A DNA stretch of 43,963 nucleotides, taken from the IMG/VR virus record IMGVR_UViG_3300027911_000026, positions 1-43,963 of that record; one strand, given 5' to 3'. Below are positions 1 through 43,963 of this stretch, in pieces. The notes under the pieces were generated by a model. The model saw nothing but the letters and a program-made list of their open reading frames with translations, had not been told where the DNA came from and made no database searches. The first letter of the stretch is position 1. Every line of letters starts with the position of its first letter. The DNA is from a virus. A program made the position numbers and the translations under genes.

Positions 1-60
1 GTATACACTAGGTACGGTCAATTATGACACTCATGCTGGAGTGTCGGGAAATTCCTATAT
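1..60. repeat. Left copy of the end repeat (partner 43904-43963)
   Basis: Bases 2-60 align without gaps to 43905-43963. I count eight differences in 59 positions, and all are synonymous in the fibre reading frame. This is best read as the overlap that closes the genome, taken from two variants in a population. A tandem C1q-like module with the same motif is the alternative. Confidence 0.7.
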
Positions 61-721
61 AGTACCTGTTTCTGGTTATTATCAAATAGCCGCAAATCAA
101 TATAGCTATATTAGTTCTGGACAGAATTTCTTTTCGGTCTATAAAAATGGATCTAATTTATATGCTTCTCAAATCGCTGGTTTTAATGGATATGGTAACA
201 CAAATCCAATTCTAAACTCCGCACATTTAAACGCTGGCGATGTTATCACACTATGGGGATGGCAGAATTCTGGCGGATCTTCGAACATGTCCGCTACTTT
301 GAGCTTAACTAGAATGTCAGGCCCCGCAGTAGTCACGGCTACGGAGAGTGTGAACGCGAGCTACTATCTGAGTGGAAACAGCTCATCTACAACAGTACCT
401 TTTAATACTAAGGTATTTGATTCCCATAATGCCATGAACACTTCTACCTATCAATATATAGCTCCTGTAAGTGGAACTTATTCAGTGTCTGTTGTGGGCT
501 ACTCTGCTAGTGGAAGCAACAACTTAACTTTGTCAAAAAATGGTTCTTTTTATTGCGGTCTTTGTGGTCTTTCTACAACTGTTTTCAATAGCGGAACAAT
601 TCAGTTAAAATTAAATACTGGCGATTATGTGACCATAGGGAATCCAGGTGGTGTTACAGTTCAAGGCGGCGCTCCATCGTCAAACGGAACCATTATGTCA
701 ATTTACAGAGTAGGAAATTAA
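1..721 (+). CDS. Tail fibre, C-terminal part (gene enters from the left edge)
   Basis: The frame is open from base 2 to the stop at 719-721, so this is the end of a gene whose start lies outside. The first 20 residues equal the last residues of the fibre gene at 41589, so the two are very likely one gene of about 1,010 residues. The protein holds two tandem C1q-like beta-sandwich modules; each has the pattern of an aspartate-rich strand followed by a VPVSG or APVSG turn and aromatic strands. Such trimeric domains are common at tips of phage fibres and bind host surfaces. The GTG at 41 lies inside the first module and is not a true start. The product is Ser/Gly/Asn/Tyr rich with few charges, as in secreted beta fibres. 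The collar gene follows three bases later. Confidence 0.75.
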   Translation, partial: YTLGTVNYDTHAGVSGNSYIVPVSGYYQIAANQYSYISSGQNFFSVYKNGSNLYASQIAGFNGYGNTNPILNSAHLNAGDVITLWGWQNSGGSSNMSATLSLTRMSGPAVVTATESVNASYYLSGNSSSTTVPFNTKVFDSHNAMNTSTYQYIAPVSGTYSVSVVGYSASGSNNLTLSKNGSFYCGLCGLSTTVFNSGTIQLKLNTGDYVTIGNPGGVTVQGGAPSSNGTIMSIYRVGN

Positions 722-724
722 TCA

Positions 725-1705
725 ATGGCACCAATCCTTACATATACCAGTTCAGACTTCCCCTTTCAGCCTTTAACTAAGATTTACAGTGCTGACATCA
801 ACGAGTGTTATACGGACATACAAACCCTTTTAAATACAACGGGTTTGGATGACACAAATATTCAAGTTCATGGCTTGACAAGAGTTGGCACTTCTAGTAA
901 GTTAAAAGCTGGTACAGCAAATGTATTAGTCTGTAATGACTCTGTAGGAAATATGGCAGAACTCAGCTCTGGTGTAGCTGGTTCAGCTCTTATCTCCCAA
1001 GGAGCGGGTAACTTACCTATTTGGGGATCTCAGTTCCCAACTGGCGCGGTTATCCCTTATAGTGGTATATCTGTGCCATCTGCTTGGTTGCTTTGTGATG
1101 GGTCTGCGGTATCGAGAACTACCTATTCTACGTTATTCTCAGCCCTCTCTCTGCAACTGTCTTGTATCTTAGTCTCTACGACGGTACTAACCTTACCTTC
1201 TGGAACTACGGCGGGACTACAGACTGGTTTTGCTGTGAGTGGTACTGGTATTCCAGCTAACACTACAATCGCATCTTTAACGTCTACTACGATTACTTTG
1301 AATAACTCAGCTACTACCTCGGGAACGTACACGATCACCTTCGCCCCTCACGGCGTTGGTAATGGCTCTACTACGTTTAACTTACCAAACATGCAAGGTA
1401 GGGTAGCGGTGGGTCCTGGTGGCACTATTGGGGCTAATCTTGGAGCTATTGGTGGCGAAGCTACACATACCCTGGTAGCCTCTGAGTTGCCAGTTACCGC
1501 TTACCAAGACTCAGGCCACGTCCATGGTATTGGTACCTACAACAGCGGTGGTGGCGCTAACGGTGGTAACGTTCTTGGAGCTAACGGGGTTAACTCTGGG
1601 GCTAGTACTAACGGAGCGTCGGCTAATATCAGCAACCCCGGCGGTGGTGGAGCGCATAATAACGTACAACCCTACACTGCACTGAGTTACATTATCAAAA
1701 TATGA
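725..1705 (+). CDS. Phage tail collar domain protein
   Basis: The 326-residue protein has the tail collar fold of fibre and receptor-binding proteins. Near residue 108 it reads GAVIPYSG, then WLLCDGSAVSRTTYSTLF, then after an insertion FNLPNMQGRVAVGPGG, then GGEATHTLVASELP and a Gly/Asn-rich stretch ending in QPYTALSYIIKI. The insertion of about 50 residues (roughly 144-195) between the two collar halves is Thr/Ser/Val rich and looks like an extra beta domain. His residues in the C-terminal part (GHVHGIG) may bind metal, as in T4 gp12-like proteins. It starts three bases after the fibre stop and overlaps the next gene by four bases, so it belongs to the tail operon. Confidence 0.85.
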   Translation: MAPILTYTSSDFPFQPLTKIYSADINECYTDIQTLLNTTGLDDTNIQVHGLTRVGTSSKLKAGTANVLVCNDSVGNMAELSSGVAGSALISQGAGNLPIWGSQFPTGAVIPYSGISVPSAWLLCDGSAVSRTTYSTLFSALSLQLSCILVSTTVLTLPSGTTAGLQTGFAVSGTGIPANTTIASLTSTTITLNNSATTSGTYTITFAPHGVGNGSTTFNLPNMQGRVAVGPGGTIGANLGAIGGEATHTLVASELPVTAYQDSGHVHGIGTYNSGGGANGGNVLGANGVNSGASTNGASANISNPGGGGAHNNVQPYTALSYIIKI

Positions 1706-2031
1706 GTCTTTGGAAGGATTACCTACTTGAGCAGCGTAACGAACACGTTCTTGAAACAGAGGATGGGTTCGTTACCTACAAGTTCTTTCCTACAGAGTGC
1801 TACATAGTAGATATCTATGTTAAGCCAGATAAGAGACAAAAAGGTATTGCGGGAAAAATGGCGGATAAAGTGGCGGATATCGCTCGCGAGAGAAACGTAA
1901 AATATTTAACTGGGTCGGTGGCGACTAATATGCCCACAGCCCACACTTCGATGCTAGTCCTACTTGGATATGGCATGAAACTATTAAGGTCTGAAGGCAA
2001 TATGGTGTATTTTGTTAAGGAGTTAATCTAA
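1702..2031 (+). CDS. GNAT-family acetyltransferase-like protein
   Basis: The 109-residue protein carries the core of the GNAT fold: a beta strand VDIYVKP, then the acetyl-CoA pyrophosphate loop RQKGIAGKMADKVADIA at about residues 46-62, a VKYLTGSVA strand, and a final helix-strand GYGMKLLRSEGNMVYF. It is shorter than free GNAT enzymes (usually 140-170) and lacks the early N-terminal helices. It starts by a four-base ATGA overlap with the collar gene and precedes the internal virion proteins. A GNAT-like protein at this place is known in podoviruses (T7 gp13 region), where its activity is unproven. It may be structural rather than enzymatic. Confidence 0.7.
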   Translation: MSLWKDYLLEQRNEHVLETEDGFVTYKFFPTECYIVDIYVKPDKRQKGIAGKMADKVADIARERNVKYLTGSVATNMPTAHTSMLVLLGYGMKLLRSEGNMVYFVKELI

Positions 2032-2032
2032 C

Positions 2033-2773
2033 ATGGGTGGTTTTGCACAGTCTATAGGGGGGATGCTAGGTCTTAGCGGCAACCCCAATCAGGTCACAGC
2101 TCAAACTGGGAACTCTTTCCTAGGAAACATAGATCCGGCCATACAGTCTGGACAAGCCCAATTAAATGGACAATTAGGCACAAGCCAAGGATTAGAGTCT
2201 GGTCAGGCGGGTATTTTGAATAACCTCCAGAACCAAGGCTTTAACTTACAACCCCAAGATCAGTCGCTTTACGGCCAAGAAGCTGGAAACATCTCCAGGC
2301 AGTTTGGTCAGGCTGGTAACTCTATGGCTAACAACTTAGCTCAAAGGGGGCTGTCCGACTCTGGTGCAGCAGGAGCTATGTTCTCCGGTCTGCAAGGTTC
2401 ACAAAATGAACAACTTGCGGGAGCACAGCAGCAGATCGCACAGCAAAGGTTTCAGAATACCCAAAATCAGATTGCTCAACAGCAACAGTTCTTGGGTAAT
2501 CTTAATGGTCAGAATAACCAGATGGCTGGTAATGCAGCTAACTTTGGAGTTAATTCTCAGGTAGCTGGTGCTGGCGCTCAAAACCAAGCTAACCAGGTAG
2601 CTAATAGTGGAAACGTATCCGTAGCTAATACCAACGCAGCTAACGCTCCATCTAACTTGATTGATATGATGTCTCCTGGCATGGTGCAGAAGGCGGGTCA
2701 GTCTTTGTTCCAAGGTGGCGGTTCTAGTGGCGGTGGTGGTGGAGGAGGCGCTGCTGCGGCAGCGTTAAAATAA
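2033..2773 (+). CDS. Gly/Gln/Asn-rich probable internal virion protein
   Basis: I recognise no enzyme family. The 246-residue product is rich in Gln, Asn, Gly, Ala and Ser. The middle (about 80-200) is one long low-complexity helical region built around NQ, QQ and AGN repeats, and the end is a run of Gly and Ala (GGGGGGGAAAAALK-like). The N-terminus GGFAQSIGGMLGL is amphipathic. Position after the fibre and GNAT genes and before two more proteins of this type matches the ejection-protein cluster of podoviruses, whose products leave the capsid and form a channel across the envelope. This role is inferred from place and composition only. Confidence 0.6.
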   Translation: MGGFAQSIGGMLGLSGNPNQVTAQTGNSFLGNIDPAIQSGQAQLNGQLGTSQGLESGQAGILNNLQNQGFNLQPQDQSLYGQEAGNISRQFGQAGNSMANNLAQRGLSDSGAAGAMFSGLQGSQNEQLAGAQQQIAQQRFQNTQNQIAQQQQFLGNLNGQNNQMAGNAANFGVNSQVAGAGAQNQANQVANSGNVSVANTNAANAPSNLIDMMSPGMVQKAGQSLFQGGGSSGGGGGGGAAAAALK

Positions 2774-2774
2774 T

Positions 2775-3809
2775 ATGTTAAGACATTCAGACCTACCAGC
2801 AATCTGGAAAGAGATCGGCGAAGGCGATAAAACCGCCGCTCAAGGAAATCAGGCTCAAGCTATGGAACTCTTAAAGAGTTACTTAGAGGGTCAAACAAGC
2901 CAAAGAAATATGGGTTCCTTAAAGGACCTCCTTTCTAGTGGAGCACTCCCAGAGGGTTCTGGGGCCTCTATCGGGGGATCTGGTACTGTTTCTGCTACTA
3001 AGGGATACAATCCCACTTCAGTTACAAATGCCGGGGCTTCTCAAGCCAAGCACTTTGTAGATATGGCTAACAAAGAGTATAAGCCCATTAGTGACCAGTT
3101 AGACGCCTCTAAAGCAACCTTAGATGCCCTTGATCAGAAGAACGCTACCTCTGATAAAATTGCTATCGTCAACGAAGCACGGTTAGTTGCTGGTCAAGGT
3201 GGAAGTAGAGCACTTAAGACAGTCATGGACCAGCTTTCTGGTGGCAAAACAGCCAACATGAAGTTCCAAGACACACTTAACTACTTCAACAACACTCCAG
3301 AAATCCCCACCATGACAGATGGTCAAAGGGATTCTATCAGAGAGTCTGTTTTTAATAGAACAGGTCAGTTAGCAAACCTCCACAGTCAAACCAAGGCTAA
3401 ATTAGCTCAGCAGGGTCCCGCAGTAGCCCCTCTGGCCGATTCTAATTCTCTTCTATCTTCTGTTGCAAGCCCCGTAGACCAAAAGCTTGGTGAAATTAAG
3501 AGTATGCAACAGGAGTACTCCAAACAGAAGGCTAACATGCCAGGTAATCCTGTCTCTAGCCCCTCTACAGCCGACGCTAATCCGTCTAACTTGCAGAGGC
3601 TCATGTCTTTCTTTAAACCACAAGCAAAAGCACAAGCGGCCCCACAACAAGCTGCTCAAGCTCCTCAAGCACCCGCTCTGGATGACGTAGATGCGGCAGT
3701 AGCAAAAGCTATGCAAAAGAAGCAGCAAGCCGCCCTCCTAATGCAACAAAAGCAAAAACAACAAGCACAACAAGCTCCTCAGGCCCCTCAAGCTCCACAA
3801 GGACAATAA
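2775..3809 (+). CDS. Ala/Gln-rich probable internal virion (ejection) protein
   Basis: The 344-residue product begins one base after the previous stop. Residues 30-230 are predicted helical with mixed charge (for example the region around QLDASKATLDALDQKN). The last 70 residues are repeats of AQQA, QAPQ and KQQQ that end in QAPQAPQGQ. No catalytic motif is seen. The gene sits second in the three-gene set 2033-5285 and abuts the third with no gap (stop 3807-3809, start 3810). Ejection proteins of podoviruses are often Ala/Gln rich and helical, so that role is inferred. Several antisense and alternative-frame ORFs here are composition shadows. Confidence 0.6.
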   Translation: MLRHSDLPAIWKEIGEGDKTAAQGNQAQAMELLKSYLEGQTSQRNMGSLKDLLSSGALPEGSGASIGGSGTVSATKGYNPTSVTNAGASQAKHFVDMANKEYKPISDQLDASKATLDALDQKNATSDKIAIVNEARLVAGQGGSRALKTVMDQLSGGKTANMKFQDTLNYFNNTPEIPTMTDGQRDSIRESVFNRTGQLANLHSQTKAKLAQQGPAVAPLADSNSLLSSVASPVDQKLGEIKSMQQEYSKQKANMPGNPVSSPSTADANPSNLQRLMSFFKPQAKAQAAPQQAAQAPQAPALDDVDAAVAKAMQKKQQAALLMQQKQKQQAQQAPQAPQAPQGQ

Positions 3810-5285
3810 ATGGACCTTTCAAACCTTTCAGTAGAAGACCTACAGCATCTTCAGAAGAGAGACTACGATAGTATGTCTCCTGAAGGTCTTATGGAGTTTC
3901 AAAAGCAGAGAGCTGCTACCAAAGGTGCTATGGCTCAAGCCCAAAACCCTCAGCAGATTCCTGACTCCGCAGACAAAGCTGCTCAAGGTGGTAAACCCGA
4001 CGCTAAACCCATCTCCATGATGCGTGGCGCTGCTCAACAAGACATCTCGGGTTTTAATGAGATGGACCCTGACGTTAAAAGGGGATTTGGTAAAGCTATT
4101 GTCGGAGCTGCGGCGGGAGAAGTGGCCGCTCCTGTTGCTGGGTTAGAAGGTCTTTTAGGAGTAGGTGCTCGTGTTGGGGCTAACGCATTAGCTGGAGCGG
4201 GACAACAGGTAGTCTCCAACGCTATGGATCAAAAACCACTATCAGATGACGTGGGGTTTTCTGCCGCTGTAAATGCCGCCACCTCAGGTCTAGGGGAGAC
4301 TGGAAGCGCCCTTGCCTCCTTTTTGGCTGGTAAATTCAAGTCAGGCGCTAATAGCCTCATGGCTAGAGCTATAGGGCTTAAAGGCGTTAGAAATCTACCG
4401 GAAGATATTGGTAACAGGATAGTCGATCAAGGCATTGTCGGCACTAAAGCCCAGATGGCTACACAGGTAGCTTCTAAGTATGCTAGTGCTGAAGATAAGA
4501 TCCAGTCTCTAGCAAAAGACTTAAAGGGAAGCGTCAGCGGTGACACACTCTCCTCTGCTGTAAAAGAAAAGGGAGCTAGGTTTGTCGACCCTATGACGGG
4601 TGCCCCCTTCTCGGCGGGTGAAGCGGGAGATGCTGCGTTCTCAGACGTAGCTCACTCTCTGGAGACAAAAGCCCCAGGTTACACCCCAGGAACTCCACAA
4701 AGCACTTCAACTAAATACATGGTGGATAATGGAGAAAAGGTTCCTCTTAGCTCCACCACTACTCCAGCCTCCCCAGCTTCTCAAGGCTCTTATGGAGGAA
4801 GTGGGCTTCTTTCTTTAAAGAGATTGGGAGACGAGCAAGCTTTTAACCAATCGGGTCTGATGGGTAATACATACAAAGCTGAGGCTTATAGATCTCAAGC
4901 TGACGCTGCCAGAGAGGCTTTAGCAAAACTGTCTGAAGGGGAAATGCCAAAGGCATTAAAAGACGAGCAAACTTTACTTTATGCTAACAAAGGCTTAATG
5001 AAGCCTCAACCCATTACTTCGGGCACAACTATGTCTGATGCTATTCCTGCCGCCGTAGGAGCTGCTGTAAAGGGTCTCCCTGGTGTAGGGACCGCTGTTC
5101 TAGCAAGCCACGCCGCAGGGACTCCGTTAGCGCAGTCGGTAGCAGCTCATGGACTACAGAGAGTAGCCTCTCCTGTGGCTCAAGGTGCAGCTAACGCAGC
5201 AAAAACCGCAGTTACCCCAGAGACACAACAGACACTTCAAGGTTTGTTTAGAGAGCTATTACAAAATAAGAGTGACAACCAATAG
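3810..5285 (+). CDS. Large Ala/Gly-rich probable internal virion protein with glycine zipper
   Basis: The 491-residue product is the largest of the three-gene set. The N-terminus (1-85) is charged and helical. Residues about 95-155 form a small-residue hydrophobic stretch, including GAAAGEVAAPVAGLEGLLG and GARVGANALAGAGQQ, which looks like a glycine-zipper membrane-inserting segment. A second such stretch, AVGAAVKGLPGVGTAVLA, lies near residue 415. The rest is mixed helix and Pro/Ser/Thr linker. Membrane-active segments fit a protein that is ejected to help DNA cross the inner membrane. No peptidoglycan hydrolase motif was found in it. No homologue is recognised with confidence. Confidence 0.6.
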   Translation: MDLSNLSVEDLQHLQKRDYDSMSPEGLMEFQKQRAATKGAMAQAQNPQQIPDSADKAAQGGKPDAKPISMMRGAAQQDISGFNEMDPDVKRGFGKAIVGAAAGEVAAPVAGLEGLLGVGARVGANALAGAGQQVVSNAMDQKPLSDDVGFSAAVNAATSGLGETGSALASFLAGKFKSGANSLMARAIGLKGVRNLPEDIGNRIVDQGIVGTKAQMATQVASKYASAEDKIQSLAKDLKGSVSGDTLSSAVKEKGARFVDPMTGAPFSAGEAGDAAFSDVAHSLETKAPGYTPGTPQSTSTKYMVDNGEKVPLSSTTTPASPASQGSYGGSGLLSLKRLGDEQAFNQSGLMGNTYKAEAYRSQADAAREALAKLSEGEMPKALKDEQTLLYANKGLMKPQPITSGTTMSDAIPAAVGAAVKGLPGVGTAVLASHAAGTPLAQSVAAHGLQRVASPVAQGAANAAKTAVTPETQQTLQGLFRELLQNKSDNQ

Positions 5286-5295
5286 GAATTAGATC

Positions 5296-5520
5296 ATGGA
5301 AGACCTAAGCGAATTAAAGAGTGATATGTCGGAAGTTAAGGCTGAATTGAGAAGAATTTCAGATACAATGGTTCGTAACACAGCCACCCTGGAAATTCAT
5401 GTCGCAAGAACCGACTTAGCGGAAAAACGCTTAGAGCACGTCGAAAGCTTCAACAGGTGGTGGTTGGGAATCATGTGCTCTGGTATTATCGCCATCGCTC
5501 TCAGACTTATTCTTAAGTAA
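5296..5520 (+). CDS. Small coiled-coil protein with C-terminal membrane segment (XhlA-like)
   Basis: The 74-residue protein has a heptad-rich N-terminal half (LSELKSDMSEVKAELRRISD) and one hydrophobic helix at about 53-72 (RWWLGIMCSGIIAIALRLIL). This is the layout of the haemolysin XhlA family, a holin-associated protein in some phages. It is the last rightward gene before the leftward arm. Its final 90 bases overlap, tail to tail, the HNH nuclease gene on the other strand. A start at 5296 follows AGGAATTAGATC, a weak ribosome site. Lysis accessory function is inferred; a virion membrane protein is possible. Confidence 0.6.
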   Translation: MEDLSELKSDMSEVKAELRRISDTMVRNTATLEIHVARTDLAEKRLEHVESFNRWWLGIMCSGIIAIALRLILK

Positions 5521-6018
5521 GTAGCTGTAGGCCTTCAAGAGTCTTTCTGGATCATCTCCCATAGCTCCCAAGGAAACGTTACAGGCGTTACATAGTAAAC
5601 CTCTAACCTTGCCGGTCTTGTGGTCGTGATCTATACAAAGCCTAGTAGACCCTTTTCTACCACAAGAGTCGCTCTGGCATATAGCACAAACTCCATTTTG
5701 TTTAGCTACTAGCTCATGGTACTCTTTTGCAGTTATTCCAAACTTTTTAAAGGTAGAATCCCAATTTAGTCTCTTTTCTTTGATCCTAGCTACTATTTTG
5801 TCCTTATGCTTGATCGCGTACTCTCTGTGATAAGCTCTAATAGCCTCTTTTCTAGAATCTCTAGACTTCTTACCGCTTAATCTAACTTTATCTGCATTTC
5901 TGTCTCGCCATTTCTTTTTAAGTATTCTAGCATACTCAGAAGAATCGAAATGGTCCTGACAAGCCCCACTGACATTCCTATCCTGCAGCTTTTTGTCGCA
6001 CTTAAAACAAGTTTTCAT
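5431..6018 (-). CDS. HNH endonuclease, recombination endonuclease VII family
   Basis: The 195-residue protein has a basic N-terminal half with a CFKC pair and many Lys/Arg, then the endonuclease VII core: CAIC zinc pair, LCIDHDHKTGKVRGLLC, and CNACN. His-His-Asn-type residues for metal and catalysis are in the IDHDH strand. This family includes the T4 Holliday resolvase gp49 and many free-standing homing-type nucleases. Three other copies of HNH nucleases lie in this window, which favours a mobile element over a dedicated resolvase. It is lodged between the spanin-like gene and the XhlA-like gene and covers the last 90 bases of the latter in antisense; its own C-terminal 30 residues are low-complexity and may be a result of that read-through. 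Confidence 0.85.
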   Translation of the reverse strand: MKTCFKCDKKLQDRNVSGACQDHFDSSEYARILKKKWRDRNADKVRLSGKKSRDSRKEAIRAYHREYAIKHKDKIVARIKEKRLNWDSTFKKFGITAKEYHELVAKQNGVCAICQSDSCGRKGSTRLCIDHDHKTGKVRGLLCNACNVSLGAMGDDPERLLKAYSYLLKNKSESDGDNTRAHDSQPPPVEAFDVL

Positions 6019-6020
6019 AA

Positions 6021-6317
6021 TTACTTAGTAAGTAAAATCCCACCAACAAGCCCCAGCCCAATCAAGAAAAATGGATTGTGTAGTAGAGAAGAGTTCTCCT
6101 TCTGGAGACTCTCTATTTCTTTGGTCTGGGTGTTTAACATAGCTTGCGCTTGTGAGATCTCGGCGTCACGATCAGCTATTTGTTGCTTTTGGGCCTGAAT
6201 CGCCCTCTCCCCCGCTGCTAGGGCCTCCTGCACTGTTATCCCCGCGAAGCTTCTCGAAGGCATCAACAGCGTCACCAGCAGTAATATCATCAGCTTGTTG
6301 TTTGATCTTTTCCTCAT
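6021..6317 (-). CDS. Exported coiled-coil protein with C-terminal membrane segment (spanin-like)
   Basis: The 98-residue product starts with a signal sequence (KLMILLLVTLLMPSRSFA, likely cleaved after SFA), continues with a coiled coil at about 35-78 rich in Gln/Glu/Ala, and ends with a hydrophobic helix NPFFLIGLGLVGGILLTK. It has no lipobox cysteine, so it is not a classical outer-membrane spanin. Its first 146 bases lie inside the gene for another membrane protein in a different frame, as in Rz/Rz1 pairs. An internal start at 6290 (MILLLV) is also possible. A lysis role is inferred from this nesting and the nearby XhlA-like gene. Confidence 0.55.
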   Translation of the reverse strand: MRKRSNNKLMILLLVTLLMPSRSFAGITVQEALAAGERAIQAQKQQIADRDAEISQAQAMLNTQTKEIESLQKENSSLLHNPFFLIGLGLVGGILLTK

Positions 6318-6477
6318 CTAATTTCTCCTGGCCTTGGGCCGATTGAATCTTCTCCTCTAAGCCGCGTATCTTATTAATCAACTCGTAAATCGTAATACCT
6401 AGTACCAATAAGGGACCTAGAATCCACAGAATCGATCCTTTGATCGCTGCGGCTAGGTCCTTTAGTTTTTGTAGCAT
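6172..6477 (-). CDS. Inner-membrane spanin-like protein (Rz-like)
   Basis: The 101-residue protein has one N-terminal membrane helix at about 14-32 (GSILWILGPLLVLGITIYEL), then a charged coiled coil (KIRGLEEKIQSAQGQEKLDE) to about 66 and an unstructured Gly/Ser tail. This matches the topology of i-spanins, which are anchored in the inner membrane and reach through the periplasm to disrupt the outer membrane at lysis. The downstream exported protein gene starts inside it at 6317. Its own start overlaps the previous gene by 16 bases. Sequence alone does not prove the family. Confidence 0.55.
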   Translation of the reverse strand: MLQKLKDLAAAIKGSILWILGPLLVLGITIYELINKIRGLEEKIQSAQGQEKLDEEKIKQQADDITAGDAVDAFEKLRGDNSAGGPSSGGEGDSGPKATNS

Positions 6478-6653
6478 GAGTAGTTCTCCATCTCTTCTGG
6501 CTTAATCACGATCTGATCTCTAGCATTAAGATTAAGTCCATTCTTCTTATACCAAGCCACCGACAATATACCATTCCCAAAGTTCTGGATAACCTCGAAG
6601 CATACATCTACCATATTCTTGTGGGAGTACTGTTTGCCCTCTTCGAAGTTCAT
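6462..6653 (-). CDS. Hypothetical protein, 63 residues
   Basis: The product is a small soluble protein with no recognised domain; it has aromatic and Asn-rich beta-like sequence (VCFEVIQNFGNGILSVAWYKKNG would form strands) and one Cys near the end. The ATG overlaps the stop of the exonuclease gene by four bases and its end overlaps the membrane protein gene by 16 bases, which supports it as a real, coupled gene. Function unknown. Confidence 0.6.
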   Translation of the reverse strand: MNFEEGKQYSHKNMVDVCFEVIQNFGNGILSVAWYKKNGLNLNARDQIVIKPEEMENYSCYKN

Positions 6654-7423
6654 CTCTTGACTCCTTTGTGCTGGCCGTTAGCGGCTAGATTCTTACCTTC
6701 GTAAGTCTCGTGTCCACAATCTTTACAACGCCACTTCTGGTACTTACCTACGGAAGTATAGTAATGGCCTTTACGGATAATATTAACGCTACCGCAAGCA
6801 TCGCACTGTGTAACGTTACCAGGGCGATATACGCCAAAGTTAACAGAAGAATCCCAAGGAGCAACTTTTCGATAAAGGTCTTCAAGCGAGAGAACATCGT
6901 TAATATTATACTCCTGCATCTCTTCCCAGGCTTCTGGGTTATTTTTCAAGCACTCTTTCCACAGGTCAAGACCGGGAAATTTCTTGTGCTTTAACTTCTT
7001 TCTTTTCGTGTCTAAAAACTCAGTTACGTAAGCAAGCTTGTTGCTAGTAAACCCAAAGTTCTTGCGATTGATCTTTAGCGTGTCAATTGTCTTGTAGAAT
7101 GAGGGTGGCTGCATACCGTGGAAAATGATGCGCGCATTAATCTTCTTCTTGTCAAAGCGGTCTAAATTCTGACCAATCACCACATCAGCCTCATTAAGCA
7201 GCTTCCACAGATCCTTCACAAGGGCCTTATCGTTGGTCTTATCTCGGGTACTAGATAGATCTCTATAAATAACCTTGTTCTCATGCCCCCACTTAGCGCA
7301 GTAGGAGAGAATATTCCAGTCTTGGTAGATCTGGTCGGTAGAGACATACTGGTCATTGACACCAAAGGTGTACACTAGGAGGGGGCTGGTTTCGATGTCC
7401 ACGAACAGTATTTTTGGTCTCAC
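6650..7423 (-). CDS. DEDDy 3'-5' exonuclease with C-terminal zinc ribbon
   Basis: The 257-residue protein has the RNase H-like exonuclease motifs in order: Exo I FVDIETSP (D9, E11), Exo II GQNLDRFD (N86 to D91), and Exo III YNINDV (Y172, D176). These residues bind two metal ions for 3'-5' hydrolysis of DNA or RNA. A zinc ribbon follows (C207, C210, C233, C236), probably for nucleic-acid binding. It resembles the PolB-related predicted exonucleases found in many phages. It is separate from the exonuclease domain inside the DNA polymerase and lies in the same replication operon, coupled by four-base overlaps on both sides. Likely roles are end trimming in recombination or nucleotide recycling. 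Confidence 0.85.
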   Translation of the reverse strand: MRPKILFVDIETSPLLVYTFGVNDQYVSTDQIYQDWNILSYCAKWGHENKVIYRDLSSTRDKTNDKALVKDLWKLLNEADVVIGQNLDRFDKKKINARIIFHGMQPPSFYKTIDTLKINRKNFGFTSNKLAYVTEFLDTKRKKLKHKKFPGLDLWKECLKNNPEAWEEMQEYNINDVLSLEDLYRKVAPWDSSVNFGVYRPGNVTQCDACGSVNIIRKGHYYTSVGKYQKWRCKDCGHETYEGKNLAANGQHKGVKR

Positions 7424-7848
7424 AGTTTGAAATTCCCTTTTCTTAGTTTACCTAAAATTACCTTTAGGTAGTGAGAAACAGATCTCTCATTCAACCAACC
7501 CTGCTCTTCGACGATCTCGGTCCTACTACAGCCTTCTATAAATCGTGCTACTATCAAATCCACTTCGTACTTCCTAAGTCCAAACCCGTAAAGTGCTCTT
7601 TCGATCTCATCCACAGAGTATTTACCTTCTGGGATAGAAAGTCTAGTGAAAAACATCTTATCGATGTTCTGGGAGTGTAGAGCCTTGATAGAACCCTTGT
7701 TAGGCTTAGGGAGCTGGGCCTCAAGGTGCTTACAGTAGATCCCGCGTTTAGCACTGACAATCCTACCTTCACATCCACGCTCGCAGCGCCTTTTCCATCT
7801 CTTGCTTAAGTCCTTGGGGACCTCTTTCTTGTAAAAGCTCATTTGCAT
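7420..7848 (-). CDS. Zinc-finger plus sigma-70 region 4-like HTH regulator
   Basis: The 142-residue protein has two parts. Residues 22-41 hold C22, C26, C39 and H41, a possible zinc site. Residues about 78-140 form a helix-turn-helix of the sigma-70 region 4 type (VDLIVARFIEGCSRTEIVEE, then a recognition helix RSVSHYLKVILGKLRKG). Region 4 alone lacks the parts of sigma needed to melt DNA, so it more likely acts as a small transcription regulator or anti-sigma-type adaptor. The first 80 bases overlap the primase gene in another frame; the zinc cysteines force a start upstream of 7785, so the overlap is real. Phage late-gene activation is a possible role. Confidence 0.65.
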   Translation of the reverse strand: MQMSFYKKEVPKDLSKRWKRRCERGCEGRIVSAKRGIYCKHLEAQLPKPNKGSIKALHSQNIDKMFFTRLSIPEGKYSVDEIERALYGFGLRKYEVDLIVARFIEGCSRTEIVEEQGWLNERSVSHYLKVILGKLRKGNFKL

Positions 7849-8485
7849 CTTGTTCCAATTGGATAAAATCCGTAAAAGGTATTTTGTATCTAAAAAAGGC
7901 TTTGGCGTGAATCATCGCTTCATCAGCCGCCTTATCCTTATCCATTACAACCACAAGATTACTATATCCTTGGTAAGATGTCAAATCCTTTGACAGCTTG
8001 TCAACTCTGAACATGCTACAAGATCCCGGGCTACATACGTCAAATTGGGGGAAGGCTAGGGCAATGCTTAGGGCATTAATTTCGCCTTCACTGACTATTA
8101 GCGTCGGGTTGCTTTCTCTCCTCGCCCAGAATAGCGGCGGGGTCCTTCCTTTAGCCCCAACATACTTGGGCCTGTCACCTGGATTAAAAAACCGATACTT
8201 GTAGTACTTGTCATAAGGCCAAATGACAAAATAGCCCCCTTCATCTGCTGGTAGTTGTAGTCCTCTGATGGTCTTTGGGGGTAGAGATCTGATGTAGTTA
8301 AACCTCTCAGTAAGGTCCTCTGGCTCCGACTCTTCCACGTACTCATACTTCTCTCCTGTTCTTTTCTCTACCTCGTCGTTAGGATAAAGCCTATTACAGG
8401 CACCATAACAATACCAACCGTCCTTCCGCTGGACAAGGCTTGGCGTCGATTCCTGATGCCAGAAGCAACGAAGTCTCTTTCTCAC
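7769..8485 (-). CDS. DNA primase (CHC2-like zinc finger plus TOPRIM)
   Basis: The 238-residue protein has an N-terminal zinc site C7, H10, C26, C30 like CHC2 primases and a TOPRIM domain with SEGEINALS at about 132-140 (E133) and MDKDKA at 181-186 (D182, D184). It is short compared with DnaG (about 600) and lacks the helicase domain of T7 gp4, so it is a stand-alone primase, and priming is presumably shared with the separate DnaB-like helicase at 9521. It would synthesise RNA primers for lagging-strand replication. Its start overlaps the end of the nuclease gene by four bases. Confidence 0.85.
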   Translation of the reverse strand: MRKRLRCFWHQESTPSLVQRKDGWYCYGACNRLYPNDEVEKRTGEKYEYVEESEPEDLTERFNYIRSLPPKTIRGLQLPADEGGYFVIWPYDKYYKYRFFNPGDRPKYVGAKGRTPPLFWARRESNPTLIVSEGEINALSIALAFPQFDVCSPGSCSMFRVDKLSKDLTSYQGYSNLVVVMDKDKAADEAMIHAKAFFRYKIPFTDFIQLEQDANELLQERGPQGLKQEMEKALRAWM

Positions 8486-8937
8486 CTATACCTCAAAAAA
8501 AGAAAAGGTTGGTTGTTATCTCTAATAACCAAGTAATCTGCCCCCGCCCTTAACTTATCTAAATTGATAATTTTCTTTGTGGTCCTATTCTCCTCAAGCA
8601 CTGGGTAGCTGAAGTCCCAGTCCTTGTCAATACCAATTAAGGCATCAAAGTCAGTGTGGATATCTACTAGCTTCGTAGAATTAGCCACCGTAAAAGAACA
8701 ACGCTTGCCAGCATCAACGTGAGATCTATAAAAAGCATAAACACTCTTAAAAGAACTGTTCCTAGTTTTGAGTTCAATGGTGTAGTGCTCCCCATTCTTA
8801 ATTGCGTCTATGTCGTGTTTATAGCCCCTCATCATCCCTGAAAGGGGTACTCTCTTCGCATCAAAGCCTTTATCTTGTAGGTGGTGCACTAAAGATCTCT
8901 CTTCGCGACCACCTTTTGCTCTACTAAAACCGCCCAC
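8482..8937 (-). CDS. Holliday junction resolvase-like PD-(D/E)XK nuclease
   Basis: The 151-residue protein follows the Hjc/Hjr pattern: SRAKGGREERSLVHHLQDKG with a catalytic Glu in the first helix, KHDIDA (D42, D44), and TIELKTRN (E55, K57) about a dozen residues later. This family folds like restriction enzymes and cuts branched DNA. The C-terminal half is less typical and is followed by a beta hairpin. It lies between the zinc protein gene and the primase gene with short overlaps, in the replication operon. It would resolve recombination intermediates before packaging; a VRR-type nuclease is an alternative. Confidence 0.75.
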   Translation of the reverse strand: MGGFSRAKGGREERSLVHHLQDKGFDAKRVPLSGMMRGYKHDIDAIKNGEHYTIELKTRNSSFKSVYAFYRSHVDAGKRCSFTVANSTKLVDIHTDFDALIGIDKDWDFSYPVLEENRTTKKIINLDKLRAGADYLVIRDNNQPFLFLRYR

Positions 8938-9316
8938 TCGTCACCTCTAAATTAATAGCTACTGCACAACCCCAGTCCTCTGAATCCCACTCCTCAGTCA
9001 CAATAGGAGCACAGTCAGGATGAAAGTAGTACCTGTTGGCTCTAAGAGGTTTATTACACTTCTTACACATCCGGTGGGTAAGTGGGTTGGTGTCTACAGC
9101 CTCTCCGATAAGAGACATCTCCATACGTCTCTGCTCCTTCTTCTGAGCCTTCATTCTGCTTCTCATACTCGCCGCACTAGCGCAAGGGGGGCAGATTGTA
9201 GATTTCCATCTCTTACCACAAGATCCAACATAGCTATACCTACTTTTTAAACCACCCATTTTACTGTTTCTAATGCGTGCCTTGAGAACCCCGCACCGGA
9301 TACACTTAATTGCCAT
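8924..9316 (-). CDS. Small zinc-binding protein
   Basis: No family is recognised. I prefer the ATG at 9316, two bases after the stop of the gene upstream; a longer start at 9349 adds 11 residues. The product has Cys pairs CIRC near its start, a single Cys in SCGKRW, CPPC at about 42-45, and CKKC plus HPDC later, so it may hold two zinc sites. The middle is very basic (RSRMKAQKKEQRR), which suggests nucleic-acid binding. Gene overlap of 14 bases with the resolvase gene indicates co-translation. Confidence 0.6.
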   Translation of the reverse strand: MAIKCIRCGVLKARIRNSKMGGLKSRYSYVGSCGKRWKSTICPPCASAASMRSRMKAQKKEQRRMEMSLIGEAVDTNPLTHRMCKKCNKPLRANRYYFHPDCAPIVTEEWDSEDWGCAVAINLEVTSGRF

Positions 9317-9318
9317 CA

Positions 9319-9675
9319 CTAGAGAATCGCGTCGTTGAAGATCAGCCATCTGATTCTGTGCTCCCCTGTTTTTGTTTCGTATCGCGCTTTGATTGCAAAC
9401 CCAAGTCGTTCAAGCCTAATGAGGTCGGATTTATCAAGGCCCAGCTCACCAAGCCATCTAGGATCATTACCCAGAGTTTCACCTGCCTTATCCCTGGCAC
9501 ATAGAATATCCCGGTCTCTCTCATAAGCTGAAATCAACCTTTGAAATACCTTTTTCGTGGCCCCTTTCTTCGAAGGAACAGGTAGCTCCATCCCAGTTGA
9601 ACTCTGCTTCGAAGACCCTTCCCCCTCTGTTTTTAGCACAGAGGATATCAGCTTTTCCTTTTCTTGTTCCGTCAT
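9319..9675 (-). CDS. Hypothetical protein overlapping the helicase gene
   Basis: The 118-residue product has a charged, Ser-rich N-terminus and a more structured part from about residue 40 (a helix with RLISAYERDRDI, a segment DPRWLGELGLDKSDLIRLERLG resembling a small helical or winged-helix unit, and a C-terminal strand HRIRWLIFND). The start at 9675 has AGGAG four bases upstream, so the 155-base overlap with the helicase gene in another frame seems real; an internal ATG at 9591 would shorten the overlap to 71 bases. Possibly a helicase-partner or DNA-binding protein; function unknown. Confidence 0.6.
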   Translation of the reverse strand: MTEQEKEKLISSVLKTEGEGSSKQSSTGMELPVPSKKGATKKVFQRLISAYERDRDILCARDKAGETLGNDPRWLGELGLDKSDLIRLERLGFAIKARYETKTGEHRIRWLIFNDAIL

Positions 9676-10540
9676 ACTGCTCCTGTCTAGTTACAAATAG
9701 TACCACATCTGAATCGTGAGCGATAGAGGACCCTTCAGCTAAATCTGAGAGTATGGGTCTATACTCGCCTACACCTTTTTTCAACTCAATCATCTTGCCA
9801 CGCCTCTCGCACTCACGGTTCATCTGACAACCTAAGAGTACAGGACACTGCAGCTTAATAGCAAGAGATTTTAATCCTTTCATTAAATCGCTGATTTCAC
9901 GAGATCTCTGCACACGATCAATAGGTCCATCCATGATCTGTAAATAGTCCACCACTACGAGAGCTGGCCTTCCCTGCTTTTTGGCCTGTTCGTAGACATT
10001 TGACTGGACAAATATCATATTGTTATTTGGATCTTTTGAGATATAGAGGTGTCTCTTTGAGTACTCATCCCGGGCCAGAGCCAGCTTCCTTGCTGGTACT
10101 TTGCCTTCCATGATGTCCTCAGAGGACATGTGGGCCACCGCCGCAAGTAGTCTTGTCTCAAGTTCTGCTTTCTCCATCTCAAAGGAGTGGACAAACACAG
10201 GTCCCATTTGTGAGACATAGGCCGCGATCTGCATCATCATCGCACTTTTACCGTGTGAGGTATAAGCTGCAATAGTGACTAACTGCGCTTTACCTTTCTT
10301 CAGTACAAAATGCTTATCAAATATGGGAAATCCACTGGGAAGTACATCAACCTTAAGGCTAGATAGGTCAAAGTCACCGATCTTGTCATAGTTGTTCTCT
10401 TCGAAGGTAGGTGTTAAGGACTTTTCGAGTGTAAGAGCTGTAACCGTCACCTGTGGACTTGCCTCTGTTGTAGGCACAGATTCCCCGGACCATACTCCCT
10501 GAATAGCGGTTAATTTGGGATCTGAGATATTTTCCGGCAT
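9521..10540 (-). CDS. Replicative DNA helicase, DnaB-like (C-terminal domain type)
   Basis: The 339-residue protein is a RecA-fold SF4 helicase. Walker A is AAYTSHGKSAMMM at about 91-103, with the Ala that DnaB proteins have in place of the first Gly; Walker B is LVVVDYLQIM; the sensor region contains CQMNRECERRG; the arginine finger region is CAKNRGG. The usual DnaB N-terminal domain is absent and replaced by about 60 variable residues. It would unwind DNA as a hexamer ahead of the phage polymerase. The ATG at 10540 lacks a close ribosome site (GGAG is 14 bases away); a later GTG is possible. It overlaps genes at both ends by 155 bases each. Confidence 0.9.
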   Translation of the reverse strand: MPENISDPKLTAIQGVWSGESVPTTEASPQVTVTALTLEKSLTPTFEENNYDKIGDFDLSSLKVDVLPSGFPIFDKHFVLKKGKAQLVTIAAYTSHGKSAMMMQIAAYVSQMGPVFVHSFEMEKAELETRLLAAVAHMSSEDIMEGKVPARKLALARDEYSKRHLYISKDPNNNMIFVQSNVYEQAKKQGRPALVVVDYLQIMDGPIDRVQRSREISDLMKGLKSLAIKLQCPVLLGCQMNRECERRGKMIELKKGVGEYRPILSDLAEGSSIAHDSDVVLFVTRQEQYDGTRKGKADILCAKNRGGRVFEAEFNWDGATCSFEERGHEKGISKVDFSL

Positions 10541-10769
10541 AGTTGATATTAACTCCTGGTTTCATTAGTTCCTTGGCAGTCCCTTTAAATCCTAAAGATC
10601 TTGCCGTGTCAAGCTTAATCTGGCATACGCCATAAGAAGCCCCTATACCATCTTTAGCCCTAATAGCCTTTACGTTGTGTGCCGACTCCACCCAGCAGAG
10701 GCTATCTAATAGCCTTGGGGGTAGATTATAGGCAACACTCACGCTTAGGAATAGGGCAGCTAGAGTCAT
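10386..10769 (-). CDS. Exported lytic transglycosylase (SLT domain)
   Basis: The 127-residue protein begins with a short hydrophobic signal (MTLAALFLSVSVAYN), followed by a compact lysozyme-like SLT domain: LLDSLCWVESAHN with catalytic Glu28, ASYGVCQIKLDTARSLG, then a final CAYNRG. It would cleave peptidoglycan between MurNAc and GlcNAc in the periplasm. It is unusual that it lies in the middle of the replication operon, between the zinc-ribbon gene and the helicase, rather than in a lysis or virion module. Start by ATGA overlap with the zinc-ribbon gene. It could serve lysis together with the lysozyme at 17943, or be packed in the virion. Confidence 0.85.
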   Translation of the reverse strand: MTLAALFLSVSVAYNLPPRLLDSLCWVESAHNVKAIRAKDGIGASYGVCQIKLDTARSLGFKGTAKELMKPGVNINYAGKYLRSQINRYSGSMVRGICAYNRGKSTGDGYSSYTRKVLNTYLRREQL

Positions 10770-10999
10770 GTCTTATTCCCCGTATAAGCCTTCCTAGAGG
10801 GCATAGACATGGAGTTCTTGGGTCTTGTGGACCCTGACCCCATGTTACCCTGATAACCGCCTATAAGGGCAGGTAGGAGGTCTGCTGGGGTTTCGCAGTG
10901 GGGGCATGGGTCAGTCTGGTAATCCTCTGGATTAGACCCAGATTTAAAACTCTCAAACTGATGTCCACAGCTACCGCAAAGATACTCTCTTAAAGGCAT
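10766..10999 (-). CDS. FmdB-like zinc ribbon protein
   Basis: The 77-residue protein starts MPLREYLCGSCGHQFESF and has a second pair CPHC, the signature of the FmdB/CxxC_CxxC_SSSS zinc-ribbon family. The start at 10999 is chosen because GGAGG lies seven bases upstream and directly follows the polymerase stop; a longer frame to 11074 would run into the polymerase gene. The tail is Gly/Ser/Asn rich, as in this family. The role in phages is unknown; nucleic-acid or protein binding is likely. It is coupled to the transglycosylase gene by a four-base overlap. Confidence 0.8.
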   Translation of the reverse strand: MPLREYLCGSCGHQFESFKSGSNPEDYQTDPCPHCETPADLLPALIGGYQGNMGSGSTRPKNSMSMPSRKAYTGNKT

Positions 11000-11000
11000 A

Positions 11001-12776
11001 CTAATCCTCCCATCTTTCCATCGGGCCACTTGACTCGGCCCGGAGCGGGATTTTAAACTCCAGCTCGGTTCCAATCGACTCCATGAAGCTTAGCAGAAGC
11101 TTTTGCACAGAGTCAACATCTTCTTTTTTACATTCCAACAGAATCTCATCGTGGACTGTGAAAAGCCCTCTTCCTCTATTGTGTCTCTCCAGGTGGTCTG
11201 AGATCTCATAAAAAGCTCTTGATGTGATATCAGCACCCGTACTCTGAATCAGGAAGTTGTAGGCTTGGCGATAGTCTTTGTCCCAAAGTGCCCTACGACG
11301 AACCTCAAACCTACGCTTACGCCCAAACTTAGTAACAATAGGAATACCATCATCCACCGCAGCATCCGTAATAGCCTTAAGCCTCTTTGGTCCACTATAG
11401 AGCCTCCAGTATGCTTCCCAAACCTTCTTAGCCTCTGGTTCTGAGCACTTTAAAATTTTTTGGACTTGGAAATGAGATGCCCAATATTGGAGAGCAAAGT
11501 TAAGGGTCTTGGCAGTATTGCGGTCTACGCCTAACCCTCTTGCGGTCATGTCATGCTTAGACTCCCCATTCTCAATCATTTCTTTGAGCGTTTTGTCTCC
11601 TGTGAGATTCGCCTCAATAATAACTTCAAGCTGACTGTAATCTGCTGATAAGAGCACCATTCCATCAGAAGCTCTATAAATTCCCCTAACTCCTCCCGAC
11701 TTAGGCAACTGAGCGAGGTTAGGATTCGAGTGCGATATGCGGCCAGTGGACGTGCCCGATACGCGGAACTCAGGGTAGATTTTTCCTTCGACTTGCCTTT
11801 CGAGCGTGCCTTGGATATACGTGCCATAAATTTTTTGTAACTCCCTATTCTCTTCTATGAGTTCAATTATTGGATGTGCTCCCTTAAGTCGTTCAAGAGA
11901 CGCAGAATCAGTTGAGATAGCTTTAGTCTTAGCGTTCTTTTGGACCGGGAGTGACAGGCTACTATATAGGAGGTGTTGAAGCTGTTTAGAAGACTCAAAA
12001 GAGAAGCTCGGTCGCTGGACCGAAGCCTTTCCCTTAGGAGTTTTACGTTTGGCGATCTCTTTCTCCCACTCTTCGAGTTCGATGAGGTCGATTTCATCGG
12101 CTACACAGCTCCGCATTTGGGGTTGTATTTCTTGGATTCTTCTGAGTAACCGCTCGCCAAGGGTCCCGAGGTAATCTCGGTCGATGCAGACTCCGTGTAT
12201 TTCTGTTTGAAGAAGAGCAGCCGCAAGCCTGTGGACGTGTTCAATAAGGCTACATGGGATATTTTCCCGTTCTCGCAGACTCTCCGAAAGGTGTCTATAA
12301 ATTCTTCCGGTGTAAATGATATCTGAGCAGGCGTAGTGGATTTTGTCTTCTTCACTGGCTTCTTGGTAGCTTTTGTATTTCGACCAGAACGCTTCTTTGT
12401 AGTCGTCATTAAACATCTCCTTCACATAAGAATCAAGAGAGTAACTCTCTCGGTTTTCGTTGGCTAAGTGCCCCATCAAAAGTGTGTCTCGCCAGGTGCG
12501 CTTGAGTAGATCTACTCCGTGTCTATACAGTACGTGGGCATCATACTTATAGTTGTGGGCGACAAGGGTAATCTTCTCAGGCAAGCGGAGAATCTCTGGC
12601 GCAAACTCCGCATCGAAGATATATACATCGTCAGCTCCTTTTGACATCTGTATATCAAGTAGCTTAGCTTCCCTAGCGTTCTTAGAAGTAGTCTCCACGT
12701 CAATGACAACTATGTCGTCATTCTGTGACGCTATTAGATTGCTTACTTCTGAAGCTGTGGTTAGTCTTTTAAACAT
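11001..12776 (-). CDS. Family A DNA polymerase with 3'-5' exonuclease domain
   Basis: The 591-residue enzyme has a proofreading domain with D26/E28 (VIDVETT), HNYKYD at 74-79, and YACSD at 148-152, then the polymerase domain: GTSTGRISHSNPNLAQLP at 341-358, motif A LSADYSQLE (D379), motif B R419 to K423 and F427, motif C VHDE (H542, D543, E544). All catalytic carboxylates are present. Motif B reads NFALQYW where most relatives have NFGxxYG, so two Gly are replaced by Ala428 and Trp432. There is no 5' nuclease domain. The enzyme replicates the phage genome. A 9-bp hairpin lies just before its ribosome site (AAAGGAG). Confidence 0.95.
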   Translation of the reverse strand: MFKRLTTASEVSNLIASQNDDIVVIDVETTSKNAREAKLLDIQMSKGADDVYIFDAEFAPEILRLPEKITLVAHNYKYDAHVLYRHGVDLLKRTWRDTLLMGHLANENRESYSLDSYVKEMFNDDYKEAFWSKYKSYQEASEEDKIHYACSDIIYTGRIYRHLSESLRERENIPCSLIEHVHRLAAALLQTEIHGVCIDRDYLGTLGERLLRRIQEIQPQMRSCVADEIDLIELEEWEKEIAKRKTPKGKASVQRPSFSFESSKQLQHLLYSSLSLPVQKNAKTKAISTDSASLERLKGAHPIIELIEENRELQKIYGTYIQGTLERQVEGKIYPEFRVSGTSTGRISHSNPNLAQLPKSGGVRGIYRASDGMVLLSADYSQLEVIIEANLTGDKTLKEMIENGESKHDMTARGLGVDRNTAKTLNFALQYWASHFQVQKILKCSEPEAKKVWEAYWRLYSGPKRLKAITDAAVDDGIPIVTKFGRKRRFEVRRRALWDKDYRQAYNFLIQSTGADITSRAFYEISDHLERHNRGRGLFTVHDEILLECKKEDVDSVQKLLLSFMESIGTELEFKIPLRAESSGPMERWED

Positions 12777-12791
12777 AAGCTCCTTTAAATA

Positions 12792-12815
12792 GGGTGGGGA
12801 ACCGACTCCCCACCC
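12792..12815. promoter_or_regulatory. Perfect 9-bp hairpin in the leader of the polymerase gene
   Basis: GGGTGGGGA pairs with TCCCCACCC around a six-base loop. In the leftward transcript it ends 15 bases before the polymerase ATG and is followed by UAUUUAAAGGAG, with no long U tract. It may be an attenuator or a structure that limits translation of the polymerase. It lies in the only gap (76 bases) between genes from 16187 to 6021. Confidence 0.6.
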
Positions 12816-12852
12816 CGCCCTAGTCCAACCCTACTAACATTCAGATACGCAA

Positions 12853-13131
12853 CTAGAGCTGGAAAGAAGCTGCGGTTCGGTCACGCGGCTTCTCTTTCTT
12901 ATACTCGTCCATAGTCTCTTTTGGTACTAACTCCAAAAAAGCACGAGGAGCGGTCTCTGGATTCTTTGCAGACTGGATAGACTCCTCAGTACGGATACGA
13001 AGTAACAGCCCGTCTCCTTGGGCTGCTTTAGCCAAAGCTTCGATTGCCTTAGCATCTAGAGGCATAGATTTAAAGTGCCCCTTCTTCGTGGTCCACATGT
13101 TAATCAAGATCTCATTTTTATATTCACTCAT
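12853..13131 (-). CDS. Hypothetical protein downstream of the annealing protein
   Basis: The 92-residue product has a compact, mixed alpha/beta look: a strand NEILINMWTTKKGHFKSM, a helix PLDAKAIEALAKAAQ, a strand GLLLRIRT and a strand AFLELV, with a charged tail. I do not recognise it. It starts by a four-base overlap with the Rad52-like gene and is the last gene before the hairpin and polymerase, so it probably works in recombination or replication, perhaps as a single-strand-binding partner. Confidence 0.65.
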   Translation of the reverse strand: MSEYKNEILINMWTTKKGHFKSMPLDAKAIEALAKAAQGDGLLLRIRTEESIQSAKNPETAPRAFLELVPKETMDEYKKEKPRDRTAASFQL

Positions 13132-13916
13132 TCTAATACCGCCTTTAGTTGACTAAGTAGTTTAGCCGCTTGTTCATCCGTGAGTTCTTCTTTCGACTTA
13201 ACTCCGTAAGCCGATACCATAGCTACGACTTGCTCTGGCGTTCGAACACCTTTGTCCACAATGACTTTACTCGTGGCTGAGATAAGCTTGTTTGTTGTGG
13301 CTCTATCTTTTGCTGCTGATACCGCTGCTTTAAGTTCTCCTGATACTCCTTCCAGTTGATTTCCTTTAGCAACCACGCTGGGGTTAGCTTTGGGACCATT
13401 TTGAACTTCTTTTTCTTCGTGAATGACATTCTTCTGCTCCTTGTCGTAAAGGGCTAGACCAAACGATTGGCCAAGATTCTTTGCGGTTCTCTTTAATCCG
13501 TCAGTCACAGCCTCCTTAATAGCCAGTTCATGAGCTTTACCGGGGTTAGACTTATCTGACCCATCTCCATAGCCGTAGTCTGTGAACTCAGTGGGCTTGT
13601 CGCCGATAGTGACCACGAGCCTGACTTTTGCCGAGTAATGTACAGAGTGCGTCTCTCCGTACCTCCCAGATATTGTGCCTTCGTGTAGTTTGCTAACGTC
13701 AGCAGTGTACGCCCAGTTCCCAGCCCCCACGATCTTATTGAGTCGGTCAATAACATAATATCCTGACAGATAAGAAAGTCCTTCTTCCCTCTGTTTCTCC
13801 CTAGGTAGTTGATAAAATTCTTGAGGCGAGTACTTGTTCGTCTTAGGACGATACTGTACCGCGTTCTCAGGAATCCCTGCATCTAGCTCTTTTGTTATAG
13901 TTTCGTAATCACTCAT
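13128..13916 (-). CDS. Rad52/Rad22-like single-strand annealing protein
   Basis: The 262-residue protein has the Rad52-type annealing core in residues about 35-170: LSYLSGYYVIDRLNKIVG with an aromatic GNWAYTADV, then strands SVHYSAKVRLVVTIGD, a DYGYGDGSDKSNPGKAHELA stretch, and the helix EAVTDGLKRTAKNLGQSFGLALYD. This family binds single-stranded DNA in rings and anneals complementary strands in phage recombination. The C-terminal 90 residues are Ala/Lys/Val-rich and less conserved, a likely partner-binding tail. It is grouped with a RecB/Cas4-like nuclease gene, which can supply the single strands. An HNH gene overlaps its start by eight bases. Confidence 0.9.
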   Translation of the reverse strand: MSDYETITKELDAGIPENAVQYRPKTNKYSPQEFYQLPREKQREEGLSYLSGYYVIDRLNKIVGAGNWAYTADVSKLHEGTISGRYGETHSVHYSAKVRLVVTIGDKPTEFTDYGYGDGSDKSNPGKAHELAIKEAVTDGLKRTAKNLGQSFGLALYDKEQKNVIHEEKEVQNGPKANPSVVAKGNQLEGVSGELKAAVSAAKDRATTNKLISATSKVIVDKGVRTPEQVVAMVSAYGVKSKEELTDEQAAKLLSQLKAVLE

Positions 13917-14382
13917 TCGCTTCTCCTTTTAGATAGATTATTGCTTTCTCCAGCCTTCTTATGTCATCTTTAAAATTTCCTAAAGCTACATTGCAGCTTG
14001 CACATAAAAGACCTCTGATATTACCTGTTTCATGATTATGGTCTACCACCAGTAGCTTTACTAATCCGTTTTTTCTCCTAACAAATTCTGGCTCTTTTTC
14101 ACAAATTTTGCAACACCCATTTTGAGAATTTTCCATTTTCTTATAATCCTCTAGGGTTAGCCCATATTTACTCCAAAGTGCCTTAGCCCTCCTATCCAAA
14201 GGGTTATAGTTATCTCTTACTGTTTTTCCATATTTCTCTTTATATCTTATCTTCTTTTGGGCTTTTATTTTTTCTCTGTTCTTGGCGTATGCCTTTTTAA
14301 CATAACAATTCGAACAAAGCCCTTTACACATTAAAGGCTTCTCACAATTTTCTGTGGAGCATCGCCTCACTTGGGAAAGCAT
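13909..14382 (-). CDS. HNH endonuclease VII-like free-standing nuclease
   Basis: The 157-residue protein starts with a Cys-rich zinc unit (CSTENCEKPLMCKGLCSNC), then a basic helix with many Lys, then the endonuclease VII core CKIC, LVVDHNHETGNIRGLLCASCN and a helix RRLEKAIIYL. It is wedged between the nuclease gene (16-base overlap) and the annealing protein gene (8-base overlap). Its DNA is clearly more AT-rich than both neighbours. These are the marks of a homing-type mobile gene that spread into a gene junction without breaking either neighbour. Confidence 0.85.
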   Translation of the reverse strand: MLSQVRRCSTENCEKPLMCKGLCSNCYVKKAYAKNREKIKAQKKIRYKEKYGKTVRDNYNPLDRRAKALWSKYGLTLEDYKKMENSQNGCCKICEKEPEFVRRKNGLVKLLVVDHNHETGNIRGLLCASCNVALGNFKDDIRRLEKAIIYLKGEANE

Positions 14383-15092
14383 AAATTAAAATACTCACAT
14401 TTCCTATTATAACTATCACAGGCGTTAGGATTCTTTGGAAACTCTTTTTGTGCATCAAACATCTTCACATAGTTTGACATATTATCAAGAGCAGAAATCA
14501 TATCCTCCTTTTTAAACTCCCAGGTCAAGTCCTGAATAGTGCCTACACCCTTATTAAATACAGTATAGCCCAGAGTCTCTGGAAGACCTAATCCGCTTTG
14601 ATGAGCAAGGTAGGAGTAAAGGTAGAGCTGGAGTGCCGTATCTTTTCGCTCGTTCGGGTAATTTCTGCTTGAAGTCTTAAAATCTCTAAGAGCTGGGCGA
14701 CCGTCATAGTCACCGATGAAGTCAGGGGAGCCTTCAATTGTAACGCCCCCATACTCCGCAAAGAGTCGCTTCTCACCAAATTTAAGAACGTATCTAGATC
14801 GATGGGATTTTTCAAACTTTCGGATAAATTCAGTTCCAATTGTTCTGAGTTGTGTCCACCCGAGTCGTCCATAATCTACCTCTTCTTTCTGATGTGAGTC
14901 CCAAAAAATTTCAAAAGTAAGCGCTCCATCCCCACCAGTGAGAGAAGCATTAATAGCACTATGCAGGGCACTACCAAAAAGTAAATCCCCGCTGTCAGGA
15001 GCATCTGTAACAATCTTGTCCACATAGCAAAGTTTAAAATGACGTAAGCAACGGACAGCGGAAGAGTATGCACTGTAGGACCAAGAACTCAT
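14367..15092 (-). CDS. Cas4/RecB-like PD-(D/E)XK nuclease with Fe-S cysteines
   Basis: The 241-residue protein matches the PDDEXK_1 (RecB/Cas4/AddB) family: GSALHSAI (H44), IEGSPDFIGDYDG (D124), RDFKTS (D137, K139), and QLYLYSY (Q155, Y157). Four cysteines, C15 (or C22) near the start and C225, C232 and C238 at the end, are placed as in the 4Fe-4S cluster of Cas4 and AddB. It likely resects DNA ends to make single strands for the Rad52-like protein coded downstream. There is no CRISPR array or other cas gene, so this is a recombination nuclease. HNH genes flank it on both sides. Confidence 0.85.
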   Translation of the reverse strand: MSSWSYSAYSSAVRCLRHFKLCYVDKIVTDAPDSGDLLFGSALHSAINASLTGGDGALTFEIFWDSHQKEEVDYGRLGWTQLRTIGTEFIRKFEKSHRSRYVLKFGEKRLFAEYGGVTIEGSPDFIGDYDGRPALRDFKTSSRNYPNERKDTALQLYLYSYLAHQSGLGLPETLGYTVFNKGVGTIQDLTWEFKKEDMISALDNMSNYVKMFDAQKEFPKNPNACDSYNRKCEYFNLCFPK

Positions 15093-15526
15093 AATATACC
15101 TCTTAGCTTTTTTAAATACAAAGATACCGCCACCATCTCTTCAAAAGTCAAATTATCTCCTTTTATTTTATTACAAGTATAACAACAAGGCACTACGTTT
15201 TCTATATAATACCCCCTAGAGTTATCTTTTCTGTCTAAACCAGAACCGGTTTCAGGTAATTTTCCTCCACAATAATAACAATCCTGTACTAAAAATTTAT
15301 TAAAATCCTCAAAAGAAATACTCCACTCTAAATCTCTCCTATGAGCTAAATCTACTGAGTGCTTAAATCTGTTTTTAGGCAGCCGAGTTCTTGCCCTCAT
15401 TTTAGGTAAAATAGCATCCCTATGTGTGTGATGATAATTATTACTTTGTATTTTTCTTTTTTCTTGGTATTTATAATAACTTTTTTTAGAAGCTCTACGA
15501 GCATCCTCTTTTGTCCAACTACTCAT
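15089..15526 (-). CDS. HNH endonuclease (free-standing)
   Basis: The 145-residue protein starts at 15526 (AAAGGAAG lies upstream), where ATGA overlaps the stop of the preceding gene; a longer frame to 15574 lacks this support. It has a basic N-terminal half and an HNH core with CYYCGG, GLDRKDNSRGY, VVPCCYTCNKIKG and FEEMV near the end. The two Cys pairs bind zinc. It is of a different HNH subtype from the endonuclease VII copies. Its DNA is very AT-rich with long T and A runs. Its first four residues (MSSW) equal those of the next gene. Confidence 0.85.
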   Translation of the reverse strand: MSSWTKEDARRASKKSYYKYQEKRKIQSNNYHHTHRDAILPKMRARTRLPKNRFKHSVDLAHRRDLEWSISFEDFNKFLVQDCYYCGGKLPETGSGLDRKDNSRGYYIENVVPCCYTCNKIKGDNLTFEEMVAVSLYLKKLRGIL

Positions 15527-15987
15527 TTGCTTCCTTTCTGCATGTCTCTCAGAATGTGCTGAAGAGGACTCCAAGCTTTAAAGTCGTAGGTAAGCGGTGC
15601 TGGAGCGGCCACTGAAGTAGGTTTAGGTTCGCAGTCTCCTCCCCACTGCAGCCAATCATCGTAGTTCTTGCCGCAATTACAAATATACTGTGTAAGCCAT
15701 TTTCCATTGGGATCTGCGGTTACTTTAAGCCAAAACTCGTGGCCTGTATTAGAGGGCTTGATAGAGCTACTTAGGTTATGAATCCCTGAACCGGGAGGAG
15801 GAACAGAATACTTTGCTTGTGCTTGCTGTCCAAAAGGACTCGGTTGAGCGGTGGTAGTAGTCGTAGGCTGTGGAGCAGCAGAATTAGACTGACCACAAGA
15901 ATATTTATTATAGGCTTCTGTCTTGTGCGTTCGGCAATAAAGGAAGTCCTTGCCTCCGGCACTAGACTCTACTATTTCACATTTCAT
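15523..15987 (-). CDS. Hypothetical zinc-type protein with Pro/Thr linker
   Basis: The 154-residue product has an N-terminal Cys/His unit (KCEIVESSAGGKDFLYCRTHKTEAY has C3, C18, H21 and a Cys at about 31), a low-complexity linker with repeated Pro, Thr, Gln and Ala at about 36-70, and a C-terminal unit with CNCGKNYDDWLQWGGDC. The two ends may bind zinc. No family is recognised. It overlaps both neighbours by four bases. It could be a DNA-binding or adaptor protein in the replication operon. Confidence 0.6.
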   Translation of the reverse strand: MKCEIVESSAGGKDFLYCRTHKTEAYNKYSCGQSNSAAPQPTTTTTAQPSPFGQQAQAKYSVPPPGSGIHNLSSSIKPSNTGHEFWLKVTADPNGKWLTQYICNCGKNYDDWLQWGGDCEPKPTSVAAPAPLTYDFKAWSPLQHILRDMQKGSK

Positions 15988-16187
15988 TTGCTAGTCTCCT
16001 CGATACAGACACTACACCTCTTGTTTTTCTCTTGCAAGTTCTTTTTGCACTTAATACAGATCTTACGAACTGGCGAAGTGTGCTGCATCTTTTTTAAGAC
16101 ACTTAAAGAGAAGTGATTAAGCATTGGACTCATTTCCAATGTAACATATCTTAATCCTTTCATGTTGTTATGACTGATCTTTGACAT
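15984..16187 (-). CDS. Small zinc-finger protein, first gene of the leftward replication operon
   Basis: The 67-residue product ends with two Cys pairs (CIKC and CSVC, 13 residues apart), a treble-clef or ribbon-like zinc site, and has a basic stretch around it. GGAGG lies six bases before its ATG, the strongest ribosome site in this operon. As the first gene after the divergent promoter region it may be an early regulator. The function is not known. Confidence 0.6.
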   Translation of the reverse strand: MSKISHNNMKGLRYVTLEMSPMLNHFSLSVLKKMQHTSPVRKICIKCKKNLQEKNKRCSVCIEETSK

Positions 16188-16247
16188 ATCTTACCTCCAA
16201 ACACAGCTTACACACCTAAAACTACAAAAGCAACACTATTTTTCTAT

Positions 16248-16276
16248 TTGACTTTTATTTGGTGGTGTGTGATAAC
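16248..16276 (+). promoter_or_regulatory. Sigma-70-type promoter for the rightward lipoprotein-protease operon
   Basis: TTGACT at 16248-16253 (five of six consensus bases) is followed by a 17-base spacer and GATAAC at 16271-16276 with an extended TG upstream. TATAAT occurs eight bases further but would give a 24-base spacer. It points to a host-type RNA polymerase, in line with the absence of a phage RNA polymerase gene. Confidence 0.5.
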
Positions 16277-16374
16277 ATATAATAACTCCAAGAGGGAAAC
16301 AGAGTTAGGCGTCCAACCCTCTGACCAGTTTCAACATACCCCCACAAACGAACCGCGAATAAAAAAAAAAGAGT

Positions 16375-16419
16375 CTCTATATAGATTAGTAACTATATAG
16401 GGCTTTACATTATATAGAG
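16375..16419. repeat. Repeated CTATATAG palindromes (possible operator)
   Basis: The palindrome CTATATAG occurs at 16377-16384 and 16393-16400, 16 bases apart start to start. In addition CTCTATATA at 16375-16383 is inverted as TATATAGAG at 16411-16419. This region lies over and just before a second promoter-like site, so a repressor or activator could bind here; an AT-rich RNA hairpin is another reading. Confidence 0.45.
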
Positions 16420-16432
16420 TAAGTGCTATACC
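16404..16432 (+). promoter_or_regulatory. Second promoter-like site close to the lipoprotein gene
   Basis: TTTACA at 16404-16409, a 17-base spacer, and TATACC at 16427-16432 resemble a sigma-70 promoter. The start codon is only 20 bases after the -10 element, with AGGAG at 16440-16444, so the leader would be very short. Confidence 0.35.
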
Positions 16433-16451
16433 TATATTAGGAGATTTAAAA

Positions 16452-16673
16452 ATGAAATACATTGTATTAACAACACTTCTTCTCTTGGGTTTATGTGGCT
16501 GCGAAGCTAAGCCACAACCACTCATTCTTTATAAAGCTGTGTGTATCACTCCACTCGGAGTAGCTGTTAAAGACACAGATTCAAAAGAAGCAAAAGGAGA
16601 AGGTTACTTCGAGATGGAAAATGGAGCTAAAATTCCACAATCACTTTGTGTCCTTCTTGTCAAGGAGCAATAA
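16452..16673 (+). CDS. Small lipoprotein
   Basis: The 73-residue product has a signal sequence with lipobox (TLLLLGLCGC, lipidated at Cys17 with Glu after it). Asp is not at +2, so an outer-membrane place is likely in a Gram-negative host. The mature part is short with two Cys that could form a disulphide (CITPLG and SLCVLLV). It is the first gene of an operon with a membrane-anchored protease. Phage lipoproteins at such places can block superinfection or act in lysis, but nothing here decides that. Confidence 0.7.
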   Translation: MKYIVLTTLLLLGLCGCEAKPQPLILYKAVCITPLGVAVKDTDSKEAKGEGYFEMENGAKIPQSLCVLLVKEQ

Positions 16674-16675
16674 CG

Positions 16676-17449
16676 ATGTTTATGTTATTGGGCGTGATGG
16701 TCGGTATTATCGTAGGTCTAATAGGAGCATTTTATGAATGGGGTCCGCTTAAAACTGGTATTGTCGCTTTTGTGTCTTCTGTCATCTTGTGCTACGTGCT
16801 CGCAGTCTCCACAGGATCCGCAGGATCGGCAGCTACCGCACACCAGGCACTTGTCATCAACACAATCCGACTCCCGACAGGATCAGGATCAGTCGTTGTC
16901 GCCCCGTCAGGACGACGATACGTGCTTACAAACTGGCACGTGTGTTTGGGGTCCAGGCACAAAGGAAAGATACATGCCTCATACACCGACGGTACCACCA
17001 TCGAAGGAAGGATTGTCAAGCAAAGTGTTAGTTATGACCTCTGTGCTGCTGCTGTCGATTCCGGTAGTTCTGGTATTCGTGTAGGGCGAGAGCTGACTAA
17101 ATCAGAACCAATCTACACCCGTGGATATCCTTATGGTGTGTTATCTGAAAGTGCTGGTAGACTCGATCACACAGAACGCTGGACTGCTCAGTTTCCAGTT
17201 GAAGAGTTATCACCATGCGCTCCCGGGATGCAGGAGTTAAGAGATGCAACTGACAATATCAAGGGCTGTGCAACTCAGTTCATTAGTAACGTTACTTCTC
17301 TCTATGCCCGTCCTGGTAGCAGTGGAAGTCCTGTTGTTAATAACAGCGGTCAGCTTGTGGGTGTGGTCTCATCGTGGATGAGTGATGAGCAGAATGATGC
17401 TGGTATTGTGCGAATTGAAGATGTCAAGGAATTTTTAAAGGACTTATGA
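16676..17449 (+). CDS. Membrane-anchored trypsin-like serine protease
   Basis: The 257-residue protein has two N-terminal membrane helices (MLLGVMVGIIVGLIGAFY and IVAFVSSVILCYVLAV) and then a chymotrypsin-fold protease with triad H88 (LTNWHVC), D121 (SYDLCAA) and S216 (PGSSGSPVV). GSGSVV before the His strand and GQLVGVVS after the Ser are typical of the trypsin_2/DegP-like group; no PDZ domain is present. Several Cys may form disulphides, so the protease domain probably faces the periplasm. The start at 16676 has AAGGAG nine bases upstream; a TTG at 16646 would overlap the lipoprotein. Target unknown. Confidence 0.8.
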   Translation: MFMLLGVMVGIIVGLIGAFYEWGPLKTGIVAFVSSVILCYVLAVSTGSAGSAATAHQALVINTIRLPTGSGSVVVAPSGRRYVLTNWHVCLGSRHKGKIHASYTDGTTIEGRIVKQSVSYDLCAAAVDSGSSGIRVGRELTKSEPIYTRGYPYGVLSESAGRLDHTERWTAQFPVEELSPCAPGMQELRDATDNIKGCATQFISNVTSLYARPGSSGSPVVNNSGQLVGVVSSWMSDEQNDAGIVRIEDVKEFLKDL

Positions 17450-17538
17450 CAGCTCTTTTATTAGTTCTTGCATTTATAATTTTAGCGATGCCTGAGATAC
17501 CAGAAGACCCACCAGGAGATGATGATGGCCGCTCCTAA
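17446..17538 (+). CDS. 30-residue membrane peptide
   Basis: The frame starts by ATGA overlap with the protease stop and ends 14 bases inside the TerS-like gene. The peptide has one hydrophobic helix (ALLLVLAFIILAM) and an acidic Pro-rich tail (PEIPEDPPGDDDGRS). Such single-helix peptides can be subunits of membrane complexes, here perhaps of the protease. The tight coupling on both sides supports it. Confidence 0.5.
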   Translation: MTALLLVLAFIILAMPEIPEDPPGDDDGRS

Positions 17539-17959
17539 GAAAGAACTACACCCCGCACTAATCAGGACTATTGCTATTGAGTACGCTTCTGGTAAATCAG
17601 AGCGGGAACTTGAAGCAGAGTTCCAGGTGTCAAGGTTCTTAATTAAGAAGGCCCTTAGGTCTGAAGAAGGAAAGACTATCCAAAAGGACTTGGCTGACAA
17701 TGCTATTGAGTCAGCTAGGAATAAACTTAGGACCGGTATGTCTGAACTTGCGGACCTGGCAACCAAGGTAATTAAAAAAGAACTAGAGGACGGTAATATT
17801 CAGGCGGTGGCTTACGTGTATAAGGCTCTAGCAATTGAGACCCAAGAACAGGGTAAGATTGATCGTGCTCCAAGCCTGACAGTAGTACTGCCAGGAGCAG
17901 TAGCTCCAGAGAGTGTAGAGAAGAAGACGATAGAGGTTGAAAGTGGCGAAGTTAACTGA
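17525..17959 (+). CDS. Terminase small subunit-like protein
   Basis: Of three ATG codons in a row (17519, 17522, 17525) the last is best placed relative to AGGAG at 17514-17518, giving 144 residues. Residues 8-45 form a helix-turn-helix (LIRTIAIEYASGKSERELEA with a second helix SRFLIKKALRSEEG). Two helical segments follow (ARNKLRTGMSELADLATKVI and QAVAYVYKALAIETQ). This arrangement fits small terminases, which bind the packaging site. It is unusual that it is about 8 kb away from the large subunit gene at 25776. A general DNA-binding regulator is the alternative. Confidence 0.6.
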   Translation: MAAPKKELHPALIRTIAIEYASGKSERELEAEFQVSRFLIKKALRSEEGKTIQKDLADNAIESARNKLRTGMSELADLATKVIKKELEDGNIQAVAYVYKALAIETQEQGKIDRAPSLTVVLPGAVAPESVEKKTIEVESGEVN

Positions 17960-18392
17960 AGAAGTAGTAAACATGATTAAGAACTTGGAGAGTTGCAGAC
18001 TCCAGGTTTATAAAGATATTGCAGGATTGAACACGGTGGGATATGGACATAGAACTGATATGGCGGTCGGTCAAGTCATCACTCAAGATACTGCCGATAG
18101 TTTCCTTCATTACGATCTCGTTAGTGCTGCTACTTTGGTTAATCATTACATTCACGTCCCCCTTAGCGATAACCAGTTCGGTGCTCTTATTAGTCTGGTT
18201 TTTAACGTGGGTGTCCATCCTCTTGAACGAACTCTTGGGGAAATCCTAAACAATGGGAACTACCTTGCGGCAGCAGATCAGTTCCTACGGTGGGATCATG
18301 CGGTGGTTGACGGACAAACAGTAGAAGTTCCTGGTCTAAAAGATCGGAGGCAAATTGAGCGATCACTCTTCCTTAGGGCCGACCAAACCTGA
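17943..18392 (+). CDS. Endolysin, GH24 phage lysozyme
   Basis: The product of about 149 residues has the T4/P22 lysozyme signature: Glu16 in NLESCRLQVYKD, Asp25 nine residues later, and Thr31 in LNTVGYGH (numbers from the GTG start). Further core segments are DNQFGALISLVFNVG and RWDHA with a RRQIERSLFL end, as in other GH24 enzymes. The GTG at 17943 has GAGG six bases upstream; a TTG at 17937 is less likely. There is no signal or SAR helix at the N-terminus, so release needs a holin. It would cut the glycan strands of the cell wall at lysis. Confidence 0.9.
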   Translation: MAKLTEEVVNMIKNLESCRLQVYKDIAGLNTVGYGHRTDMAVGQVITQDTADSFLHYDLVSAATLVNHYIHVPLSDNQFGALISLVFNVGVHPLERTLGEILNNGNYLAAADQFLRWDHAVVDGQTVEVPGLKDRRQIERSLFLRADQT

Positions 18393-18582
18393 GTTTAATA
18401 TTTCTGTGTTCTTGGAGTTGCCTCACGACGGGACACTGGGTCAAGTGAGAATCCACGTACGCTCTGATGATGGTAAAGACCTTACCAAGCAAGCTATACT
18501 AGACGCTGTGGCTGATGTGTTACTTGATGCTGACTTTGGGATTGACTACACACCAGAGAATGATCTTAGCTTTGATGCTTAG
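18355..18582 (+). CDS. Hypothetical protein, 75 residues, TTG start
   Basis: GGAGG lies four bases before the TTG at 18355, which makes this non-ATG start credible; it overlaps the lysozyme end by 38 bases. The product has a beta-alpha arrangement (NISVFLELPHDGTLGQVRIHV, then a helix LTKQAILDAVADVLLDADFG) and an acidic end. No family is recognised. Its stop meets the stop of the HExxH gene on the other strand with a four-base overlap, so this is a convergent junction. Confidence 0.6.
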   Translation: MSDHSSLGPTKPEFNISVFLELPHDGTLGQVRIHVRSDDGKDLTKQAILDAVADVLLDADFGIDYTPENDLSFDA

Positions 18583-18863
18583 TCAAAGAAGTTATCAATA
18601 AGTAAATCAAATAGAGCGGCCTCTAGCTTCCAGATAGTCTTGTGCTTTAGCTTCACGGGCCACTCAAATTCCACCAGGTGTAAGACCTCATGGAGCAGAG
18701 TTCTGAAAGTCTCATTCCTACTCATACCCTTTTTGATTCTAATCTCGAACTTATTAGGGTCAGTCTCGCCGCAAGCGCCAAGCCTTTTCACAAACCTAAT
18801 CTTATAGGTTGTGTGCCTTAAGTGAATCTTTTTAGGGTAGTCTTTAATGCTAGGAATTTTCAC
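18579..18863 (-). CDS. Small HExxH metallopeptidase-like protein
   Basis: The 94-residue protein has LLHEVLHLVEFEWP with H58, E59 and H62, the zinc motif of gluzincin/ImmA-SprT-like peptidases, and possible third ligand Glu81 in WKLEAALF. The first half has beta strands as in the SprT/ImmA minimal core. It is very short for an active protease, yet similar mini-HExxH proteins are widespread in phages. It is the last gene of the leftward accessory operon and overlaps the preceding gene by 14 bases. Substrate unknown. Confidence 0.65.
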   Translation of the reverse strand: MKIPSIKDYPKKIHLRHTTYKIRFVKRLGACGETDPNKFEIRIKKGMSRNETFRTLLHEVLHLVEFEWPVKLKHKTIWKLEAALFDLLIDNFFD

Positions 18864-19239
18864 TTTTCCCTCTAATCTGTTTCAATGCTTCACGGGCACG
18901 TTTACCAGCTATAGAAGAACATTCATTGCGCTCTTCTTGATCTGAATAAAGAATTACGCGACGACTCACACCATTCTGGCTTGTGTCATAGTCCACTGAA
19001 TAATTCATGGGATCAGCGTAAAACTCAAGCGCACTCTCAGCCACCTTGAGCCGAGCTAGGGCCTGATCGCGATCTTCTTTGATCCGCTCTATATCAATAC
19101 ACACGTCCTCGGTTACTGCATTCGCTGTGGCCCTAGCGCGATGTAAACCTTCATTCAGCTCATCCCTCTCAGCCGTGAGCTTGGCGATCTCGGCTTGGAG
19201 GGTCACAATAATCATTTCTGCTGTTAGTTCTCCACTCAC
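18850..19239 (-). CDS. Coiled-coil protein (Ead/Ea22-like)
   Basis: The 129-residue protein has a heptad helix at residues 5-68 (IIVTLQAEIAKLTAERDELN and so on), then SALEFYADPMNYSVDYD, and a C-terminal piece ending AGKRAREALKQIRG. The last two elements are typical of Ead/Ea22-like and related small phage accessory proteins of unknown function. It overlaps both neighbours by 4 and 14 bases. Soluble, with no membrane segment. Confidence 0.65.
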   Translation of the reverse strand: MSGELTAEMIIVTLQAEIAKLTAERDELNEGLHRARATANAVTEDVCIDIERIKEDRDQALARLKVAESALEFYADPMNYSVDYDTSQNGVSRRVILYSDQEERNECSSIAGKRAREALKQIRGKSENS

Positions 19240-19481
19240 TCCCCACCTCCCAGAATCTTATCGGCTTCGGCAAGTGTTTTTTTACCGTCCTCACAATTCT
19301 CGCAGTAGGTAGAAACAAGGCAGCAACAACTAATTGCATCCCTCATCACCTCGCACGCAGCCACTAGACGCTCTCGCTCGTTTAATAGCAATTGAAGTGA
19401 ATCAACTGGAACGGATATGGCTTGATGGCATCCTAAGCCCTTCTTCATAAATTCCTGTAAAACCCATTCGTCGGTAGTCAT
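19236..19481 (-). CDS. Cys-rich small protein
   Basis: The 81-residue product has eight Cys, including a run CCC and a YCENCED pair in the C-terminal half, and a helical N-terminal half with LQLLLNERERLVAACEVMRD. Composition resembles small phage Ea22-region proteins. It overlaps the zinc protein upstream and the coiled-coil gene downstream by four bases each, so it is coupled in translation. The Cys could bind zinc. No function can be assigned. Confidence 0.6.
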   Translation of the reverse strand: MTTDEWVLQEFMKKGLGCHQAISVPVDSLQLLLNERERLVAACEVMRDAISCCCLVSTYCENCEDGKKTLAEADKILGGGE

Positions 19482-19639
19482 TCCTTCTCTCCTTGAGTCA
19501 CTGGGGAGGGTGAGGGGTTGTCGATGCCCAATTTAATTTCACACTCCGAACACATCACGACTACTTCCTTAGCGTCCTCAAAACCTGTCGGTCTGGGTGC
19601 TATTACTTGTTTATCACATACCTGGCATCGTGCTTTCAT
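19478..19639 (-). CDS. 53-residue zinc-ribbon protein
   Basis: The product has CQVC near the start and CSEC at about 30-33, two pairs 24 residues apart that would form one zinc ribbon. GGAGG lies 8 bases before its ATG at 19639, and its TGA overlaps the next ATG, which supports it as a gene. The C-terminus is Pro/Ser rich. It joins a number of small zinc proteins in this genome. Confidence 0.65.
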   Translation of the reverse strand: MKARCQVCDKQVIAPRPTGFEDAKEVVVMCSECEIKLGIDNPSPSPVTQGEKE

Positions 19640-19676
19640 CTCTCACTCCTCCGCTCGCGTCCTACCAGGATGTTCT

Positions 19677-19832
19677 TTAGTCATGCGTTTTCTCCAGGTT
19701 ACAGTATTTACAGTAAACTATTTTTTCGCGTGGGTTTTGAGGATCGCCCATAGTTCTAACCCAAGTCCATTCGTGCTCTTGACCTGAATGATTCATGTCA
19801 CAATATTCTGTGTTTTCTAATTCGTCATTCAT
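19677..19832 (-). CDS. 51-residue Cys/His-containing protein
   Basis: The frame starts at 19832 with AGGAG seven bases upstream and ends at 19677. The product has a single Cys at 11 with nearby His, an aromatic strand HEWTWVRTMGD, and YCKYCNLEKTHD at the end, so a CxxC with His residues may bind zinc. No family is recognised. Between it and the next gene are 37 bases with a ribosome site. Confidence 0.6.
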   Translation of the reverse strand: MNDELENTEYCDMNHSGQEHEWTWVRTMGDPQNPREKIVYCKYCNLEKTHD

Positions 19833-19870
19833 TCGTTGACTCCTGTGGTCACTCTGAACCTGTGAGGACT

Positions 19871-20116
19871 CTATTTTATATTATTAAAGTAAATCATCAA
19901 CCTTAAAATATCAGGCCACAACTTCTGAATCCTTTGAATCAAAGCAATCTTATCCTCCCAGGTGAGTTGTTGATTGTGAATAATAGAGTGTAGCCCATTC
20001 TGAATCTGAGCTAAGCTATTATCCAGACTCCTCTTCCTGATTAGATTCATTTGATTAAGTTGATCCAAAGAGTTTCTCCCAGTCTGATAAGACCCTAGAT
20101 AGTTTAAAAGACTCAT
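19871..20116 (-). CDS. Hypothetical helical protein
   Basis: The product is mainly helical (LAQIQNGLHSIIHNQQLTWE and KIALIQRIQKLWPDILRLMI). The start is unclear: 20161, 20116 and 20050 are all ATG in frame; the last lies just past the glycosyltransferase stop, while the others overlap that gene in another frame by 107 and 62 bases. None has a strong ribosome site. Soluble or membrane-attached by its hydrophobic end; function unknown. Confidence 0.5.
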   Translation of the reverse strand: MSLLNYLGSYQTGRNSLDQLNQMNLIRKRSLDNSLAQIQNGLHSIIHNQQLTWEDKIALIQRIQKLWPDILRLMIYFNNIK

Positions 20117-21002
20117 TACCAACAACCGCAGGGCGAGAACCCCGACTCCAACTAATAACACGCTCTATCACCTTATCAACTTTATTACAATCAATCAACT
20201 GGGAAGGGTGAGAATCTAGTACTTCCTTTGCGGCCCCAAGGTTGTGTGTAAGTACTGGAACTCCCAAGGCATTAGCCTCGGCCATCACTAGCCCGAAAGT
20301 CTCTGGAAATACCTTATTGGGATAAAACAAGCAAAGAGAATCCCTAAGCACATCCATAGCTTCAGCGTGTGTGCAAGCCCCGATATCCCGAACTCCTTTA
20401 GGTATTGGCATATCTCTAAAGTAATAGCCAGGATTGAGACAAAACAGACTGAAAGCATCATCATAAGAATTAAGTTTACTAAAAATCTCATAAGCATAGT
20501 CTAGTCCTTTGTGGGGTGAGGAGAGCCACACCAATTTGTGATAATTTGTAGTAGCAGGTTTCAATTCTACACACACCGGATTGTATACGCGAGTCATCTT
20601 AAAGCCACCTTTGTAGCCCATAGCCTTAAACATCTCAGTAGTCTGCACCATAGCCCAGTTAGACACACACACCACATGACTCGTACGCGCTGCATTAATA
20701 GCTGCTATCTGTAGACCTAACTCGCGAGTCGGTAGGTCGTGACACCACAAGTATAGCTTTGCATCCGGCCACCGATCCCTGGCATACTGCAGATACTTAG
20801 GGTCTCTTAGTACCAGCACATGAGAGGGTCTGAACTCATCGAACTTGGACCCACGAGTGAGGAGGTGGACCTCATGTCCACGCTCTCTCAGCCCAGTAGT
20901 AACCCTACACACAGTGGCCTCAGTTCCACCCATAGGTTCTGTGAGTATTGATTCGGGTGTATAGTCTTTAGGGGCCACATAGTCTAGGATTGCTATTCTC
21001 AT
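20055..21002 (-). CDS. GT-B fold glycosyltransferase (GT4-like)
   Basis: The 315-residue protein has an N-terminal Rossmann half with GGTEATVCRVTTGLRERGHEV, and a C-terminal half with VWLSSPHKGLDYAYEIF, an acceptor/donor loop FPETFGLVMAEANALGVPVL that carries the E-x7-E motif, and GAAKEVLD. These fit retaining GT1/GT4 enzymes that use nucleotide sugars. There are no membrane segments. It lies in the accessory operon downstream of a lipoprotein gene. It could glycosylate the lipoprotein, the virion, or host surface sugars (changing the receptor), or protect phage DNA; none of these can be decided here. Confidence 0.85.
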   Translation of the reverse strand: MRIAILDYVAPKDYTPESILTEPMGGTEATVCRVTTGLRERGHEVHLLTRGSKFDEFRPSHVLVLRDPKYLQYARDRWPDAKLYLWCHDLPTRELGLQIAAINAARTSHVVCVSNWAMVQTTEMFKAMGYKGGFKMTRVYNPVCVELKPATTNYHKLVWLSSPHKGLDYAYEIFSKLNSYDDAFSLFCLNPGYYFRDMPIPKGVRDIGACTHAEAMDVLRDSLCLFYPNKVFPETFGLVMAEANALGVPVLTHNLGAAKEVLDSHPSQLIDCNKVDKVIERVISWSRGSRPAVVGNESFKLSRVLSDWEKLFGST

Positions 21003-21018
21003 TAGGATATCCTACCCT

Positions 21019-21177
21019 TCAGTGCAGAAGATGTAAAGGTGTTTTAGGTTCCACTTTACTTAACATCGTCCTAAGTAAAGTTAACTCCCAAGAGTCAAGC
21101 CACGAGTCGGGATTGTGCTTTAGAATCCATTCCTTGAGCGCAATTTCGTCTTTAATAGCCCTGATATAGTCACTCAT
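21019..21177 (-). CDS. 52-residue hypothetical protein
   Basis: The ATG overlaps the lipoprotein stop (ATGA), and the frame ends 16 bases before the glycosyltransferase start. The product is helical with three Trp (KEWILKHNPDSWLDSWELTL). No Cys and no membrane helix. The coupling supports it; function unknown. Confidence 0.55.
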   Translation of the reverse strand: MSDYIRAIKDEIALKEWILKHNPDSWLDSWELTLLRTMLSKVEPKTPLHLLH

Positions 21178-21533
21178 AGCTGCACCACCTGGCAATTAGT
21201 CCCCACTGTTAAGTTACATGAACAATTAATACCATTGCTCGAATAGTTCCCAGGCGGTAACTCAGCAAGGAACCCTCCCTGTTCACTGTAGACTCCGTAC
21301 AGCACGTTATCAATACATAGCCCGTACTCTGCGAAGGTTCCCGGGTAACTCGGTACGCAGGTATGACATAGCTCTACCACTGTCACTTGTGGCATTGGAG
21401 ACGATGCTGGCCCTGGCGGACCAACGATAGACTGGCCTGGCGCTCCACTTGGCCCAGGGATAGGTGTAGGTACGAACACAGTAGGGTTCCCACAACCAGC
21501 AAACAATAACATCAAGTAAATTAGTTTAGTCAT
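21174..21533 (-). CDS. Lipoprotein with collagen-like segment
   Basis: The 119-residue product (start at 21533, GAGGAG upstream) has a lipoprotein signal, IYLMLLFAGC, with the lipidated Cys at about 14. Just behind it is a Pro/Gly segment with collagen-like triplets (GPSGAPGQSIVGPPGP). The C-terminal part has seven Cys (CHTC, GLC, CSC, NC) in a small probably disulphide-linked beta domain. This is a surface or periplasmic protein of the infected cell. It is coded in the amidoligase operon and couples by overlap at both ends. A longer start at 21548 is possible but weaker. Confidence 0.7.
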   Translation of the reverse strand: MTKLIYLMLLFAGCGNPTVFVPTPIPGPSGAPGQSIVGPPGPASSPMPQVTVVELCHTCVPSYPGTFAEYGLCIDNVLYGVYSEQGGFLAELPPGNYSSNGINCSCNLTVGTNCQVVQL

Positions 21534-21699
21534 TATTTTTCTCCTCACCTTTTAAGTACTTGTATAGGGCACGTTCCAAGGTCTCATAGGTCCCGAATAC
21601 CAGAGTCCGGGGTCTAGGAAATATATCTTCAGGCACATCGTCGTAGATGAACTTGAGGATATACCCGTTATCAACTTCTGTTATCATATAAGACCTCAT
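21526..21699 (-). CDS. 57-residue hypothetical protein
   Basis: The ATG overlaps the previous stop (ATGA), and the TAA lies eight bases inside the lipoprotein gene. The product is a small beta/alpha protein (MITEVDNGYILKFIYDD and a helix ETLERALYKYLKG) with acidic and aromatic residues. Its C-terminal codons include the ribosome site of the next gene. No family is recognised. Confidence 0.55.
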   Translation of the reverse strand: MRSYMITEVDNGYILKFIYDDVPEDIFPRPRTLVFGTYETLERALYKYLKGEEKNND

Positions 21700-21893
21700 G
21701 CGCTCTTTTTCCTTTCAAGTTCTAGGTTCAACTTATCCCGAATCGCTTCCGCTTCTAGTAGACTCTTGACTTTACCCAAGATACGCTTCTTAACCACGTC
21801 AACTAGAAAGTGAGTCGTGATGGTAGGGACTGGGTTCATGTAGACATCATGCGGAATAGTAACGGTTCTAGTCCATATCTGTATACGTTTCAT
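21696..21893 (-). CDS. 65-residue hypothetical protein
   Basis: The product has a beta N-terminal half with WTRTVTIPHDVYMNP and a long charged helix AIRDKLNLELERKKSA at its end. No Cys, no membrane helix. It overlaps neighbours on each side by four bases. The function is not known; a basic end may bind nucleic acid. Confidence 0.55.
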   Translation of the reverse strand: MKRIQIWTRTVTIPHDVYMNPVPTITTHFLVDVVKKRILGKVKSLLEAEAIRDKLNLELERKKSA

Positions 21894-22204
21894 AATACAC
21901 CTCCCTGAATTAAGTGAGTACCTTTGAAAGGGTAACTCACTTTGTTAACCTGGATAAACGTCTTGGCCTTATCCCTGTACAGATAGACCTTATCCTTAGG
22001 GAATATCTGTTTCAATGCGTTATTAGTCACGGTTCTGTTACCCTGTGAGTCAACGCGCAGACTGATCACAACGAGATCACCACGAACCTTGACTAACGTA
22101 TCACGCTCTACCATCACGTCAAGATTATTACCCTCCCGCCATACGGCCAAGCGTCCGGTCTTAACACCATGACTCAAAGTAAAATCCCTATATGCTGGCA
22201 TCAT
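21890..22204 (-). CDS. 104-residue hypothetical protein
   Basis: The start ATGATG at 22204 has GGGAGG nine bases upstream. The product is a beta-rich soluble protein with LAVWREGNNLDVMVERDTLV, GDLVVISLRVDSQG and KVYLYRDKAKTFIQVN, so it may form a small barrel. There is no recognised motif. It sits directly after the tiny genes that follow the glutamine amidotransferase. Confidence 0.55.
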   Translation of the reverse strand: MMPAYRDFTLSHGVKTGRLAVWREGNNLDVMVERDTLVKVRGDLVVISLRVDSQGNRTVTNNALKQIFPKDKVYLYRDKAKTFIQVNKVSYPFKGTHLIQGGVL

Positions 22205-22205
22205 A

Positions 22206-22268
22206 TTAAAGTCCTCCCATAATTAAACATACACCAAACACAATACAGAACAAACATACTAATAGCAT
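22206..22268 (-). CDS. Possible 20-residue membrane micropeptide
   Basis: The frame codes a short, almost fully hydrophobic peptide (MLLVCLFCIVFGVCLIMGGL) with three Cys. It starts ten bases inside the end of the previous small gene and stops two bases before the next gene; its last codons contain that gene's ribosome site. Its tight fit supports it, but at this length chance cannot be ruled out. Confidence 0.3.
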   Translation of the reverse strand: MLLVCLFCIVFGVCLIMGGL

Positions 22269-22420
22269 AGTCCACTCCGTTTCATTTTATTAAGACCACT
22301 AACCACGCGCCTCGCATCGGTTACACTATCCCATACGCTTTGAACATCACGGGTCGAGTCATTGACAATGTAGAACACGACCTTTACTGGAGTCTTATAC
22401 ACCATTCTGATTCTGTACAT
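22259..22420 (-). CDS. 53-residue basic hypothetical protein
   Basis: The ATG lies one base after the stop of the amidotransferase gene. The product has a beta strand VKVVFYIVND, a helix QSVWDSVTDARRVVSGLNKM and a basic end. No motif is recognised. Position directly after the amidotransferase suggests the same transcript. Confidence 0.5.
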   Translation of the reverse strand: MYRIRMVYKTPVKVVFYIVNDSTRDVQSVWDSVTDARRVVSGLNKMKRSGLCY

Positions 22421-22421
22421 A

Positions 22422-23378
22422 TCAACCTACCTTCTTAATACTATGCGGCTTTTTAGCTGCGGGTCTCTGTTTCTCAACATACTTCTTTGCCTCTGCGACC
22501 AGATCGACCGAACCGTCGTCATAGTCCGAGTATGGATAACGTTTCTCAGGTTGCCAGACTGGACCATCATCATTGAACTCATAGGCATCATAAGTCAACG
22601 ACGGGCTTGACTCATAGCCTAGCGAGCGGGTTACTAGTGCTTGATCAATCATGGCCTTTTTAGGACTAATAGAAGACTCATAGACTAATTCATTGCGCTC
22701 GAATACCAGATAACAGTTATCCCGCACTTTCTCGACTAAATCATGTTTCCACTTCATCGACTTACACACTCCCTGGATGATGCCTTCATTAGTAGCAAAC
22801 ATGAAACTACCGATTGTTTCTACCCAAGCCACAACCAATTGTGCCCGATCATCACGCAGTATGTGAGTCCGTCCATCTTCTTGGATGATCAAAGCATAGT
22901 ACCCTCCCACGTTCTCAACTATCCCGTCAATTCCTGACTTCTGCCAATACCGCAGACATATCTCGGTGTCATTTAGGGTCTCACACTTGATCTTGTCTAG
23001 ACTCATATCATTGACTACACCATTGTGAATCAGACTGACTCCCGCGTCTACATAAGGGTGTGTGCAAGGTAGACTGACATGATTAGTTGACATCCGACCG
23101 TGTGCCATGAGACTACCCATGACTTTCGACCGAACCCCGAACCCATTGGACCGCTTTTCCACGAATGATAGATCACGAGTCTTATTTTTAATACCGAGCC
23201 GAGATTTAAAACTGTGAGTTGCATCCAACGTCCTTTCACCAAAGACCCCTTTCTCACCTTGCACTGAATACCCGAACCCATCCTTATCCATTACGCAGAG
23301 GTATTGTCTTAAGGTGTCCATCAGTTTGTCCGTCACGTGAATACCACTAGCATCAGTTAACGCGAATAGTTTACACAT
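22422..23378 (-). CDS. Class II glutamine amidotransferase
   Basis: The 318-residue protein is an N-terminal-nucleophile amidotransferase: Cys2 follows the start Met, DKDGFGYSVQG, AHGRMSTN at 92-99, HNGVVND at 118-124, and NDTEICLRYW at 136-145 are the standard class II sites that bind and split glutamine. The C-terminal third is a charged extension without the synthase domain of PurF or GlmS. It would release ammonia from glutamine and hand it to a partner. The partner is most likely the amidoligase coded just upstream (one base apart), a pairing known from comparative work on phage amidoligases. The operon holds no purine or amino-sugar pathway gene. Confidence 0.85.
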   Translation of the reverse strand: MCKLFALTDASGIHVTDKLMDTLRQYLCVMDKDGFGYSVQGEKGVFGERTLDATHSFKSRLGIKNKTRDLSFVEKRSNGFGVRSKVMGSLMAHGRMSTNHVSLPCTHPYVDAGVSLIHNGVVNDMSLDKIKCETLNDTEICLRYWQKSGIDGIVENVGGYYALIIQEDGRTHILRDDRAQLVVAWVETIGSFMFATNEGIIQGVCKSMKWKHDLVEKVRDNCYLVFERNELVYESSISPKKAMIDQALVTRSLGYESSPSLTYDAYEFNDDGPVWQPEKRYPYSDYDDGSVDLVAEAKKYVEKQRPAAKKPHSIKKVG

Positions 23379-23379
23379 A

Positions 23380-24426
23380 TTATGCTACCTCACTTTCTTC
23401 ACTGGTCACAGTCTCGTTGTTTAGTTCAAAGGACGACGCCAAGGGAACATCGGTTTCAAGCTCGAACCCCTTGAAAGTCATGTACCTTTCCTTGCAGTAG
23501 TCATAGAGATCATTCGGACACTCTAATTCAGCGAGTACTTGGAAGAAGTGCGCTTCTTTGATCACCTTTTTGTGGTTCATGACTAAACGCATCAAGCGAA
23601 TCCAGTTAAATATTTTGGTGTAGTCTACCGTCCCGCTATGACCACGCACTTCGATAGTCTTATGTTTCCTGAACGCTGAAGCATTAATAAAGGCATACCT
23701 AGCTGTACTCTTGACTGTATTAAAGTCATTCACGCAATACTGGTTATTGCGGCGTGATTTAGGTAGCATCTTTTTCAAGTGAGGAACTATAGTACCTAGA
23801 CGTCTAGCATACACCCCGACCGCTCTAGCTTCATGATTACGCATATCGAAGTGGACATGTAGACCGCACGACTTGTTAACGAAAGCGCCACAATCAGACA
23901 ATGCTTGACAGACTAATTTCAATACTTCGGGCTTTTTTTCACTGAAAGTAACCACGATCTCACGTGGGACCTCACCACCGCATTGACAATCACCCTCATC
24001 ACAGTCACCACCGCAACTGTCGTCACCGGTACAGATTGACCCGTCATGCTTCACGCATACTGACTTACGGAGTCCTTGGTTCTTCATCTTGCGAATGAAA
24101 AGAGTCAGATCACTGTCGCAGGGAAACACACACTCAATCTCAACTGATAATGCCTCACCGATAGGAATAGCTTCTACGCTATTGTCATCATAGATCTCAC
24201 GAGACATACGATGAATCATGTCTTTAGACCATGACCCCTCATTACCCCATTGGGATAACTTATACTTCAAGGGGTCTTCGCTGTGAGACTTACTAAGTGA
24301 CCTAATGTCCCTAACCTTACCCCGCAGTAGATAACGCAATCTATAGTCTAGTTTCTTAGACTGACTCATTTCATATAGTGCGCGGTACTCAAGAGGTAAC
24401 TTAGCTGCAATGTATTGTTTGTTCAT
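23380..24426 (-). CDS. Putative amidoligase (COOH-NH2 ligase, glutamine synthetase-like fold)
   Basis: The 348-residue protein has the family marks of amidoligase_2: VEIE at 95-98, KHDGSI at 126-131, EIVVT at 156-160, CGLHVHFD at 187-194, RYAFINASAF at 243-252, and TIEVRGHSGT at 257-266 before FNWIRLM. The Glu, His and Arg residues would bind ATP-metal and the carboxyl substrate, giving an amide or peptide-like bond. A Cys-rich insert (C138, C142, C147, C149, with acidic residues) lies between the KHDGSI and EIV strands and could bind a metal. About 90 residues precede the core. It is followed by the glutamine amidotransferase gene. The substrate is unknown: cell wall, protein side chain or small peptide. 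Confidence 0.8.
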   Translation of the reverse strand: MNKQYIAAKLPLEYRALYEMSQSKKLDYRLRYLLRGKVRDIRSLSKSHSEDPLKYKLSQWGNEGSWSKDMIHRMSREIYDDNSVEAIPIGEALSVEIECVFPCDSDLTLFIRKMKNQGLRKSVCVKHDGSICTGDDSCGGDCDEGDCQCGGEVPREIVVTFSEKKPEVLKLVCQALSDCGAFVNKSCGLHVHFDMRNHEARAVGVYARRLGTIVPHLKKMLPKSRRNNQYCVNDFNTVKSTARYAFINASAFRKHKTIEVRGHSGTVDYTKIFNWIRLMRLVMNHKKVIKEAHFFQVLAELECPNDLYDYCKERYMTFKGFELETDVPLASSFELNNETVTSEESEVA

Positions 24427-24428
24427 AA

Positions 24429-24575
24429 TTAGTTCCTTCCCTTTTCAAACTTAGCTTCATTGTATAGCTCAATTATAGTTCCCACAACTATGACAGTAAA
24501 GACACACCCTAGCATAGCTAGAGTCACTGACATACATAGTGGTTCAGTACTCAAGAACATCTTAATAGCTTGCAT
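24429..24575 (-). CDS. 48-residue single-pass membrane protein
   Basis: The ATG shares a base with the stop of the gene upstream (TAATG). The peptide has one membrane helix (LAMLGCVFTVIVVGTIIEL) with a short charged cytoplasmic or periplasmic end (YNEAKFEKGRN). It ends two bases before the amidoligase gene, whose ribosome site GGGAAGGAA lies in its last codons. It may bring the amidoligase system to the membrane. Confidence 0.55.
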   Translation of the reverse strand: MQAIKMFLSTEPLCMSVTLAMLGCVFTVIVVGTIIELYNEAKFEKGRN

Positions 24576-24727
24576 TACTTGGTCCTTTCATTGTCGCCCT
24601 GGTAAGCATTACCAGTCATGATGTTACCGTTATAGAACATGAAGAGGATGAACCCTTCGGAGTCCATTAACCATTCTTCACCTACACCTGTCAAGTCTTG
24701 AATGTTATTTGATGTCTTAATAATCAT
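24575..24727 (-). CDS. 50-residue protein, first gene of the amidoligase operon
   Basis: I place the start at 24727, with AAGGGA upstream; a longer frame from 24781 adds a basic 18-residue piece. The product (NIQDLTGVGEEWLMDSEGFI and on) is acidic and small, with no Cys or membrane helix. It is the first gene after the non-coding region and thus likely the first in the leftward operon. Function unknown. Confidence 0.5.
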   Translation of the reverse strand: MIIKTSNNIQDLTGVGEEWLMDSEGFILFMFYNGNIMTGNAYQGDNERTK

Positions 24728-24915
24728 ATTGTTCCCTTTCACTCCCCTTGCCCTTGCTCTAGGGGTGAGTGACTGAGTCAAGGGGTTAACCCAGTCACTC
24801 TATTGGTCCTCTAGAGTATGCCGACTTGATTAGTCAGCGTATGCAGATAGTATATTCAACCTTCATGCCATCGATAGATAGTTGATCTTACTCGTTTGTT
24901 AAGATTGGTAACTGT

Positions 24916-24941
24916 AGAACTATTGGTCAGTGTATAGTTCT
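24916..24941. repeat. 8-bp inverted repeat, ten-base loop
   Basis: AGAACTAT at 24916-24923 is matched by ATAGTTCT at 24934-24941. Flanking TGTA and TACA can extend the stem after a three-base bulge. Confidence 0.6.
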
Positions 24942-24968
24942 TGTACAGCGTTCCTTATAGCAGCAGAG

Positions 24969-24996
24969 TGTGAGGTTGTATATCACTCCCCTCACA
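24969..24996. repeat. 7-bp inverted repeat
   Basis: TGTGAGG at 24969-24975 pairs with CCTCACA at 24990-24996. A smaller hairpin, GCGTA and TACGC, follows near 25012-25027. Confidence 0.55.
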
Positions 24997-25176
24997 GATC
25001 ACACTACCGCGTACTCTACTACGCAGCTAGGCTTGGACTCTGGCGTTAGCTTGACGTAGGGTTAGACGTACACACCCCCCTAGGGACGAATTGAGTAATA
25101 ATTATGTATATATACAACCTCCCTCATAATTTTTTGGAATTTTTAACGCCTTAACAATCTCTTAATAGATCGATAA

Positions 25177-25226
25177 GATGCCTTATAGAGCCTCATAATG
25201 GTAATTAAGATACTCTATAAGACATC
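25177..25226. repeat. 14-bp inverted repeat with one mismatch
   Basis: GATGCCTTATAGAG at 25177-25190 is inverted as CTCTATAAGACATC at 25213-25226, with a 22-base AT-rich loop. Thirteen of 14 pairs match. It lies in the most AT-rich part of the region, as origin structures often do. Confidence 0.65.
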
Positions 25227-25255
25227 ATAACTTAGTTAACTTACCACCACTGTTT

Positions 25256-25293
25256 GGAGGGACCCAGCTACTAACATTATATAGGGTCCCTCC
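25256..25293. terminator. Perfect 10-bp GC-rich inverted repeat, possible bidirectional terminator
   Basis: GGAGGGACCC at 25256-25265 pairs with GGGTCCCTCC at 25284-25293 around an 18-base AT-rich loop. No clear T tract follows, so factor-dependent stop or an operator is also possible. Confidence 0.5.
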
Positions 25294-25323
25294 GGGCTTA
25301 TTCTTCTTGGTGGGGCGAAGCCC
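25294..25323. terminator. Second hairpin directly adjoining, followed by a short T run
   Basis: GGGCTT at 25294-25299 pairs with AAGCCC at 25318-25323, followed by TTTCTA. It touches the 10-bp repeat with no gap, so both may form one structure. Confidence 0.4.
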
Positions 25324-25490
25324 TTTCTACTAAAAATCCCTAATTACTTCTCTAATTGTTAAAAACTCTGTAGAATTACAATTGTAGCTCTAGAAAATTT
25401 TTATTCGAAATGATATCGAGGGGATAACCCCGACTAGTCAAAATATTTGTCCGAGGTGGATAATAGCAGGGGAGTTTACGAGGGGTTATT

Positions 25491-25556
25491 GGGTATCTTG
25501 AATGTTTATGTTTTTTCACTAGGGTTACAAAACATTCAGAGACTCGTAAGATACCC
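25491..25556. repeat. Nested two-part inverted repeat
   Basis: GGGTATCTT at 25491-25499 pairs with AAGATACCC at 25548-25556 (9 bp), and inside it GAATGTTT at 25500-25507 pairs with AAACATTC at 25530-25537 (8 bp). The two stems stack with a ten-base bulge on one side, and the loop has a T6 run. Confidence 0.65.
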
Positions 25557-25590
25557 TACTGGATTTGGTAGTGGTAAGTAAGGGTTTCAA

Positions 25591-25608
25591 CCCCCCAAGA
25601 GTGGGGGG
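25591..25608 (+). promoter_or_regulatory. C6/G6 hairpin before the first rightward gene
   Basis: CCCCCC at 25591-25596 pairs with GGGGGG at 25603-25608 with a six-base loop AAGAGT. It lies about 30 bases before the ATG at 25640, in the leader of the virion operon, and is followed by TGTGTCTTTTAAAAAAAAGAG. Confidence 0.5.
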
Positions 25609-25639
25609 ATGGTGTGTCTTTTAAAAAAAAGAGAAAATT

Positions 25640-25816
25640 ATGGCGACAAAAGAGTCTGATTGGTCTGTAGAAGATGACAAAGAAACTCAGGAAACAATCG
25701 GTAACGCTGCCGCCTCCGAGTTCCAACGGTTGATCGACAGACTCAAGAAAGAAGCAGAAGAGGCAAAGAAAAAAGATGGCGATACTAAACCTGATCGATT
25801 GCCTCCCGCAGCCTGA
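25640..25816 (+). CDS. 58-residue acidic/basic helical protein before TerL
   Basis: The frame starts after AAAAGAGAAAATT (weak ribosome site) and overlaps the terminase gene by 41 bases in another frame. The product is very charged with a helix FQRLIDRLKKEAEEAKKKDG and no hydrophobic core. Small terminases often lie here, but this is too short and has no HTH; it may be a helper of packaging. It seems real because of its position and the open frame. Confidence 0.55.
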   Translation: MATKESDWSVEDDKETQETIGNAAASEFQRLIDRLKKEAEEAKKKDGDTKPDRLPPAA

Positions 25817-27257
25817 AGATGGCTCTCCCAAAAGACTCCTCCCTAAGCAGCAAGAGTTCTTTGATTCCGTTCTCAATCCTAAGGGGCCTAATTATATTTT
25901 ATACGCTGGTGGGGTAGGGTCTGCTAAAACTACTATCGGTTGTCTTACTACTCTTGCCCTCGCCTGTATGTACCCCGGCGATTATCTTGTCTGTCGTCAG
26001 TTTCTTCCCGAGTTAAAATTAACCACCCTTAAGACCTTTCTTCAGTTATGTCCCAAAGACCTTATCGTAGAGCATAGGGTAGCCGACGGTATAGTGCGTA
26101 TTAGATCCACTGGCGGTAAGACCTCTGATGTAATCTTCCGTGGACTAGATGAGCCGGACAAGCACCGCTCTTTGAACCTTAATGCGGTTTACATTGATGA
26201 GTCTTCTCAGGTCTCTTCAGAAGCCTTCTTGCTTCTTCAGTCTCGTTTGAGAGGTAGGTACGTTAGAAAGATCTACATGACCACCAACCCCGCTGGTCAT
26301 GATTGGCAGTATAATCTTTTTGTTAAGCAAGATACATTGTCTGCAGAAGCAAAGAGGATGTTTAAACTGATTAAAGCTCCTTCTACTGAGAACATCTTTC
26401 TTCCTGATGGTTATGTTCAAGCCATGCTCCTTAGCTACTCTAAAGAGCGTATTGAGCGAGAGGTCATGGCCTCGTTCGATGCGTTTCAAGGACAGATCTA
26501 TAATGAATTTAATAGATCGATTCACGTTATTAAGCCGTTCCGAATACCAGATGAGTGGACTCGTTTTGTGGGTATCGATCATGGATACACAAATCCAATG
26601 GCAGCTATATGGATTGCCTGCGATTACGATGGGGTCCTATATGCCTACAGAGAGATGTTTCAACCAGGCTGGACGATTAAGGAGCTGGTCAAAGGGAATA
26701 CCACTTTAAACGAGCCAGGATTGATTCAGAGGAACCGTAATGATAAGCTTGAGGGGTTATGGATTGACCCCTCTACAAAGGCAGATAGAGGCAAGGAGAG
26801 CGATTATACGACATACCTAGAGCATATGCCTAAGGAGTGGTCGTTAATGCCAGCTAATAACTCCGTTCAGACCGGAATTGACCGGGTAAAAGAGTATTTA
26901 AAGATTGATCCTAAGACAGGTAAGCCTAGAATGTACTTTTTTGAGACCTGCGAAAACCTAATCGACGAGATGGTCAAGTATAAATGGAAAGAATTAACCT
27001 CTGGGGTGTCAAATACGCAGAATCCTAAGGAAGAACCCGTTAAAAAGGATGACCACGCGGTAGATGCCCTTCGTTATGCGGTCATGTCGAGGCCAGATGA
27101 GCCGAAAGTAGCTGATATGCAAGCGAAAAAGCGTCAACAGAGCACTTTAGAGGCTTCTTTGATGAGAGAACTGCATGAAATTAGGACCCGTGGCTCTTCT
27201 AAAGACATGTTTGGTGACTTTGAATACGGAAAAGACAATAATTGGGAAGATTATTAA
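25776..27257 (+). CDS. terL: Terminase large subunit (TerL)
   Basis: The 493-residue protein has the ATPase motor and nuclease of phage packaging. Walker A-like YAGGVGSAKTT is at about 42-52, Walker B NAVYIDESSQ near 134-143, and coupling motif MTTNPAGHDW near 168-177. The RNase H-like nuclease has GIDHGYTNPMAAIW (D near 265), LWIDPSTKADRG, and DDHAVDALRYAVM near the end, which give the three acidic metal ligands. Such TerL proteins act as pentamers at the portal and cut DNA. Bringing together the motif spacing, it is of the terminase_6/P22- or T7-like broad group; the packaging mode cannot be told from sequence alone. Confidence 0.95.
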   Translation: MAILNLIDCLPQPEDGSPKRLLPKQQEFFDSVLNPKGPNYILYAGGVGSAKTTIGCLTTLALACMYPGDYLVCRQFLPELKLTTLKTFLQLCPKDLIVEHRVADGIVRIRSTGGKTSDVIFRGLDEPDKHRSLNLNAVYIDESSQVSSEAFLLLQSRLRGRYVRKIYMTTNPAGHDWQYNLFVKQDTLSAEAKRMFKLIKAPSTENIFLPDGYVQAMLLSYSKERIEREVMASFDAFQGQIYNEFNRSIHVIKPFRIPDEWTRFVGIDHGYTNPMAAIWIACDYDGVLYAYREMFQPGWTIKELVKGNTTLNEPGLIQRNRNDKLEGLWIDPSTKADRGKESDYTTYLEHMPKEWSLMPANNSVQTGIDRVKEYLKIDPKTGKPRMYFFETCENLIDEMVKYKWKELTSGVSNTQNPKEEPVKKDDHAVDALRYAVMSRPDEPKVADMQAKKRQQSTLEASLMRELHEIRTRGSSKDMFGDFEYGKDNNWEDY

Positions 27258-27458
27258 GCACTTATAAATAATGTTAAGATTTATTGTCCGTCGTAGAGTA
27301 TAGGTATAGGGAGATCTCACCTAATGAAACGAGACACACAAAAACAGAGTGGGTAGGGCATCGAAACAGCGCTGCTGAATCTCCTACCCCTCACCTTAAG
27401 GATGCCAGTAGGTCCTGTACTAGGTTAAGTACTTAATACACTAGCGAAAGATAAATAT
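27258..27458 (+). promoter_or_regulatory. Structured leader before the small virion gene
   Basis: The 201 bases have no gene. GTGGGTAGG near 27349 pairs with CCTACCCCTCAC near 27391 with a small bulge, enclosing CAGCGCTG. Further on TTAAGTACTTAA at 27425-27436 is a perfect palindrome. A terminator for terL, a promoter, or an RNA element may lie here. Confidence 0.4.
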
Positions 27459-27734
27459 ATGGCAATGGTAGTAACAGATGGTTCAGATTCGTCCCGTACC
27501 CGTAGAGCTTTTGGTATTGGTGGTGGATTAAAACTTCAACTTATGACTTATACCTGTGACAGCGCTTCTACTAGCGCTACTATCACGGCAGACGCTCTTA
27601 TTGAAGTCAGTGCAATTTATATTGACGGTGTTGTTCAGACCGCAGCTCCTACTTATTCTGGTAATCAAGTAACGATTACCTTCGCTGCTCCTGGTGCTTC
27701 TATCGTTGGCGATATCATCGCAATCGGAGTTTAA
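27459..27734 (+). CDS. Small beta-rich probable virion protein
   Basis: The 91-residue product is Ala/Thr/Ile/Val rich with few charges after a basic SSRTRRAF start. It has strands LKLQLMTYTCDSAS, ALIEVSAIYIDGVV and NQVTITFAAPGAS, which suggest a beta sandwich like phage decoration or head-fibre proteins. It lies between terL and portal after a structured leader. An alternative ATG is at 27465. No family is recognised. Confidence 0.6.
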   Translation: MAMVVTDGSDSSRTRRAFGIGGGLKLQLMTYTCDSASTSATITADALIEVSAIYIDGVVQTAAPTYSGNQVTITFAAPGASIVGDIIAIGV

Positions 27735-27737
27735 TTT

Positions 27738-27956
27738 ATGGCTGGCGTAGACGCAGACAAAATTAGAGCAGCTACGCAACAGCGTATGGCAGCCCAAAAT
27801 GGTGGAACTGCTTGTCCTCATTGTGGACAAGTATCTGATTCTAGCGGCTGGGGCATTAACCAACAGGGTGCTGAAGACTTCTCTAAGGGAGCCAGTGAAT
27901 CTGGAGATCCTTTGATTGAAGGCGCTAAGAAGCTTCTTGGGATTGGACAGAGCTAA
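27738..27956 (+). CDS. 72-residue protein with a CPHC zinc half-site
   Basis: The product is small, Gly/Ala/Gln-rich with ACPHCGQ at about 26-32 and no second Cys pair, so it would need a partner for a full zinc site. It overlaps the next gene by one base (TAATG) and that protein has two more such pairs. It may be a minor head protein. Function unknown. Confidence 0.6.
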   Translation: MAGVDADKIRAATQQRMAAQNGGTACPHCGQVSDSSGWGINQQGAEDFSKGASESGDPLIEGAKKLLGIGQS

Positions 27957-28252
27957 TGCTAAGCGTAAGTCAACTCAATCAGATGATGAAGACTCTCAAT
28001 ACGCAGAACAACGCCACTCCTAACCGAGACGGTAATTGTGCTACGTGTGGGACTCCTATGACTAAGGGTAAAGACCTTGGACAAGAGCTAGGACCCAATA
28101 CCGAGAATCTTCCTGAGAAAGCTAACATGAACGTACCAGAAGCTCCTGGTGGCACCCCCATCTCTCAGGGGGGATCTTTGGATGATGCTAATGCGAAGAT
28201 GCCAGTTCAACCCGGCGGCATTACCTGCCCTGGATGTGGTGGATCCCTCTAG
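27956..28252 (+). CDS. Zinc-ribbon protein near the portal gene
   Basis: The 98-residue product has CATC at about 28-31 and CPGC at 92-95, separated by a Pro/Gly/Asn-rich flexible part with GTPISQGG. This could close one ribbon over a long loop or bind in trans to its neighbour. The N-terminus is helical (LSVSQLNQMMKTLNTQN). Unknown function; its place between terL and portal suggests packaging or head assembly. Confidence 0.6.
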   Translation: MLSVSQLNQMMKTLNTQNNATPNRDGNCATCGTPMTKGKDLGQELGPNTENLPEKANMNVPEAPGGTPISQGGSLDDANAKMPVQPGGITCPGCGGSL

Positions 28253-28542
28253 TGTTCATCTCGAAGAAGAGGCATGAAGAGATTGTGAGGTACTGGGATG
28301 AGCGTCTTGCAGATGTGCGAGAAGGCTACCAGGCTCAGATTACTCTTCTTAAGGAACAGGTTAGGCAGCTAGAGCGCCTAGCACTTCCGCCTACTTCTTA
28401 CGAGATTCCTAGAGATGCTCGTGAAGCTGATGCAATCATCAGCATTACAGAGCGCCCCATTAAAACAGAAACAGATTCAACACCCGAAGATATCCGCGAG
28501 TTTGATAATATCATGAGCGGGTCTTACGAGGACTTTTATTAA
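28252..28542 (+). CDS. Coiled-coil protein just before the portal gene
   Basis: I choose the GTG at 28252, which overlaps the previous stop by one base; an ATG at 28234 adds MWWIPL, which would make a short hydrophobic start. The product has a heptad-like helix (RYWDERLADVREGYQAQITL and LLKEQVRQLERLAL) and an acidic C-terminal half. It overlaps the portal start by one base. A role in portal or terminase assembly is inferred from place. Confidence 0.6.
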   Translation: MFISKKRHEEIVRYWDERLADVREGYQAQITLLKEQVRQLERLALPPTSYEIPRDAREADAIISITERPIKTETDSTPEDIREFDNIMSGSYEDFY

Positions 28543-30764
28543 TGAGTAGTTCTACAGAATCGTCAGCCTCGTTTGACTTATCGATTGTAGACACTAGCGA
28601 TGTAGATACGCTTGCGTCTAAAATTGAGAGCCATTACAAGAAAGACACTACAGCCAAGAACCAGTTGTCCTATAACTGGGAACGAAACCACCTCTATCTT
28701 GATGGTAGACAGTGGATTGTATTTGATGGTTCTGTCGCTACTGGTGGCCTCTGGAAGCGTCTGGAAGTATCTCGTGCCAACGAGTTCATTCCTAAGCCTA
28801 CCACCAACTATCTCTTTGACGTGTATCAGACCCTTAAGTCTTATCTCATCAAGACTAAGCCCCGCTCCACAGTCTACCCCAATACTGAACTCTATCAAGA
28901 TAAGATGGCAGCAAAGATCGCTGATCTGTGTCTTGAAGCTAATTGGGCACGTTTAAAAGAACAGCAGAACTACGAATACGCTGCTACATGTATTTTGACC
29001 TATGGAACAGTCTTTAAGAAAGACTATTGGGACACCACAGAACTTGTGATGTCTAAAGTTCCACGCATGACCCAGATCCCTAAGGTTGACCCTAATACAG
29101 GACTAACCGTGGGCATGGAAGAAGTTCAAGCTACCGATCCAGAGACAGGCGATCCTCAGTATGATGAGATGCCTCTTGGTGATTGCAACACTGACGTAGT
29201 TGAGCCTTATCGTATCGCTCTTGATCCCATGGCTAACGACATCCATAAGGTGCGTTGGATCATGGAGTACTCTATCCAACCCCTACAGTGGATTAAAGAA
29301 GTTTATGGCAAAGACCCCGCTACAAACCCTGGTTACACAGGGCGCGTCGATGAAGTCAAAGAAGAAACCTCTCTCGCGGGGTCCCTCAAACGTTTTTATC
29401 AGCTTAAGCAGTCATCAGGGATTAAGCAAAGAGTTGAAGGAGCAGTTGCGCTCGGATCTACTGAGGAGCACCTCACAAACTCAGCAGTTGTCAAAGAATA
29501 TTATGAGCGCCCTTCACAAGCTAATCCAAATGGGCGCTTGGTCGTGGTTGCAAACGGAGTGCCACTATACGCTGGCGATTCCCCCTACGTTGGCCCGGAG
29601 CTTGGGGACTGGCACCCTTATAGCGAGTGCCGATGGGAAATCGTTCCTGGTAGATTTTGGGGTAAATCGCCTCTCGATAACGCCAGTGAGATCCAAAAAC
29701 AGATCAACTCCATCGACTCCGTAATCGTTCTTAATCGTAAGACGATGGCTATCCCACAGAAGCTTATTCCAATGTCTGCTGGGATTGTGCATGGTCAGTG
29801 GACAGGTCGTCCAGGCCAAGAGATCTTCTATAGGGATTCTACAGGTAATCCCCCGACAGTTGTGCCATCACACGGGGTAGATCCCACTGTGTTCCAAGAA
29901 CGTGCTCAGCGCGTTGAGGACATGAAGACTATTACTGGCGCTATTGATATTCTTAAGGGAGATAGACCAGAAGGTATTACCGCCGCTTCCGCTATTGAAA
30001 TGCTTTATGAAGTGGGTATGGGTAAACTCTTCCCAATCCTTGACCGCTGGAAAGCCTTTGTCGAGAACTCCCAGAAGAAGCAGCTTAAGATCATTTCTAA
30101 GTTCTATAAAGAACCCCGCCCAGACTTTATCCGCCTGTTGAGACAGAAGAACAAGGAACTCTCTGATGCTTCTATCTCTAAATTTATTGGCGCTGATCTT
30201 TATGATAACTGCAACGTAGTTGTCGAAGCCGGGTCCAATGTAACAAAGCTTCAGGCAGCGAAGAAACAGGAACTCCGTGAGGCAGCTCAATCTGGAGTTC
30301 TAAACTTGGCCGATCCCCGCAACAGACGCAAGTATCTTGAGGATATGGGTATCCAAGGGTACGATAGCGATATCGGGCCTGACCAGAAACGGCAGGAGTG
30401 GGAAAATTCTCTTCTGGAAGACATCCAAAACAACCCCAACAATAAACCCGTGGTCTTAGACTGGGACGTTCACGCGATTCATATTCAAGTTTTAGAGCAG
30501 AGGATGAAGGAGCCTTCATGGATGGAGCTACCTTTCGAAGTTCAACAGGCATTTATGGCACATCGCCAGCAGCATGAGCAAGCGGCACAGCAACAACAGA
30601 TGCTCGCTAACATGCAAGCTATGGCAGCAGGACAACCGCCCCCACCACCTCAAGGAGGCCCAGCCCCCATGAGAAAACAGCCTACAGGCAAAGGGGCCAC
30701 AAGTCAAGTTAAACAAGCTCTCTCAAGTGACATAACACAAGCCTCGGGGATGCCTACAAAATGA
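28542..30764 (+). CDS. Portal protein
   Basis: The 740-residue protein matches the size and order (just behind terL, before scaffold and capsid) of portal proteins of P22-like podoviruses. It has a Ser/Thr-rich start, a wing region around YNWERNHLYLDGRQW, a helical stem region (GMGKLFPILDRWKAFVENSQ) and a Gln-rich tail (AHRQQHEQAAQQQQMLANMQ and PPPPPQGG) that may form the barrel in the head. It would form a 12-subunit ring as gateway for DNA and bind terminase and tail. Four-base overlap with the next gene. The P22-like subgroup is a guess from length. Confidence 0.85.
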   Translation: MSSSTESSASFDLSIVDTSDVDTLASKIESHYKKDTTAKNQLSYNWERNHLYLDGRQWIVFDGSVATGGLWKRLEVSRANEFIPKPTTNYLFDVYQTLKSYLIKTKPRSTVYPNTELYQDKMAAKIADLCLEANWARLKEQQNYEYAATCILTYGTVFKKDYWDTTELVMSKVPRMTQIPKVDPNTGLTVGMEEVQATDPETGDPQYDEMPLGDCNTDVVEPYRIALDPMANDIHKVRWIMEYSIQPLQWIKEVYGKDPATNPGYTGRVDEVKEETSLAGSLKRFYQLKQSSGIKQRVEGAVALGSTEEHLTNSAVVKEYYERPSQANPNGRLVVVANGVPLYAGDSPYVGPELGDWHPYSECRWEIVPGRFWGKSPLDNASEIQKQINSIDSVIVLNRKTMAIPQKLIPMSAGIVHGQWTGRPGQEIFYRDSTGNPPTVVPSHGVDPTVFQERAQRVEDMKTITGAIDILKGDRPEGITAASAIEMLYEVGMGKLFPILDRWKAFVENSQKKQLKIISKFYKEPRPDFIRLLRQKNKELSDASISKFIGADLYDNCNVVVEAGSNVTKLQAAKKQELREAAQSGVLNLADPRNRRKYLEDMGIQGYDSDIGPDQKRQEWENSLLEDIQNNPNNKPVVLDWDVHAIHIQVLEQRMKEPSWMELPFEVQQAFMAHRQQHEQAAQQQQMLANMQAMAAGQPPPPPQGGPAPMRKQPTGKGATSQVKQALSSDITQASGMPTK

Positions 30765-31603
30765 CTAAAAAGAAGATTTACTTAGCATGGTTGAGTACTG
30801 GAAAACGCGAAGACATCCATATTTACCTGTTAAGAGATCTTCAGAAACGCTATGGAGATAAAGTAGAACTTGTACTTCCTGATCAATGCTGCTGGAGAAC
30901 GTTTCACGATGCGGCGAGAAACGCGGCTGTTGATAACTTCCTCGCTTCTGACTGCGATGTACTATGGTTCTTGGATTCTGATGTTTGTCCTCCCGCTCAC
31001 ATACTAGAGCTAGTAACTAATGAGTGGGATAAGTGGCAGGTAGCAGGAGCACCATATCCAATCTTCATGCCCGTACCTGGTCGTGAAGAGCACAGCATCC
31101 TGTTTACTGCTTACAAAGGGGTTTTAAATGACCCCGATCAACCTGGGATCTATATGGCCGATGTGCCACAGTCCGGGGCTGAGATGGTGGATGCTCTTGC
31201 AACGGGTTGTCTCTTTATTAAAAGAGAAGTGTTTGCAAAGCTTGAAAAGCCCTACTTTGAATTTAAGTTTGATCACGAGTCGCGTAGGATTAAAGAAGGC
31301 GAAGATCTCGGGTTTGCTCTGAAGCTCTCAAGACTTGGTATTCAGTTCTACTGTGATTATGGCATGGTCTGTAAGCATTATAAGACGCTAGATCTTCTTG
31401 ATATGAATAATTACGCTATTGAGATGGCTAACTACAAAGTCCAAGAATATCACAAGAGCGCAATGGCTGACGTGGGGCAGGTAATTGCCGCAGCTAAAGA
31501 AAAATACTTCCGTGATGGGTTTGCTGCAGGAGTAGAAGCAGCTAAAGGACCGCAGAGAAGTAAAGCGGGATTGATCCTGCCACAAAGTTTAAATACGCGC
31601 TAA
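30761..31603 (+). CDS. GT-A fold glycosyltransferase in the head gene cluster
   Basis: The 280-residue protein has the GT2-type layout: a basic start KKKIYLAWLSTGKRED, AARNAAVDNFLASDCDVLWF, the metal motif LDSDVCPP (DxD), a nucleotide pocket with ATGCLFIKREVF and the late acceptor motif EGEDLGFALKLSRLG (ED). There is no membrane helix. It overlaps the portal gene by four bases and lies directly before the scaffold, an unusual place. It could add sugar to virion proteins. Its C-terminal 60 residues are a charged helix with Ala, probably not enzymatic. Confidence 0.8.
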   Translation: MTKKKIYLAWLSTGKREDIHIYLLRDLQKRYGDKVELVLPDQCCWRTFHDAARNAAVDNFLASDCDVLWFLDSDVCPPAHILELVTNEWDKWQVAGAPYPIFMPVPGREEHSILFTAYKGVLNDPDQPGIYMADVPQSGAEMVDALATGCLFIKREVFAKLEKPYFEFKFDHESRRIKEGEDLGFALKLSRLGIQFYCDYGMVCKHYKTLDLLDMNNYAIEMANYKVQEYHKSAMADVGQVIAAAKEKYFRDGFAAGVEAAKGPQRSKAGLILPQSLNTR

Positions 31604-31626
31604 ACGGGTTTCGCGTAGCCCCTATT

Positions 31627-31654
31627 TGGTGATCGAAAGGTAAGACGATCACCA
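31627..31654 (+). promoter_or_regulatory. Perfect 9-bp hairpin in the leader of the scaffold gene
   Basis: TGGTGATCG at 31627-31635 pairs with CGATCACCA at 31646-31654 with a ten-base loop. It is in a 128-base gap; the later part (about 31685-31725) has GCGC, CCGCC, GGGCG and GCGC elements that can form a second nested stem before the ribosome site. Confidence 0.5.
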
Positions 31655-31731
31655 CAGATAGTTAAAAAGCATTTTACCCTACAAGCGCAGTAGCCAGCCG
31701 CCGTGGAATCGGGCGTAGGAGCGCAACACTT

Positions 31732-32559
31732 ATGGAAGAAATTGAAAGTGGTTTAGAGTCTACAACATCGGACGCATCAGAAGGCTCTTCGTCCGAGGCC
31801 TCGGTCCCTGAATCATCTGGTGGTGAGTCAGCGCAAGCTGGTTCACAAACAAAAGAACAACAAACTGAATCTACTCCGTTTCACGAGCATCCCCGTTTTA
31901 AGGAACTTGTGGAACAGAAAAACCAAGCTCTTGCTTATCAAAAGCAGATGGAGCAGCAGTATAAGGAGCTACAGACTCAGCTACAACAGATCAAGGAATC
32001 ATCTACTCCGAAACAGAAGTCGGAGTTTGACACCTTAATCTCGGATCTAAAGCAGATCGATCCAAGATTAGCAAATGCGTTGGAAACGCAGATGAAGTCA
32101 TTAGATGAGAATAGGTCTCTTAAAGAGAGATTGGATAAGTTCGAGAGAGACGCACAAGAAAGTGCTCAACGAGCTGTGGTGCAAAACGCCGTAGCAAAGA
32201 TTAACTCTCTTCACGAAGCCAACAAAGTATCCCCCGAGTTGAAGACGATGATCAACGATAAGTTAGATCTACTCTACATGCAAGGGAAGCTTAATCCTCA
32301 GAACGTAGAAGCGGTGTATAAGGAACAGCACTCAGCTTTTAAGAAGTATGAAGATGCTTTAACGAGAAGTATCCGTGAAAGTTATGTAGCTGATAAGAAG
32401 AAGGACTCTGCAACTCCTACTTCTCAGCCGAAAGGTCAGCCAGCGAAAACGGCTCCTAAAAAACCAAACTGGTCCGCTGACAAAGAGACAGCAAAACAGC
32501 AAGTGGTTAGTAGATTTTTAAAACAACAGGCAGCCAATAGAGAGGCTGAACCTGTATAG
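31732..32559 (+). CDS. Scaffolding protein
   Basis: The 275-residue protein has an acidic Ser/Glu-rich, likely unfolded N-terminus, a long coiled coil in the middle (QKQMEQQYKELQTQLQQIKE and more) and a basic Lys/Pro/Thr C-terminus with PKKPNWSADKE. It lies directly before the major capsid gene. These are typical of scaffolding proteins, which bind the capsid protein by a basic C-terminal end and leave or are cut during maturation. GGAG lies about 11 bases before the ATG. Confidence 0.8.
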   Translation: MEEIESGLESTTSDASEGSSSEASVPESSGGESAQAGSQTKEQQTESTPFHEHPRFKELVEQKNQALAYQKQMEQQYKELQTQLQQIKESSTPKQKSEFDTLISDLKQIDPRLANALETQMKSLDENRSLKERLDKFERDAQESAQRAVVQNAVAKINSLHEANKVSPELKTMINDKLDLLYMQGKLNPQNVEAVYKEQHSAFKKYEDALTRSIRESYVADKKKDSATPTSQPKGQPAKTAPKKPNWSADKETAKQQVVSRFLKQQAANREAEPV

Positions 32560-32573
32560 AAAGTAGTTAGAAA

Positions 32574-33794
32574 ATGGCAGACACCAATCTAACAAGTGTT
32601 GCCGGAGGCCTTAAACAGGTATACGACTCGTATATCGAATCCGCGCAAAACTTGGCATCACGCTCGATCGATGAAATCGGTAAGAGCTTAAAGAAATACA
32701 GCCCTGAAGGTCAAGGTTACTTCGGAGCTATCAACGACTACGGTAACGAATCCGGTGGCGCGATTAACGAAGAAGAAACTTTTCGTACGATCGACTCCGA
32801 AGATTACCAACAATGGAAAGTCGTTCCCAAGATCGAAGTTTGGCCGATTCAGTTCGGCGGACTGACCGCTGCTGCGGCGACTGGGGACGAAGCATCCTTC
32901 GCCAACCTCGTGGTTGACGCTTTGGATCGCGCAAGGGACCGTTTGATGAGCGATGAAAATCGCCAATTCTTCGGCCTTGGAACTGGACTTCTCGGCGCTC
33001 CTGCTCAGTCAGTAGCCGCTGCTGCAGTCTCTCTGACCGTTAACAGCGTTCAGTATTTCCGTAGAAACCAAGTTGTTGATATTTATTCTGGCAGCACGTT
33101 GACTGTTGCTGGTTATAGAATCACCTATGTTGACCGAGTTAACAGCATCATCGCTTTCTCGACCAGCATCGGCGTGTCTATCGACACCACGACCCAAATC
33201 GTGAAACAAAACATCCGTGTTGGAGCACCTTCTGACGGTAAAGAAATGATGGGATTACGCGGTATCGTTGATGACGGTACTGATCTTACCACGTTCCAGA
33301 ACCTCAATGCTTCCACGATCTATGAATGGCGCTCACGCCGAGTTAACGCTTCTGGCGCTAACTTGACTTCCGACTTGCTGCAACGTCTTATCGACGACGT
33401 AGCGATCTTGGATCCAGATGGTCAGGAGCCTGATATGCTTATCATGCACCGCCAGCAACGCCGTAAGTATCTCGACCTTGTAGTGCCGAATAAGCGCTAT
33501 ATGGACGGTGATATGGACACGGGCTTTAAAAAGCTCACGTTCAATGGCCTTGAACTCTTCTTGGACAAAGATTGCCAAGTTGACACGGTGTACGCTCTTC
33601 GTAAAGAAAAGCTTCGTAAGTTCGAGTTGGAACCACTAGGCATGGGACGCCATGAAGGTAGCGATACTTTCCTCCGTCTCGTCAACCAAGACGTGTTCCA
33701 AGCTTACTGGAGACACTATTGCAATTTCGGAACCTCTTCACGCTTGTCTCATGGCAAGCTTGTAGGTCTCGCAACTCCTGCAGGTATCTCGTAA
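32574..33794 (+). CDS. Major capsid protein
   Basis: The 406-residue protein lies after the scaffold, and its codon pattern is unlike the neighbours, with many C-ending codons, as in highly expressed genes. A helical N-arm (VYDSYIESAQNLASRSIDEI) comes first, an E-loop-like part with YGNESGGAINEEETFRT, and then a P-domain helix FANLVVDALDRARDRLMSD; the end is AYWRHYCNFGTSSRLSHGKL. This order fits the HK97 fold. There is a beta insertion in residues about 150-215. It forms the icosahedral shell. The family subgroup is not certain. Confidence 0.85.
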   Translation: MADTNLTSVAGGLKQVYDSYIESAQNLASRSIDEIGKSLKKYSPEGQGYFGAINDYGNESGGAINEEETFRTIDSEDYQQWKVVPKIEVWPIQFGGLTAAAATGDEASFANLVVDALDRARDRLMSDENRQFFGLGTGLLGAPAQSVAAAAVSLTVNSVQYFRRNQVVDIYSGSTLTVAGYRITYVDRVNSIIAFSTSIGVSIDTTTQIVKQNIRVGAPSDGKEMMGLRGIVDDGTDLTTFQNLNASTIYEWRSRRVNASGANLTSDLLQRLIDDVAILDPDGQEPDMLIMHRQQRRKYLDLVVPNKRYMDGDMDTGFKKLTFNGLELFLDKDCQVDTVYALRKEKLRKFELEPLGMGRHEGSDTFLRLVNQDVFQAYWRHYCNFGTSSRLSHGKLVGLATPAGIS

Positions 33795-33811
33795 GCTAGA
33801 TAATTCCTAGA

Positions 33812-33848
33812 GGTGTTGGTAACCTTCACCGGGGGTGGGAAGCCCCCG
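33812..33848 (+). terminator. Hairpins behind the capsid gene, possible partial terminator
   Basis: GGTG (33812-33815) with CACC (33827-33830), then CGGGGG (33830-33835) with CCCCCG (33843-33848) and a seven-base loop. No T tract follows, so it may slow rather than stop transcription, or protect the capsid mRNA 3' end. The next gene has AAGGAG upstream. Confidence 0.5.
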
Positions 33849-33871
33849 ACCTAACTTTAAGGAGATTTTAA

Positions 33872-34195
33872 ATGGGTTATTCTCAACCAGCGACATCCTC
33901 AGGTGCTATAGCAGTCACCGCAGGAACGTCCGTAATTCCCGCAGCTACTACGGCTGGTCAGGTGAAGAGCGGTATTCTAACTGCTGTGCAGTGCGTAGCG
34001 GGTAGCGCCGCTGGCTCTGTGATGATCTATGATGGTAATTCTACCTCAGGATTACTTCTCGTTTCTTTAACTGGTGTTCCCTCTGGAACCACCCAGTTCG
34101 CTAATATTGCAAACGGCGTTGCCTTTGCAAACGGATTATTCATTGTAGTGTCTGGAACAGGCGCACAAGCAGTAGTTCATTATCAATACGACTAA
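33872..34195 (+). CDS. Decoration-like small virion protein
   Basis: The 107-residue product is almost uncharged, with Gly, Ala, Thr, Ser and Val strands (GSVMIYDGNSTSGLLLVSLT and GLFIVVSGTGAQAVVHYQYD). This is like a jelly-roll or immunoglobulin-like capsid decoration protein. It follows the capsid gene and has a strong ribosome site (AAGGAG, nine bases before). One Cys in the middle. Exact family not recognised. Confidence 0.65.
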   Translation: MGYSQPATSSGAIAVTAGTSVIPAATTAGQVKSGILTAVQCVAGSAAGSVMIYDGNSTSGLLLVSLTGVPSGTTQFANIANGVAFANGLFIVVSGTGAQAVVHYQYD

Positions 34196-34203
34196 GGATA
34201 TTT

Positions 34204-34455
34204 ATGGCTAAACACCCCCTACAGATTTTACAAGACCTGGGCGAAATCGCTCACATGAAACAAAACCCACCTAACAAAGACGCCGAAGAAGATGATGGCA
34301 TGGTTAGCACTGGTAAAAATGCTGGGAACAAAAAGCTCTCTGGCAACCAAGTAGCGGCTATCAAGAGTAAGTCTGGACAAAAGCAGATTGCTAAAACCGG
34401 AAACTCTACCGTCAAGAACGTTATGCCAAAGGCTAAAACAGTCTCGGTAGAGTAA
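34204..34455 (+). CDS. Lys-rich 83-residue hypothetical protein
   Basis: The product is basic and low in complexity with repeats of KNAGNKKLSG and KSKSGQKQIAKTGN; the first 20 residues form an amphipathic helix (ILQDLGEIAHMKQ). It could bind DNA in the head. It shares a base with the next gene (TAATG). No family is recognised. Confidence 0.6.
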   Translation: MAKHPLQILQDLGEIAHMKQNPPNKDAEEDDGMVSTGKNAGNKKLSGNQVAAIKSKSGQKQIAKTGNSTVKNVMPKAKTVSVE

Positions 34456-34649
34456 TGAAACGTATTCTCTCATTCTTAAATCTTTTAGATAACGATGGTA
34501 ATCTCAGTATTTCGAATATTGCTGTTATCGTCTGCGTTACTAAAATTGCTATTGCTCCTCATTTTTCTATCACGGAAGTCGGGGCGCTCTTAGTAAGCCT
34601 TCTTAATTATGCCCACAAAAGGGTAATCAACGACGGAGCAAAAGAATGA
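34455..34649 (+). CDS. 64-residue membrane-type protein
   Basis: Two hydrophobic segments (ISNIAVIVCVTKIAIAP and ITEVGALLVSLLNYAH) with LDNDGNLS in front and a basic tail HKRVINDGAKE. Similar small two-helix proteins are frequent in podovirus head clusters and have at times been called holin-like, but this is not proven. It overlaps the next gene by four bases. Confidence 0.6.
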   Translation: MKRILSFLNLLDNDGNLSISNIAVIVCVTKIAIAPHFSITEVGALLVSLLNYAHKRVINDGAKE

Positions 34650-35164
34650 GACAGTTTGAAGTAAGTCGCGAGGGAAGACTCATCCAAGGACACGTGCTGG
34701 ATGTATCGCGACCCGCCCTCGAAGCGGCCTTGAGGCGATATGATCCCCTGTTATATATAAAGTGGGAGCCTAAGAAGTTTCGAGGGAGAGGTGTATGGGA
34801 GTTACGCAGAAAGCCAGAAGAGAAGAAGGCTCTGTATGCAGGTAACTTTCAAGGCATGGACTTGTACTGTTTAGAGTACAAAGAAACCAGCATAGTCAAC
34901 CACGTCTTAGATATTGGGTATCTCAACTATGACATACTTAATAGGCTTAAGAAGATGGACATGTGGGCCATTACAGATCGTGGTAAAGACATTTCCAAAG
35001 TCGTAGAGTACAACGAAGCTAAGTATCTCGACAAAGTAGAAGATGAAGCTTTCAAAGAGCGTGAATACAATATTAAACAACATAAAAGTCTAATCCGAGA
35101 CTTTATGGAGTTTACTAACTCAGGGGGTAATCCTTACAGGATCGCTGACCACTGGGGAAAATAA
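34646..35164 (+). CDS. Hypothetical phage protein, 172 residues
   Basis: The product is a soluble, charged alpha/beta protein with a basic N-terminal half (YIKWEPKKFRGRGVWELRRK), a compact middle (VNHVLDIGYLNYDILNRLKK) and a helical C-terminus ending FMEFTNSGGNPYRIADHW. No catalytic motif seen. Its place after the decoration gene suggests a head completion or DNA-end protein. Unknown. Confidence 0.6.
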   Translation: MRQFEVSREGRLIQGHVLDVSRPALEAALRRYDPLLYIKWEPKKFRGRGVWELRRKPEEKKALYAGNFQGMDLYCLEYKETSIVNHVLDIGYLNYDILNRLKKMDMWAITDRGKDISKVVEYNEAKYLDKVEDEAFKEREYNIKQHKSLIRDFMEFTNSGGNPYRIADHWGK

Positions 35165-35194
35165 TCGGATCAATCTAATTACAGGAGTAATTCT

Positions 35195-35686
35195 ATGAGA
35201 GTATGGAATCCAACAGAAGAAAAAGTATCAACCCTAATCCAAGGATCTTGGTTCACCTTCGCACCAGGTGGCTTTAAGACTATGGACGAACACAAGGCTC
35301 GCTTTATTGAGACTAACCGTAAAGAGACGGGGCTTGTAGTTCTTGACAATCGTTTTGACCCATCTTCAGAACAATACGAAGAAGGTTTCGATAAGTCCCA
35401 AGAGGGCAAAGATTTACTTGAGCATAAAAAGAATGAGGGGATTTCTAACCTCATCGCCTTCCATATGGATATTATCCGTAACAACCAAGTCTCTTTAAAG
35501 CAAGACTTGGCTCACAAGTACCCCACAGGAGATGCAGCTAAGCTCTCTGCTATTTATGCTTCTAAGGGAGAACTTGAGAGTATGAAGCTTGTTAAGAAGT
35601 ACCAAGCAAAGAATCCAGACAACGAAGCAAAGCGAGTGGAAGAAGTCGCAGCTCTTATGGCTGAAATCGGAACTTTCACAGAATAA
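35195..35686 (+). CDS. Hypothetical phage protein, 163 residues
   Basis: The N-terminal half has beta strands (RVWNPTEEKVSTLIQGSWFT, FAPGGFKTM) like small head-associated proteins; residues 80-160 are helical and charged (ISNLIAFHMDIIRNNQVSLK). AGGAG is eight bases before the ATG. It lies directly before the adaptor gene. Function unknown; head or connector protein likely. Confidence 0.6.
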   Translation: MRVWNPTEEKVSTLIQGSWFTFAPGGFKTMDEHKARFIETNRKETGLVVLDNRFDPSSEQYEEGFDKSQEGKDLLEHKKNEGISNLIAFHMDIIRNNQVSLKQDLAHKYPTGDAAKLSAIYASKGELESMKLVKKYQAKNPDNEAKRVEEVAALMAEIGTFTE

Positions 35687-35692
35687 GGAATC

Positions 35693-36502
35693 ATGGCTAC
35701 ACTCCAAAGCCCTACACTAGGCAAACTAATTCTAAACGTAAGGAATCTACTGGGCCAACCAAACCCGGTTAATTCTACGTGGACTGACGCTGAGCTTAAA
35801 GAGTACATCAATGAAGCTGTGCGTATTTACTTTGCCGACGTGGTTAAGAACATGGAAGGTTACTTCACGGTCACTACTGACCCAAATAATAACCTCTCTT
35901 ATGTGGCTAACCAGGAGACCGTGGCTCTTCCTTCTGACTGCTTCCAAGTCAAAGCCCTCTACATTCAACGCAGTAATGGTTGGGAGATCCTTGAGTACCG
36001 TAATGACGTTACCAACGGTTTCCTAACCAACACTGGTTCTGGTGGATCTAACACCTACTCCCCCATGTATTACTTCATGGGTAATAACCTGGTGCTCCAC
36101 CCCACCCCAAATCTCGATGGAGCTAACCAGCTTCGTTTAGACTATATCCAGATGCCTGACCAGATGATCAACGGTGGTGACACCATGACCAATCAGGTCT
36201 CTCCTGTATTTAAGCAGCTTATCGAGATGTATGCGGTCTATAAAGCCAAGATCAAGCAGAGCATGGTCGTTGGTACAGATCTGACAGCTATCGCTAAAGA
36301 TAACTTAGAACAGATTGCTAAGAACTTCAAAGATACTATTACCCCCCGCTCAGCATACCCTGAGTTCGTTGTCCCTTACAACCCCGAGGGTTACTGGGTT
36401 ATGTTCCCGTTTTTATTATCAAAACACGCACTATTGACAGGTAACCCCGAATTATTGCAAAATATACTTAACCATGTTAAACACCTGTGTAATTTGTTTT
36501 AA
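35693..36502 (+). CDS. Head-tail adaptor protein, C-terminus altered at HNH junction
   Basis: The 269-residue protein has the pattern of podovirus adaptors (gp4-like): LGKLILNVRNLLGQP, WTDAELKEYINEAVRIYFAD helix, a beta part (VALPSDCFQVKALYIQ, MYYFMGNNLVLHPTP, RLDYIQMPDQM), and a late helix QLIEMYAVYKAKIKQ. It would sit under the portal and join it to the tail. After YNPEGYWV the last 35 residues (FPFLLSKHALLTGNPELLQN and on) change to a different, AT-rich composition and run into the HNH gene that starts at 36474. The end may have been replaced when that gene inserted. Confidence 0.75.
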   Translation: MATLQSPTLGKLILNVRNLLGQPNPVNSTWTDAELKEYINEAVRIYFADVVKNMEGYFTVTTDPNNNLSYVANQETVALPSDCFQVKALYIQRSNGWEILEYRNDVTNGFLTNTGSGGSNTYSPMYYFMGNNLVLHPTPNLDGANQLRLDYIQMPDQMINGGDTMTNQVSPVFKQLIEMYAVYKAKIKQSMVVGTDLTAIAKDNLEQIAKNFKDTITPRSAYPEFVVPYNPEGYWVMFPFLLSKHALLTGNPELLQNILNHVKHLCNLF

Positions 36503-36911
36503 AGATTATCAAAAACACGGCAAAAGCCACAAAGACAAGTGTAACCCCTGTTACCAAAAAGAGTATTACAGAAAAGATAAGAAGCGTAGATTGCAATTAA
36601 ACCAAGAGTGGCGTAAAGCCAACCCAGAAAAAAGAGCAGAGCAGTCTTGGAGAGAACACCGTAAAAGGCGTTATGGTCTTTCTGAAGAGGCTTTTATGGC
36701 CATATATCATGCCCAGGGCGGTAAATGTGATATGTGCGGGGTTTCTAAAGAAGCCTACAGTATCCGAGGTCTTTGTGTAGACCACGACCATAAAACAGGG
36801 AAAGTCCGTGGATTACTCTGTACTGGATGTAATACAGGTATTGGTTCTCTAAAAGAAGATATTGAACTCCTGCTTAAAGCGGTGGAGTACTTAAGAAAGC
36901 ATAAGTCTTAA
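36474..36911 (+). CDS. HNH endonuclease VII-like free-standing nuclease
   Basis: The 145-residue protein has CVIC and CNPC in the N-terminal zinc unit, a basic helix, then CDMCG, LCVDHDHKTGKVRGLLCTGCN and a final helix LLLKAVEYLRKHK. It is the fourth HNH nuclease in the window and the only one in the virion module. It overlaps the adaptor end by 29 bases and the following gene by one base (TAATG). Its core is close to that of the copy at 5431 (both have VDHDHKTGKVRGLLC or IDHDHKTGKVRGLLC). Confidence 0.85.
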   Translation: MLNTCVICFKDYQKHGKSHKDKCNPCYQKEYYRKDKKRRLQLNQEWRKANPEKRAEQSWREHRKRRYGLSEEAFMAIYHAQGGKCDMCGVSKEAYSIRGLCVDHDHKTGKVRGLLCTGCNTGIGSLKEDIELLLKAVEYLRKHKS

Positions 36912-38575
36912 TGCCAATCATTAATTCTGGTGGCACTGTACTAGAGAGTGCACCATTAAATTTTGATCAGTTCTTTCGCACTGGCGTCATTAGGGCGGAT
37001 CAGTTTGCGCTAAGGGACCGCTTTGACCAGTTAAAGCAGCTACAGTTCCTTATAGGCGCTGCACAAGCCGCTCAGACCACCTATGGGCTACAGACCCCAG
37101 CCACTACTGGGGATGTCACTATAACCTTTCCTAGCACGTCTGGTGGCCTTACAACCCATGCCTTTGGTGTAATCCAGACTCCCACAGGAACTAGCCCCAC
37201 GGCTGGCACCGCCTTTGACACCCTAAACCTCACCTCTAGTGACTCTTCAGTCTCCATCACAGGCAATAGCTCCACCAATACAGTAGACTTTAAATCCACT
37301 GGCGGTGGCGGGGCTTTTCTCCCTCTTGCTGGTGGAACTATGGTGGGCGGAGCATCTATACAGTGGGCAGATACCGGAGCTACTCCAGCCATATCCACAG
37401 ACGGAGCTGGGAATCTTCAGTTCTCTTCTAATGACTTTAGTGTGGATTCTGGTGGCAACATTACCACCCAAGGGGGTCTAAATTTACAGCCTGGTAGATC
37501 GGTTTATTGGGCAGATGGTGCTTCTATAGCCAACTACCCATTCACCGGGGAAATGCTTGTAAGTTCTGCTAGCGGTCAACCCCTTTGGTTAAACGGGAAT
37601 CCTTACGGACCTAGCGTAGGTCCAGTTAATACTAAATACACCGTACTAGATGATGGTACAGGACAAATGTATCTTGGCGGTCAAATATGGATGCCAAGCT
37701 CTCAGCCCGTTCGCTGGAACGATGGACCACAAATTAATTCAGATGGCAGCGGTGATTTCCAAGTAAGTGGTCCAAGTGGGTTAACTTTATTTTCTAATAA
37801 TCAGATTGTTATGGGACAGGCGGCTTATACAGCAACCCTTACGCTGAACACGAGCACACTCACTGTCGGCACCGCGTTTAGTACGCTTGATGACGGCGCT
37901 GGAAACATGACCCTTGGTGCTAATCTGAACATTCTCGGCGGTCAATCAATAGATAGCCTAGGCCTTTCATACATTAACGGGGATTGGATTTTTGGTAATG
38001 CTGGGGGCGTCTCATTCTCTGGTGGAGCACCCACGTTTCTTGGTGGCATCTTAATGAGCGCTTCAAATATAGCATTTGACAGCTCCTCTTTTATAATTGA
38101 TCACTTAAATAGCACCTCTATTCAGCCAGATGCTAGAATACTTGTTGATTCTTCGTCGAATCAATCCGCTAACTGGGATGGTAGAACCCTAAGCGATTCC
38201 TCTTCTATTAAGTCGGTAGATTGGGCTAACAGAAAACTCTATGACACCACAGGATCCAATATTCTTCTCGATTGGTCTGGGAATGGAGTATTTTCAAAAC
38301 CAGCCATTACGTATCACTCGGGGAATTACACCATTCAGGACGGGGACTATATCGTTATGGAACAGGCAGGTAGTTCTACCGTAACTTTGCAGACCGCAGT
38401 TGGTAGAGCTAACCAAATGAAGGTTATTAAAAACTGGCATGGTTCTGGAGGCCCTATAACTCTAGCTGCTCCAAGCGGACAACTCGAAGGCTCTACTACT
38501 ATCAGCATGGGTTTAAATAAGTCTTACACCGTTGTTTCAGATGGAACCCAATGGAATATTATAGGTACTTACTAA
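36911..38575 (+). CDS. Tail fibre or spike-like structural protein
   Basis: The 554-residue product starts with a conserved helical anchor (LNFDQFFRTGVIRADQFALR and DQLKQLQFLIGAAQAAQ), followed by Gly/Ser/Thr repeats. A pattern of a Trp-Asp/Asn pair recurs (IQWADTG, VYWADG, VRWNDG), each after a GG(N/Q) turn, which suggests a repeated beta strand structure as in fibre shafts. The end (VTLQTAVGRANQMKVIKNWH and YTVVSDGTQWNIIG) is like the C-terminal caps of many environmental phage fibres. It would bind the tail by its N-terminus. Confidence 0.7.
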   Translation: MPIINSGGTVLESAPLNFDQFFRTGVIRADQFALRDRFDQLKQLQFLIGAAQAAQTTYGLQTPATTGDVTITFPSTSGGLTTHAFGVIQTPTGTSPTAGTAFDTLNLTSSDSSVSITGNSSTNTVDFKSTGGGGAFLPLAGGTMVGGASIQWADTGATPAISTDGAGNLQFSSNDFSVDSGGNITTQGGLNLQPGRSVYWADGASIANYPFTGEMLVSSASGQPLWLNGNPYGPSVGPVNTKYTVLDDGTGQMYLGGQIWMPSSQPVRWNDGPQINSDGSGDFQVSGPSGLTLFSNNQIVMGQAAYTATLTLNTSTLTVGTAFSTLDDGAGNMTLGANLNILGGQSIDSLGLSYINGDWIFGNAGGVSFSGGAPTFLGGILMSASNIAFDSSSFIIDHLNSTSIQPDARILVDSSSNQSANWDGRTLSDSSSIKSVDWANRKLYDTTGSNILLDWSGNGVFSKPAITYHSGNYTIQDGDYIVMEQAGSSTVTLQTAVGRANQMKVIKNWHGSGGPITLAAPSGQLEGSTTISMGLNKSYTVVSDGTQWNIIGTY

Positions 38576-38585
38576 AGGAAATTAT

Positions 38586-38912
38586 ATGACTTCAGCTCAA
38601 ATATCCGCCCAGATTGCACTACTTACCGCTCAGGGGAACCTAGCGACCGCTCAGATGGCTGTGGCTACAATCCAAGCGGCGGCTCAACAAGCCTCTATCA
38701 CAAGCCAACTTACACCCCTACAAACGCAACTAGCGGCTTTAGCATCAAATGACCCATCTGTACCATCTATCCAAGCACAGATCAACCTTTTAACAGCCCA
38801 ACAATCTGTGTTAACTGCACAAGGAACCGCAGCGGCAGCTAACTTAGCGGAACAAGCCACGCAAAGAGCGGCTCAGATTGCAAAACTTCAAGCGATGACC
38901 CCAACTAGCTAA
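38586..38912 (+). CDS. Ala/Gln/Thr-rich helical protein
   Basis: The 108-residue product is almost entirely Ala, Gln, Thr, Leu, Ser and Ile, with only a few charges. LTAQ and the related QIALLTAQGN/QINLLTAQQS occur twice about 55 residues apart, so the two halves are probably a duplication of a helical hairpin. Such proteins in tail clusters may form coiled-coil trimers or chaperone fibres. It shares one base with the next gene. Confidence 0.6.
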   Translation: MTSAQISAQIALLTAQGNLATAQMAVATIQAAAQQASITSQLTPLQTQLAALASNDPSVPSIQAQINLLTAQQSVLTAQGTAAAANLAEQATQRAAQIAKLQAMTPTS

Positions 38913-39502
38913 TGTCTAAAACTCGTAGCGCAGTAGTCTTCACTAAGAATAATGCCAGGGTGGTCTGGTATGATTCCTTAGATGATCTAAAAGAGTTCTC
39001 TAACGTGATGATTGGAGCAGACCTCTCCCATGTTACAGGCACTCCTCCGCACTTTTGGAAGGTGTCTAGCGGGATGATCCTCCCCATGACTCCTGAGGAG
39101 AAAGACGCTAGAGTTGCGGCTATCAATAAGGATGGCATTGAGAATGATCCTAAGTATTACTTGGCTCTAGGTTACGAGGCTCAAGTAGCTAAAGAAGCCA
39201 GGGTCGCTAAAGAAGCTGAAGCTGCAAAAGAAGCTGAGCATGAGTCAAAGCACTCTGCCATAAATGGCAGGATTAGTTCTCTGATCATTAACGTGGGCGA
39301 AGAGCACAAGCACATGTCAGAGCTGATCGCTAAAGTAGATCTCATGGCTTCCAAAAGAGATCAAGAGCTTCAAGATCACATTTCGTGTGTACGGAATACC
39401 GTACAACATAACCACAAGGTTCATACTAGGCTCATTATCCTAAGCCATGTTATTAGCGTAGTTTCATTAATTGTCTCAATTTTAAGACTGGTAAAACACT
39501 AA
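38912..39502 (+). CDS. Coiled-coil protein with C-terminal membrane segment, in tail cluster
   Basis: The 196-residue product has a folded N-terminal part (VVFTKNNARVVWYDSLDDLK and PHFWKVSSGMIL), a repeat of AKEA units at about 90-108, a coiled coil, and a hydrophobic C-terminal helix (LIILSHVISVVSLIVSILRL). The end resembles the small membrane protein at 5296. It may insert into the host membrane during ejection or work at lysis. It shares a base with the next gene. Confidence 0.6.
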   Translation: MSKTRSAVVFTKNNARVVWYDSLDDLKEFSNVMIGADLSHVTGTPPHFWKVSSGMILPMTPEEKDARVAAINKDGIENDPKYYLALGYEAQVAKEARVAKEAEAAKEAEHESKHSAINGRISSLIINVGEEHKHMSELIAKVDLMASKRDQELQDHISCVRNTVQHNHKVHTRLIILSHVISVVSLIVSILRLVKH

Positions 39503-41589
39503 TGCCTCAAATGGCCGGACAGATCCAGCAGACAGACTTCTTCAACAACGTGGGTGGAACAAACCTTGTTGATAGTGTCATGCGTATTCAAGACGGACAA
39601 GCCGCTGGTGGTTATAATTTTGACTACCTCCTGACTGGTGGTGTTAGAAAACGCCCAGGCTCTCTTTTGATTAATTCCACCCCAGACACGCAGCTCTACT
39701 CACTAGGTTTTGGTCTATATGCACCTACTTCTGGTACTTCTAAAACATTATTTAGAGCTGCTGGAACCAAGCTTCAGAACGTTAATACTAGCGCTAATAT
39801 CTTCACTAACTGCATAGAAGATAACACGGCTGGGACTACTGATGCCTTTCTATCGGGCACCACACAGGACGTTCAGTTTGTACAGTTCAGTAATGGTGGA
39901 TCTGATATCCTTTGGGCCGCTGGCGGCGGGGCTGGCGCTCTTGTAGGGGCTTATAATACTACAAATTACACTTTGAATGGCGTAGCTGCCCCCACTGGCA
40001 CAATGACTGCAACTAACTCCACCTCCGGCATTGGTCAGTGGTCTACGGGTAACTACGGCAAGTTCTTTTACACAATGGTTTTAATGAAAGGGTCCACAGG
40101 AGCACTGAGTAATGCTGGTTATCTCTCTACTATTGATGCTCAGCCCGGAGATCCTTCTGCTACTACTACTTCGACTCTTACGGATAGTGTAAACTTAGCC
40201 TGGACTTTAACTGGGCTAGACACTACAACCATTTCTCAGATCTGGATCTATAGGTCTGCTTTAGCGGGTGTATCCGGTTTCACTACAGGGAACTTAATAG
40301 CTCAACTTCCTTCCACAGCCACCTCTTTTGTTGACTTAGGTGATATTGGCAATCCCGATATTCTCTTATCTGCTCTTGTACCACGTACAGCAGATACTAT
40401 CTTAGATAACACACCTCTTCCTGCAGGTAACTATAATACTCTTGCCAACTGGGGCCATAGGCTGTGTACCTCTTCTGGTAACAACCTCTACATATCAGAC
40501 GTAAACAAAAGTGAATCTTGGCCTCTTACTAATTATATTACTGTGCCTTCTGCTGGCCCGATCACTGGGTTAGCTACTATCTCCTTTACATCTCCTCAAG
40601 CTAATGCCCTGTTAGAGCTTTTAGTTATCTTTAAAGAGAGAGAAGTCTGGGCTTTAAACCCAGGCACCAACAATGACTATACCACCTGGACTCTCCTTAG
40701 GATTGATAACACGGTAGGCTGCCCCAACCAGTCTCTCGTGGTATCTGCTCAAGGTTACTTAGCTTGGATTGACTTCCGTGGCGTGTGGATCTGGGATGGT
40801 TCTTCTAAACCAACCTACTGCTCTCGTTTGATTGAGCCTTTGTTTGGTAACAACGGAGATTTAGATAAATCCAAGTTTAATGAAGCATGTTCCGCTTTCT
40901 TTAGGCGTGAGAATCAGATCGTCTGGTACTTGTCGTCTAAGACCTACGGGACCCAGAAGTACGCAATTAAGATGGACGTAAGGCTCACCTTAGAGCAAGT
41001 GCAGCAAGGTTTGACTGGTAGAACGATGGAAGCGGTCTTGATTCAAGATCTCCACACTAACCCAGTCTATGCTTGTTTAGCTTACGTTCCTTACGATAGT
41101 CAGAATGAACAGTTGGTGCTAGGTGACAATGCAGGAAAGTTATATTTCGCTAGTAATGCTTACAATGACGGTGGCTCAAATTATCCGTTTAGCTACTTAA
41201 CTAAACCTATTAATTGCGGCGATCCAAACACGATCAAACAGTTCCATAGGGTTATTGTTTGGGTTCAAGACTTTGGTAACTTCAATCTTGAACTAGATTA
41301 CTGGTCCGGCTATCAGACATCCCCTCAAACCATGTCTCATAAGATATTACCAATATCCACGGAACAAGGCACTACTGCTGGGCTGTGGGATACCGCTATC
41401 TGGGACTACTCTTACTGGGATAGCTTTACTACCAAAGTCACCCCTCTAGTATTTAACTTAGACTCTGGCGTGGCTAATAGCAATATTGGCACAGCTATAC
41501 AGCTCCAGTTTCAAAATAATCTGGCTAACCAGCCAATCACGATCCACGGCTTCAGTCTTCAATGGAGTCCAATGGGAGGTCTAACCTAA
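39502..41589 (+). CDS. Tail nozzle-like protein (tail tubular protein B type)
   Basis: The 695-residue protein starts like podovirus nozzle proteins (GTNLVDSVMRIQDGQAAGG, then TGGVRKRPGSLLIN, the binding of ends of the tail tube) and continues as a beta-propeller-like chain with many Thr/Asn/Trp strands (WGHRLCTSSGNNLYISDVNK, WAAGGGAG, AYLAWIDFRGVWIWDGSS). The size is near that of T7 gp12 (about 794). It would form the hexameric tip of the short tail. The next fibre gene starts on its stop (TAATG). Confidence 0.75.
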   Translation: MPQMAGQIQQTDFFNNVGGTNLVDSVMRIQDGQAAGGYNFDYLLTGGVRKRPGSLLINSTPDTQLYSLGFGLYAPTSGTSKTLFRAAGTKLQNVNTSANIFTNCIEDNTAGTTDAFLSGTTQDVQFVQFSNGGSDILWAAGGGAGALVGAYNTTNYTLNGVAAPTGTMTATNSTSGIGQWSTGNYGKFFYTMVLMKGSTGALSNAGYLSTIDAQPGDPSATTTSTLTDSVNLAWTLTGLDTTTISQIWIYRSALAGVSGFTTGNLIAQLPSTATSFVDLGDIGNPDILLSALVPRTADTILDNTPLPAGNYNTLANWGHRLCTSSGNNLYISDVNKSESWPLTNYITVPSAGPITGLATISFTSPQANALLELLVIFKEREVWALNPGTNNDYTTWTLLRIDNTVGCPNQSLVVSAQGYLAWIDFRGVWIWDGSSKPTYCSRLIEPLFGNNGDLDKSKFNEACSAFFRRENQIVWYLSSKTYGTQKYAIKMDVRLTLEQVQQGLTGRTMEAVLIQDLHTNPVYACLAYVPYDSQNEQLVLGDNAGKLYFASNAYNDGGSNYPFSYLTKPINCGDPNTIKQFHRVIVWVQDFGNFNLELDYWSGYQTSPQTMSHKILPISTEQGTTAGLWDTAIWDYSYWDSFTTKVTPLVFNLDSGVANSNIGTAIQLQFQNNLANQPITIHGFSLQWSPMGGLT

Positions 41590-43963
41590 TGTCCGTTTCA
41601 CTCTGCACCGTCACAGGCACCCTCCTTGATCTTGGTGGTAATCCCCTAAGCGGCGTTACCGTACGCTACACAGGCACAGGTGCTTTTATCGATGGCAATG
41701 GTAATACCATCTCTTCTACCGAAGTAAGCACCACCACCGCCTCGAACGGTACCTGGTCCCTTGCTTGCGTGCAGCAATCTGCTGGCGACATCATCATTGC
41801 TTATCCTCAAGACGCGATTAACTCTACCATCGACTATTACTTTGCGGTGATTATCCCCGCTGCAAGTACAGCTCTGTTCTCTTCTATCTGGGTAGATTCC
41901 CCAAACAACGCCCAAGCACAGAACCTCCCTTTCACCTTCGCTAATATCTCTGGAACTCTGTCTTTGGTACAGATGCCACAGCTCCCTTCAGGCCAGATCT
42001 ACATCGGGAGTGCTGGTGGAGCAACTACCGAAGTAACTCCTTCTGGAGATGCTACGATATCTCCTACCGGAGTCATTACTCTTAACACAGTCCCTATTGC
42101 TAAGGGTGGCACTGGACAGGTTACGCAGCAAACAGCTATTAATGCTCTTACTGGCACACAGTCGGCTGGTAAGGTCCTTAGATCTGATGGCACAAACGCT
42201 ACCCTATCTTCTATACAAGCTGGTGACTTACCCGATCTTTCTGCCACCTATGTCACACAATCTGAGGTTGGGGCTAATAATGGCGTAGCCTCGCTTAACT
42301 CGTCTGGTAAGGTTCCTGCAACGCAGCTCCCTTCTGTGGTTATGGAGTACCAAGGCAACTGGAACCCCTCTACCAACTCCCCAACACTTGCTGATGGTAC
42401 AGGTACTAATGGGTATACCTACTGGTGCTCTACCGCACACGCGGGTACGGTTTCTGGTCTTAATAATGCCTCGATGGTTAATTTCGAGATCGGGGATCTT
42501 GTAATCTACAATGCTACTCTTGGGCAATATGAGCTAAGCACTCCTGCTGCGGGTGTATCTTCTGTTAATGGTGCTCAAGGTGCTGTAGTTATTACCGCCG
42601 ACCAGCTTCTTCCTCTTACTAGTAAAGGCGACATCTTAATAGAGTCTTCTGCAGGAGTCTCGGGTAGACTCCCCTTAGGCACCACCAATCAAGTACTGGC
42701 TGTAGGGGCCTCTGGCCTTCCAGTCTGGTCATCTACTGCAGGAGGGGGTGGTGGAGGTAGCGCCAAGAATTACCTATCTGCTGTTACAACCTCAAACGGT
42801 ACTAATACAGGCAACGGTAATTTTGAGTTAGGCACTACAACGGGTTGGCAGGTTTCTCAGACCACAATCACCCCCACCGCTGGCTACTATCTTCCAACTA
42901 CCACGAAGTCTCCTGGGACTGCTTTCAATTCTTCTAACGGCTCTGGCACTCCTTTAGCTACAGTAAGCATAGTTTCTTCCGGTCAATTAGCCGGGACATA
43001 TTCTGCTGCTTTTGCTTCTGCTGGTCCAGCTAGCACTGGGGATATGTTAATCTCCAATGCTTTCAATATTGATACCGAAGATCAAGCAAAGATGATGCAG
43101 ATCAGTTTTGCTTATAATTTACATTCTGGAAACGTCGCTGCCATTCCAGGCAATTCTTCAAATACGTTTGCTATTTACGTATATGATGTAACTGCTGGAG
43201 CGTGGATTCAGCCTCAAGGCGTGTATAACATCCTGCAATCAAGCGGAGTTGGAAAAGCAACCGCTACGTTCCAAACCACCTCCACCAGTACTCAATACCA
43301 ATTGGCGATTGTTACGCTTAATAGCTTAACTGCTGGTTATTCTCTCTATGTTGACGACTTTGTTGTAGGCCCTCAAACCGCTCCAATGGGTCCGGCGATG
43401 ACGGATTGGGTTCCTTACACACCAACTATCACTGGATTTGGGACCACTTCAGGAGTTAGTTTTTTCAGTAGGCGCATTGGAGACACACTTCAAATTCAAG
43501 GCGTTTTTACCCCCGGAACGGCAACCGCAGTACAGGCTCAAATTAGTCTTCCTTCGTTGACGATAGATTCTACCAAAGTTTCTACTTCAAATATGGTTGT
43601 TGGTTATTATCAGCAAGGGTATGGCACTACAACTTATTTTGGACAAGGGCAACTGATTGCGGGCGGAGGCAATACCTACCTCCAAATGGGAACAGCCTCC
43701 TCATCTACCGGCGGAAATTCTCCCGCTAATGGTAACGTTGTCTCTGGAGGATCTGGATTTATAATCAGCGTTGAGGCGACAGGAATCCCAATTTCTGGCT
43801 GGTCCTCAAACTCATCTCAAAGCTCGGATACTGATACGCGTGTGTGTGGTGTTAGTTTTTCAACTACTAACCAATCCTTCGCTAATGGCTCAACTCCTGT
43901 TCAATACACTTTAGGTACGGTTAATTATGACACTCACGCTGGGGTATCTGGAAATTCCTATAT
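41589..43963 (+). CDS. Tail fibre, N-terminal and middle part (gene runs off the right edge)
   Basis: The frame is open from the ATG at 41589 (TAATG with the nozzle gene) to the window end, 791 codons with no stop. The first part is a carboxypeptidase-regulatory-like beta domain (CTVTGTLLDLGGNPLSGVTV); next come fibre repeats with IAKGGTGQVTQQTAINALTG and AGDLPDL, a G6S linker near codon 387, a TGNGNFELGTTTGW carbohydrate-binding-like beta domain, DWVPYTPTITGFGTTSGVSF, and then the start of a C1q-like module. The last residues equal the first of the window. Joined to 1-721 it gives about 1,010 residues. It likely determines host range. Confidence 0.8.
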   Translation, partial: MSVSLCTVTGTLLDLGGNPLSGVTVRYTGTGAFIDGNGNTISSTEVSTTTASNGTWSLACVQQSAGDIIIAYPQDAINSTIDYYFAVIIPAASTALFSSIWVDSPNNAQAQNLPFTFANISGTLSLVQMPQLPSGQIYIGSAGGATTEVTPSGDATISPTGVITLNTVPIAKGGTGQVTQQTAINALTGTQSAGKVLRSDGTNATLSSIQAGDLPDLSATYVTQSEVGANNGVASLNSSGKVPATQLPSVVMEYQGNWNPSTNSPTLADGTGTNGYTYWCSTAHAGTVSGLNNASMVNFEIGDLVIYNATLGQYELSTPAAGVSSVNGAQGAVVITADQLLPLTSKGDILIESSAGVSGRLPLGTTNQVLAVGASGLPVWSSTAGGGGGGSAKNYLSAVTTSNGTNTGNGNFELGTTTGWQVSQTTITPTAGYYLPTTTKSPGTAFNSSNGSGTPLATVSIVSSGQLAGTYSAAFASAGPASTGDMLISNAFNIDTEDQAKMMQISFAYNLHSGNVAAIPGNSSNTFAIYVYDVTAGAWIQPQGVYNILQSSGVGKATATFQTTSTSTQYQLAIVTLNSLTAGYSLYVDDFVVGPQTAPMGPAMTDWVPYTPTITGFGTTSGVSFFSRRIGDTLQIQGVFTPGTATAVQAQISLPSLTIDSTKVSTSNMVVGYYQQGYGTTTYFGQGQLIAGGGNTYLQMGTASSSTGGNSPANGNVVSGGSGFIISVEATGIPISGWSSNSSQSSDTDTRVCGVSFSTTNQSFANGSTPVQYTLGTVNYDTHAGVSGNSY
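43904..43963. repeat. Right copy of the end repeat (partner 1-60)
   Basis: Same reading frame and same 19-20 residues as at the left end, with only synonymous changes (including a TTA/CTA Leu codon). It lies at the very end of the window, which is what a circular assembly opened inside a variable gene would give. Confidence 0.7.

Follow-up and report, generated by a model that had tools for sequence, protein, structure and literature searches.

What do an amidoligase and a glutamine amidotransferase (GATase), encoded one base apart in a virus, do together during infection? Annotations of phage genes from both families go back more than ten years, their role has only been guessed at, and a cassette with up to five enzymes is hard to dissect. 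A lineage of just two catalytic subunits, with active sites that do not vary among very diverse phages, offers an easier route to the substrate. We analyzed such a pair in the virus record IMGVR_UViG_3300027911_000026; the window is the whole stretch of 43,963 nt, positions 1 to 43,963. Judging from sequence, we propose, with a probability of about 0.6, that the pair makes up a two-subunit, glutamine-dependent amide synthetase that would act on a host or phage molecule and is probably made early. The features needed for the argument follow, in their minus-strand order:

24578..24727, minus strand: 50-aa ORF, first in the leftward block, overlapping the next start codon (TAATG)
24429..24575, minus strand: 48-aa single-pass membrane ORF (Kyte-Doolittle hydropathy), upstream of the amidoligase and co-directional with it; a candidate partner only
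23380..24426, minus strand: Amidoligase_2, a glutamine-synthetase-fold ligase of 348 aa (PF12224, E 2.3e-20)
23977..24042, minus strand: Cys-rich insert of the amidoligase, residues ~129-150 (comparison of 145 amidoligases)
23379..23379, minus strand: one-base spacer between the amidoligase stop and the GATase start (TAA-T-ATG; sequence)
22422..23378, minus strand: class II (Ntn) glutamine amidotransferase/glutaminase of 318 aa (PF13522, E 2.9e-7)
22259..22420, minus strand: 53-aa ORF downstream of the GATase; membership in the pair system unsupported

A preliminary description of this DNA had treated positions 22259-24727 as one operon encoding a membrane-linked modification system. Its quoted motifs and gene order are confirmed in the sequence, as are the one-base spacing, the small ORFs, and a single hydrophobic segment in the 48-aa protein; the TAA-T-ATG junction is consistent with co-translation of amidoligase and GATase. 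A single operon is plausible for the block: the genes share a strand, the TAATG overlap, and ribosome-binding-like sites, but a promoter scan returned promoter-like matches only at chance level. The span as drawn does contain both enzymes, but it also takes in the 50-aa ORF, which matches no family, and the 53-aa ORF, which has no match in Pfam or PHROGs and no counterpart in other pair loci, and neither of these has evidence of membership. The pair stands at the head of a leftward replication block (polymerase, helicase, Rad52-like protein), with the structural genes on the opposite strand, and this position suggests that it is expressed early.

The amidoligase clears the curated cut-off of PF12224 by a wide span (73.9 bits against 22) and matches PHROG 2443 at E 1e-20. 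Behind an N-terminal helical extension of ~85 aa, it carries catalytic-type residues E96, E98, D128, S130, E156, H190, H192, R225, Y244, E259, and R261, among which E-x-E, H-x-H, and E-x-R form what we take to be the classical glutamine-synthetase set. AlphaFold2 models of both proteins were built as single chains from alignments of the collected loci. The amidoligase model (pLDDT 76) superposes on human glutamine synthetase (9nlr) with a VIA Z of 15.2 and 2.8 Å over 173 residues, using model residues 88-288; Foldseek ranks YbdK and glutamine synthetase highest, though neither scores more than modestly, and a PDB sequence-profile search with the amidoligase gave no real match. The protein thus has both the glutamine-synthetase fold and the E-x-E, E, H-x-H, R, E-x-R series, and its identification in the preliminary description holds at the level of family and of fold. 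The Cys-rich insert sits between two active-site strands, in a region where pLDDT falls below 50 (residues 137-151). A comparable insert is present in only three of the 145 motif-bearing amidoligases, those of the window, L008 (3786-4973), and L039 (4603-5985), and its cysteines could bind metal or form disulfides.

The GATase also passes its family threshold (PF13522, GATase_6; 31 bits against a curated cut-off of 27). Its key residues are the C2 nucleophile, R95, T98, H118-N119-G120, and D137, so that the N-terminal Cys after Met, the glutamine-binding Arg and Asp, and the oxyanion Asn-Gly are all present. Searched with a family profile, GlmS (4amv) scores E 4.9e-21, and its nucleophile Cys, R..T, HNG, and D line up with those of the family; the assignment to class II made in the preliminary description is borne out. 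The model (pLDDT 72) matches the glutaminase domain of GlmS (1xff) at E 7.8e-11, with PurF and EgtC also among the matches. Even the short GATases of Bacteroidales loci (170-200 aa) retain the MC start and the HFR.AT, HNG, and TDSE motifs, and across the aligned pair loci, the window included, the catalytic residues of both enzymes are invariant in 62 of 62.

The match to EgtC brings in a different chemistry. EgtA and EgtC of ergothioneine synthesis resemble the window pair in coupling a glutamine-synthetase-like ligase to a class II Ntn enzyme, and EgtC removes glutamate and does not feed ammonia. By analogy, the amidoligase might couple an amine to the carboxylate of glutamate or of a peptide, with the Ntn enzyme later removing glutamate from the product. 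EgtC (4zfl) is a good match of the GATase model, though not the best (TM by target 0.66), the amidoligase fold also matches YbdK, a gamma-glutamylcysteine-ligase-type enzyme, and GGCT, which cleaves gamma-glutamyl amines, is encoded near related amidoligases. Glutaminases and the EgtC class have the glutamine-pocket residues in common. However, the GATase is only 13-16% identical to EgtC in sequence, and GlmS and PurF are its nearest matches by sequence profile. No GGCT turned up in the window or in the records of its nearest relatives, and a stoichiometric complex would fit genes that are so tightly spaced, with the ligase almost always first. We therefore consider an EgtA/EgtC-like pathway unlikely.

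In the amide-synthetase reading, the GATase would hydrolyze glutamine with its N-terminal Cys and, because it belongs to the class II GATase family, would pass the ammonia to the amidoligase; the latter would use ATP and metal, in the manner of glutamine synthetase, to activate a carboxylate and convert it, in the infected cell, to a primary amide on a molecule of the host or the phage. We infer that the two proteins form a physical complex, that ammonia is channelled within it, and that the reaction runs toward the amide. MurT-GatD, which combines a Mur ligase with a class I GATase, has folds unrelated to the GS-fold ligase and class II Ntn GATase of the window. In principle the two systems are alike: MurT-GatD also unites an ATP-using ligase and a separate glutaminase in one operon, and it amidates peptidoglycan (PMC3267633).

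A role in nitrogen metabolism has been proposed for cassette-type genes, in the part of the source used here (PMC10945688), and by extension the pair might raise pools of glutamine, glutamate, or amino acids with no specific target. Yet a glutaminase feeding a glutamine-making GS-fold enzyme would run a futile cycle, the other genes of the nitrogen-metabolism set were not found in the window, and the same part of the source reports no test of single genes. Such an auxiliary role strikes us as highly improbable.

Whether the two enzymes work jointly can be judged from their distribution. The phage records held no close relative of the window pair; single-protein queries against viral contigs, like a genome-contig search with the two nearest GATases, found nothing, and relatives surfaced only with alignments, of which a seven-sequence amidoligase alignment was too diverse to serve as a query. 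A GATase alignment matched 28 viral loci. Among the 25 two-gene loci found in this way, which include three alignment seeds, the amidoligase lies directly upstream of the GATase in 22, often with overlapping stop and start codons. The nearest relative, L008, shares 37% and 44-46% identity with the two window proteins and has the same gene order; L039 is the second nearest. A query with four amidoligases alone recovered at least 80 viral loci and at least 80 loci in bacterial genomes. In loci with 1 kb or more of sequence downstream, a GATase adjoined the amidoligase in 58 of 71 viral loci and in 17 of 75 bacterial-genome loci among the matches listed. In three loci (L157, L188, and L190), two amidoligase-like genes flank one GATase.

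The two proteins have also diverged together: their distance matrices correlate at r 0.886 against a permutation maximum of 0.142, a co-divergence that is partly shared phage descent. That the two act jointly is supported by their adjacency, tight order, co-divergence, and unvarying active sites, and since catalytic residues are kept and the two genes remain neighbors across very diverse phages, a joint amide-forming system is the best reading. Two findings weigh against the synthetase. Many relatives of the amidoligase have no GATase neighbor (58 of the 75 bacterial-genome loci listed, and those of Porphyromonas and Bacillus phages), which implies that the ligase can work alone or with another amine; and EgtC, a hydrolase of gamma-glutamyl bonds, is likewise similar to the GATase model.

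The surroundings of the pair are less informative. Beside the pairs lies a mixture of genes (helicase, exonuclease, lysis, terminase, portal), the commonest neighbor family occurs in only 8 of 63 distinct pair loci, and the neighbors of the window pair match none of the neighbors in other pair loci; the context therefore does not name a target. The nearest terminase, capsid, and polymerase relatives of the window phage are less than 30% identical and come from many hosts. In some loci of Bacteroidales and Porphyromonas, the setting differs from that of the window: an amidoligase, with or without a GATase, lies among portal, scaffold-like, and capsid-like genes (L044 2924-8952, L005 702-5585). 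Solo or paired amidoligases between portal and other structural genes, and terminase or portal among some pair neighbors, would fit a pair that acts on head or tail proteins in some phages. Against this stand the mixture of replication, lysis, and packaging genes around the pairs and, in the window, the position at the head of the replication block on the strand opposite to the structural genes, so that we give modification of virion proteins very little weight.

How does the amide synthetase proposed here relate to the larger phage cassettes? In published phages of LUZ24, tf, RIO-1, and phiEco32 type, the amidoligase and GATase come together with genes for COOH-NH2 ligase, ATP-grasp, and GGCT-like proteins (PMC3890496, PMC3517423, PMC5498523). 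We took the cassette as amidoligase (PF12224), GATase (PF13522), COOH-NH2 ligase (PF14395), ATP-grasp, and GGCT. The two enzyme families of the window are also those of the cassette, where their genes mostly follow one another as in the window and adjoin or overlap; in the window a one-base gap separates the amidoligase from the class II GATase. Published cassettes of the UFV-P2, tf, and RIO-1 types lie in an early or replication region (PMC3890496, PMC3517423, PMC5498523; loci L002 and L004). Nearly all of the loci found with the GATase alignment have cassette genes beyond the pair; the window, L008, and L039 showed none. Over the whole 43,963-base window and the L008 and L039 records, all three of which may be fragments, we did not find the COOH-NH2 ligase (the PF14395 search had no certain positive control, but a separate ligase profile does find this ligase in cassette loci), ATP-grasp (controls L125 and L161 positive), or GGCT (PF06094; control L003 record positive). 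A full phiEco32-type cassette elsewhere in the window is thereby rejected.

Both trees, which are unrooted, place the window proteins outside the cassette clade. In the amidoligase tree, the window groups with L008 and L039 (92/85), and this clade, together with the solo amidoligases of Porphyromonas, Bacillus, and C75C1, is split from 21 cassette amidoligases (100/99); in the GATase tree, a branch of 96/97 separates the cassette GATases from all pair-type GATases. Among the matches listed, 54 viral amidoligase-found loci, the window counted, have only the pair nearby; five have the pair with ATP-grasp, one has ATP-grasp and COOH-NH2 ligase in addition to the pair, one has GGCT in addition, and 18 have the amidoligase alone. 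From the 54 pair-only loci and the tree splits, we conclude that, as far as sequences go, the two-gene form is a lineage of its own and not one damaged cassette; the pair would be a stand-alone two-gene relative of the phiEco32/LUZ24-type cassette. Solo amidoligases are known from Porphyromonas, Bacillus, and Arthrobacter phages and prophages (PHROG 2443); the window enzyme groups with those of Porphyromonas and Bacillus, whose loci, unlike the window, have no class II GATase beside the amidoligase. The general type has already been described in phages, and what differs is the separate, mostly two-gene lineage.

The preliminary description had suggested cell-wall peptide, a protein, or a peptide product as the target. 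Our leading guess is a peptide carboxylate of cell-wall precursors, and it is a tentative one. Cell-wall modification against superinfection has been predicted for the phiEco32-type cassette, according to the parts of two papers that cite the prediction (Iyer 2009, cited in PMC10580990, PMC11318856). A broader picture, which we hold to be doubtful, is of a widespread two-gene enzyme, with descent apart from the cassette, that would form primary amides on a macromolecule for which phage amidation is not known, such as proteins of the virion or peptides of the host wall. In this picture ligase and glutaminase would depend strictly on each other, and in the window clade the Cys-rich insert would add metal or redox control. 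A peptide product was rejected, as no precursor-like gene is conserved with the pair. DNA hypermodification was likewise set aside: the larger window ORFs scanned include no thymidylate-synthase-like, dioxygenase, or 7-deazaguanine family.

The membrane link fared worst. The only hydrophobic segment of the 48-aa protein reaches a Kyte-Doolittle value of 2.54 over 19 residues. The protein has no homolog in the records of L008 and L039, the two nearest relatives, and no match among 50,697 phage records. Very short proteins diverge fast, so homology could miss a partner; an enrichment count is independent of homology. In 6 of 77 loci the amidoligase start has a small hydrophobic ORF ending close to it; the background, taken over all small ORFs, is 101 of 1374, so there is no enrichment. 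We therefore rejected a small membrane protein as a conserved component, and when the operon is compared among relatives, the small genes beside the pair vary at random, an outcome that the preliminary description had itself named as speaking against its proposal. The other outcomes it had named, a missing fold, missing catalytic residues, or a pair that is always apart, did not occur. The pair has no conserved third partner.

Several other features of the window deserve mention. At 21174-21548 (minus strand), a small protein that resembles a lipoprotein combines collagen-like GPxG repeats with a C-terminal domain, and a longer collagen-like lipoprotein lies near the L008 pair (8733-9614); a sequence search at E 1 did not link the two, and their presence may hint at a shared host group. 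Three scattered genes of the endonuclease VII family (PF02945; 5431-6018 and 13909-14382, minus strand; 36474-36911, plus strand) are probably mobile homing-type endonucleases. A glycosyltransferase in the replication block (20055-21002, minus strand) and a glycosyltransferase-like protein among the structural genes (30761-31603, plus strand) make host-surface or virion glycosylation possible. A trypsin-like protease with a hydrophobic N-terminus (PF13365; 16646-17449, plus strand) adjoins a phage lysozyme (17937-18392, plus strand), and the two form a plus-strand island within the minus-strand block. Finally, the ends of the window (1-60 and 43900-43963) encode the same ~20 residues in diverged DNA, and the open frame continues from one end into the other; the contig may be circular, with its closure inside a repetitive tail-fibre gene.
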